The translations under genes were made by a program, and so were the position numbers. This document shows positions 1 through 64,000 of a DNA stretch of 64,000 nucleotides, piece after piece (within the stretch, counting starts at the first letter, position 1; each line of letters starts with the position of its first letter). Below the pieces are notes generated by a model. The model was given only the letters and a program-made list of their open reading frames with translations. It did no database searches and had not been told where the DNA came from. Origin of the DNA: Argopecten irradians (lineage: Eukaryota > Mollusca > Bivalvia > Pectinida > Pectinidae). The DNA is taken from the NCBI RefSeq assembly GCF_041381155.1, contig NC_091134.1:1484001-1548000 (forward strand), written 5' to 3'.

Positions 1-914
1 GCGAAGTTAAGCTATCATGGAGGATTTTGATTATTTGTATGTCTCGTAGGCCTCGAGCTCTATACACATATATTAAATAAATAAACAAATAAATAAATAA
101 ATAATGGATGGATGTATTGATAGATGAACGAACGAGCGGACAATTAATGTTGTTTGTAATATCAGGGATGCATCAATGATAAAAATCAGATCTGGATGTG
201 TAATGGTAACACGCTACCTATATAATTATACAGCAGTAAGCTGGAGTAGTCTCCCTTCGCCCCGGTATGTTTCCCTTGACGACAACTACACAAGGCAGCC
301 ATAGTAGCAGGTTCCCGTTGGTAATCCACGGTAAATAAGGTTTTGCACTCACCTTTTCCATACGAACAGGTATTTCATTTATTACGAACAGGTATTTCAT
401 TTATTATTCTAGCTATTTAATACGTTTACGTATGTTTTAAATGTGTAGAAATAGGAAACTAATGACAGGCTGAAGCAAAATCGTTGTTTCATATTGTCTG
501 ATTTTAAGGTCAATTTGTACAATGTAAACAACAGTTTGTTTCGAGATCTCCTATCATTACTTACTTATTAACAACACTGTAGAGTACCGTAGTGATACTG
601 TATGATAGTGCATAACCTTCGATCTTTTGTGTCAATCAAATAATTTAAATGGTATATTACAAATTGACATTTGAAAGTAATATGCAGACTTTCAAACATG
701 AACCAGTCCACTAGGATATTTGATCCCCACCTACATTTATGATTTGTACAATTTACATTTTTGTATATTATTCTAAACGTATATTATTCTAAACGATATT
801 TACAATTAAGTCTACAATCATGTATTAGCGTCCAAATGTCACTCAACAGATTGATGTATGCGTGAAATGAGTTTACTTTTATCACGTTTTTCAGAAAGAG
901 TACACAACGTGAAG
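1..914. other. Upstream intergenic region, no gene seen
   Basis: This AT-rich stretch precedes the first coding exon of the ODAD1-type gene. It holds a short AAAT-type microsatellite near 74-106 and a 20-bp tandem duplication near 364-404. The promoter and 5' UTR of the downstream gene must lie here or just inside, but no TATA box or other clear promoter element could be picked out. A 60-residue open frame on the minus strand (218-400) carries a donor-like GTGAGT but has no other support. Confidence 0.5.
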
Positions 915-3900
915 ATGCCGCGTCCAAGATCAGCTCGGTCGGATGTGACCGATGGAGATATGGAGGTTCTGGTGGAGCAGGAGCTCCAGAAACTGCAGAG
1001 ACAGTTTCGTATCATGGAGGGAGACCGAGCGGCATATACAGAGGAATCACAGAACCTGATTCGTAAACAAAAGTAAGGATATATTTATTCAGATTAATTA
1101 GGTTAAATTAGTTTCGTTGAGTACAGTAATCAGTTTATGTTTGGGCAATTCATTTTGATAAATTAATTCAGATGCTTATATATTGATTTACATATGAATT
1201 TAATTAAAGATGCTCCACCGCTGACAAATGATATTTTTTCACTATCAAAATCAGAAGCAAACGATTAAGTATTTTTCTTCAGTTACAAAAGTTACTTACT
1301 TTACATCATTACCACCACTGAAAAGTTTGAGCTTTTATTTCTACTTCAAGTTAAAAATATGAAAAATAATTAATTGCATCCCGAAAAAATTCTGTGACAC
1401 TATATCCTATATGGAATGAAGTACGGATTGCGCATGCACCAAAGGCGAAATCAATTATTTTATATATTTTTTTGTGTTAGTTAGGCATATATATACACGA
1501 TTAGACACCAATTAATGTTCATATGACGAATATCATGTTTGCTCTGTCAGTGGTGGAGCATCTTTAATTGACAGCTTTATTGATGGATATCATGTTTAAT
1601 ATTGATAGATTTACATAATTGTACATTGATTTCCTTATACATGTATATTCGTTTTCATACATACAGTACATACTATAGCTAAACTGAAGTTGTATATGTA
1701 GATTGTTGTTCATTAATTAGGGATGTCATGGTTCTGGTTTTTTTCCAGCTTGGTTTGTTTCAAATTTTTGTGATCGGTTTTCGGTTTATTCAGTTTCGGT
1801 TCAGACAAATCCTACTTAAAAAACTATTTAAGTCAATTTACTATCAGAAACAAGTTTTGCTTTAGATTTAAAAAGATGGTACATCACTCAAACAAATGTT
1901 TTTTTCTCTATCAAAATTTTACTTAAAATGAAAATCATTAAAAATAATTAATTGCACCCTGAAAAAAATCCACGGCACGTACTATATCAGGTGTATGGAA
2001 TGAATTTCTGATTGTGAATGCAACAAAAAAAAAAAATTATTTTATATTACTGTCGGCTGTGGAATATTTTTAAACAAGCATAATTGAACATTTACTTATC
2101 TTTTTAACTCTTTCAGTACTCATGACGCCTTAATCAGTCACAGAGACACATATTCTAGTATCCTTTATGATACATTATTTCGTCACTAAAACATTTTCCC
2201 GTACTCATGACACATTATTATAACATGATTGACATGTGAAAATTGTGATTTTTACCGCAATTCAATACATCAATATTATAATCTCGGAAAATATCTTATT
2301 ATTATGCATGTGCAAAAAATATCAGCAGACAGCAAAAAACGATCTTCTGAATGACTGAACTAGCACATATGTTACACATATATGTCAGTAAACGGGTGTA
2401 TTTCTCAGGATTCTGACACACCAATTCCTTGTATTTTCAATGAAATAATCAGCAATACAGTTTATACACGTAAATTACAGGTAATATAGGACATTTTATT
2501 TTTTTAATGAACCGAAACCGAAACTAAGAATCATAGTACCGAACTGAACCGTACAATTGGATATTTCGGTTAACCATATTTTCGGTTAACCATGACACTC
2601 CTAATGTTCATTTGTTTAGAAAACTACTTGTAAATTAAATAAGAATATTATTGTTTGCAGAAATGAAATTTCACACCTTGAAGCTGAGAAGCAAGAACTT
2701 CTGAAGGAGCTTCGGCTAGCGGAGAGTCGCAGTAATCAGGTGATGGATGAGGACCACACCGATACGCTTGTCACCTTGGCCGAGGCAAAAGGTAGGTGAA
2801 ATGGAATAAGGTTTCAGACATGCATTACATTTTTTCAGTTTAAAGTGAATAGTCAGGCAAAGAAAACCAGTCTAAATGCGTTTATTGGCCTTCCAAAAGT
2901 TCTCACATATTAATACGACGGTCAAGTTCTGCTTAGTTTCCCAGTTCTGACCATTAAAGTAAAGAAAAGTTGAAAGCATTGAAAGCGAGGCTGCGTGGAA
3001 ATGTAACCACGGACATAGTGAGCCGGGAGGACGTTTTAGAATTCCCATACTTTAAATTAATTTCTTCGTACGCAGACAGATTTTGATGAGAGGTTTTATT
3101 TTTCCATTTCATAAGAAATTATACTGGACACATTCACACCATTTTTAACAACTTTAGCCATCCTTGCCCGACTGTTCACTTTAAGTTCTTCTCTTTAAAA
3201 AGTGTGATAAAGAGCTCACAGTGGCTAGAAGAGAATTCTAAAGTAGAGTAGTAAATTACTTTCATTAGATTTGATAATTCAGATTTATTAGATCATCAAC
3301 ATAAAACTTTTAATCCTCTCACAATCTCGACTTGAGATCATGGTTGCGTTATATTGCACCATACAAATCTATTACCAAGCTACATCGGTATTGGGGATCG
3401 CCAGCTGTCAATCAATTACAAACCCAAAAACGAAATATATTTTTTTTTGTTTCAGAGGAGTACGGCAATGAAATATCTGAGGAAAAGAGGAAGTGTGTAG
3501 AATTAGATGCCAAAATCAGGGAATGGGAGAAAAAAATCAATCACCAACATAAAAACATGGGAGGAATTCACATGAGTTCAAAACATACAGTTCAAACCCA
3601 GAAAACGATCCGCACATTGGAGAACAGACTTGATACGGTAAAAGCCAAATGATAAATTTCAATAAAGAAAGACAAGTTTCGGTCATATTATTCGAAACTC
3701 TTCTATTAAATAATTGCAATAATATTTTTGTCAATTTCAGCATAATTTCTGATTGTTTGACAAAAGTTTAAAAAAAAAATTTATATTAATATAATTTGAA
3801 AAATGAGACAAGCAATTATACATATAAGTAATAATTAAATTTAAAAAAAGTTAGTAACCTTTTGAAACAAATATTTCAGTATACCATGTACTTGTAAATC

Positions 3901-6900
3901 ACATTTTATCCTTTAAATCTATATTTTATCAGTTATCACTAACGCATTTTCAGGTATATATACTATAAGTTTAAGTTATACACAGTCGTAAAATGTGGAA
4001 AGATACATTTTTTTCTCACTTTTTCAGGCAAAAAAGACATTCAATACATACTTGACAGAAAATTCAAAATATAGAGAAGAAATTGAAAGTCTGCGTGTTG
4101 AAAGGACACGGTTTGATGGACTCTATAAAAAGCTTGATAAAGAGCTTACGGTGGCCAGAAGAGAGAAGGGAGAAATTATTGAGAGCTCAACACAGGCTTA
4201 TGACTCTCGGTATGTCATACAGAAATCAAAGAACTTTTTATGTTAAATTTTAAGCAATTTCTGGTTTGATTATTAAAGTCCCTTAATTATGATAAAAGTA
4301 AATTGATTTATTTAAATGTAATATAATCAACGTTTTCTTTTGAACAGAGATGAGGCTCAAGCGAAGATGATACTTCTGAAGGAGAAGGCAGACAAAGACA
4401 TGCAGCAACATAACGCTGAGATGAAGGAACTACTGCGCATCATCGACCACGATCGCTGTCTCCGTGAATTCATGGGAATTAAGGGACAGGAGAGACAGGA
4501 AGATCCACAGTTGGTGGCATGGCGTCAACGCAAAGGTTAGCAACTTACTTTTCAGAAGAATCTAGAATTAGATTAAACTTTTCAATCATCTGCAAATATC
4601 CCTGAAATTTCTTATAATGTACCAAGTTGAATGGTTATGGTATGATTTATCATGATTTTAAATGCTTCAAATTGAATATTCAGTTTTTGATGCCAAGGTA
4701 ACTTCACCCAAAAATTCATCAAAACAATTGGAATTATAAGAATAAAAAATTATCATCAGCTGAAAATAAGTTCATATGTTTCTGTGATTTGCTGTTTTCA
4801 GAGGCCATAGAAGCTGATCGTAAGAAAGAAAGCCAAGAGGATTCAGTGGAAACTTATGAAGCTGCATTTGAAAGAATTAAAGAGATGACAGGTGAAAGTG
4901 ACCTGGACGCTTTAGTGGCTAAATTCATCATGGTGGAGGATAGAAATTTCGCCCTCTTCAATTTCGTCAATGAGCAGAATAATGAAATTGAAACACTTCA
5001 AGAACAAATTGAGGATGTAAGTATTTTGAAACAAATTACCATTTTCCAAAAAGGAATTTTGTCTTTTTTGAAAAGTTTTTTTCTTTTGACGAAAGGATCT
5101 ACAGATAAAGATAATATGTTAAGTTGTCAAATTCTATACAAATGGATATGGTTGCATGCTTACAAGTTTGAATGTACATGTATTGTATATGTAATGTGTT
5201 GTTGATAAAATTGAAATTGAATAAAAAAAATTGTTAAAAAAAATACAAAACATAAAAAAAATACAAAACAAAAAACGATAATACCTATTATTGTTTAATG
5301 AAAAAATCTTTATGACATGTTAATTCATAGAATATGCCAGTTTATGAACATCACGGTTAAAATGTCATTTTTTTTATTGTATAATTGTAGATTAATAACG
5401 AAATAGAAAAATTCAAACTGCAAGGAATTGAGCTTGAGGATCAGAGGAAGAAGATTTTGAAGGAGTTAGAAGAACAGACTAATGCTGCAGCTACAAAAGG
5501 AGACGCCGCTGATGGAAAGAACAAAGGCATCACAAAGATTCTCGATCAACTCCGAGCAGGTCAGATTTACTAACAAATCACAATTCAAGCCTTACATTTC
5601 CCATAAACAAAGTTTCTTGATAACTATCCAAAAATATTGCATGAACTTAGTTAGATAAGAATTCAATATTTGTGATTTGGCTTCAAAAAAAGTACATTAA
5701 CTACACTGAAAATAAAAAAATCTTATTCGTTATGATTTATTTCCCGTTTCATACTTTTCCCCAAATCTTGGTTTTGTTGCATATTTTCCCAAATTCAAAG
5801 CCACAGGCCCCATTCCCAAAGCAGTGAGAACAAGCTCTGAATATATATCTAATTCTCCTTGGCCTATAAACTTTCAGCTCAGGGCTATATCCTCATGAAA
5901 GTTAGATAAACTTGATGTCTTGATGGAAAAAAAATGTAAAGTAAAATTTACAGTTGTGATAAGGTGAAGAGAAGAAAGCAAGGGTAGTTTCAAGAACAAA
6001 AATATGAAGATCTATTCTTTGATTAACAAAAGGATTTTTGATAGTTACGTAATGAACTTTTTCCATAAGGATTTTTGATAGTTACGTAATGAACTTTTTC
6101 CATATTCACCAAATTAAGTCTTGCTTTATAACAAACAGATTATAGACCAGTATTTAATCTGCAAAGTAATAATATGTTAAAAATATTTTTTTTTTAAATT
6201 GTGAAATAAGATTTTGAAGTTTTTCTCATATGATATATGTAATAATGCTTTGTATATACTACCAACAGGTATATCATCCCTGTTTGATAAGATCAATTGT
6301 GACAAGTCGGCGATCGAGGAGATGTTGGGAGCGGCGTCTGGAGTGACGGATAACAACATGATACAATACCTGGGTATTATAGAACAGAGAACCAACGAAC
6401 TTCTGGCTGTCCAGGGCTACATCAACTCTAAGGTACGTAATAATGTCTGGGGGGACTGCCGGAGGGGCTGCAGTGGCTGGCTATAGACTGTTCCTCTGGA
6501 TCATTAGTCGAAAAAATTGTTATATACGGTATTCGACCCAATAAGCGCCCAGGGCGCTTAAGAAATTGATAAAAATGAAAAGGTGCTAATAAGTCAAAGT
6601 TATTGCAAATTTATACCGTTTTATGTAGTTTTGGTCCTTATTTATGCCTGGGCAATTGAAATTGAGGCCTCAAAAAGGGAGAGGGGCGCTTATAGGGACA
6701 TGGGCGCTTATTGGGTCAAATACGGTATATATACCTATAGGTTTGGTGGTTTTTTTCAATTTACTCTGACTTTCCACCTCATTCTAAACTTGGAAATCGT
6801 GATAAAATCCTATCGCAACTTTTAATTGAATATAAAAATAAAGTTAAACCAAATCCACAATAATCAACTTGTCTGAATGATAATGTCATAATTCAAATAT

Positions 6901-8213
6901 TGATTATGATCATTTCTATATGTAATGCATCCTTCTAAGGAAAACAAAGGCATCAGTACATGTAAATTTTTTATTTATCATATTGAATTTGTTATGTCAT
7001 GGACACGGAAGTCAAGCCTATGTGTGATGAGACAAGAAACTTGAAGCTGCACCGTACAGCTGTTTGCATTTGCTGCGCTTAAGTCTTGGAAAATCCTTAT
7101 GTGAATTGTAATAAAACTGACATGATTGCTTTCGTAGGACCTTGACAAGAAGACGGTGGGGGCAGGCTTCCTTGGTGAAGGACCTGGTGCACCACAACCT
7201 CAGTTACCCATCCTTCCTCCAGCTGTCGGGTAAGTCTGATATGGGATGAGGACATTTATTGTTCATTTATCATTTGTTTCCTGAGAACTTTATGATACAT
7301 TGATAACTTATTCCGTCTTTGAGTATTACACAGTTAGCTCCCTTGCGGGTAGGTATCAATTGTTACGTCATTATTTTGTGAGCGCAATCAACGTCGTTTT
7401 CTCTGAAACGTATGACGTTACGCTCGCAAACACATGACGTCACAATCATTGATTGTGATTATCAATACCTACCCACAAGGGCAGATAACTCTGTAATATG
7501 CAAATACGGAATAAGAGTTTCTGGGAGAGAACCAGTATAGGCAATAGGCATAGCCTGTTGTTTGACCCTTTTTCATATTTTCATGAAATAAAATTTGTTG
7601 AAATTGAAAATAGCTGTTATGCATAGTGTAGGAGTAATAGATTATTTAAAATGTGTATTGTAATTGCTTTCCCTATTATACTATTTGATCCCATTAGTCC
7701 TGACAGGAAGATATGTCATGTACTATGAAAATCAATGACACATTTGAATTGCAGACCAGCTATTTAAAAATCATTAAAACATATAATTTACATATCAATA
7801 ACACATGGTTAAAGCTCTTTGTTACTTTCAAAGTTAGCTGATCAGGTAAAAAAAATTTGATTAGTCTGGTGACTGCTGAGGAAAACTTAGCTTGAATTTA
7901 ATACTGCGTGTATTTTACACATTACTTTAGGTCCAAGTCACATCCAGATTTATCATACTAATGAAAATTAGCTTGAATTTTAACATCTATAATTATCGTA
8001 CTTATCTTTGTGTTTCCATCCAGGGATGAGTATGATAGTGAGGGTAGTGAAGGAAGTGACGACGAGGCCAGGCCGATGACGAGAAACGAATTACAGCGCC
8101 GTGTAATGAACACAGTCAAGAAACGTGAGGCCGCAGCTAAGAAACAAGAGTTTAAATATGACTTATCAAATGCCAAGGAAAAAACATCGAAAAATAAAAA
8201 GGACAAGAAGTGA
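915..8213 (+). CDS. ODAD1: Outer dynein arm docking complex subunit 1 (ODAD1/CCDC114-like), 10 exons
   Basis: Coding exons are 915-1072, 2661-2791, 3456-3637, 4028-4209, 4348-4535, 4802-5016, 5391-5559, 6269-6432, 7138-7229 and 8024-8213. All introns are GT-AG, and the phases join to 1671 nt (556 residues plus TGA). The product is almost entirely charged coiled coil. It matches the vertebrate CCDC114/CCDC63 family along its length: LQRQFRIMEGDRAAY near residue 30, ENRLDT near 155, GESDLDALVAKF then EDRNFALFNFVNEQN around 320-345, and IIEQRTNELLAVQGYI near 445-460. In that family (DC2 of the Chlamydomonas docking complex) the protein anchors outer dynein arms to axonemal doublet microtubules, so expression in ciliated cells and sperm is expected. 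The long Ser/Gly-rich tail of human ODAD1 is absent; this protein ends in a Lys-rich stretch. The start was set at the ATG at 915 because the sequence after it aligns with the family; an in-frame ATG at 858 is less likely. One gene may represent both vertebrate paralogues. Confidence 0.93.
1204..1567. mobile_element. TTAA-flanked MITE, family with AAGATGCTCCACC ends
   Basis: This 364-bp element in intron 1 of the ODAD1-like gene has inverted ends (AAGATGCTCCACCGCTGACA at the left, its near reverse complement at the right) and TTAA at both borders. There is no coding capacity. A duplicated TTAA target is typical of piggyBac-type transposition, so it is probably a non-autonomous derivative of such an element. 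An inverted-orientation relative sits at 19614-19975, and partial relatives at about 1870-2085 and 19400-19613. Confidence 0.75.
1870..2085. mobile_element. Degenerate copy of the AAGATGCTCCACC MITE family
   Basis: This intron 1 stretch shares an ordered set of blocks with the element at 1204-1567 (the AAAAATAATTAATTGCA block, the CACTATAT block, the TTATTTTATAT block and a worn right end near 2065-2080). It is clearly older than its neighbour. Borders are approximate. Confidence 0.5.
2839..3184. mobile_element. TTAA-flanked MITE with AGTGAATAGTCAGGCAA ends
   Basis: This 346-bp element in intron 2 of the ODAD1-like gene begins with TTAA then AGTGAATAGTCAGGCAA and ends with the near reverse complement CTTGCCCGACTGTTCACT then TTAA. 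It has no open frame. The TTAA duplication suggests a piggyBac-type target. It differs in sequence from the element at 1204, so two TTAA families are present in one gene. Its right border directly abuts a relic of exon 4. Confidence 0.75.
3191..3236 (+). pseudogene. Relic copy of part of ODAD1 exon 4 inside intron 2
   Basis: About 43 bases here align with exon 4 of the same gene (about 4120-4162) with only six or so differences. Read in the exon's frame it gives LFKKCDKELTVARRE against LYKKLDKELTVARRE. Four of the differences fall at silent third positions. The match stops abruptly on both sides, and no splice sites frame it properly. It is a fragment of a duplicated exon or of a related gene, cut on its left by the insertion at 2839-3184. 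Confidence 0.6.
6030..6103. repeat. Perfect 37-bp tandem duplication
   Basis: The unit beginning AAGGATTTTTGATAGTTACG occurs twice head to tail (6030-6066, 6067-6103) in intron 7 of the ODAD1-like gene without a mismatch, which implies a recent duplication. Confidence 0.85.
6521..6732. mobile_element. MITE with GACCCAATAAGCGCCC inverted ends
   Basis: This element of about 210 bp lies in intron 8. The left end reads TACGGTATTCGACCCAATAA and continues GCGCCC. The right end is the near reverse complement, ending in TACGGTAT. The TA-rich borders do not allow a firm target-site call. It has no coding potential, although a chance open frame crosses it. Confidence 0.65.
7308..7515. mobile_element. 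Nearly fully palindromic MITE with TTATTCCGT ends
   Basis: The left arm begins TTATTCCGTCTTTGAGTATT and passes through GGGTAGGTAT. The right arm is its near reverse complement, so most of the roughly 205 bp can fold into one hairpin. It lies in intron 9 of the ODAD1-like gene. Confidence 0.7.
7521..7612. repeat. Dispersed repeat shared with 51338-51420
   Basis: Both places carry GGAGAGAAC, then GCCTGTTGTTTGA, then AATAAAATTT and GTTGAAATTGAAAA in the same order and spacing. The AATAAA followed by a short tail looks like the 3' end of a retroposed element, but the family could not be named. Confidence 0.5.
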
Positions 8214-9050
8214 GCTGTGGTGACCAAATACATAAACATTGATTTAAACTTGATTTGATTTTTTCGAATAAGTGACAAAGTCAATAAGTTGACACAGACA
8301 ATTGTCAAGAGATACAGCTATAGATTCAAGTTTTATCATTATTTATAGAGATTCATTATCAGAAGAAAAAACACTTTCTCCAATCAGGAAATCAACAACA
8401 AGGCTTATCATATTAGTAACTTGTGATCTAAATTCTACAATAAGATTGAGACAAATATTTACCATTTTGATTCTTCAGGATGTCAAAATTGGTAATGTAG
8501 TTTGGACCTTGTCATAGATATGGTACAGTTATGAAATATATTCGGAATAAGTAAGCCAATAATGAATTTAAAAAAAAATAGGCAAGCCAGTAAAGAAATA
8601 GTAAAAGTAATTTCTCTATGATGTATACAAACACAAGTTTTTATCTACATTTTAATATACATGTACATATTTGTAAATGTGTAATTAACTATAATGTAAA
8701 TATGTGTGAGAAAGGAGAACGAATGTGTATAAATGGACGCACTTATCTGTGATATTGAAGAAGCATTTCTCCAAGTTACTCTACTGGCCCTGACACCAGA
8801 CAATTTAACAGATATATATTTATATATATTCATTTTTCGAAGGTGTCTTATTCTGGTTTCCAAGGGCCATGAAATAATTATGGCTACAATATCCACGGAG
8901 TTCCATATTATCAAATGTCGTTGGTTAGTTAATTCTAAGTTGTACAGTTTTCCAAAGAAGTGCTTAATCTATGTACAAACACTTGATAGTCAATCGAAAT
9001 ATTGTATCAGAAAAATAAGAATATAGGTATGATGATATGGAATATATTTC

Positions 9051-9056
9051 AATAAA
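9051..9056 (+). promoter_or_regulatory. Possible polyadenylation signal of the ODAD1-like gene
   Basis: An AATAAA lies about 840 bp after the stop codon, in AT-rich sequence without another gene. It is the first clear canonical signal noticed on the plus strand in this tract. Assignment to this gene is inference. Confidence 0.3.
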
Positions 9057-10511
9057 AATTTCGGGAATAAACCTTTGGCATATATATGTTTAAGAAGTTG
9101 TTTCATGAAGGAACAATATTTTTAAGAATGAAATTTTAACAAAATTCTAAAGAATTAATTTAATTTCAAAAATGCTAAAAGGCACAGTATTTACATATAA
9201 TAAATATGAATTCCAACATGAATTATTTTATCTCGTTTTTCTTTTTTATATTAGCTTCATATCATACAACTTTGTTCAGGAAAGCGTAAGTTTGCCATAT
9301 CTTAAAGTCCCACGGGTCAGGGTCACGAACTCTCCGACTTCTGTTCGGCAATAATCGTAACTTTTATGGCGACCAGTTTATAATGAAGGCATATTTACAA
9401 GTATCGACTTTCAACAACTGTTGTACCAATGTCATTTAAGAAATCATTATAAATATTCTTTGATATCACTTCATCTACAAACACTAAAAATATCGGAGTC
9501 GAATCTAATTTGACTTTTTGTTGACCATTACGTAAAGAATAGCTTTAAATGTCAAAATACTTCTCCTCAATGTTCATGCATTCCCCTACAGAAATAAAAT
9601 GCTTCTTGCAAGTGCTTGCCTTTGATGCAACAGGTTTTCACAGGCTTTTCAAACTTGCATTTAGTATTCAAACAATTTCCCTCAACAGTTGCCGCCGTAA
9701 GTTTACTGCACACTTTGCCACAACCTCGCATATCGTATGCAAATTAGTTTCATCACAGGAGCTTCGGTTTCCAGTAGTAATACCCCCATTTGCTTATATC
9801 AGTATTGAAATTTTCATATCAAGAGTTGATATATTGTTTTGTGCAACTTCATAATAGTGTAGTAAATATATGAGGAGCTGATTTATATAATAAAAAAAAG
9901 GAAAAAAATAAAAAAAAGGAAAAAAAACCGTGGTGTGACAATTAATATTAGTTTTCTAATTTCATAACATACAATTGTTTAGGCTTTTAAATTTGATGCA
10001 GAAATGAAGAATTCATTTTTCCCCAAACTTATCAACACATGTACATATCCCAACTGATATAGACTGCGCTCCAAAAGTTCTGTTACATATGTTAAAATTT
10101 GATGACATTCTGTTTCTAAGAAAACTATCGAAAATGCAATTACATGTAATGAGTTAGAGAATGTAAATAAGTTGATAAATAATAATTACTGATGCCAGTA
10201 ATAACAAGGTTTACACATTTCCATACTTTATGTATATTTATAAAAGACCAATTTAATAGTATTTATTAACTATTTATGTGTATAGATAAGATCATGACTG
10301 CTATTTAACTTGCTCTCAGTTTTCCCTAAAATGACCAAAACTGATTTTTTGGTGATATTTTGAAAAAAATATTTATCTAAAAGTATTATAAAACATTCCA
10401 CTATACACAATTAGCATACTTGATGCTGAAATAATAGGAATGAATAGGTGATCTACCTTTAAACATGAAGTTCTAGCTGCCAAAGGAGTTATTATTGCAT
10501 ATTCGACCATA

Positions 10512-10546
10512 TGACCTTTGACCCCTAACTTTGACCTCACCACGTG
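10512..10546. promoter_or_regulatory. DR1-like nuclear receptor half-site cluster with adjacent E-box
   Basis: TGACCTTTGACCCC is a direct repeat of TGACC-type half sites one base apart, the layout bound by HNF4, COUP-TF and RXR-type receptors. A third TTGACCTCA follows, then the palindromic E-box CACGTG. It may be part of a dispersed repeat and not a host enhancer; function is inference. Confidence 0.25.
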
Positions 10547-12700
10547 GTCAAAAAATGACACCATCATTTTTCCGAAAGAGGATGACCTACAGAACATTTT
10601 GGTATATGGTATCAAACTTCATCGAGAAGTGCCCACGGAACCCCCAAAACCCGACATAAGCCACTGGACTATGTGTAACACATTTAAACGTGTCGACTTT
10701 TAGTATTTTTAAAATTATGATCAGATTAAGAAATACCATATCCATTTTTAAGAGTATCACAAAACACTTATTTTACCTAAGTGACGGATGTTTACATAAG
10801 TTGATGGGTTGATGTATTCATTTATAGTAAAAACAAGTTAACGCATCAATTTAACAACCTCTTTCACCACTTACCATGAATATAAATAGCTGATAAAATG
10901 TAGATCTTCATGCTTCCAATTTGACAGAAATTTGCAGCCACACACTTCGCAGTTAACACAGTTGAGCCAATGCTCCCGCCAACAGATGTGTTTGCAAAAA
11001 CACTGCGAAAAAATGCACGGAAAATGCGACTAGTGGCAAACCGCTGAGGCATTTTTCTTGCAATCAGATTTTGTTGCCGCATACTTGTCACATACATTTT
11101 ATTTCTGTTCACATTTACTCGTGATGGAACCTTCATTCAAAACATGTTCCTAAATCTTTCGGAAACTTGTTTTCGATAACCTTAAGACCAAGAGGCCTAA
11201 TTGTGGATCTGTAGCATTAACGTGGAAAAACAGACTTCCACAGTTTGTTCAAGTTGATGAGTTCATCTTACAAAAAAAAAAAAAAAGAAATATGAAGAAC
11301 AAAAACGAAATTTAAAAAAAAGAATAGTTTGTTATTTGACTTGCAAGTTTGTTCAAATAAAAGACTTTAAACTTCATTTAGATCATAAATGTAACATTGG
11401 TTTAAAAAAAAAAGCTAATTAAAAATCTTTTAAAAACAACAGTCCTTGCACCTGGTAATTGAGTGTGAAGCCTGTTGCTATGGATGACTATCAATGGTAA
11501 GTGGCATGACTTAATTAACTGGAGACTGCTTTGTATGACTTAAATTACTATATCAAATCTATAAATCTAACTCAACTTAATGCGATCGTAGAACCTCCAG
11601 CTATCACAGTTATCGCCCTTTGCCCACTGAACTGACTAATTTGGAGAAACGCCATAATAATTATTTGGCGATAAGTTCTATGCATGTTTTTTGCTATTTA
11701 TGCATTTATAATTATTGTTCAAGTTCTCCTATTCACACAGCATATATTTCTGTTCTATTTTCAGTAATCGATGAACGATAAGCATCATAGTTATTTAGAT
11801 TTATGATGATTAAGTATTTCAGAAACTACAGGAATTAAACATAACTAAATGTATCTACAAATGTACCATTGAAGGATCGCCAGCTGTCAATCAAACCGCA
11901 CGTGACGGTACAGTTTGCTCCGACAATGATTAGGTACACGTGTATTTGCGAGCACGAGGCTTGGCTATTGTACACTTGGCGATCGGTTAATATAGTAACA
12001 TATGATAGAATTAACTAATAGATAAAGGTTAACTGTCGCCATGCCCATAAAACAAACAGAACTGATTTTAGATCTAATAGTTCTTGGGCACAGGGGGCCA
12101 ACTCAATGAAAATGGATATTGTCATGCATTTTTTTATATTTGGTGGATGAACTGATGAGTATATATGACAGTCATGTGATTTTTTTTTTCATAATATACG
12201 AAATTTGGAAAATTATTGAAAATGGGGAACTTACATGTTTTATAGTAAATTTCCCGAAATTTTCAGCCAAATCACGTCTGACCAACTAGGCCCTGACCAG
12301 GTAAAATTGTGATTAGCGTAATCACATCTGACCAACTGGGCCCTGACCAGGTACAAAGGTAGAAATTATAGGGGTACACGATGTTGAACTGATCAAATTG
12401 CTGTTTGTTTTCTAGAATTGTATACATATATGTGAGATATCCGTGAGTAGAATGTCTACCAACAATAATTTGCAAAAGTTGTCCAAAGCTTCCAGATTTG
12501 CAGTGAACATCCAAAAAGTGTTTTGGTTGAAACGTAATATCAATGAAATCACTTCAGCATCAAGGACTTTTTTTTTAAATTTCCAACAGATATTACTGTT
12601 GTTCAACATATAACCAACATGTTCGATCTAGCATAACACATAATTTGTAAAGAGATTTTTTTAACATAAATAGTATGATTCAAGAAACAAATTGATAAAT

Positions 12701-13044
12701 ATGATAGAATTTGAGAAGTTTATCATGCAAGCATCATCTACCCCTATACACATTCGATGGTTACCGCGTGATGCTTTTGTGTGTTACAGATCTATAAATA
12801 GACGAATTCAATTCTTTAAATTACCCCCACGTGACTTCCAATGTATTTACAAACACATCACTGAAAAACCTCCCCTACCTATCAAGGTATCAACACTTAT
12901 TGTGGCGACCTATCGGGACAGACGATGGTCAGTTCCTGAGTTGGATGTGGTCAGCAGTGTGAGTCTAAGACAGCACCCAGGGAACCCTAAAGATGAGGAC
13001 GACATCTTGTTTTGTATTCGCCTTAGTGAACTTGTTAGAGTCAG
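12701..13044 (+). CDS. Putative coding exon of an unrecognised gene
   Basis: An open frame runs from an ATG at 12701 to a strong donor (TCAG|GTAAGT at 13045), giving 114 codons and ending in phase 2. The peptide is mixed and globular-looking (for example HIRWLPRDAFVCYRS, TYRDRRWSVPELDVVSS), richer in GC than its surroundings and without low complexity. No domain was recognised. It cannot join the lectin exon at 18530, which needs phase 1, and no matching downstream exon was found, so the gene is incomplete, broken or has a distant partner exon. Confidence 0.35.
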
Positions 13045-15631
13045 GTAAGTAGTGTATACCTACTTATATACGTATACACATATTCATACAACATGACAAT
13101 ATGTCTTTCTGAATTTCACATACTGACGGTGGAAGTTTGACTTAGTTACTGATATGTTTTATTCATAACTATTACTATTTCATTCAACGAGTACCAAACA
13201 GATTATGTTTTGATTCTAAAAATTTTCAACATTGCACACTTTACACGGAACTGCAAACGTTAGTTTGTTTTTTCCTTAATGATGACATTCTTTTTCTTCT
13301 ATTTTGTTGGGGAAGGTTTTATTCCGATTTAATTACTTCGAATGCAGTTTACGTAAATAAAACTTCTAATTTATTACCTTTTATTTCTAATATATATATG
13401 TATATATATATAATAACGACTATACAATTACCAAAGTACAAACACACATATTGATACATGTATTATCCTGAAGATTAGAGCTCTGTGTTATGGACGTTAA
13501 AATTTGTATCTGGTACCCCTAGTCTTCACTATCTGTTTCGGTTCTCGGCTATGCCCTCATTAATACTTTTTGAATCCCTACCCTTGTCTGAAGGCCGAGT
13601 ATATTCAATAACACATTAAAGGTCATAGAGGTAGAAGTGTCCATGTATAGTTGTCTGAATGGACGTCAATTGGTGAATTCGGAATTATTTATATAGCGGG
13701 TCACAGTAGAGAATGTAACACACTGGGGTTAAATCATGCATGAACGTTTAGTGTTACCTTATTTAAAATTCTCTTATAGAGTTAAATCTCTGATCGAGTA
13801 AAGAAAATTTGACCTAGTCTGATGTCTGATGACTCCCCTCCAGGGAAACCCGTTATCACACGTTTATTTATTGTATGTACCTTTAAATATGCTGTCTGTC
13901 ACAACAAAATGAGAGAAAATGATACAAAGACCTTTCGGTGAAAATCAAATAACATGATAACAAAATAATTTATCAAATCACTTTTGGCGCTTTTTGGCCC
14001 CCCACCCCCCAAAAAAAAAAAAAAAAAAAAATGAAACAAAATAAAACATTTATCACTCAACTTACAATGCAGCTTTTCTAATTTTATAACTTTGATAGTT
14101 AATAGTCATCGTAACTATATGAAATATGGACGAATTGAACTTATTTTTGATATACTTTGCTTATTTGGTTCGTATGTTTTTCTCTACGACACAATTAATA
14201 GACCGCATGGACAAAGTTGATATTTACTGCGAATATCTAAGCACTTCAGATACAATTTTAGGAGAAATATAAAGTTGGTTTAAGGATGCAGTCTATGGTT
14301 TCTAGACAAATGTTACAAATCACAAAATAACAACATCTTCACATTTGCATGATTTATGTACACTTAGAATGATTACCATAAGAACTACAGCAATGCTATA
14401 CAGATCATAAGTTTAATCACTGGGTAATAGATGTGGAAATTTGACAAAAGGGACCCAAACCATACATAGTGCTTTCAAACTGAAGTTTGCATTGACAGAG
14501 AGATATGCATTTTTGATTATGATAAGAGTACATAACCAAATAATAGTTGACCACTGACTTGGTTACAGTGGTGTAGAAGGTTAACGTGACAGACAAATCT
14601 CCAAGACTCCGTTAGCTATGTATATATCTTCGGAACTATATCTGCATAAAACACTCAGTGCTGGGACCATTCTGAATGTATATTGATTGGTTCTCTTTAA
14701 TTATGATATTATCTAGATTAAGGATTTTTCCAATAACGTGTTTTACGTCTATCATTAGTGGCTTAACTACAAACACGAACAGAAAATAATAAATGTTTCT
14801 TAATTACACCTTAAGATTATCTTGTGGTATTGGCTTTCATACTATTTTTTTTCATTCATAGTCTTTATTCACTCATCCATCATCATCATCATCATCATAG
14901 TACATATATTCACTCAATATACAACGTCATTCATTAATCACCATATCCCACATTATATAACAATATGGACACATGCGCACACTTCCTAGATATCTCGTAA
15001 AATTAGCATGTTTACTATATGCAAAATCATGAAAAACATCACCAGGAGTAAATTTCCGTAAGTCTCCTACTATTTTGTTGCGTTGGTATGCATACGATCT
15101 ACATAGAGTGGATAGGATCAGTTATGTGGCTTAACCATTAGTACTCTTTTTAGATAGGACGAACTACGTAGTGTGTGATATTAACGCCAGCTGTGTGTTG
15201 AGTATCATTGAAGGAGATGGTTTCCATTACCAAATATATAGCCAGTAGTATTGAATGAACAAGATAAGTACTGTAAATACGGTACATTTTAAATGTTAGA
15301 CCACATGTGAAAAGAGCCTCTGACTCAATGTGCAATCGGATTGAAAATAAAGTCCATTATTATCATTATCAATTATAAACTTTCAAATTAAGTTCAAGAA
15401 TATAATGATTTCATGGAAACAGTTTATAAGGGAAACACCGAGTTTTGTAGTTACGACTGGATTTGTTCTTGTTTTTATTTATTTTCTGTTGTTTCTTTTA
15501 TGATACATTGACATTAGTGTATTTCAGATATCTAAAAAGTTCTGCGCTCCAAGAACTTTTTGAAAGCAAGATTGAACATAAAACGATTATGCCTCTACAC
15601 CGAGAATATATACGAGGCTTCTGACAAAAAA
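13045..15631. other. Noncoding stretch with simple repeats
   Basis: No supported exon was seen. It contains a TA-rich microsatellite near 13389-13412, a C-run followed by a long A-run at about 14000-14030, and a (CAT)n tract at about 14877-14899. The 5' UTR and promoter of the lectin receptor gene should lie near its right end. Confidence 0.5.
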
Positions 15632-18600
15632 ATGACAATGCTTATTTTTCCAGTAATAATCGCTCTATCTTTTCTCTACCGTAACTCTATGCTATTTGAC
15701 GATATTATTATTGTGTGGAATTACTTTTGTCCAGAAAGTGATACATGGAAATTGGTACGCCATTAAAACACATTTGTTATTGGTACATAACAACCAAATG
15801 ACTATCTTACATATGTGTATCTTGTATAAAAAACACATTCGCATTCCATTGTCAATTTTGCCCATCACCTAGAAACGTATTCTATTTATAAAGTTGACGA
15901 TAATGATACTTATACACACCCCCAAGCACAATCGAATCGTGACTTGACTGTTTTTAACTATAAAAAAGCTGAATATGGGGATTTCACTCCTACGTGTAAA
16001 CATAAATCGTGTGTCGTAATGGTAAACCATTGTATTGTATGTAAATGTTCACTATCATATAGAAAAGTTTACATCAGGTTTCCGATGCGCTGAATATCTT
16101 TTTTCAATTTTATGTGAGTTTAGTGGAAAATCTTGTTTTCCCGGTTATGTAGGAACCCTGAACTCAAACGGAAACAACTACTGTCGGCGTCGTCTTATAA
16201 TTTAGTTCTTTTTTATGAAGAATTGATTTTTTTTATTTGTCGCTTTACATAATCTCTCTAAATGAAACAAAAGCGTTGAGGTCATATCTAAAAAAATAGG
16301 GTTTGTTTTCAAAAGTGGTGATAAATGGGTAGCGATCGATTTGTAATTAACCATTTACGTATGTGTATGTTTTAATATGTATTGTCAAAAAGGAACGGAT
16401 GGCAGAGCCATTTCCCCTTTCTTCACTGCCTTTGTCTGTTTTCGGGGAGATGGGGAAATTATTTCGCAATATTTTTAAAGGCTTGATTGCCAATATAATC
16501 ATTCGCTTAATGAAGGAACCTTTATTGTATAAAGCAAAAAAATATGTCTGTATAGGGTTCGGGAGGATTTTTTTGTAGTGTCTTTCACTCTGAAATGATG
16601 GCCGGAACCGGAGTCTGAGATAGAAATCCCGCTTTTTAATTTTTTTCATTGAAAAGTGGAAAAAATTATGTTCGGGGGTAAAATTAGGGTCGGTCGGGTA
16701 ACCCTAAACAGGCATATTTTTTTTTATCTAAGGAATTGTAATTTCATCTTTTACAATAATAAATGTAATGTTTGCGTAAATTTTGTAGCACCCAAATGTA
16801 TCGTTTTCGGCAATGTCATTTATTGCACTTTCATAGTTAATGCTGGGCAAAGAGTTTATCAAATGTTTAATAACGAATTTTAGTTGTCGAAGTTATTTCA
16901 TCCTTCAATCTCAGTCGAATGTATCTATTTATAGTGTTATAGTGATCATAAAAACCATCCTCCATTTTATGGTGCTTTATGTCTTATGTTAAGGCGTTTA
17001 TGTATATATATATATTTACCCGGTGATGTTACTTTAGATTTATATAGATCTATTGTTGACACAAATCATCAAATTAAAGTGATACTGTATATAAAGATAT
17101 TTTCAGTTTGTTATACATTTCCATAAAATTGCTTTCAGTTTGTTATTCATTTCCATAAAATTGCTAGCAGTTGCCAAATTTATAAGTGTTTTTGAAATAT
17201 ATAGTCTTACCATAAATGGCAAATTAAAAGTGTTCATTGCTTGACTTTTCATTTTGCAGAATAAATCGAGGTGGCTAAATATTTGATGTTTTTTTTTATT
17301 TACATCCACCCTCCTTCCTATATGATGGCTTGTTTTATTAGTGCACCATATGCATATGTTTCCTGGTCTCGATATGTTGCAAATTAAAAAAAAAAGATCA
17401 ATAACAAAGACATATTTTTATACGTTTCATAATCTGAATGCTGAATAATACAGATAAATAGGCTGCTCCATTGATTGTGTTTAGTATAATTTTAACTTGG
17501 ATGCTGACTCACGGCCATTTCTCACGATTTTTTAGTTCAGTGGGCTGTAGATGTAGGTCAGAATATAGAATATAAAGGCTTGATGTTTCGGCTGAATGAA
17601 CAGTGCTCTTTGTCGATGTAACGTTAAAAATAAGTCTTTGTAATTGCTGACATAACAACCCTTGTACAACAGGTTCTGTAATGAAGCTTTTTAACACACA
17701 CCCATCATGTTAATATATCACAAGAATATCTTCATTGGAGAACAAATAACATTTCTCCTTTAGATACACGATTTTGATAAAATGATACATGAATAAGATG
17801 AAAAAGGAAAAAAAAAACTTAAATGTACATCGATAGCGAAACAAGTTCTATACATGTGACTTTTTGTAATTGTTTTATTTTTTATGAAAGTTTTTTTTAT
17901 TAATAAATACAAATAAATCACACAAGCTCTTACTGTCACTGACACTTACATCACCAAATAACAGAGTATGTTTACTTATTGTAAAATAAATATAAAGTGT
18001 AGTCAACAGCTCATCTAGAGTTTCGAGAAAATTGTGTTCTTCATTACAGTCCCAAAATAGAATTCATAGAATCTGATATAACTTATACCAATCAAGTTCG
18101 ATGGCCAGGATGTAAGCGCGAGAGGGGTCTTAAAGTGGGAGGAAATCGGAGTGCCCGGAGAAAATCCACGTGTAATGAAAAAAAACCCTTCAACATTAGT
18201 AATGTGTTTTGGAATAAAACTGTAGCTGTGCAATTTCATTATTACTTCAGAAACAAATGCAAAGTTATTGTGAAATGTTGTGGGTAATCGTATCACATAA
18301 ACATAATGGATACATATGGTTGTTATCAATGTAACAAATCCATTCGCTTAGCTTCCAGAGTCTTCCACTATTATCATCAGATGTTTTGTGTTATATTATG
18401 TGTAAGTCAAATCAATTAAAAATTAGATCGTAGAAGCTGCAGCAATCACACTATATAGCTTATCATCAATATTATAAGTCATTCCGCTGGACAATATAAC
18501 TTAATTAACGATGTAAGTTTTATTTGTAGCACCCGGCCATTCGTCCGAGCTGTACCGGTGTCCGTCTGATCTGACTGGTGCCATGTACACCTACAACGGA

Positions 18601-21600
18601 CACTGCTATCGGTATGTCGACTCCGCGGTCACGTGGGACACAGCCAACGGCGACTGTTCCTCCAGTAACGGCGGCCATCTGGTTGTGATACTGGACCAGG
18701 CGACCAATGATTTCATCATGAACACCATATCCTTTTCCAGTACCACGTACCAAGTGTGGATAGGCTTTACAGACAGAGACGCAGAACAGAAGTGGAAATG
18801 GGTGACAGGTACGCACCAGTACATTTATCTGTCTGCTATCTTATAACACATGAAATCAGTTCCTGTTAGTGGCTTTAACGTATTACAAATGAATAAGGAG
18901 AAGAAATCAATCTTGTAAATGAATCTTTTTGCTTACAGTCTAATGTCACTCCAGAAATCAAAACTCTGAAAAAGTGTATGACTTTTGTTGATGCTTGTGT
19001 TCAGTAAGTTGTATAGAATTATTTGCTTCCACAATTTAATTCCTGTTACATTAAGATAAACAAGTCGTCTGTTAATTGTTTGACAGAGAATCCAAAGCTA
19101 AGAAAGTTGGGGTTCGTAAACTCCAGTGCTTCAATACACTATTCAGCTTCAATGATTGTTGTTCGTTAGACAAAGCTTTCTTTAGTTGTCGTTACTGCTC
19201 AAAGGTTCAATAACATCATATTTGCTGTTTTCATTATTATTCTAATATAAGAATCTAAAAAAGACAAAAAAATCAACAACAATATGTTCTATTTCTGTTC
19301 GATATTAGGAAACGGAGTTATAATTATTCAGAAATTAATAGGCCTACATTTTATAAAAACCAGAATCAAAATCAAAGCTCAATTTTACATCGTTAATAAA
19401 AGATGCTCCACTGCCAACATACCGTAATTGATGTTTAATTTTGTCTAATTTACACCAAGAAAACATATAAATATGGTTTTTGTTTCTGTTGTATGTGTGA
19501 TCAGTACATCATTCGGCATCGGGCATAGTGTCATGCATTTCTTTGTGGGGATGCAATGTATTATTTCAGCTACCTTTTGTTCTGGAATTTTTCAGTGATA
19601 GTAATATATAGTGTTGAAGATGCTCCAACGCCGACAGAGCATAAATGATATTCATTATTTGAACAATAATTGGTGTATTATCGTGTGTATATATGTCTAA
19701 TTAACACAAAAAATATTATAAAATAATTCATTTTGCCTTTGGTGCATGCGCAATCAGTACTTCATTTCATATAGAATATAGTGCCACGGAATTTTTCGGG
19801 ATGCAATTAATTATTTTTCATATCTTTATCTTGAAGTAAAATTAGAAGCTCAAACTTTTCAATTTTGGTAATAATGTAAAGTAAGTAACTTTTGTAACTG
19901 AAGAAAAATACTAAATCGTCTGCTCCTAATTTTGATAGTGAATAAATACCATTTGTAGCGGTGGATCATCTTTAAGGAGGTTATAGAAAAGACTATAATC
20001 TTGGTTGGTCTTGTGTTGATAGATAGAATAGTGTTCGTCGGCGGTGAAGTACCTTTGATGAAGTAGTCAACACTCTTGTGATATATATAAATTACAATAT
20101 CAATATGGTTATCAGTCCGGCATGTGATGAAAGAGATCGCTAATATGCATTGTTATGATGGATGCAAATCATAGTTTAATCATGAGAAAAAGTGTTGTTC
20201 TATTTTATTTCACGTCCTACTATCTAACAGAACTATGATAAACTTTGATAAAATATTTGCTATGATTTCTATAAGGTGAGCCGTGGGGCTACGACAACTG
20301 GGACCTGGGGTACCCCGAATACTGTTTCGGGACTAACAAATTGTGTCCAGAGGACTGTGCGTACATGAGGACGTATGATGGGGAGTGGCGGGAGGGACAT
20401 TGTGACAGCCAACAAGTCAAATACCAGTATATCTGTCAGTACGGTGAGTACGACTATAGATAAATACCAGTATATCTGTCAGTACGGTTAGACATTCGTC
20501 AGATACCAGCATATCTGTCAGTATGGTGAGTACGAGTATAGAGAAATAGCAGTATATCTGTCAGTATTGTAAGATATTCGTGAAATACCAGTATATCTGT
20601 CAGTATGGTGAGTACGAGTATAGAGAAATAGCAGTATATCTGTCAGTACGGTAAGACATTCGTCAGATACCAGTATATCTGTCAGTATGGTGAGTACGAG
20701 TATAGAGAAATAGCAGTATATCTGTCAGTACGGTAAGACATTCGTCAGATACCAGTATATCTGTCAGTATGGTGAGTACGAGTATAGAGAAATAGCAGTA
20801 TATCTGTCAGTACGGTAAGACATTCGTCAGATACCAGTATATCAGTCAGTATGGTGAGTACGAGTATAGAGAAATACCAGTATATCTGTCAGTACGGTAA
20901 GACATTCGTCAGATACCAGCATATCTGTCAGTATGGTGAGTACGAGTATAGAGAAATACCAGTATATCTGTCAGTACGGTAAGATATTCGTGAAATACCA
21001 GTATATCTGTCAGTATGGTAAGATATTCGTGAAATACCAGTACATGTATGTCTGTAAGTACGATAAGACATTCATGAAATACTAGTATATCTGTCAGTAC
21101 GGTAAGACATTCGTCAGATACCAGCATATCTGTCAGTATGGTGAGTACGAGTATAGAGAAATACCAGTATATCTGTCAGTATTGTAAGATATTCGTGAAA
21201 TACCAGTATATCTGTCAGTATGATAAGATATTCGTGAAATACCAGTATGTCTGTAAGTACGATAAGACATTCATGAAATACTAGTATATCAGTCAGTACG
21301 GTAGGACATTTTCTGGTAAATCATTCGAAGAATCCCCCTTTAAAAATGATTTTGAACCCAACACGATTTCCAGTCACAACGTTGAGTATTTCATTATTTC
21401 TAAAGTAGAGAGACAGAGGAAGGCTTTATAAAATGCTTGTGATAAGCATCTAATATGACAGGTCCAATAGGTGGCACACGGAGTAAAGATGTTGGTTTTT
21501 CCTTTAGAGTAGATATCCATGTCAAGATAAAGGTGCTATTAATCATTCTGAAACAAATATATCGTTGTACATTTTTTTTTAAATATAAAAAACACCTTTA

Positions 21601-24151
21601 ACCTATTTTAAACGCAAACTACTCTTTCTCATGAATTTATCTTAAATATAAATGATTGATTTCTTTATCAGATATGGGAAGCACAACGACGTCAACGACT
21701 ACATCAACAACAACAACAACTCCAACAACAACAACTCCAACAACAACTCCAACAACAACTCCAACAACAACCACAACACCAACAACAACCACAACGCCTA
21801 CAACTACAACAACAACACCAACAACAACCACAACTACAACTACAACAACAACACCAACAACAACCACAACACCAACAACTACAACCACAACACCAACAAC
21901 TACAACCACAACACCAACAACTACAACCACAACACCAACAACTACAACCACAACTCCAACAACTACAACCACAACACCAACAACTACAACCACAACACCA
22001 ACAACTACAACCACAACACCAACAACTACAACCACAACTCCAACAACTACAACCACAACTCCAACAACAACAACAACAACTCCAACAACTACAATCACAA
22101 CACCAACAACTACGACCACAACACCAACAACTACAACCACAACAACCACAACACCACCAACAACTACAACCACAACAACCACAACACCACCAACAACTAC
22201 AACCACAACACCAAAAACTACAACCACAACACCAAAACCTTCAACAACATCAACAATAACTACGACCACAACGCCTACAGCTACCACTACAACACCAACT
22301 ACAACTACTTTCGTGTCGGCCGGCGGGGCAGGTAGGTATTCCGTTTAACGCAATATCTTTATTTCGTGTTAAGTTACTTGATAATTGCTTCAAGTGTCTG
22401 TAACATTGCTATTTCCAAGATTCCATCGAGTGTTTGGAAAAGGTATATCAAAAATGGTATCAAACAAAAATAGATACATTATGAGGAATTTCAATTTGTG
22501 AACGAAACGTAACCTGAATGCGGAGTAATATTATGGCTACACATAATTATGAAACATTGTAATTGTATTGTTTCATAAGTTTTATAATGTGTTAAACGTA
22601 TCTATATTTCAGACCAACAAGTAGGACAAGCTGCGCTATCGCAGAGTGAGTTTTAACAATGTTGGAATCGTTTTAAAGAACACAATGTGATTACATTAAG
22701 GGAGGCGACTCTATTGCATTTAGTACCATTTGAAATTAAGCTTTATAATAGTTCTATTTTCTAGATATATATATCTATCTTTACGGAGTTGTAGGAGTGC
22801 AAAACTCACGTTGCAATGAAATAGTGAGTTTGCTTTTCTACATTTACTGGATTTTGTGCGAAATCTAAGAATAGCACTACATGTTCTTGTAGTCCTTGAT
22901 TTGTTATTTTTGTAAAATGGGAGCTACATTTACAGCCGTTTTAAAGTTGATTTGTTTATCAGTATAATACGATGAACATAGACTTGGCAAAAACTGTATT
23001 GATGGCAGACATGCTGCTTCATTCAAACGCCTAGATGTGGTAGTTTATAATTAAGTATTGCCATACACGTAGTCAGTGGTTTTTAATGTACTCAACGAAT
23101 TTGAAAACGGTTTGTCGTTATAAGTTTTCTTATTTTCTTCGTATCTAAGAAGAAGTGTATTTTGCATTTGTTACAGGCGTTATGGCTGGGCTCATTGCGG
23201 CAATAGTTCTAATAGTTGTATTAATAATCATAATAATCATCATCATTGCGAGGAAAAGGTAAGATAAATCACGATATATCGCAATATTCTAAACTCATTT
23301 TATATAAGTCGACAACTGGCATACCAAATCCACTGCCGACCTTTCTTGTCGGAGGGTTCAATTTTTCCTTTAATTATTAGAGGAAACATTACATATGGTA
23401 TACTTATAAGCGATAGTAGTTTACCTTTTATATAAACAACTGCATGTACATTTATAATGTTTGATATTTTTCAACAAATCAATTGACGTGATTGACACTT
23501 GCATTAATACATTTTAATGCGGTATTGAAACACTTTGAATTAAAAACGTAGTGTTTATGAAAAAATGTAATATTATCTTAACAGATACATCATTGTTTTG
23601 ACAGTGGGAATTCTAAGGACAGGTTCGACGGTCAAGTCCACTTTGATAACCGTGTTTATAACCGGCCAAACAATGAATCGGGGCCAAATGAAGCCATTGG
23701 GGTGCAAAATGAATTATTTAACAGACCAAGCCATACGGAACCTAACCCTTATGATTCACTTGGACCGTGTGCATTATCAACATTCAAATCAACGGATGAC
23801 TACCTGCACCCGACAAATAAATTACCACATGGAGCAGAAAAACTGGAGGACAATCCATACGCTTCTTTAAGAGTGGGTGATATGCTTAAATATTCAAACT
23901 CCGTTGAGTTACCGAGTAAGGAAAATACAGACTCGCTCGAGAATGGGTATATGCCCATGCGCTGCAGCTGTAGTGATATCACAGATGATGTATCAAAAGA
24001 CGGAACTTACGTGAAAATGAACTTTGACGTCCAGAAACCCCAAGAAAATTCATTTCCGTCAAATGAGGCCCTAATTAGTTCTGGGAGTGATACGAATCCC
24101 AGTTCATATACTAATAACGGCTACGCTACACATATATCCCTAACGAAATGA
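15632..24151 (+). CDS. Transmembrane C-type lectin receptor with Thr/Pro stalk and tyrosine-motif tail, 7 exons
   Basis: Coding exons are 15632-15680, 18530-18808, 20276-20443, 21672-22331, 22613-22645, 23177-23258 and 23605-24151. The phases join to 1818 nt (605 residues plus TGA). Residues 1-16 (MTMLIFPVIIALSFLY) look like a signal peptide. Residues 27-165 form a C-type lectin domain: NGHCYR, GGHLVVI, VWIGFTDRDAEQKWKWV, EDCAYM and YQYICQY, with eight cysteines including an extra pair around residues 141-148. The Ca/sugar motifs EPN or QPD and WND are not present, so canonical Ca-dependent sugar binding is doubtful. Residues 168-380 are a Thr/Pro mucin-like stalk. Residues 401-421 are a membrane helix with eight Ile in a row, followed by RK. 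The 182-residue tail has NPYDSL (Y473), NPYASL (Y509), GYMPM (Y539) and TYVKM (Y559), which suggests SH2-mediated signalling. A role in immune recognition is inference. Exon 1 is the least certain part: it was chosen because it encodes a signal peptide and has the correct phase. Confidence 0.82.
17101..17164. repeat. 32-bp tandem duplication
   Basis: Two head-to-tail copies of a unit beginning TTTCAGTTTGTTAT differ at one base. They lie in intron 1 of the lectin receptor gene. Confidence 0.8.
18068..18175 (-). mobile_element. 5'-truncated SINE copy, minus strand
   Basis: Read on the minus strand this holds CACGTGGATTTTCTCCGGGC, then ACTCCGATTTCCTCCCAC, then CTCGCGCTTAC and CCTGGCCAT. These match, in order, the central and 3' parts of the tRNA-derived SINE at 60530-60775. 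The tRNA-like head is missing. It lies in intron 1 of the lectin receptor gene. Confidence 0.65.
19400..19975. mobile_element. Two abutting copies of the AAGATGCTCCACC MITE family
   Basis: A truncated copy (about 19400-19613) starts at AAAGATGCTCCACTGCC and is followed directly by a full-length copy (19614-19975), inverted relative to the element at 1204-1567, with shared internal blocks such as TTGGTGTATTATCGTGTGTA and GGTGCATGCGCAATCAGTAC. Both lie in intron 2 of the lectin receptor gene. The right end closes with the reverse complement of the terminal motif and TTAA. Confidence 0.7.
20444..21306 (+). repeat. Minisatellite built from the exon 3 end and its splice donor
   Basis: Intron 3 of the lectin receptor gene opens with about 20 head-to-tail subunits of about 41-42 bp. 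Each resembles the last codons of exon 3 plus the donor: ATACCAGTATATCTGTCAGT then ACGGTGAGTAC or ACGGTAAGAC. Two alternating subunit types form a higher-order unit of about 82 bp. Nearly every subunit keeps a consensus-like 5' splice site (GGTGAGTAC or GGTAAGA). The array has clearly arisen by repeated duplication of the exon-intron junction. Confidence 0.9.
21690..22310 (+). repeat. Coding minisatellite of the lectin receptor stalk
   Basis: Most of exon 4 is made of ACA/ACC/ACT and CCA codons in a degenerate 21-bp unit (CCAACAACTACAACCACAAC plus A), read as PTTTTTT. Because the unit is a multiple of three and lacks T-A-rich stops, other frames are open too: an Asn/His/Tyr frame on the plus strand and a Val/Gly frame on the minus strand. 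The splice phases support only the Thr/Pro frame. Confidence 0.9.
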
Positions 24152-24580
24152 AATTTATATGAGCGTTATCTCAATTTAAAACAATACACCAATAATTATT
24201 ATTGGTTTTATTTATTACTAACAGTAATGGACATGAATAGTACCACACCAGCCTTCAACATAGCCCTTAAGGCGTCACATTCATTACACATTGATGTTGA
24301 CTGTGAATAGTACTTGTATGTTGTTTTTGATATTAGTTCATTCTCTTTAATTTATCTTAATGACAGTAGCAATGGCAAGGACGATTAAATGATAAATACA
24401 ATTTCCCTTCAATACTGAAATAATTATATTTGTCGAGGCTTTTGTATTTTGTCTATAATTTTACAAAAATTTATGTGCAATTTACATATATTTACTTACT
24501 GACATTTAAATGAAAGAATATAATATTTTCTGTTAAAAAATCAGATATGTTCCTAAGATGTTTTTGTTATTATAGGGCCA

Positions 24581-24586
24581 AATAAA
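24581..24586 (+). promoter_or_regulatory. Possible polyadenylation signal of the lectin receptor gene
   Basis: AATAAA about 430 bp after the stop codon on the same strand, in AT-rich sequence. Assignment is inference from position. Confidence 0.35.
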
Positions 24587-25833
24587 ACGTGATATTCCCT
24601 TACCAATTGTGTGACATCATTGCTTTGTTGTTTGTGATATTTGTCTGAACCTCACCCACAGTTGAGATACCAATGAAATGTAACACCCTTCTATGACTTA
24701 CATGTGTGTATTGGGTACGTTTAGAATTAATGGACTAATAATATTAGTTACACAGTTTGTTAGTGACCTAATACGGAAAAATATTGGGTCTAAAATAATC
24801 TTGTATCTGGCGCGGCGAAGCAACTACCGAAAATCATTATGATTACATCGACAGTGCTGTGAAGTAAGTATTTCCTGTCTCATTTTCACTGTGTTATTTA
24901 AAGTAATCGCTAAGTGATTTCTGCAGATATTTTACCAAAAAGGCATAATTTGACAGTACATCAATTCTATGCTGTAACTTATGTTTTTAAAGCAATACAC
25001 ATAATTGTCTGATCATTTGAATGATTTTCACAGCTTCGTTCTTCAAACCTTTCTGAAGAAAAAACAACATGCCAAGATGTTCTCCCGGTCATGGCACATA
25101 AAACAAAAGTTTAACCATATGTTAATGTAAGATGTAAAGACATACTTAACTAAGTGACCATCTCTGTATAAAGGTCGCCTGCTTAATAAGAACACTTTTC
25201 ACGGTGCTAAACGGTATATTTCAACACAATTTTATTCGTGTATAAAGAATACTATATCAAAGACAATTTGCTATTTGTCACTTGGATGCCCTTCATTAGA
25301 AGTGTAACTATACTTGTTTTAACCTATTGTTTTTTCATAAAATATCTAATTATTATAATAAATTTAAATGTCTTAGTCACTCTGCATTATAGATGCAGAT
25401 TTAACTTAATTAGAATTGGGCGAATGTTAGTGAGAGATAATGAGAAGACAAAAGAACCAAGTTGACGCAGACATTTACGTTATACTGTATATGCATTATA
25501 TCACTAGTATATCTAACCAACAGTTATCTATCTAGAACAAGAATATAAGTGTCCGATCTGCACTTGTTTTCTTTAAAAGCATTATTATAGAAAATATTGG
25601 AAATTATTTGAAATGCCAAGATTCAAGAAAAAAGGAATTGTACAAAGCGTTATCAAACCTTTAGTATAGTTCAAAGTCTTAAAATCTTCCTTTAGAAAAC
25701 TGTTGGTGAGTGTTTCCTCTGACTCTATAATTCAATCAAAATTTCTGACTTTCCTTGGGCGATATAAAATGTTTTCGCTGTGCTAAAATATTGTATTGTG
25801 AACCTCCTGTTCACGTATTATCTCTTTAACACT

Positions 25834-26602
25834 TTAAAGTTGTATGGTCTATAACTTTCGCTCTTTTGGTCATAGTGAAAACTGTTTAAGTGTTATACAT
25901 ATTTTTCTCCGTCTGCCTGAGGTTTAAACTTTATAATTTTACCGTTTTTTATAAAGTTGCAGCACTGGGAGTATCTTTAATTATAAAAGTAAAAAATCTT
26001 TTTAACGTGTACACGTGAAAAATAGGCTCGAAAGATGCCGAATCATTCCGAACTCTTCCGAACATCGTCGCGACAATCTCGAAGTAAAACGAAAGTTGTG
26101 AAACCAAGAGAAAATATCAACAATTTTTCATAAACAAAACATGTGGTCGACCTCTTCAGACTCTATCTACAAAGAAAATAATGCTTGCGCATTACAATAT
26201 TTGATACACACACAACATTTTACGGTAATGTGTAAATTGGATGTTTCAAATACTCAATCTGTGGACATATAACAGCATGATTTGCTCATATAGGCCAGAA
26301 GGAAAACGTAAACAAACACATGTGTGCTTACGCTAGTTACCTGGCTCACCACGTGCAGGTCGTGTCGAACGTCAGTCACGTGATACGATTAGGAATCCGA
26401 CAAAACCCGAAGTCACTGAACATGGCGGTGATTGAAGGCGCTTTATTCAAAACCAGGAATATATGATTCCTAGATTTCGGCTCTTTTATAGGCCGACATA
26501 TGCTTTTGGGGAGCTAAATCATCAAGTTACATGTCAATGTTTAAATATCAAATGTTAAAGTTACATATCGTTACAGTGAAATTAGCAGCAATACAACTTT
26601 AA
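25834..26602. mobile_element. 769-bp TTAA-flanked non-autonomous DNA transposon
   Basis: Both ends carry TTAAAGTTGTAT in inverted orientation, with TTAA at each border. The interior has no long open frame. A second copy in the same orientation lies at 41645-42309, with long matching blocks (for example ATGGCGGTGATTGAAGGCGC and TTAGGCCGACATATGC-type sequence near the right end). A piggyBac-type target preference is inferred from TTAA. Confidence 0.8.
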
Positions 26603-26690
26603 TACATCTGGTATAGTTAGTTTGATTGCCTACTATCAGTGACTAGAAACATATCTTACCTTTCAAGTATCGAAACGATTAAAACTGTTT

Positions 26691-26795
26691 ATTAGATATG
26701 CATTTATTAGATATGTATTTATTAGATATGTATTTATTAGATATGTATTTATTAGATATGTATTTATTAGATATGTATTTATTAGATATGTATTC
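26691..26795. repeat. 15-bp tandem repeat (ATTAGATATGTATTT)n
   Basis: About seven nearly identical head-to-tail units in an intergenic stretch; the first unit has C in place of T in TATGT. Confidence 0.85.
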
Positions 26796-29086
26796 AGGGT
26801 TGAAAAATAATATCATTCAACATACCCCTGATTATCTACAATAATTATTATCTGCAAACAGAAGATATAGACACGGCTCATTAACGTATTGAATGTGTCT
26901 GTGGACGCCGTTTTTAATTAGTTATTAATAATCTAACACAAAAAAACTTTGGTCTGTGGATACGTTGTTCTGTTAGACGTTATGGTAATACAATATACGG
27001 TATAACTTATCATTTTTTTATAATGTTAAATTAGAAACGCAAGCCATTCCTGAATCCAGCTAATAAGTAGTGTAAAATCACTTAAAACGACGGACATAGA
27101 CTATATGAGTATCTATTTGCCATAAGGAGATACAGTACATTTCTATTTCATTTCGATTTCCAATGCGACAGTCCATATGTTACGACCTATTTTGGAAAAA
27201 TATTGAAATTACAAGAAAGGAAACCTTGATATATATATAAACTGTGTTCCGTTTGCTGCTTATGGAAAACGATGATATAATCAATATTGGTAGATATCTA
27301 TTATCTAATTTTATCTGAAAATTTATCGTTTCACAGAAAACACTCAAGATTGTCATAAAACAATGTATAAAATATACAACTGGCATATTTATTTTAGGAT
27401 TTTAAGATATAAACTAGATGTCATTTTCCACGCTACAACATTTTTAAGGTTTATGTGCCGGGCGAAAATTTTGACACGTTATTGTTTCTTTAGTAATCTA
27501 TTGAAAACCATCAGGTTTGATGAATTAAACTGTAAAAAAAAAAAAAAAAAAAAAATTCAAATGGACTGACAAACATTTATGATACCTTATAACATTAGTC
27601 ACAGAATTAATACACTTTGAAATTCTTTTTTTATGCCTTATGAATGTTTATGATGGAAACATGTCTGCATAAATCACTTTTCAATAACTAATAACACTGT
27701 AAAAATGTGACATGAAATTTTATACCACAACGTGGCTTCATGGTCTGACCGTGTACTTATTTCACTGCACTGAAGATGTAAAAACAATGATTTTTGCCAG
27801 TACTGCATTTTCAGGTCTTATGTGTACTTGTATGTTTAAAACAAATGCACACTAAGTATTGAAATTCCCACAATGTTGGTATTTTTGGTGTTGAATAAGA
27901 TATTAAAAGCTCTTGATTCGTGAGTGTGAAAATTATGTCACATATAACTTTAAAGTCAAGGTTGACGATATGAATTCATTGTTGTTTTTTAAACTATCAT
28001 TAACGACTTTCAGGACATTTCGAGATGTTATTGTCCCCCATTAATTACTATATACTAATATGATACTGATGTGTACTAGCAGTGATCCTGGCAGCTATTT
28101 TAATGACGTTATAGTGCCGCCACATTGACGAATCATCAGGACTCTTGATTATCATCGTCAATATCTTAATTAATTAGATACAAAAGGTCATTGGATTTAT
28201 TATTATTAAATAGAAATGAGTTTAACAACATGGTAACTGAAAACAAAGAAAAACTATAATATCTTGGACGTAAAAGTTTGGACGCTTTATGAACTGAGTT
28301 AAATGTGACTTATCGCCGCAGATAATACATTTAGAAATGCATATCAGAGCAATATCCTTGCTTTGTCATTAATACTGACATAAAGTCAAGATTTGAATAA
28401 GACTTTTTTTCTGTGGTATCTAACCTTGTGAAGACATTTCGTCCGAGCATGTCGCCTTTTCTTTATTCGCCCAAATGAATTTCATTTAATAATGTAACTG
28501 CTTATGATGTGTACATATTTATTGATATCTGTTTAATTTACTTACGAGTGGATGATAAGTCATAACACCTTATACCATTTTCAAGTGTAACTCATAAAAA
28601 TAACACATACGATAATTGCAGCCCACACATTCTCTCAAGAGTAGACAAGTTTGGATAGGGAAGTGAAGCTACATTTTATTATTATTTACAAAATATGAAG
28701 ATTAAGTTCTTCACATTGCTATAAACAAGACCATGTAATGCAGAGGGTTATGGAGTCCTAAATTCCAAGTGATAACTATTTCTCGTAGTTTTATTACATA
28801 ATCGGCCCAAAACTTGGATCATTCTTCTCTCTATCGTAACATTTGATTGTGTATATAACAAAATAATTATTAGTAAAGCGGCATACGATCGCAAATGACA
28901 AAATCACGCACTTTTATATAAAAAAATAAAATCATGGAACGTGGCATGTAAGTAGTAGGTACTAATGACTATTAGAAATGTATTAAGGGTGTAAACTAGT
29001 GAAATGTTGACCGCCTTCCACTACCTTTCAAGATGGCCGTTTGATGGTAAGAAAATAGTGGTGCTGGGTTATACTAATGCATTAAA

Positions 29087-29296
29087 ATGATTTGTTTTGC
29101 AATATATGTTTTACTTGACTACTTGTTTTGGGACACATCTCGGAGAGCGCGACTATCATGGACTGCTAAAATAGAGCACAAAGAAGACCGAAGTACAGAT
29201 GATCTTTTTTCATTGGAGTACATGGAGTGTAAGAAACAGCTAAAACGAATTGCTTCTCGCATTGTTGAGTCGAAGGAGTACCAAACCACCTCTTAA
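29087..29296 (+). CDS. Small open frame of unknown status (69 codons)
   Basis: It begins with an ATG in an A-rich context, opens with a hydrophobic stretch (MICFAIYVLLDYLFW) and ends in a charged segment. Composition is more gene-like than its surroundings, but no homologue, splice site or promoter was recognised. It may be chance. Confidence 0.15.
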   Translation: MICFAIYVLLDYLFWDTSRRARLSWTAKIEHKEDRSTDDLFSLEYMECKKQLKRIASRIVESKEYQTTS

Positions 29297-29743
29297 TTAT
29301 TGAAGTAAACCGATGTCGCTTGACAGTGAAGTACGCTTTCATACAGAAATACAATCGAAGCTATAAATAATTACACGTTTATATACAAACATGTAAATAT
29401 ATTTATTCGGGCAGTCGGTGCTACTAATAACCGCGACAAAATAAAACTCATTTCATAAAGGAAATAGTAATTGGTTGATTAAGTCAGCCTCCAACCATGA
29501 AGCATAAGCCTAATTTTTTTGTTGAAAGTATTGTTTTTTTGAGATTCTTCAAACACGAATAGAAATCAATATCTATTTAACCAATTAATATTGATATACG
29601 GATGTGCTAATATGACAAACATCATAAATCTTTGATAATCTGTTGATATATTATTGATCATGTTGGCACCACATCAAGGCGTTCTGACGTATAGCGACGC
29701 TTTGACCGTGACAATACTGTTGTTACGTTGGAGGGGGGGGGGG

Positions 29744-29956
29744 GCGGTGGCCAAGTGGCTAAGATGTCTCGACATAGTATATTACCAAAAACCCTCCACA
29801 TCTGGGTTGTGAGTTCGAATACCATGCGAGGTAGTTGCCAGGTACTGACCGCTGGTCGATGGTTTTTCTCCGGGTACTCCGGCTTTCCTCCACCAACAAA
29901 CCTGGCACTTCCTTACATGACCTTGGCTGTTAATAGGACGTTAAACCAATAAAATC
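29744..29956 (+). mobile_element. tRNA-derived SINE, Ser/Leu-like head
   Basis: A tRNA-like head carries an A-box-like GTGGCCAAGTGGCTAAGA and a B-box-like GAGTTCGAATACC. A central block follows (TTTTTCTCCGGGTACTCCGG then CTTTCCTCC), then a tail TGGCTGTTAATAGGACGTTA ending in AACC. The central block is shared with the SINEs at 60530 and 18068. The tail is shared with the dispersed family at 51700 and 55006. It resembles bivalve V-type SINEs in layout, but the family name is not certain. Confidence 0.75.
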
Positions 29957-32530
29957 ATAAGTGTAACGTTACCTTCGATATTTACGCCACCCAAATATCA
30001 TTGGTTTATTTGTGTTTCTGAAACATGAAGATTGCATCGAAAAGACCGTGTATCAAAACACAATATATGTATGAACGACGTCATGGCTTCTATTTTATTT
30101 GTATTGGCTGTAACATTACTTTACTTAAATTAATTTTGAAGCAATAACCTATATCCATATACATCGTATATTAATACGAGTGAAAACGGTAACAATATAC
30201 AGTAAGATGTCGTTTTACTGTAGGAGATAAGGAAGAATAAAGTCAGTTAGGAAGAAGAGAAAAGATAAGCTAAATTAGTAGAAGTTGTTCCTCTTTTCTT
30301 GCTGTCCCTTAAATGGGGTACCGTATGACGTCACCTTTTGTAAAAGAATGTGAATGGCAAGTCATCAGCCCTTCATCTAAGGACAATTTTACCGGGCGCC
30401 ATATTGGCATACATTTTTTCCAACATTTTATTGAAATTAATCCAACAGCTAACGCGCGTCATTTAACATATCTGTCCGACAAATTCGGTTTACACATCAG
30501 TTGCATGTTATAACCAAATATACACCCGTCTTAGCTTTATACTGAACCTCAAATTATCAGTTGAAACTTGAAGCTAGAGTATCCGGAGGAAATTCATCAC
30601 TGAACCTACCGCACCTTGTGAACTGGCCTAAAATGGTCTTGTGCATGACGTCGGGAGGTGGGGAAATGCTGGAACAATATCACGGTTAGGGTTTTATAAT
30701 TTTTATCGTTAATTTTCGTATTACGATTCAGTGTGCCATTTTCAATGCGATATTAATCGATCAGTTGGGCGTTATCAATGTGTACTGATTAAACTATAAA
30801 ATTCGCCGTGTATACATGTAAAATGTCATAACGTGGCGCCCTCGCTCCTATCTATCGACATTTCCATGAATAGGAAATAACAGTAATAATATTTTTACGT
30901 AATTAGATACCAAAAGTAATGTTCAAGGAAGATAAAGCGTGGCCGAAATGCCTAAAATCAAAAATAGTACATGCATTAATTAGTGTCGATATGTTATATA
31001 GCTAATGAAAGAAGACAGCATCATTTGCAGCATGGCTATTCCCCACATTAAAAATATAGTTTGTTAGTATTTCTGCATGAAAGTTTTGGTATGATCTGTC
31101 ACTTAGCAGATTTTTACCAGTTACAAATCAGCATTGAATACCGTAAGGTAGAAAGTCTGTTTTATTGGACGAGAGTGCACATATCATTGTTTCTATCCTC
31201 TTCTATCAACACAGTGGCTATGCGATTAACCGGGTTGCATAAATATATCAAGGGAATTCATTCAAGGAATAATCTAATAAGCTGTAGACATTTTGGTAAA
31301 TGGAAATGACAAAATACAAGTGTGAACACTTACTGCATTTATTGGATACATACTTCGTTGTGGTTTCTGTAGTAATTTATAAAACACAACACAGGAACAA
31401 TAATAATAATAATTATAATACTTATTGTTTCTTATATATAAAAATGGGTTTGTCTGTAAATATTGTTTGTAAAAATATATTGAAATTATGTTTTAATCAT
31501 TTAAAGGAGACCTACAGTATTCATGTTCTATAATTCTAATTGTTTAACTACACATTAAAGACGGCAGAATCACGGTCTGCTTAAGTTTTCATTCTCAGCT
31601 CGTAGTTGACGTGCAGATGTCATAGTATCAAAATCAAATTCTCTGATGGATCAAACTTAAATCGAATTCCAATCATTGATAGGAATGAACGCAGGACAAC
31701 TGCAGGAATGTTTGAGCATTTTTGTAATGATAAATACCCAGTTGTTTGTTTTTACTGATTAACCTACTGTGTCCATTGTGTATGGCATAAGATTAGTGTT
31801 GCTGAAGTAGACTGGTTTATATCGGTGGCTGGCTTTGATAAGAATAATTGATATAATATTTCCAATGCAACAATGGGAGTCATTGCTCCTGCTTGGCAAA
31901 GTATTTTCTGTTTTGGATAACGGATTCGTTCGTTGTAGATTAAGCATTGGAGTCACTTATTTTTTTAATTTCATCGGGGAATGAAAGAAATTGTGTTTGC
32001 AAACTGTGTGAATCCGCGTAGCTCAATGTTTATAAGTAATTTTCCATGCTACTGTATAAAATGAAATACGTTTACACGTACGATTCCATTGATTTTTCCA
32101 ATAGATTATTTTTGCCAAATCAATACGCAACGCAAATATCTCTATTGTGATGTTACGATAACATCGGATTTCCGCGCCATTCCCAGATTTTTTTTTCATC
32201 GTGAAATGCCAAAAAAAAAAAAAAAAAAAAAAAAAAAATGAATAGGCCAATCAGAACAATCAGAAAGCCCGAAACAAAAAAAAATTATTACAAAAGGAAG
32301 TATTTAGGGCGATTAGACTACGATTTACACTTTATGTAGGTCTGAACTCACACTGTCACAACGAGAGGCTACCGGATAAAAATATCTTCACAAATGAACC
32401 TAACATAACTTCAGTCGTATAATGACAGCCACACTTATAATATGCATTTTGACGTTTGATATATAATTGACTGTTTCATTCGTTTGTGGTAAAGAACAAA
32501 ACAAACCAGCTTGTGTCAACCATTTCAGTT

Positions 32531-32536
32531 TTTATT
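32531..32536 (-). promoter_or_regulatory. Possible polyadenylation signal of the Kv channel gene
   Basis: AATAAA on the minus strand about 1.5 kb after the channel stop codon. The intervening sequence lacks any other gene, so it could be the 3' UTR. Confidence 0.3.
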
Positions 32537-34075
32537 ACAAAATAACATAACAGCATTACATAAGTTTTTAAAGTGCTTCCTCATTGATAGATGTCCCCAC
32601 TAGACACTAATTACAACTCACACAACACCCGGTCACGATTATAATGTTTTAACTGCAGGATGTAATGTACATGTAACACATACTGATGATTTATAATTAT
32701 AAGTATACTTAAAGTTGCTCTAATGAGCCTAATGCTAGCCACAATACTTGCTATACACATGTACTGATCTCCTCAACAGGACCAAAGGAGGTAATAAAAA
32801 AGTCATGCTTCGTCTTCAGAACGACGTCACGTTTGTATAAAACAATCTTTTGATGTCTATCCGTTGTTAAAGATTACGTTTACACTATTTTAGTAACTAA
32901 TGTTGATGGATGTCTTTAGTTCATATCTTCCAAACTCCGTCCATTACGTACATCCTGATCCCTACTGTGATCTTCCGTACGTCTTTCCGGAGTGTATGGT
33001 AGATGATGTGGAATTATCAGTAAGTTATAAAACGCCGTAATGCAAGGTTATTAAGCGGAGTACGATACCAACAGTGTGTAAATACCACAGTGTTAATGTC
33101 TTTACACTAATCTGAGCGTTACAATACTGAACAGAAACGATGGATAAGTTGTCGTGTCTTATTCAGTTTGTCACTTAACAATTCAAACCTATTTTATCAG
33201 TCTTAGCGTATTCGCTTTAAAATACATTATTAAATGAATGTGACACCAAGGGATGTATATGTTTATGTCGCTCTAATCATAACTCTGTAATGGTTCCGTT
33301 TGCTTAGATAATCGTTTAAATAGTTAGCATAGCACTAATGTATGTAAAATTCTTTAATTGTGTAGCCAAATGTCAAAGTAAAGGCCAAATTATCAAATAG
33401 ACCTCCACTATATGAGTCGTAATTGTGTGAGAACATCGTATGGTTTTGGAGACTCCAGTCCATGATGAGTCTCCTTGTGATAGCTGAAACTACCAACTAG
33501 GGTAAAAGGTAGAAAGGTAAATAAAGGTAAAAATGTCTCCTCAAACAACACAAATTATTAAGTGATGGGTTATATGAAGTCGTATAAATATTCCGTAGAC
33601 CGTAACCGTGCGAAATGATCTGATGTATACGGCTCTTTACCCATGGTAGCGGTAATGTATTCATTTTAAAACGTTACCGGTCTGGTCAAAATTTGTATCA
33701 GTATTTCAACACGACACGATAAAGTCACAAGCCTTGATGTTTTACATTTGCGGTCTATGGAACTGTCTAGAGATCAATAATGGCTCATCATGAAAACAAT
33801 TAAATGATGAATAATTCGATTTTTGTTAGCCGTGTTGCAGAATGGATTTTGATTTGATGAAATCTAATATTGTTCAAGTACTATCACTAAGTGTTAAAAA
33901 ATCCACAATCAGAAAATAAACGACTAAATGATATTATCACGAATATGTATGTTAGCCAAAAACTATCGCTTGAAATAGTTATAGATCACTGTCAAAATCA
34001 AGAAAAAATATATATTAGAAATAAAAATAAAAAAAATAAATGACTTCTCAGAAGTGCAATTGGAGAGTTCATATT

Positions 34076-34993
34076 TCAACTTTTGACGTTTTCGTTCGAA
34101 TGTTTTCCTGGTAATTCTGAGGACGAGTCGCTATTTACATCAATAGGTGTAACGCTTGCAGAGTTTTTCTTCCTCTCCTCCTCACCCATGGACGACCCCC
34201 AGACTTTAGAGTAGGCATAGAAAAGGAGAAAGTTATTCACAAATATTGGAATGATCACTGCCAGAAGGCATACCCCCGTTACAGCGCAGACAGCCCCAAC
34301 TAGCTTGGACAGACCGATGGTAGGATACACATCGCCATATCCTACCGTTGTCATGGTAACTATGGCCCACCAGAAGGCATCCGGGATACTCTCAAATACG
34401 GTGTCTCCCGAAAAGAAAGCAAATGCGCCGAACATCAGCATGGCAACGACGAGGAACATTGACATGAGCATAACCTCTATTGCACTGGCTTTGACGGAGT
34501 ACAGGAGCACGCGGAATCCAATGTAGTTCTTGACGAGTCTGAACAGACGAAACACCCGGACGATCTGTAGGCAGTGGACGATATCAAAGACAGACGCTTG
34601 GTATTTATCCTTGGGGTTGATGGCATTGACTACGTATTTAGAATACATTACGATAAGGGCAAAGATGTCGACCAGGTTGAGAAATGAAATAAAGAATTTT
34701 TTCTTGAAGGGACAAAATATTATCCTCATAATAAGTTCGATCGTGAAGAAAGTGACTGTCACATATTCTAAATACACAAGGAAATCAAGATGTGTCGCTG
34801 TTTTCGGAAGCGGGGGAATTGTTGTGTTGGAAATGTCGCTACCGTCGAAATACGCCTGGTACATGTAGAATTCGTCCCCGAAGAACTCTTTCCATTCATC
34901 CAGGTTCAGGGATCGTTTGAACGTTTTATGTGTTCCCGAAACCAGAGCTGATATGGAGACAATCACGAACACGGCGCTGACATAGAAGTAAAT
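34076..34993 (-). CDS. Voltage-gated K+ channel, common S1-S6 and C-terminal exon
   Basis: On the minus strand an acceptor CTTTTCAG at 34994 and up opens a 305-codon exon in phase 0 that ends in TGA. It encodes S1 (IYFYVSAVFVIVSISALVSG), an extracellular loop with the glycosylation site NTT, S2, S3 (VDIFALIVMYSKYVV), S4 (IVRVFRLFRLVK), S5, the pore filter TMTTVGYGD and S6. The S6 gate is atypical: the usual PVP is IIP (VIIPIFVNNF), so only the second proline remains. S4 has four basic residues at the usual three-residue spacing and Q in place of an outer arginine. The short C-terminal tail is Ser-rich. The protein would be a plasma-membrane K+ channel subunit of the Shaw/Kv3-like side of the family, judged from the zinc-type T1 domains upstream. 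T1 comes from the exon at 39886-40371 or the one at 44437-44919; both end in phase 0 and fit this acceptor. Confidence 0.93.
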   Translation of the reverse strand: MYFYVSAVFVIVSISALVSGTHKTFKRSLNLDEWKEFFGDEFYMYQAYFDGSDISNTTIPPLPKTATHLDFLVYLEYVTVTFFTIELIMRIIFCPFKKKFFISFLNLVDIFALIVMYSKYVVNAINPKDKYQASVFDIVHCLQIVRVFRLFRLVKNYIGFRVLLYSVKASAIEVMLMSMFLVVAMLMFGAFAFFSGDTVFESIPDAFWWAIVTMTTVGYGDVYPTIGLSKLVGAVCAVTGVCLLAVIIPIFVNNFLLFYAYSKVWGSSMGEEERKKNSASVTPIDVNSDSSSELPGKHSNENVKS

Positions 34994-36125
34994 CTGAAAA
35001 GATAGAAAAATATTTTCATTACATGTAGCTTACAATGTGAAACAGCATAGACTGTTACAGATGATTGTAGACTGTCTAAGAAAAAGAACTACAGAAGAAA
35101 TACTGAAGTGTCCTATACGATGCCAAACTCACTCGGCGTTATGATTTAGACCATGTAATTGTATCATTACATGGTAAATATGCAACCTATGCGTGAACAT
35201 TGTAGAATTCCTTCATTGAATTTCAATGATTTCTAATATCACTGTCGGAATATTCTCCTTAGATGAAAATTAATGTTGTTTGATTTGTCATATGAACGTA
35301 ACGCAAAAAAAAATGTGTAAGTAATATTTTAATCTTTATCGTCATGATCTGAAGATAAGGTTGAACGTAATTTTATTTTATTTCATTTTTACAGCTTTTA
35401 TCATTCAATGAGGACCTTGTGTGAATTAATTTGGCTTTATATTACCTAACGACCTATAAATAGCTGTAATCAAACACGCAAGTTATAGATAATTGATTTA
35501 GTGGTTTATAAAGATTTAAAGTTTTGTTTCCCGGGTAATGGGTGAGATTTAGCCTTCGTCTTAATTACTTTCTCACTTGCTATCAGGAAATAAAAGAAAA
35601 ATAAATGGTGCAAAGTGTTTAAGACGTAGAGTGAGACGGCACTACAGACACATCTTAAGCGCAATGTCAAGATACTATGAACATATTTGATTTCAAAAGG
35701 TTTTTGAACAACACAAGTGAAAAGCATCAAGGTGTATATTTTACAAAATCTGAAACTAATTTCCTGAATTCTCATGATATATCTGAAAATAAAATTGCTA
35801 AGCGAATGGTGTCTTTTTATATACGTGCCTTTCAGTAAGACTGTACTATAACCACATATAACCTTGGTTTTTTTCAACAGTGTCAACAGTAATATTGACA
35901 TTTTTACGAACAACTCAAATAAAAACCCATTAAACTGTAGATTTCAGAAAATCAATCTTTACTCCAAGTGTACAGTCTTCAAATCGCAGTTGACTTCTTG
36001 TAACTTTTATAGTTATGAAATAACTTAGCCTATTATTGTTGTTTTGTGGGAATTATATGACTTGCGACGAAAATAAGAGTGTGTCCCGAATAATAATAAT
36101 AATATAAGGATATAGATACTGAGAA

Positions 36126-36463
36126 CAATACAACAGCCAAGGAGTATTACCTAGACCTCTCCCAAGAGTCTAGTCACCATTAAGCTTGTAAATAGCTTTG
36201 ATGTGAATAATGTGTTAACATCATGTCCGGATAATATCTTCTGACAGGAAATATATTCCATACACCGTACATCAAACAGGCTGTTTCGGTTTAATTAATA
36301 TCTTAGGTTAATGAGTAGATGGTTCGAAAGGAATATATGTCTTAGCTTGGAGTCATTTACGACTTTGCGTTATATTTTTATATATATATTTCTGCAATAC
36401 CGTAGATCAAACTGGTTAGTTTATATTACGATACAAACTACACAATCCTAATATCAGCACACC
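36126..36463. repeat. Direct repeat copy 1 of about 330 bp
   Basis: This segment starts CAATACAACAGCCAAG and matches 38342-38668 nearly base for base in long blocks (for example CCTAGACCTCTCCCAAGAGT and GAAATATATTCCATACACCG). A third, shorter and worn piece follows at about 38669-38755. Confidence 0.85.
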
Positions 36464-36864
36464 ATTAAACCTGATTTGGCCAGTAACAACCATGTATGTT
36501 CCCGAAATCATTGAAGGTGATTATATCATCACAACAACTTTATACGGTACATTTACGCATGAAAATTAACAATCGTGGAGACAAATGCTATTTCAAACCA
36601 AATGCAGAATAACTAATCTAATAAACATCGAAAGATTATCATGTTGAGTTTTATTCATGCAAAATCATCAAGAATAACCCACCATGTTGTTTCTCTCCAT
36701 CGATAGCTGTAACGATATAGAGGTTTGTTGTCCAGTGCTCTGTGTCTGACAGATGTTCATACCCGAGACGATTTATCGTAAGGGTATGTTCAACACCTAA
36801 ACTAAAACTCAACTAATCTGACCACTTTAAATGTTTTGAAAGAAGGAGTTAAACAAAGAGAAAA

Positions 36865-37228
36865 CACTACCTTTCCGAAACGGCTTTTAATTTTTAAAAT
36901 AGGAATGTAAAACGAGATCAATAATTTTGTAGAGTCGCAGAAGTTATTAACCATACGTTTACTAGCACACTTATCATCACCTTCAGAACTGTTTAGTTAG
37001 AATAAATAAAATGTTAATTTTCATAAACGCGGGTCGTTTTATGTTTCCCGCCGTCGTCCTAAATGCCGCGCGGTAGTTGACTATCACTGCGCCACACGGC
37101 AAAACAGCGAAATGAATCTCCACTGTTATCGTACATTAGACAGGAAATCTTGCATATGTTTGGTGTTGTAACCTCATCTTAAGCCATCGATATATATTTT
37201 CTTTTGGTATTAATGTTTTTAAGAAACC
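36865..37228. mobile_element. MITE-like element beginning CACTACCTTTCCGAAACGG
   Basis: About 364 bp without coding potential, matching 63656-64000 along its length (GCATATGTTTGGTGTTGTAA, CCGCGCGGTAGTTGACTAT). It is bordered by direct repeats of about 38 bp (36825-36863 and 37229-37266, core GAAAGAAGGAGTTAAACAAA) that differ at about one base, which is far longer than a normal target-site duplication. Confidence 0.7.
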
Positions 37229-38341
37229 TTTAAATTTTTTGAAAGAAGGAGTTAAACAAAGAGAAACACAGAAAATGTTTTCATCAATTTGAAAATTGTA
37301 AAAACTCAGTAGCAAAAATTCGGGTTCCATACTCCATCAGTCCAATTTCATACCTAGTATCCTGAAATTGTTTATTTGTTTAGGTATAACGGATAATCGT
37401 CTTCCAGTATCATTTAGGGCCACACAGTCGAGGCTGGACTGTCTATGTGTAATTGTTAACCCATTCCACAAAATACTGGTGGAATAATTCTGATAGCGAT
37501 TTGATAGTCCATCGAATGTTACATTTAGTTGATAAACAATAGCAAGCCGAATATACATGCCCATGTGTTACCGCTTGCTGTTTTTGTTTGTTTGTTTCTG
37601 CAAAGTATACAGGACTATTCAGATGATCAATATTACGCACTAAACAAACGGATTTCTCAAGCAAGTACCATCTCCTTGATGAATTATGACTTGTTGTAAT
37701 TTACCACTCGTATCAGATGGTAATCTTATGTATAGGAATTTCTGAATGTTGATTATTGAAATTACATGCTTGAAAAGAACAAATTATCCGTACATTTACT
37801 ATTTATTACAAGTTAAATATTCAGCATGTACTCCTTAACAGTTTTAATACATTAAGGTCTGTAAGTCAATAATGCTTGACGGACACCAGTCGTCTATTAC
37901 ATGGTCCAGTGCGGAAATAGACTATTGAAAGAAATACGCCGAATATTGTTATTATTTCTTAATCATTTCCACACAAACTACGCCAATGGTTTTGTTTGCG
38001 AGTATGCGTAGTTAATATGTGACATCTCTTTAAAGTAAAGGTACCATATATCCTGTTATAGGTTGAGCTATGTGTTGTGGTGTGTGATGTTTGCATGTTT
38101 TGCAACATTCGTGTTGAGTTTCCTTGTAACAGTGGACGTTTTGCCCTTTTGATATCAGATTATGTGTTTTGAACGTAATGCCAAAGATACGATAATTAAT
38201 ATTAGCTTTGTATTTGAAAAAGCCGGTGGTGCTATCAATCACGTGTAAAATGACGCTTCCAGAATCCGCTAATTAGACCTCAGGGAACATGTTTATTGGT
38301 TTAGCTTTATTATCACATCCTTACATACCGTAAACAGAGCT

Positions 38342-38668
38342 CAATACAACAGCCAAGGAATATTACCTAGACCTCTCCCAAGAGTCTAGTCAGCATCAAA
38401 CTCGTGAATAGCTTTTGTTCGAATAATGTTTTAATATCATGTCCAGACATTATCTTCTGGCAGGAAATATATTCCATACACCGTACATCAAACAGGCTGT
38501 TTCGGTTTAATTAATATCTTTTGAGTTAATGAGTAGATGGTTCGAAAGGAATATATTTCTTAGCTTGGAGTCATATTACGATGGTTTATATATGTATTTC
38601 TGCAATACCGTAGATCAAAGTGGTCGGTTTAAATTACGGTACAAACTGCACAATCTTAATATCAGCAC
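38342..38668. repeat. Direct repeat copy 2 of about 330 bp
   Basis: Second copy of the segment at 36126-36463, 2.2 kb away in the same orientation and in the same intron. It is followed by a partial third copy containing AAACAGGCTGTTTC and TGAGTAGATG. Confidence 0.85.
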
Positions 38669-38792
38669 CGTACATTAAACAGGCTGTTTCTTTTTTATAT
38701 CTCAATCTTATGAGTAGATGCTTCGAAATAATGAGTATATTCCCTAGCTTGGAGTTGAAAAAATGAAGAAAGCGTTAATTAAAGCAAAACAA

Positions 38793-38965
38793 AATTGTCA
38801 AATTTTCAAGGCGATCTGCCCCTTTATCAAGACATACAAAACGGGACAAAGTAGACAAATATTTGTCTACTTTGTCCCGCATTACTGTTTGTATCCTATT
38901 ATGTAATCGTATTCGTTTTGTATGTCTTGATAAAGGAGCAGATCGCCTCGAAAATTTGACAATTT
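38793..38965. repeat. Hairpin-forming palindrome with GGCGATCTGCCCCTTTATCA arms
   Basis: The left arm (AATTGTCAAATTTTC, then GGCGATCTGCCCCTTTATCA, then a CGGGACAAAGTAGACAAATA centre) is mirrored by the right arm, with an extra spacer of about 40 bp in the right half. A lone half site with the same words (ATTGTCAAATTTTCGAGGCG then GTCTGCCCCTTT) occurs at about 46331-46365. The words resemble dispersed terminal repeats of retroelements in other invertebrates, but no family is claimed. Confidence 0.7.
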
Positions 38966-39885
38966 TTTTTGTCCACACGATTGGAATTACGTCCTTGTCC
39001 CATATTTACCATTTGAAGTCATTCGTATCCAACAGACTTACGTTTGATTGGATCCCGTGTCATCTGGAAAATCCTGTTGATATTACTTCTTTGACCCCTA
39101 CATGTATATAGTAATATTGGCCAATGATGGTGGTATACTAGTAAATTTACTGAAACAGTAGGACCTTATAATTGTTAACTGATTAAACAACCATAACCGT
39201 CTCCTAAGCTATACATCCATAAATTTACTAACACAGTCATATCTCCTTGGCAACAGAAAGCGAATCTTGTCAATAATCCACCCCGTATCTGTAGGTATAC
39301 GTGCGAAAAAGGCAGTCCTTATTTATTCTAATGAAAGCAATTTAAAACTCAAAGACTTTCATTATCTAGATAAACTGGATTTCAATATAAATCTACAGAT
39401 GCCCTTACTAATTAGTCATTAACTTTATGTTGATACAATTGCATTTAATTTTGTACATAGATTTGAAATTCTAGTAACAAATTTTGACTTTGTGGAGACT
39501 GTGAACAATTATTGTTGTAAACGCTTGTTACAAATAAATTACAACCCCCCTTTTTCCCGATCCCTCTACACTCCCTTTCGTTTTTCTCTCACTTTCTTGA
39601 AAACATAGTACTGTATTATGTATTTAATTTGTTTCGCATCTTGTTGTCATTACTCGATGTTTGTTTATTACAGACATTTATATTTATCTATGTCATTAAG
39701 GAAAGGAATAAAGAGTTTATATAACTCATGTCCAATTCCGTTGAGTTTAAACAATAAATATATTTCATAGAATCAGGTTTAAAGAAGACAGTGACTTGTA
39801 TGCGTTACTACAGGCAGTTAATGAAACACCACACAATACTACTTGTGATGCGATTCTATGAGATTGCATTAGAAACTGAAAATAC

Positions 39886-40371
39886 CTTGGCCAACATGTT
39901 TGAAGACGGTTCTTCCAAAATACCCCAGACTCTTGCCTCCAGAGCTTTCCATCCTGTCCCTCGCTGCCGTTTCTCGATTTCTTTCCGTTCATTTTTCCTT
40001 GCGTTTTGGTCTGTGTCCAGTATTTTTAGAACATTTTGATCATCGAAAAAACCCACATACCTACTGTAACAACACTTTTCCATCTTTTCTGATTTAATAC
40101 CCCAAAATTCTATTTCATCATTGAATTCCGATGGACAGATAGATGCAGGCATATGCAATCCTCTGTTTTGAAAATATCCCAAAATAACTGGAAAACAGCT
40201 TGGGTGCCTTTCAAAGAACAGTTCACCATGTTTCGTTGTTTTGTACAGATTGGCGACTTCCTTCAGGCCGTGTTTTTCCTGTAAGTTACTTTCGATATTG
40301 ATCCACGTGTCTCGCGAAACTTCAAATTTTGTGCCACTGATATTCACAGTGATAAATTCATCATTCTCCAT
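39886..40371 (-). CDS. Kv channel T1 (BTB) exon A, proximal
   Basis: From the ATG at 40371 to a donor AAG|GTATTT (last base 39886) this exon codes 162 residues in phase 0. It is a full Kv tetramerisation domain: ITVNISGTKFEV, FFERHPSCFPVILGYFQNRG, then the zinc motif H-x5-C-x20-CC (HMPASIC through EKCCYS) that marks non-Shaker Kv T1 domains. It ends EEPSSNMLAK, the usual linker before S1. In the channel the T1 domain sets which subunits assemble. The start was placed by alignment with exon B; the frame stays open upstream to an ATG at 40509. Reading past the donor gives a stop after nine residues, so intron retention would yield a T1-only peptide. Confidence 0.88.
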
Positions 40372-41644
40372 AATTATGCTTCTTGACTTGAGTATCCAAG
40401 TTTGAATGTTCTGTCCAAAGGTATGTATAAACAGAAATTGTGAATCTATTTCAAAGTCTTCAATGTAAATGTCACAATGCTGATTTGCTAGATTGTTATT
40501 AAAAATCAATATAATCTCGGTTCAAGTGTGATCAATTGTGTAACTTAACAAAATAGAATAATAAATTCTATATCACCTCCCGTGGCCGAAAAAGGTAACA
40601 ATAATTTATGTATTAAGTTTGTTCGTCTACAAAGTGCCACGAAGCCCAAGTGGTTATCTACAGCGAGGTAAAACGGACGCCTGAAGCAGACTCCGCACTA
40701 ATATACCAGAGATAAATAAAACATGTACGATATAGAAGAACAGTTTTACTCACTATAGTATTATTGGCCTATTGCCGTTACGCTTCAGTGATTTATCTGT
40801 TAATTTTACGGTAGACATCCATGTCACAATCGTTGACTAAAGAGGAACTTGATATCAGTTTTCTCTGAATATACATTTGAGTATACACTGTTTGAAAGTC
40901 ATAAAAATCGTTTTAATAAGAACATTATCACAATTCTGTGATAAAGTTTGTAAGCGTCGTTGTGTAACTTGATATACCAACAAATGCGAATGCCAATAGA
41001 ATGATTCCATGCGTGTGCAAGCGTCTTTTAGGAAGCGTAAAATAAGCATTAATCGTAATTCAATTGGATAACTATCGCACTGTACAACTATTAACTATCA
41101 CATAATCGAACACAAGATGAAGGGTTTTATCATTATCCGTTTTAATCAAACCGAATGTCAGGGGACTCATGAAGGATTTCATTGCTTAGCTATATAACGT
41201 TCAGTCTCGTGTCACTAGCTGTGTACTTCCGTTTTCATGTATGTCTGGTTTAAAATACGCTAGCATTTGTTAAGTATCATCGTCATATCTGTATCAATAT
41301 CCTTTATTTGTTTTAGGGATTATAAGTCTATTACTGTACTATAAGTGACATTTTGGAATATACCGAGAAACGAGACACTCCATTAAGGAAGGATGTAGGT
41401 GACAAGTTTACACATCACTCCTTAGTATGCACAAATTTACTCAGACGATATAACCCTGAACAAACGAGCCACTGGAATCGTTGCGCAAATGGAACAGCAA
41501 TTATTAATTTACAATATCATGTAACATGTAATGCTTCAGAAAAAAGATCCGATTGCATATCCATCTCGTTTATGACATGTGATACATGCATAATAGATGG
41601 AATAGTTTGTGATAATGAAAAACGTAATTGTAGGTTGTACGACC

Positions 41645-42309
41645 TTAAAGTTGTATGGTCCATAACTTTCGATCTACTTGTCATGGTGAAAACTGTTTAA
41701 GTGCTTTACTCACTTTTTTTTCGTCTGTCCGAGGTTTAAACTGTCTAATTTTACCACTTTTTATGAACTTGTAGCAATGGAAGTATTTTTGATTATAAAA
41801 GTAAAAAATCTTTTTCACGTGTACACGTAAAAATTAGCTCGAAAGACGTCGAATCATTACGAACTCCTCCGAACATCGTCGCGACCATCTCGAAGTAACA
41901 CGGGTGTTGTAAAACAAAGAGAAATTGTCAACAATTTTTCATAAACAAAACACTGCAAAGAAAATAATGCTCGCACATTATAATATTTGATACACACAAT
42001 ATTTTACGGAAAACGTGAACAAACACATGTGCACGTACGCTAGATACCTAGGTCACCACGTCCAGGTCGTGACGAACGTCAGTCACGAGATACGATTCGG
42101 AATCCGACAAACCCGAAGTCACTGAACATGGCGGTGATTGAAGGCGCCTTGTTCAAAACCAGGAATATAGGATCCCTAGATTTCGGCTCTCTTATAGGCC
42201 GACATATGCTTTTGGGGAGATAAATCATCAAGTTTCATGTCAATGTTCAAATATCAAATGTTTAAGTGACATATCGTTACAGTGATATTAGCATGCAATA
42301 TAACTTTAA
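41645..42309. mobile_element. Second copy of the TTAA-flanked 769-bp element (665 bp)
   Basis: Same ends (TTAAAGTTGTAT) and TTAA borders as 25834-26602, with internal deletions that shorten it by about 100 bp. It lies between the two T1 exons. Confidence 0.8.
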
Positions 42310-42519
42310 TTAAAAACAGTTCTTCCTGATAACATATATCTGTGATACATTTCATTGTGACAGAGGAATAATTTTATAGCACTACCTTACTGAAATGTAT
42401 TGATGAAGATGCACAGCAGCATACTGCTATCCGATTACAAATCATACAAGTAGTCTTGTTGGTTTGTTGTCTGATAGGGCAATGGACGACCTAAAACATG
42501 TAAGCGTACGAGTATTGGA

Positions 42520-42690
42520 GACTACTGTAGCTAGGACTACTAAGCATGTCAGAAACTACCATTTGTATAGACTATGGTGAGTATCGTCCAGGGGACAGAC
42601 CTCAGAGCTTTGTCCACAAGAGTAAGGCGACAATAAGATTGACATTAGGAAGAAAGTTAGGAAAAATTGATATTATCTCAAATTGAGTCG
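42520..42690 (-). mobile_element. Partial copy of the dispersed SINE-like family
   Basis: It contains CATAGTCTAT (minus strand) and the following block of the family seen in full at 51700-52147 and 55006-55450, but only the 5' part is present. Confidence 0.55.
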
Positions 42691-44436
42691 GATTTTACGA
42701 TCATTGAATACGAGACAGCAGGTACATGCAAAACATACGGAGGCGAACACCATCGTTTTATATGTCTTACTTACGTATACAGACATGGGTAATTAAAGGT
42801 TGACACTCTTCGAATCGTTTTATCACAACAGTCAGCAGAATGACATGTAAGCAAAATTCGGCCAGGGAACTGGACACAGAAAACAGAAATTGTAAGAGAA
42901 ATTGATTTCACATTTTTTATTGAATGACACGTATCGCTTTAATTTTATTTTAATGTGATTTCAATAAAGACTACGGGAACATTCTTTGTGATTTTACATA
43001 AATAATTATGTCTTAATACCAATTGAACAATTAAACGAATTTATTCAGAATTACTGATAATACGAATGTAATAATATCAGATAAACTGGTATATCATTAA
43101 ATGACAGCCACATAAAAAAACATTGTTAGATTGTACGCAATGCTATGCTATCAATAATGCCCCGTGAGTTGGTTTTCAATGGTTATCAATTATATAAATG
43201 GGTTATATATTAAGATAATCACTATTTATCATCAGATAGAGCAGCTTGTATTGATACATCATTGCATTATTTATGAATCTGTCATCGTGGTCAATAATGT
43301 GTAAGCAAACGTATAACAGGCCTAGGAATGCTTCGTATTTCTAAACCTCTCGAGTGATCATGATAAAGTTAGAAAGTGTTTGAAGACAGCGAAGTCCTTA
43401 TCAAATAAAAATCATTCAAAACTGCAAAATGTGTCGTCAAATGAAAATGATTTGCGGACTTTTCGATTTAGTGTTAGAATTAATCCAGGGTACACGAGTA
43501 CAGAAATGTAAAATGCAGTAAGGCAGCCAAATCAATATTAACGAAGTGCATAATGTATAACCATATAATTTTCAATAATGGTTCGTGTTAAAGGTAACCT
43601 TTCCAGGTTTTATTGAGTTTGACTAGCCTGTAAGAATGGTGCAGTAAAAGACGTATAAACAACTAAAAGCTCATCCTTTGTTTAAATGTAAAAACGTAAC
43701 AGGAAACACCGGAGGCCTCTTACATTGTCAAGCCGTGCAAGCCAGAAAATGTGCTTATAACTCCGCATTTATTAATGCTTACCTTTCATTGTTAAGCCAA
43801 ACGTAAGGGTGTATCCGCATAACAGGTTCATGATGAAAATGTATAATTGCCGAACGATCTATCATGCGATCGATGTAGGTTTTGTAAAATTATTATGCCA
43901 ATATTGTTCTTTGGTTTTTTTTGTAGGCTTAACGATTATTTTGTACTTAAGAATGAAGTTATGATTGATTTTCGGAAAAAGTGAGCAACAGAAAGAGTCT
44001 TTCTAACGCTTGTTATGTCAATGTACGGAAAACCACACCCATTTTACTCAAGGACATGATATATTATGAAAGCAAAATAAAATTATATAAATATCTGAAA
44101 ATGAGCAACAGATGAACACTTCGAACCATATTTACTTTTTTGCTGAGAACTCATAACCAAACACTCTTTGAATAGGGTTATATTGATGGGATGTCAAGAC
44201 CTTAACGTGGTCCCAAAAACCAAACAAGCAATAGCGAAATCTTTATAGACATTAACAGTTACGGAGAGTTGTTAAATATTTGAATTAACTATTTTAAACC
44301 TCCGTTTTAACGAGATGTTGGCGATCACAACACGAGAAAAGAAAAAAAGCAATGTAGCCGACATTTTCTTTTAGTATTATTTTAGAATGATAATTTGTTT
44401 TATTGCTACTATGTTATCCTGAAAAACGTACAGTAC

Positions 44437-44919
44437 CTTGGCCAACTTTCCAGATGAAGGCTCCTCAAAGACACTCCAAACAGTTGCCTCCACCCCGCTC
44501 CAATCTTGTTGTCGACGGCATCTGTCGAGATAGAGTCTCTCATTAGTCCTGTTAGATTCGTCTGTATCCAGCATATTCAACATCTTCTGGTCATCAAAGA
44601 ACCCAATATATCTACTGTAACAACAGTTCGACATCTCCTTAGCATTTATTCCCCAAAACTTCAGCTCTTCTTTAAACTCCATAGGGCATATGGACCCTGG
44701 CATATGAAGACCTCTGTTCTGGAAATAGCCCAACACTTCTGAGAAACATTGTGGGTGACGTTCAAAGAAATAATCGTCAGAATTCTTTGTGAACAATTGG
44801 GACATTTTATCTCCCCCATGAGTCTCATACAGAGATGTTTTAATACTTTGCCATGTCCTTTCAGATATATCAAACTTTGTGCCATTGATATTGACAGTAA
44901 CGTTCTCGCTAGAATCCAT
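44437..44919 (-). CDS. Kv channel T1 (BTB) exon B, distal
   Basis: From the ATG at 44919 to a donor AAG|GTACTG (last base 44437) this exon codes 161 residues in phase 0. It is a complete T1 domain: VTVNINGTKFDI, FFERHPQCFSEVLGYFQNRG, zinc motif H-x5-C-x20-CC (HMPGSIC through SNCCYS), YIGFFDDQKMLNMLDTDESN, and the linker EEPSSGKLAK. It shares well over half its residues with exon A and the same splice phase, so the two are tandem duplicates. With the exon at 34076-34993 it would give a 466-residue channel (467 with exon A). Both exons look intact. Whether the two are alternative first exons of one gene or exon B is an orphan duplicate cannot be told from sequence alone. Confidence 0.88.
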
Positions 44920-46645
44920 CTTAATAGTTTCCTCTTATAAAAAGAAACTCTTGGTGAGCGATACAGTGTTAAATGCTTCAGGAATCCTCCGAACTTGTGC
45001 TTGAACTAGTTTCCGACAAACTCATTATATAGGTAGACAGTTTGATAATATAATATACGTAATTATATTGTCCTAAAGTTTACTCAAACGCCCAATGTGT
45101 TTGGCCATCAAAGAAACTCTTTTTGCTGATCACTCCTCTAGATATTTAACTGGTTTCCATCGCTTGCCATTGATAGGAAGACATACTCATTGGATTGATA
45201 CCGTCGTTAGATCAATCTTCTATCAAAGGATTCATTTCATCGTCCCAGTATCACAATATGGAATATGAAAATTTCTTTTTACATCCCTGCGTTCTTAATG
45301 AACCAAAGGTTAAATGAATGATGCAATCTTGACATAAACATTAGGAGGAAGCAGTACCCTACGTTCTAGGAATCTTGGTAAAGATCATCTTTGATTGGCA
45401 AAACCACGCCACTTTGTTCGAGTACATAGTCTAGCATACCAGTACAAACGATCACTGAACGATAATCAATATTTAGTCAGTCCGGCGACGTCCAATTGAT
45501 TATTTCTGTTGTCCACCCAAACTGTATCTTGCTGGTTAATATCTCATGATATGTAGTTTTATTATATTCCTAATAGTGATGAATATTACAGCGACCCATT
45601 ACCCCCGGGAAGTGTTTATTTAACCATTGTCTCATGCTTGTATGCATATATTGTAGCATGTCCTACATATATTGTCTGGTCAAAAGGTCAATCATGACGC
45701 ATCTGTTAATGGCAGATCGAGGTAAAAGGTGCGTATTGTCAATATGAAAACAACAAAGCCATGATGAACAGAATATACAATACTACGATCAAGTAGAATT
45801 TAACAAAATTTACAACATTCTACTGTTTAGCGCCACGATCGGTTTTAAGCCATATTTAGATATGATACCATGTCCTCACCATTTTTTTTTTTTAGATTAA
45901 CGTCCTATAACCGGTCTGTACTATGTACTGACGGCTTTCCATGTGTGCAATACACTATCGGCAGCAGGTACAAGTCTAACGCTCTTCCTGGAAGGCCAGG
46001 TCCTCTGAAAGAGAACACGCTAAAGAAATACAATACAATTGACATACTTATACATTCAGTAAGATTGTCTCTGTATCTTCTGGACTCCACCTATACGATG
46101 GATGGCATGAAATATTTACCCATGACTGATTAACAAAACGTCTCAATGGGCGTTTTCTCTCGTCAGGTTTCACGCATATTGAAATTTCCTGTTTAACTTT
46201 CCAATACAATTTGTCATTAGGTTCGATGTATGTGTTTGGTTAATTGAGTAAATAGTTGTCTCCATCAACAGATATGTTTAGGCTTTAGAACAATATTAAT
46301 TGTTGATCACACCTGTGCAGTGTTGACAAAATATTGTCAAATTTTCGAGGCGGTCTGCCCCTTTGTCTTTCACCCATATTATGATAATAGTTATTAAATA
46401 CATGCATACCGATATTTATCCTTCTTCAAGTAATATTAAGTCTTGAAACATTAGCCGAGGTATTACAATAAATGTTTAATCTGTATTCCTTTTTATGACG
46501 GCCGTACGATCCGATGTCTAATTAACATTTAACAGACCTGGATACCCCAAACGACAATAAGCCAATAACGAACAAACAAATAAATAAATAACATGTTCAC
46601 TCTCTAAGGAATCTCATGACATATAGGTCAAATATCACAATTTAG
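44920..46645. other. Intergenic region upstream of the channel locus
   Basis: No supported gene. It should contain the promoter of the transcript that starts with T1 exon B. A T-run followed by AGATTAACGTCCTATAACC near 45886-45912 looks like the reversed tail of the SINE family. A half copy of the palindrome from 38793 sits at about 46331-46365. Confidence 0.45.
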
Positions 46646-48013
46646 ATATGGGGCGCCCATTGGGACTTTATCTTTTGTAATCAAAATCAATTTTGTGTAT
46701 TCTGTCATAACGAAATCATTTTCGTCTTACAAAATGATCTTCCAGGACACAAAATTCAATTTTGTCTACACAAAATTCATTTCTGTCATGACAAAATTCA
46801 TTTTGTGGACGAAATTGAGATTTGTTAGACAAAAGTGAAAACTGAACAAAAAATTCAATTTTGTCTACACAAAATTCATTTCTGATATAACAAAATTCTT
46901 TTTTATGGACGAAATTGAATTTTGTAAGACAAAAGTAAAAATTGAATACAAAATTCAATTTTGTCTACAAAAAAATTATTTCTGTCATGACAAAATTCAT
47001 TTTTGAGGACGAAATTGAGTTTTGTTTGACAAAAGTAAAAATTGAACACAAAATTAATTTCTGTCATGACAAATTTCATTTGTTTAGACAAAATTGAATT
47101 TTGTTAGACAAAAGTAAAAATTGAACACAAAATTCAATCTCATCCCGATTATGTAACGTGGGCTCTTATTTGATATAGTGACCGTTGGTATGGCACGCGC
47201 ACACGGTGATGAAGACCGCAAACATCTGTGTTTGTATCATGTGGATGTTTAATATACTTTTATTAATCAGCATAATATGTTCCGACTTCTTGTGAAAGGT
47301 GCATGCTCTGGAATATCATATATTAGGCCTAGTAGAAAGGGAGGGAGGTTACGATATCAAGTACAGGCCTATTACGTACATACAGAAATGGATACTCTAT
47401 GGAAAATAGTCTTTCAAGGGAAATGCACATGAATTTTCATAATGATTACGCACATATTCAACAAATATTCGTTCACTATCACAACCCCCAAGTCTGGTTA
47501 CCCTTCGCCAAAGAATGAGCGAACTGTAAGCGTTTCAACCAATCGGTTAGCAGCTTACAAGTAAAGGTCAAACATGGACTCATTTTCATACTTACTGACG
47601 AAAATGAATTCTGTCGAGACGAAATTGAATTCTGTCCAGACGAAACTGAATTCTGTCCACAAAAATGAAATTTGTCATAACATTTTTTTTGTCCACTGAA
47701 AGATATTTTTGTTTAGCAAAATTTATTTTTGTTATTACGGAAATGAAGTTATTATAAAAAAAATTGTAAGACTAAAATAATTTTGTTACGACAGAATTCA
47801 ATTTTATGTTCAAAACTGAATTTTGTACTACAAAGTTGAATTTTGTCATTACTTTTGTCCACTGAAAGATTGTTTTTATAACAAAACTTATTTTTGTAAT
47901 ACATGTATGTTATAAATATTGTTAATATGAATTCATTTTTGTTGAACAAGTTTCATTATTGTCTTCACAAAATTGGACTTCGTGTACAAAATCCCCCATT
48001 TGGCGCCCCGTAT
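46646..48013. mobile_element. Fold-back element with GGGGCGCC inverted ends and palindromic internal arrays
   Basis: The left end reads TATGGGGCGCCCATTGGG and the right end CCCATTTGGCGCCCCGTA, which are inverted copies with a possible TA target duplication. Inside, two arrays (about 46690-47130 and 47590-47990) consist of short degenerate palindromes of the type ACAAAATTCAATTTTGT. A core of about 450 bp without such units lies between them. No transposase frame is present; open frames on the minus strand with repeated EFC and DKIEFC are a by-product of the repeats. Mobility is inferred from the ends. Confidence 0.65.
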
Positions 48014-51000
48014 TACGACTAGTTGTTGTTGTGATGTGTTTCTCACAGCATATCGAAGCGAGATCTAGGCCGTCTATAAGACCTGTAGACAACTCTGAGT
48101 TGGTACTGTCATTGTGCCTTAGGAATCGACTTTTTAGTAAAACTGACTTCTAGAAATAAGGAAATAAATGTGAAAATAATATACAACATCAATATTTGTA
48201 AATGAGATGTCGGATATCACATGGTCAACTCATTTTTACTCAGAACAGCTGTATATGCTACCCCCTAAATTTTGAAAATGAATTATCCCGGGTTTTTTTT
48301 TACAATTTTTGGCAGATTCAAAGCTTTACAGAAAAAGCTCTGATGACTAACTTTTTCTAAAATTTTGCAGCAAAAGTTGCTGCTTCTAAAACCATCATAA
48401 AAATAGAAGGTCAGTGTGCTTGATATTTGTCCCAACACAAATTGGTTATTTTTCAGCATTTCTGGCTTAATATTGAAATCACTTTATCTTCATTTAAATC
48501 TAAAAATTAAAAACCAATACATGTACTGTAGGATTCAAAATTAAAATGCTTATCATTTTCATCTCAGTGAACCTAAAATATATAGCAAAAAATAACTTGA
48601 TATAGCTAAACATGTTGTTGCACGGGAGAACTAAGTAAAACTATTGAAGTAAAAAGGGTGAAATTTCACTTTTCTACAAAGTAATAGAAATGAATCTTTT
48701 CAAAATGGCCATCAAATTGGTTATTTCTTAAAATTTGTGTGTAAAAAAAATAAGTAAAAGAAGTCTACTTTTTGACATATTTTCTATATGGCAACTTGCG
48801 ACAAATTGAGACCATTTGTTTTGAAAATCACAAGATTTTGATTAATGTTGAAAACGAGACTAAAGCCTCACCAGAACAGATCCTTAATGTATTTATTTAA
48901 AAAATGGGTAATCAAGACCGTTTTTCATAAAGTACAACATTATTAATCTAGATATTCCCATCAAACTATTTTCATTAGAAATGTTGTATACCATTTCGAT
49001 GATACATTGTATCCAGTATGGTTTTAAATAACTCCATGACTCTCATGTCTATAAACCTTAAGTAAATTCACCTCTCCCTTAGTGTACAAGTATTTTGTTT
49101 TACTTAGAACAGTAATGAATGTGTTTTTTGCATCACTGTGGTTATGATATTGGTAAACAGAGAACAACACCTCTAGCCTTGATAATTCTTCAATTTATAT
49201 TTGTCTCTGGAGATAGGTTTGGCAGCAAACGTTATATATAATTCAATATTTTAAATAGTAATTGACACTTAAAATGCATTGGTTGTAGAGAGGTATTTAC
49301 AAATATCGATTGTAGCGAGAAGTTCATGGTCTCATGTGATATTGAAAATCATTGGGTTTTTTTTTATCTTGAGACTATGATTAATAAAAAAAATTGTTTA
49401 CTTACAAATGACTGATATTTGCTTCCCTCTCGCATGGGAATTAGCAACAAAGTCACTAATGATATTTATTACTCGTCTGAGTTTAGAATTCATCTAACAC
49501 AGTTCCTTGCTAACATCAACTTCCAAAAGTATGCATGGGCCGCAATGTATATGGGAATTGCGATTACATAATGTTGTCAATCGTTAAATATATGCATCAT
49601 GCATAAATAAGATGAATTGTTTTCGAACTATCTCTTGCGATTCTAAACTGAGTGAAAACACTTTTTTTAATTTTAATTTTCAATTTCAACAAAATTTTAT
49701 TTCAATACTAAATTGAAATAGGATTAAACAGCAGGTAGTGCCTATATAATTATCTCCTTGGTAAATATATATAACATCTATCAGAAATAAAGTAAAGATA
49801 AGTTTTAGAATAACGAAAAAAGGCTTAATCTCTTATACAGATATGTTTTGTGTCGGTTTTACTTTTAACCATTTTTAGAAATGTGAAACGACATCCATCG
49901 CCTGGTGTGAATATGTATGTCTTGTCTTGTGTTTAATGACATCACCATTGCACGTTATTATAACATCATTGTAACGTTGCGTGAAACAAGACTTCAAAAT
50001 GGCGGATCGCATGTGAATATGCACAGAAAGAAGACAAATGCTTTTCAATAGAATCTTTCTACTTTCAATATTTATGATTGAGAAATTAAATCTCGTTTTA
50101 AAGAAATTCGATCAATGACTTATATGAAAATGATAGCGTAGACTGAAAGATAAATGTTTCTGCGGGTCACATTAACTGTTTCTTGGTTGATGTACAGTGT
50201 AAGTAATCAAAATGCCAAAGTTAAACAAATATTAGGTGATGAACTCAACCCGTATTGGCCTGGTTAAGAAGGCACTATTGTCTCATAGTATTGCCTCGTG
50301 TTGGTCCTCATGGTCGGCTCGGGCACTGTACCATCCCTTGATATTACTATAAGGCCATGATCAGATGATGATAAATAATTATATTAACATTGGTATTGTT
50401 AGCAGTAGGCCATACGTTCTTTATTCGTCTGATAACTATTAACTGTCCATTGATCAACATCTTGAAACGTTATATTAGTTATCTAAATCTAAGCCTTCAG
50501 CAACATAAATAACGATTTGGCAATAAAACAGTTATGTCGCAATGGGTTTTAATGGTATCGAATAAATTATTTATAAGTTAAATGATGATGTCAAAATGTT
50601 AACCGTTTAAGAGCCATCTCATGACAAGCCTCATATATTGAATAGAATGTGGGAGCGGCAGATTAAATAAATTATACTTGTTATTCATAAATAATTACAT
50701 ACATGTATCAACGTTTTTCAGTCTACAAAATATAATTGATATAATTTGAATTACAAAGGGGTTATACTAAACGGACTTTGTCTTCGTTTGATAACATTAC
50801 ATAATAATGCGCTGCATTATTTGACTATTGATATATATTCTTTTATTAATTTTGTGGATAATTACACAAAGATGAAAGATGGTTATAAGATGACGTTAAT
50901 CTGAAAGCTATAAATAAAAGCTTAATATTTATGAAAATCAATCATATCCGAAAAAAACACCTTATCAAAAAGATATAAATAGCAATTCATCCTGCGTCAT

Positions 51001-51699
51001 GTTCGTACTCTCGAGACCTTTATGTTATTTCAGGCGTGTTTATCTTTAAGTTATTTCAGGTGTGTTTCTGGGTTTCCTAGACCTATAAAAACAGCATGTC
51101 GGACACATGAACCGAAAACTGTGTGACGATATACGCAGAAGAATTGGAATCAACTCATAATTTCCTCATGGCTGCTGCATTCTCATTTCTTTATTATTAT
51201 AATTTTTGAAAAACAAAATTACTATCTATAATCTTATTAATAATATCTCATATACTGTCATGACTCCTGAAACACATACTTTCCAATGCTTTCAAATACT
51301 CTTTCATGTCATTTGTTTATATACATTTTGTTACCAGGGAGAGAACTTACACAGGCACTGCCTGTTGTTTGATCCGATTTCAATTTATTTGAAATAAAAT
51401 TTCGTTGAAATTGAAAATTAGAATTAACTTCGACTGCCACTCAGAATAGAAAATTTTCTATTGCAAAATTATGTATATCCCATCAATGTAAAGAGGATCA
51501 TTAATACACAATAATGTGGGAGACAATATAAAATCCAAGAAAAAACGTTTCATGATATAACATGAATAATAGCTTAAATCAACCAACGTGAACGTATAAA
51601 GTACAAATTGGTTCCACACATTTTCTATCTCTATTTCCGTTACACGTTACAGCTTAACCTATCTACCTACAGGTAGGGTGTAAGAATTGTACCTGCTGC
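48014..51699. other. AT-rich gene desert
   Basis: No coding exon, RNA gene or tandem array was recognised. A dispersed-repeat copy occurs at 51338-51420 (see 7521-7612). Confidence 0.5.
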
Positions 51700-52147
51700 C
51701 TCTATTGCATGGTCTTAAAAAGCGACTACATTTTAGATATTATCTTTTCTATTTTCCTAACTGACTTTCTTCTTTTCTTCTAACGTCTCCTTCACGCCGC
51801 CTCACTTTTGTCTTTAGTTGAGCGCTTGTCCCTGTAAGGTAGGCTCTGGTTTTGTCCCCTGGACGAGACACATCATAGTCTATAACAGTGATAGTTTCTG
51901 TTTCTTCTTAGCCCTCATCATTAAGGGAGTGGGACGACTGGTTCGCTTGTTGGCAGTATAATGTGATGGGTCGGGTGTTTTGTTCGGTGTGTTCGACAGT
52001 GAGATAGCCTAATAAAATGAACATAAATTCCACTATTACAATGTGTCACAGCATGAATATACTGCAGCCACCCAAAACATAACGCAACACATTTCACAAA
52101 TGGGATGGCGTCCTTACATGGCCCTGGCCGTTAATAGGACGTTTATC
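51700..52147 (+). mobile_element. Dispersed SINE-like element, plus strand copy
   Basis: It runs from a TTTTAGATATTATC-type 5' region through ACTGACTTTCTTCT, CATAGTCTAT, a single GGCAGTATAATGTGATGGG block and GTGAGATAGCC, to the tail CCTTACATGGCCCTGGCCGT and TAATAGGACGTT. The copy at 55006-55450 has the same order in reverse. The tail is shared with the SINE at 29744. Confidence 0.7.
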
Positions 52148-53580
52148 AAATCACAGAATTTTGGCTCTATATATATTCGTTCATGTGGTACAGTATTACA
52201 CATATATAGATGTATATATAGTATTTATAGAGCCAATACCCTGTGATCTAATAAACCAAAACAAACTAAATTACACTTGACAAATATATAATAGGATAAT
52301 TTGAATTCGTAAAGCACATTGCGTCCTGTCTACAACTATACCCAGGGTAAGTGTTGTTTGGTATAAATCAAATTGACGTTGCTAATGTCAAAAGGTTTCC
52401 TAGAATTTTTGCTTGTAACAGAAATCTAATAGGTAAGATCAACGGATCGATATTTGACGTTGAAGTTTTTGTTTTATCAGTTGATCCTGTAGATAGCTAT
52501 ATAACTAACATGCCTGTACGTCGTAGTAGTATACACTTTCATAATTATACATTGTTTTCAAGCGAAAAATAAATAGAAGTTTGAGCATGGACGAAACGAG
52601 ATATTGTTTAAATTACCTTACATGACAGGAATGTTTAAAAAAGAGTTTTAGAAAGAAAAAAATTTGTCATTAAACATACTGGGTTTTTCATTTATAGTAT
52701 GTTCTAAAGATCAGTAGGCTTAAAACCATTTTGAATCAATATAAAATAATTTCTGGTTAACTCCAGAAAAGAACTCCATTCGTCTTGTACTTAGTACTTT
52801 GCAGCAAATAGGAAATGGAATTTTCACTAAGCATGTGATTTAGCTATGCTTGAATAATATCGCCCAGATATCAATTCCTATTACAAAATGTAAAGTTAAT
52901 GATACTTATAATGATATAAATGTAGTTCAATAAATTAAAATGGTATCAAGTAGTATATTTCCATTTTAATACATATGATTATAGCGTTGACAGGTTTATT
53001 TTACGGAAAAAATCTCAAATTAAACGAAATGGGTGGTAAAAACATAAATATAAGGAATGATGTTTTTTTTTAACTGGTGCATAAAAACAGCAACAAATAC
53101 AAAATACAAACATATGAAATAATTCCTTGAATATATTTGACGTTATTGTATTTCATTTAGTTGAGTTGTAAATAGACATGACCCTGTGCAGTATACAGTA
53201 TATAACTCTGATTCAAGTTATCGCGTTTATTAAAATTTAATTTGTGTAGAATCGAAAACACCCAGAAGGATTGCATAATTACTCCCTTCATACGGTTTAC
53301 CGCTCAGTCGACGGACTCATTTACATCTATATAGCGTGGTAGGTAGTTTTATATATAAAGGACACCGCGGCGAAATTATTCAAAGCTTTCTTGGCATCTG
53401 AATAATTATATATAGTATATGCATTGTGTGTAATCTATATTCAATCATTTTTGTTCAAACTTAAGTGCATTAGGTTAATGCGTCCTAGTGTGCGAGTGAT
53501 ATTTGGGGTTTATATTCCTACAGAAAGAGTATTTAAAAGACAGTGTACTTAGTTCACGGATTTACGTAGATTTTATATAG

Positions 53581-54335
53581 TGTGCTATCCGGTGTCAGTA
53601 TTTTGTGACCAGGTGGGGTGTGCTATCCGGTGTCAGTATAATGTGACCAGGTGGGGTGTGCTATTCGGTGTCAGTATAATGTGACCAGGTGGGGTGTGCT
53701 ATCCGGTGTCAGTATAATGTGACCAGGTGGGGTGTGCTATCCGGTGTCAGTATAATGTGACCAGGTGGGGTGTGCTATCCGGTGTCAGTATAATGTGACC
53801 AGGTGGGGTGTGCTATCCGGTGTCAGTATAATGTGACCAGGTGGGGTGTGCTATCCGGTGTCAGTATAATGTGACCAGGTGGGGTGTGCTATCCGGTGTC
53901 AGTATAATGTGACCAGGTGGGGTGTGCTATCCGGTGTCAGTATAATGTGACCAGGGTGGGGTGTGCTATCCGGTGTCACAGTATAATGTGACCAGGTGGG
54001 GTGTGCTATCCGGTGTCAGTATAATGTAACCAGGTCGGGTGTGCTATCCGGTGTCAGTATAATGTGACCAGGTGGGGTGTGCTATCCGGTGTCAGTATAA
54101 TGTGACCAGGTGGGGTGTGCTATCCGGTGTCAGTATAATGTGACCAGGTGGGGTGTGCTATCCGGTGTCAGTATAATGTGACCAGGTGGGGTGTGCTATC
54201 CTGTGTCAGTATAATGTGACCAGGTGGGGTGTGCTATCCGGTGTCAGTATAATGTGACCAGGTGGGGTGTGCTATCCGGTGTCAGTATAATGTGACCAGG
54301 TGGGGTGTGCTATCCGTGTCAGTATTTTGTGTGTG
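53581..54335 (+). repeat. 38-bp minisatellite, about 20 units
   Basis: Near-identical head-to-tail units of GTGTGCTATCCGGTGTCAGT plus ATAATGTGACCAGGTGGG. Only a few units differ by one or two bases. The unit corresponds to a single block inside the dispersed element at 51700 and 55006 (CAGTATAATGTGACCGG). The flank after the array (GTGAGATAGCACTATAAAAA then GGCATGAC) continues like that element. Confidence 0.92.
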
Positions 54336-54460
54336 CTATCGTTCTCTGGCGGTGAGCTTCAGTGAGATAGCACTATAAAAAGGCATGACTTTGCAAACTG
54401 ACACATACATACCGCAGCCTACCAAAATATATAGACATTCACACAAACACAGCAATCACA
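54336..54460 (+). mobile_element. 3' continuation of the dispersed SINE-like element after the minisatellite
   Basis: The order GGCGGTGAGCTTCAGTGAGA, TAGCACTATAAAAAGGCA matches the reverse complement of about 55135-55190 and, more weakly, 51990-52030. The usual GGACGTT tail was not found, so the copy is incomplete. Confidence 0.5.
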
Positions 54461-55005
54461 CCAGCCATTCAATTCATTCTTACGATATACAATGAAAGTT
54501 TTCTTTAATCTAGTGAATTATATTATGGCGCCTTGGAAAAACTTTACTGCGAAGATCATTTTCGCTGCATTTACAATATTATGGTCATCCTGATTAAAAG
54601 ATATTTCCCTCAACGCAGCGAAATAAAAAAATGATTTACGTCCTAACAACATTGGTCAGGCTTTATAAGAAAGACTCCTAAGGACAATAAAATTCGCCAA
54701 TTCGTTACTTTTTTAAATTTTAATCTCCACTTTTTATGCAAATTCCACTATTAGCAATTACCAGAAACTAAATGCACATAATATCTTTGGAATTATTGGA
54801 TGAGTATTGCATGCTCATTATGTATAACCTCTGAAAAATAGCAGGTGATCTGATGTCTATTGGGGAGTCAGTTTTAAGTTTTCTTTTTTCATAACGGAGA
54901 ATCCATAAAAATGATACGCATAAGAAAAGTACCACAAATGGTCTACCAGTGCTGTGCATTTCTGAAAATTGTGGTATAGAGATTGGATTTGGTTTGGTTT
55001 GTCAT

Positions 55006-55450
55006 ACTTACGTCCTATTTTTTACGGCCATGGTCATTTAAGGACGACATATGGTGCATGTGATGTCTTTCGTGCGTAAAGTGCGAGGTGCGTGGTTGGG
55101 GAGACTGCGACATATTCGTGATGCATCTTCTTCTATAGTGGAATTCTTGCCTTTTTATAGTGTTATATAATTGAAGTATGCCGCCGACTACACAAAGCAA
55201 CACATCCCATCCGGTCACATTATACTGACAAAGGGCAAACTCGTCCCAATCTATTAATGCTGAACGCTAAGCAGGAGCAGAAATTACCACTTTCATAGAC
55301 TATGGTGTGCCTCGCCTAGGGGATATAACCAAAAGCCTTCCTCATAAGGGCGAGAGCTCATCTGAAGGCAACAAATCAGGTGGTCTCAAGGTACACATTA
55401 GAGAGAAGAAAGTCAGTTAGAAAGAAAGTAAGATTCTAAATAGTCGCATC
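55006..55450 (-). mobile_element. Dispersed SINE-like element, minus strand copy
   Basis: Read on the minus strand it runs from ACTGACTTTCTTCTCTC through CACCATAGTCTATGAAAGTG, TTTGTCAGTATAATGTGACC, TATAAAAAGGCAAGAATTCC and AAATGACCATGGCCGT to ATAGGACGTAAG. The parts occur in the same order as in 51700-52147. Confidence 0.7.
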
Positions 55451-55596
55451 TTACGTTCATGCAATAGCGGCAGCAAGCACAATTCATACGGCCTACCTTC
55501 AGGGCCAATGGAGATGTGTAAAAAAGGGCAGATAACATGGGTATAACTATCAAGAAAATAAGAGTTTATCCACATAGTAGAAGTTGTTTTCTTTCA

Positions 55597-56085
55597 AAAT
55601 AAGATTTTGTCCACAGAGTAAGAGTTGTTGTTCTATCAAAATAAGATTTTGTCCACAGAGTAAGAGTTGTTGTTCTATCAAAATAAGATTTTGTCCACGG
55701 AGTAAGAGCTGTTGTTATATCAAAATAAGATTTTGTCCAAAGAGTAAGAGTTGTTGTTCTATCAAAATAAGATTTTGTCCAAAGAGTATGAGTTGTTGTT
55801 CTATCAAAATAAGATTTTGTCCAAAGATTATGAGTTGTTGTTCTATCAAAATAAGATTTTGTCCAAAGAGTAAGTGTTGTTGTTCTATCAAAATAAGATT
55901 TTGTCCAAAGAGTATGAGTTGTTGTTCTATCAAAATAAGATTTTGTCCACAGAGTAAGAGTTGTTGTTCTATCAAAATAAGATTTTGTCCAAAGAGTATG
56001 AGTTGTTGTTCTATCAAAATAAGATTTTGTCCAAAGAGTATGAGTTGTTGTTCTATCAAAATAAGATTTTGTCCACAAAGTAAGA
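55597..56085. repeat. 42-bp minisatellite, 12 units
   Basis: Units begin AAAATAAGATTTTGTCCA and continue with AGAGTAAGAGTTGTTGTTCT and ATC. The unit is 14 codons long and lacks stops in several frames, so long open frames appear on both strands (for example repeated IKIRFCP on plus and WTKSYFDRTTT on minus). These are a result of the periodicity, not evidence of a gene. Confidence 0.92.
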
Positions 56086-56427
56086 GTTATTTTTGGCCTA
56101 ATGAAACAAATAGCACGTCGAAACAGTTCATCCTTATAGTTGAGACACTCTGTAAACAGTTTTTATAATATAGCGACAGACTTGATGAAAGCTCGGAATC
56201 ACAAGTATCAGAAGGTGATCAGTACAGCTTTCAAAACTAGGTCATAAAGAAAGGAAGATTTTCAAAAATATTGACAAGGTATGATGGTAAAACAGATACT
56301 ATTGTGTTTTAAATTAATGCGGCTGAATTTGAAGTATAATGGTGTATAAATTGTTGAATGTTTGTGATCGAGATAGACCTTTATTATCAATAATTTAATG
56401 ATAGTATTTCAATTATTTTATTCATAA

Positions 56428-57415
56428 AGTCCAAATTTTACAGTTCAACTGCACTTTAATGATATATTGAATACAACAATACGGTACGCTGCGCGAAGAT
56501 GCCAAAGCTTTGAGAAAACATCACCCTCAGCTATAACTGCCAGGGCTATAGATCTACCTGACGATATATGGTCGGATGTGGAAGTTAGGAAACTGTATCT
56601 ATGGAACAAGCTGTGTCGTGCTAAGTCGTCTTTTGTTTGGAAAACTCTCTTTATTATTCGTTTATGTACATTTATGTTTACGCCACAAAAACTTAGAAAC
56701 GTCAGCTTTATCGTGGATATCCTCGACACAATGGTGAAATTTAGCATTGAAGCCTTCTTCTTTGACTTTGTTATCTCCGGTGAAACTTTATAGAGAATTT
56801 CAGTGGAAATCGTTCATTAAAAACGCAGTGACAAATTTTTACTTTGATATATGGTCGGAAAAATGTAAAAATCGTCCTAATTTATCATATTATAAGGCAG
56901 TTCACCATTTTCTCGGACCAAATCCCTTATGGGATTTAACACTGAAATTTCCAAAAAATACGTGGAAAATTTGTGAATTGGTCAAACTTTCGTACCGGGT
57001 TGAGCTTAACGATGCAATTTGCAAACTGTGCAACAAACGAGTGGACAATGACGTAAAACATTTCTTAGTTGAGTGTCCATCACTGTACAAAAGCAGGGAC
57101 AACTTATATGATCAAATTGTAAACTGTATTAGCGTAGAGAAATACGTTAGTTTTGACACATTAGAGCCAGATGAAAAGTGTTCATTCATTCTTGGTGGAA
57201 GGACACTTATTCAATTGGAGGATATCGAATGGCAGAATATGATCGTTGCTCTAAGCAATGCAGTGGAAGGGATGTTTACGGAGATGAATGTACTCCTCAA
57301 TGACTGAGTTCTTGTAATTATAATGTAAATACGTCCGTTTTGCAGTTAAATTGAAATGTTAAAATGACATGTACGCAATCTCGATTCAGAGGAAATAAAG
57401 AATGTCTGTCTGTCA
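56428..57415 (+). mobile_element. 5'-truncated LINE, C-terminal end of ORF2 and 3' tail
   Basis: Two overlapping frames cover the last 290 or so codons of a non-LTR retrotransposon ORF2, with one frame change near 56760-56790. The second frame carries the C-terminal zinc-knuckle typical of these proteins (ICKLCNKRVDNDVKHFLVEC) followed by PSLYKSRDNLYD, and stops at 57305-57307. The 3' end is AAATAAAGAATGTCTGTCTG followed by TC, a short tandem tail as in many LINEs. The reverse transcriptase and endonuclease domains are missing. The clade (CR1, Jockey or I group) could not be decided. Confidence 0.8.
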
Positions 57416-60400
57416 ATGTAGAATTAGCAATCTGATAATAGTATACACAGAGAAAAGACAAATAATTCAACACAGTATAATATTGAATATAATATTCCCT
57501 CAATCATTTTTCTATACATTTTACATATGATTGCTGCTCACCTATCTACTTCATGAATGAATCAATTAAAGCCCGGTGATCAATGTGTCTTGATGCAATC
57601 AGTCCTTAAGGATACCTAAAAATGAATAAAGAGTGCATTTGCTTCCTTTATTGGAAGAGTAAAACCGATGATGTATGCTGAAATGAAGGACCACTCATTT
57701 TCAAAAGTGAACTTGGTGTTTCAATAACTTTACATGTCGTAGGAATAAAACATTAAACTTGTCAAAACCAGAATAAATAATAAACGTATCAAAACGATCA
57801 CATATCCTTAGATTTTTTTTTACTAAAATCACCTGAAAATATATAAAATGACAAAACAAATGTTTTACATAACATGTAAAAGACTTAAGGTTGTAGACTT
57901 GAGTTCATGTGAACCGACGGGCGGTTAGTGCAGCTATTCACTGTTATGAGGAGGAATGAAAAGGAAATCGATATTTGGTTCAACTACTACGGACATGATG
58001 TGGCAGTCGAAAAAGACTGATTGATGATGGCGCCCCTGGATTAGTAGGGCTTAGAATTTTATTTATTATATATGAATTTGCCTAGTCACGCATACATAAA
58101 CCCTAAGTTATAAATATCTCAGGTATAAAGATAGCGGAATTCATGATCTACAGGATTTTTTTTTTGTACTTTTATTGTTTAAAGCTTTATTAGTGGAGCG
58201 GCTAAGGTCGATTTTTCGGCAAAATCGTATAAAGTTTGAAGAAAGCATGAAACTTTGCATATGGCTTCTTTGGGACATTAAGTTACAGGTAAAAAATTAC
58301 CCAAAAAAATCATGGCCCCTACCGGCCGCCATATTGGCTTTCAAAATGGCCTTCTGTGACCCATAACTCACGTTCTATACCAGCTAAACCCAAACTTTAA
58401 ACGTCTACACCCATATTATTGATACTTAGGATACACCCATATTATTGATACTTAGGAACATTCTGGTAGTGTTAAACTTCATGTAGAAGGACCGCCATTT
58501 TGTATTTCAAGATAGTCGCCAACTTTGCGAGCTATATCTTTATATATCATGCATTTAAGTGGATAAGCTGACTATAAGCAAATACAGCAAGTGTGCTTAG
58601 CTGCTTCACTATATAGGTCGAAGTCATAAACTCGGTCATATGAGTTGAATCCATATGTGTTGAATTCATATGTGTTGGCCTTCGTCAGTATTAAGCTTCA
58701 ATTAATGTAGATTGCATACGCTCGGGTACGAACGCTTAAACAACGATAAAAAAAAACGTGAAAGATGGTCATGGAAATGAGCGATCTTTTTCATCCATGA
58801 TGTGCTACCCTTTCTTCTCATTGACAATGTCAGTTCATTGACAATGTCAGTATCCAAATTGGCTTATAGAAGGATTTTGTCCATCCTCGATACTCCAGGG
58901 CTTCCGATCACTTACGATCTCTACACCCCTGGACTATCTCATAGTAAAACTGGAGGCAACACAATAGAACAGGTAACTTAGTCATTTGATGTACATCAAA
59001 AGAGCCGTATAACGGTACACTGTGGTTGACTGTGTGACTTTGATGTTAGGCGTCGCTCTCTCTGTAGTCTTCAAAGGAAATCTTTGCTAGCCTGTGATTG
59101 GTCAAATGTTTCCAGCTGAGCTGCCTTCAATTTCACTATGAGATAGTCCAGGGGTGTAGAGATCGTAAGTGATCGGAAGCCCTGGAGTATCGAGGATGGA
59201 TTTTGTCTAAAAGTTGCTTAATCTCGGCCACCACAGTTACATTGCTACAAAGCATGAAGTTAAACTTTGTCTGATTGATGAATGGTAACGTTAACGCTTC
59301 CATGTATCTTTATAGGAAACTGTATGAGTGTATTGTATATTCCCAATTACTATTCAAGTTTATTGACTCTCTTGACACACCAGATTGACACAGACATGTA
59401 TGTGATTACATAACATTCGAATAGTATACCATATAATACAAGCATAAACGTAAGCAACACTACATTCAGAAAAGTATGAGTAATTGATAACAAATACCTT
59501 TGCGCTTGCAGCTTTCCGTTTTTTTGCTGAATTCTCTAACTTTTAGGTCACATTAATCTGTACAGTTTGATGCTTTAAAATCTATATTAGAAAAAAGGTT
59601 AGTCATCAGAAAATTTTGACTTTTCATCAGAGCATATCCTTAATAGATGGGAAATGTTTTGTAGAGAAAAGTGCCAGAACGGATCAATACTTGTGTCCTG
59701 GTGTCAATATCATGTTTCTATGGCAACATTCAAACTATTGAGTGTCGGCTTAATCTTGTTTTATTGTCGAAAGGTACTCTTGTGCGACTTTATGACATAA
59801 ACCATCTTACATAGAAGCTTTGATGAAATATATAAGAGCTGCCATTCTATGATCTACTTAATGTTCAATATTCATATTTCATTTCAAACTTCTACCTTTC
59901 AATTTGAACTATTAATAGAATCATGCTTTTTAACTCATAATAAACGAACAATGTATTTTTGACATTGTGATACTTCATCTCGGCTTACAAATCAATTCTA
60001 CCATAATTGTTATCCATTAATAAAGAGTAATGGCATGTATTCTATAGAAGGAAAATCCATAGACGTCAATGTTATCAATTGCTGACACTGGTTATTGTAT
60101 ACATATATCATACTCAAATACTAAAATAATTTAAAAGAGAAACAAACCATTTGAAGAATTATTGCATTATCAAAAGCAACACACATATACATGTACAGTA
60201 ATGAAATCTATCATGATGATCACAATAAGAATTTTTAAAAGCTACAAACTGTGTGAATACTAGATGCAGAACTTTAACCTATATTATGTGTACACGATTA
60301 TACGGCAGTGTATGAAATGGAGCACTTCATTCGATCTGTTCTGTAAGCCAAAAGTGGGCTTATCTCTCTAAATAACTGTTGTTACTGACCAGTCACATAC

Positions 60401-60529
60401 ACATATGATAATAAACCAAAATTTACCTTGTTATCTTTAATGGGTTCTCTTAACGTAATGCCAAACAATGATAAACATATAATCTTTCGAATAGGAACAA
60501 GGACAATTGAGTGATCATTTGAAAGTGAG
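57416..60529. other. Intergenic region with an inverted-repeat element
   Basis: No coding exon seen. A 26-bp perfect tandem duplication (ACACCCATATTATTGATACT core) lies at 58406-58457. The element at 58881-59199 is listed separately. Confidence 0.5.
58881..59199. mobile_element. Long-TIR element, about 85-bp inverted ends
   Basis: The ends begin CCATCCTCGATACTCCAGGG and are perfect inverted copies for about 65 bases, then imperfect for about 20 more. ATTTTGT flanks both sides (58874-58880 and 59200-59206), a 7-bp target duplication that may be the visible part of an 8-bp (hAT) or 9-bp (MULE) one. There is no coding capacity in the 319 bp. The near-perfect arms suggest a young insertion. Confidence 0.85.
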
Positions 60530-60775
60530 TGATCGGGTGGTGTAATGGTTAAGCCACTCGCCTTTCACCTAGCCGGCCGGGGTTCGATCCCCGGAACGGA
60601 CGCGAAAAGGTTAGGAGTCACCTGCCGGATCACGTGGGTTTTCTGCGGGCACTCCGGTTTCCTCCCACACTTAGATTCCTCGCGCGCTTACTTCCGGGCC
60701 ATTGCGAGTGATTTGCATAAGTTGTATAACTTGTTTTGTAATTGATGCAAAATAAATAAAATTTATATAATATAA
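60530..60775 (+). mobile_element. tRNA-Glu-derived SINE
   Basis: The head reads GGGTGGTGTAATGGTTAAGC (A box), then an anticodon-loop-like CTTTCAC as in tRNA-Glu(UUC), then GGGGTTCGATCCCCGG (B box and T stem). The central block CACGTGGGTTTTCTGCGGGC, then ACTCCGGTTTCCTCCCAC, is shared with the copies at 18068 and 29744. The 3' part ends in AAAATAAATAAAATTT. It is a retroposed SINE and not a functional tRNA gene: the acceptor stem does not pair properly. Confidence 0.85.
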
Positions 60776-62883
60776 TTTGACAGTTCCAGTATCAATTGAA
60801 ACTCTGCTGACTTAAAGTACTTATAAATCACGTAGATAACAAGAAGCAATAATGCTGAATACAAACGAAGTGAATGAGGCATCAGCGCTTGCTGTAACTT
60901 GGGCTGGAAACACTGGTAGTGAATGTAGTACTATCTATTGCTGTAACCCACGACTCCTTTTGCTCCAAGATCTAAGATAAACTGTACATCTGATTCTTAC
61001 TAATCTCCTACCAGTTTGATTTCACAGTTAGCTGTCTTGCAGTTCTTCTAATTTTATGAACTATCTGTCTTCCTCAATAGTCTAAAATGGATTTGAAGTT
61101 GGGGTCTTCTAGCTTCGATGACGTAGCTCTGAACGACGGACGGAAGATTTCTGACAGATGGTCGTCTTGCCGGGAACCGGAGTGGAGGCAGGGTATGATT
61201 AAACTTCTAGGGGTCTTCATGTTGTTAACAAATAAGTTCATGTACTAAAATATCATCTACACTGGGTGGATTTCGAAGATCAAATTTGGACAAGATCAAT
61301 CACAGGTTCATAGCTGGTTCAGATACAATTACCAACATAACACTAGGTTATTTCTCTAGCACTCTTCTACTCTGGCTTGAATTCAATAACGAAAATCTCA
61401 GACGAGCCGTTCGGATTATTTACCTTTATCATCGAATTCACGACGTGACAGTAAAACTACATTCTGGTTTGTTAATCTAGGTATATGATCTAAAGATGGT
61501 CGTAAGTTCTAGCATCGAACTAATAGTCCTATCTTTAACAGTTTTCAGAATATTGCAGTTGTACTCTCTGTATACATCTTAAAGGCATAGTGTTTTGTCC
61601 GCATGATGAGAATATATTTCTACAAGAGCAATGAATTATCTTTCTGAAACATCCCATTGGACTTCATTGCTCCTTAAAGATATGTCTTCGTATAATATGC
61701 CTCTTTCTGTAAAGTGTTCATCTTTATGGCCAAAATATAAGTCATACATCAGTGGATAAAATAAATGGTTTATCCTTTGTGCATGTTTGTAAGACAGAGG
61801 CAGGAGGAGATACCAAAGCTAGTGGAATGCCTGTTTGCATCCATCTGACCAATGAAACTGACTGCATTTAAGGTTTTGATTCCTTACCAAGTATTTAGAT
61901 AATATTTTTAGTAAGGTTCTCACATCAGAAACATTCAACACCATCTTAAGAAAGGAAATGACCCAAATATTCCACTTTCTTCTATACAAACTTATATTTC
62001 ATGGCATGAGTTTAAATATCGATAAAAAAAATTTCCATGAAAAACCTCATTTATAAGGCCGAATGTAGGTCCTTTGCATTAAAAAACTGCTATGCTGATT
62101 TACAGTTAAATGTTGGTTAATCTTTGAAACACTAGCAAAGTTCATTGTATAATAGTATCAAGACTGTTATGGCCATTTTATAACTTTGACAGAAAATTAA
62201 AGTGAAAGTATTTTACAAGATGCATGGGTGACTATGTTGGAAATCATTGTGTCGTTAGTCACCTCTGGATCATAAATTCATTCAAAACATGTTTGATAAA
62301 TTTCCCATTGTTTACTTCACCAGTTTTCCTTCACCTCAAAACCTAGGACATCCTCATATGAAGCAATCTTTTAAAATAAATTCATAACAACAACAAAAAT
62401 AGTCGACAAAACAGTTGACAAACTTATACAACAATCTAGTCTCTTACCAAAAAAATGAGGAAACAACTTATTTACATCATTTTCTTCTTTATTCACTTGT
62501 GCGAACAGTCATACACCCATGAATGACCAGTAACCCCCTTTCAGACAGAGTGCTCATCGTAGTTGTAAATCCTGATGGCATCTTAAAATGCAAACAATTG
62601 GTTTACCTAGACAAAGTTTTGCACCATGATTGCCAACAACTGTCATTCACCATTGATCATACCATGTTTGTATCCAATAGAATTTGTTTTCAGACGTCTG
62701 AAGACTTTTAACACAAGAATAACTTTTAGTTATCACATAATCACATCTCTGTTGACCTCCTATGATATAGTCCAGTTCTATTTTCACATGACGGATAATA
62801 ATCAGAGAGTTTTGATGTGAAGTTCCTGTGTAGGATTGTTGAGTCCCCTAAGTTGTGCTGCGTAGTCAATAAACTGTGTCCCC
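60776..62883. other. Intergenic region and probable INTS11 3' UTR
   Basis: The right part should contain the 3' UTR of the minus-strand INTS11 gene. One GC-richer block at 61080-61190 is bordered by an acceptor-like CTTCCTCAATAG and a donor-like GG|GTATGA, and is open in frames of both strands, but no protein family was recognised. Confidence 0.4.
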
Positions 62884-63442
62884 TCAGGTAACTAGTTCAG
62901 ATTTCAGCAGCTGTAACAGATAGCTACCAACATCTTCATCCTGAAAAAAATGTGAGGTGATTTCAGTATTTTTATAATTATTATAATTCAAATAAGAAAT
63001 AAATACCATTACAGTTTTATGGAACCTGGGCAGTACTCAATGAGAAGGGACGGTAATCGCCACCTTTCAGTTCCTAACTGGTGCATTAAAATCAAAGGGA
63101 CCACTAGGTGAGACTATTTTTTACATTTTTACAAATAACAATGAAGCAACATAATTCTGAATTTGTTGTAGTTCATCCTTTATTCAAACAAAACCAACAT
63201 TATTGACAAATCCACAATAATGATAAATCTTCTGTTTGATATCATATAAATTCCTATACAAGCTGAACGATTACACAGGGCCCAGTTCATCAATATTTTA
63301 AACTTAAGTTAAAGTTACCTCATACGACCAGGACACAAGGACAGACTTGGACTCCTCATCTCCAGACACTTGGACAAGGACTGAATCGGAAATTGTGATA
63401 CTGCCATCGGAGGAGTAGTGCGTCGGAAAATCCTTCAGTTGG
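62884..63442 (-). CDS. INTS11: Integrator complex subunit 11, last two coding exons (partial)
   Basis: On the minus strand, exon 63319-63442 (acceptor TTCTTACAG, donor GAG|GTAAC) joins in phase 0 to exon 62884-62940 (acceptor TTTTTTTCAG, stop TGA). The 59 or so residues read QLKDFPTHYSSDGSITISDS, VLVQVSGDEESKSVLVSWSY, then EDEDVGSYLLQLLKSELVT. They align with the C-terminus of human INTS11 (LKDHCVQHLPDGSVTVESV, then [20 protein letters not shown] and LKK), recalled from the known protein. INTS11 is the metallo-beta-lactamase/beta-CASP endonuclease of the Integrator complex, which cleaves snRNA and other RNA polymerase II transcripts in the nucleus; this C-terminal part is the INTS9 interaction region. 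The catalytic exons lie beyond the right edge; the first base of exon 63442 completes a codon from the missing upstream exon. Confidence 0.9.
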
Positions 63443-63655
63443 CTGTAAGAAATGTTAAAACAATTTAAGCTATATATACAATACATATGGTATCACAATG
63501 ACTGTAATGCTGTAATTTTCACATTATTATAGGATATCTATGTTTGTTTGCGAAGCACAAAAAAACCTTTGGATCGGCACATAATTTTTTTTTTTATTTT
63601 TTTTAATGTTTTAAGTTATCAAACTTACATTTAATAATAGTGTAGACATGATGTT

Positions 63656-64000
63656 AAAGGCCCACTACCTTTCCGAAACGGCTTTTAATTTTTAAAACGG
63701 GAATGTAAAACAAGATCGATAATTTTGCAGAGTCTTTAAAATTATTAACTTACCGTTAATACTACATTTGTCATCACCTTCTGAACAATTTAATTAAAAT
63801 AAATAAAATGTTTATTTTCATAACGCGGGTCGTCCTAAATACCGCGCGGTAGTTGACTATGACTACGCCAGACGGCAAGACAGCGAGTTGACTCTCCACT
63901 GTTTTCATATATTACGCAGGAAATCTTGCATATGTTTGGTGTTGTAATCTTATTTTAGGTCATCGGTATGCATTTTCTGATGTTATTAATGTTTTTTAAG
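63656..64000. mobile_element. Second copy of the CACTACCTTTCCGAAACGG element, cut by the window edge
   Basis: It matches 36865-37228 along its whole visible length, with a few small gaps, in the same orientation. It sits upstream of the visible INTS11 exons, presumably in an INTS11 intron. Confidence 0.75.

Follow-up and report, generated by a model that had tools for sequence, protein, structure and literature searches.

The T1 domain governs which Kv subunits may assemble, and Kv diversity is usually ascribed to gene number and to heteromers. We know of no swapping of the T1 core in Drosophila Shaker, a Kv gene with alternative exons for functional diversity. Alternative splicing of that gene is reported in connection with inactivation kinetics (PMC3519636), and the authors of that report see no important role for it in cnidarian and mammalian Shakers. 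Variable N-termini on a common core are described for KChIP, which has alternative promoters, and for DPP6 and DPP10, which have alternative first exons (PMC3973911). The T1 of Kv2-4 is described as carrying the zinc motif HX5CX20CC, and in Kv2.1 the zinc is shared by neighboring T1s at one end of the interface, with charged contacts at the other (PMC9159280). Among the open-access matches listed, with subscription journals mostly outside, we found no precedent for alternative, duplicated, or mutually exclusive T1 exons, and the open-access literature searched held nothing on point about bivalve or molluscan Kv expansions.

The locus described here lies in a 64-kb stretch of DNA without N (C1:1484001-1548000, hereafter the window), in a genome searched over 846 Mb. 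It resembles Kv1-Kv4 (Shaker, Shab, Shaw, and Shal) in its six-segment body and TVGYG filter, and differs from them in having two T1 exons per body, an S6 motif of IIP, and only four of the seven positive residues of the aligned Kv2.1 S4 region. Its T1s carry HX5CX20CC as those of Kv2-4 do. The proposed use of alternative exons recalls Drosophila Shaker, and the placing of a variable N-terminus on a common core recalls KChIP and DPP6/DPP10; unlike this gene, however, those are auxiliary subunits, and their variable part is not T1. The anatomy of the locus is real and of long standing, and it occurs only once in this genome; one gene may here yield two channel subunits with different T1 heads.

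Two T1 exons and one membrane body

On the minus strand, T1 exon B is followed by T1 exon A and then by one S1-S6 exon, so that two ATG-bearing exons with phase-0 donors precede one common phase-0 acceptor:

44437..44919, minus strand: T1 exon B, 161 aa from ATG to LAK, phase-0 donor; candidate first coding exon
44435..44436, minus strand: GT donor of exon B (AAG/GTACTG), 8.2 bits
40372..44434, minus strand: stretch separating B from A; tblastn and body profile show no body remnant
39886..40371, minus strand: T1 exon A, 162 aa from ATG to LAK, phase-0 donor; candidate first coding exon
39884..39885, minus strand: GT donor of exon A (AAG/GTATTT), 9.3 bits
34994..34995, minus strand: AG acceptor of the body exon (TTTTCAG/ATT), phase 0, 14.4 bits
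34079-34993, minus strand: S1-S6 body exon, 305 aa, with stop codon TGA at 34076-34078

The coordinates, strand, open frames, and phase-0 LAK/GT ends that a first-pass annotation had given for A and B are all as claimed, and neither exon contains a stop or frameshift. Its further claim of a full zinc-type T1 in each exon also holds: The Pfam BTB_2 matches (67.5 bits for A and 68.2 bits for B, against a cut-off of 21.4 bits) reach both ends of the profile, and the HX5CX20CC motif is exact in both, from residue 73 in A and residue 72 in B. The body exon matches Ion_trans (113.3 bits) and Ion_trans_2 (46.6 bits). Of the solved chains, the Shaw T1 3kvt comes closest to exon B (E 1.6e-17) and Kv2.1 8sd3 to the body (E 6.8e-41).

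The annotation had also described a single S1-S6 exon with a phase-0 acceptor, and we indeed count a single body and two T1s over both strands of the window. The window was searched by tblastn with its own exons as queries (E up to 10) and with the body frames of 29 relatives and the T1 frames of 28 (E up to 1), and with profiles built from 30 bodies and 29 T1s. These searches of both strands of the 64-kb window returned no second body, no third T1, and no convincing remnant. Across the 4.1 kb that separate B from A, nothing resembling a body remnant exceeds chance (best profile match E 3.6). Two stray matches elsewhere were likewise counted as chance: one at 29623-29459 to the T1 of L042 (E 0.039, 31% identity over 62 columns), the strongest T1 match outside the two exons, and one to the body profile at 36028-36150 (E 0.12), the strongest outside the body. 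As a control, the same searches recovered a fragmented body (L070, L065) behind a T1 at C9:22.009 Mb (profile E 7.3e-8, tblastn E 1.3e-9), which was absent from the first searches. Rfam gave no match within the window. We rejected an assembly artefact or an allele as the source of the second T1, since 75 of the 162 columns distinguish A from B and no N interrupts the window. A comparison of the surroundings of A and B for direct repeats matched only the exon ends themselves.

Across the genome we chained neighboring matches within 40 kb into units, using 121 BTB_2 matches, four further T1 matches, and 43 of 44 body matches. Among the 40 body-bearing units, 35 have the order T1-body, and only the window locus is T1-T1-body. 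The remainder comprise two T1-body-body units, one T1-T1-body-body unit, and one body alone. In the T1-T1-body-body unit (C13:34.70 Mb) the frames are broken and the T1s are partial, and in the T1-body-body unit at C1:31.85 Mb the second body is a fragment with two TGA codons. A further 74 lone and five paired BTB_2 units have no body; most of these are presumably KCTD-like. One T1 per body is thus the rule in this genome, and the doubling at the window locus is a real departure from it. Whole-gene tandem duplication is common in the genome, and near-identical tandem T1-plus-body genes lie at C9:22.175 and 22.190 Mb (T1s L048/L049).

Origin and constraint of exons A and B

Of the 162 columns in their alignment, A and B share the same residue at 87. 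We compared them with relatives drawn from the 30 of 39 T1 matches that had loci; the T1 tree contains 29 T1s (A, B, and 27 of the 28 relatives fetched, L055 being dropped because its frame spans T1 and body). The body tree contains 30 bodies, from the 30 of 44 body matches that had loci. In the T1 tree, A and B are sisters (support 100/97), and the next T1 is L041 at C1:4.176 Mb (94/85). In the body tree, the window body groups with L010 (C1:4.162 Mb; 86/71), which is the partner of L041. Since the two trees agree in this way, they place the T1 duplication on the window gene's own lineage.

The duplication appears to be far from recent. By LWL85, dN between A and B is 0.30 and dS 1.79, a ratio of ∼0.17; by NG86, dN is 0.36 and dS is undefined. 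The third position is different in 60% of codons, as it is at 15 of the 25 fourfold sites that encode an unchanged residue; synonymous change is near saturation. Because both exons have come this far without a stop or frameshift, A and B have probably both been under selection for most of a long time. When the neutral decay of B was simulated over roughly half this distance, stop-free copies numbered three in 2000 at 0.75 changes per site and one in 2000 at 1.0, with 24% and 17% identity left, respectively. At 0.1 changes per site, 14% of copies were still open, and the simulation is therefore compatible with a recent loss of use. The relative-rate test with L041 (154 columns) is even, with 11 A-only and 13 B-only changes. 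In the T1 tree, the branch of B (0.67) is twice that of A (0.34), which may reflect weaker constraint on B.

The identity between the two heads is unevenly distributed. At columns 51-120, which hold the zinc site, 48 of 70 positions are identical, compared with 20 of 50 at columns 1-50 and 19 of 42 at columns 121-162. Because the zinc-binding stretch is similar in both, A and B may still be able to assemble with each other, and we infer that any difference in their partners would stem from the N-terminal half. That the two heads choose different partners at all is our guess.

Splice signals and the probable use of exon B

The phase-0 T1/S1 junction falls at the same codon and phase in A, B, and most paralogues. 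Against a matrix derived from the T1 donors of 26 paralogues (leave-one-out range 4.4 to 13.2 bits), 0.5% of the 3771 GTs on the minus strand reach the score of A's donor and 0.9% that of B's, although the AAG on the exon side is also preserved for protein reasons. Both donors lack G at position +5. The body acceptor is equalled by 0.07% of AGs on the minus strand. The family acceptor matrix was made of 15 sites from 14 loci, one site being a spurious second match in L020, and one of the 15 itself scores <2 bits. On this matrix, the AGs in the 160 nt preceding each ATG all score 2 bits or less.

Each ATG is flanked by A at -3 and G at +4. These bases make a favorable context for an ATG. Exon B very probably initiates translation itself, because an in-frame TAA stands 18 nt upstream of its ATG; upstream of the ATG of A, the open frame continues for 150 nt. 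Promoter and poly(A) words were rejected as evidence, since they occur at chance frequency. The sole TATA-like word found within 400 nt, a TATATAA at -112 of B, is no evidence of a promoter, because 0.84 such words are expected per 400 nt. Beyond its donor, the frame of B stays open for 19 codons until a TAA; ahead of this intronic stop, 32 nt beyond the donor, is the start of an AATAAA. For A[AT]TAAA, about four per 1500 nt are expected in the window, and both introns have six in 1500.

On these sequence features, B and A are probably alternative, translation-initiating first coding exons that share one body. We favor this reading because both exons are intact and terminate at an identical codon, phase, and junction, and there is a single body to join. 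In a divergent Kv (Shaker-related) alpha-subunit gene, the T1 first exon would have been tandemly duplicated long ago without the body, and B and A, each with its own ATG, would be spliced at the same phase-0 T1/S1 junction to the one body exon. The splicing of B to that exon and the choice between A and B, by promoter or by splicing, are the predicted steps. The products would be two full-length subunits with an identical membrane part and different T1 heads. If this is right, a T1 is swapped while the pore is kept, which amounts to a natural T1-swap experiment.

Exon B might instead be an orphan, the T1 that a former neighbor gene left behind when its body was lost by deletion; it would then be open still but unused, or recently unused. 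Several observations in this genome would fit: whole-gene tandem duplicates are common (the C9:22.175 and 22.190 Mb pair, for example), an intact T1 stands before the fragmented body at C9:22.009 Mb, and partial body-less T1s occur, as at C9:22219330. The longer branch of B in the T1 tree also fits. However, the 4.1 kb between B and A hold no body remnant, the relative-rate test is even, and B, despite high divergence, has retained its reading frame, its zinc motif, the context of its ATG, and a donor resembling those of the family; we consider an orphan unlikely. A third reading would have B encode a short T1-only protein, possibly an assembly inhibitor, from a transcript ending in the following intron. 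The 19 open codons and the AATAAA just past the donor would suit it, but the hexamer precedes the stop codon and belongs to a class that is frequent in both introns, and the donor of B is family-like. This we regard as quite unlikely. Splicing of B into A, giving one subunit with tandem T1 domains, could make use of the 150 nt open upstream of the ATG of A, where in-frame AGs are present (such as 40411). Those within 160 nt of that ATG all score at most 2 bits, compared with 14.4 bits for the body acceptor, and the genome has no other T1-T1-body unit, which makes a tandem-T1 subunit very improbable.

The membrane body and a mirror locus

Under the alternative-first-exon reading, both subunits would share a body that the first-pass annotation had credited with the same pore and gate. 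The pore stands, the selectivity filter being the canonical MTTVGYGD. The gate does so less well: S6 has IIP in place of the PXP of Kv1-4, with the first proline lost and the second kept, and S4 keeps four of the seven positive residues of the aligned Kv2.1 stretch, with outer charges lost. In the alignment of 30 bodies, the first proline is missing from 17, the second from six, and PXP is present in seven; within the clade of the window body, all nine bodies lack the first proline. The body is still homologous to Kv, and it lacks a standard Kv1-4 gate.

The PXP prolines are described as required for normal gating of several Kv channels, and the vertebrate KvS silent subunits as lacking the second of them (PMC3440756, PMC4623978). 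The window gene is like KvS and cnidarian NvShakR in its altered PXP motif and in having many diverged paralogues per genome. We do not place it in the KvS silent-subunit class: With the first proline lost and the second present, its motif differs from the KvS signature as described there. Given the loss of the first proline from PXP and of some of the outer charges from S4, we infer that the subunit gates unusually or has a modulatory part in heteromers, and it may function like a KvS silent subunit.

A locus of the reverse composition lies on the plus strand of C4, with a T1 at 37848038, body 1 at 37859725, and body 2 at 37865868. Since one T1 there precedes two intact bodies, sharing may run in both directions within the clade, two T1s to one body and one T1 to two bodies. 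We put forward, tentatively, that the phase-0 T1/S1 junction is a splice hub at which assembly addresses and membrane parts are mixed. If so, the window locus would combine a single modulatory membrane part with two assembly addresses, the C4:37.85 Mb locus two membrane parts with one assembly address, and splicing would mix and match subunit identity and assembly address. The C4 stretch was searched without gap (L053, L071, L020, L069, and L019). The T1 profile finds a single T1 (E 1.4e-51), the next match having E 2.6. Both bodies are open from their acceptors, for 367 aa and 401 aa, and they are sisters in the body tree (support 100/99).

Kv loci on contigs C4 and C9

At C4:37.848-37.867 Mb a single T1 exon is followed by two intact S1-S6 bodies, both with phase-0 acceptors; this is the mirror of the window gene, in which two T1 exons precede one body. 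A second T1 was not found anywhere across the C4:37.848-37.867 Mb interval.

Pieces of the C4 locus, plus strand, with positions in each fetched locus
L053, 1450-2001: T1 exon
L020, from 1125: first body
L019, from 1086: second body

At C9:22.17-22.40 Mb several T1+body genes lie in a row, and every one of them has a body to itself. Two of the T1s in this run (L048 and L049) are nearly identical. The S6 motif, PXP in Kv1-4, reads PVA in all four of the bodies fetched, with its second proline gone, as it also is in vertebrate silent subunits.

Fetched loci of the C9:22.17-22.40 Mb run
L048, L049, L051, L054, L062: T1
L033, L035, L037, L038: body

A Kv gene at C9:22.00-22.01 Mb on the minus strand (L065, L070) is probably in decay: its T1 frame is intact and the body behind it is fragmented.

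Repeats and other features in the window

The intron between T1 exon A and the body contains direct repeats (36118-36460 versus 38334-38668) of 90-92% identity, spaced ~2.2 kb apart. An inverted repeat lies at 38787-38970, with arms of 57 nt and 95% complementarity, and a related piece, a 40-nt arm, is found 7 kb off at 46328-46367; this may be a small mobile element. Short repeats form long open frames on both strands at 21637-22348 and 55566-56168, and an exon at 4702-5205 (plus strand) scores 102 bits in its match to the central coiled coil of ODAD1.
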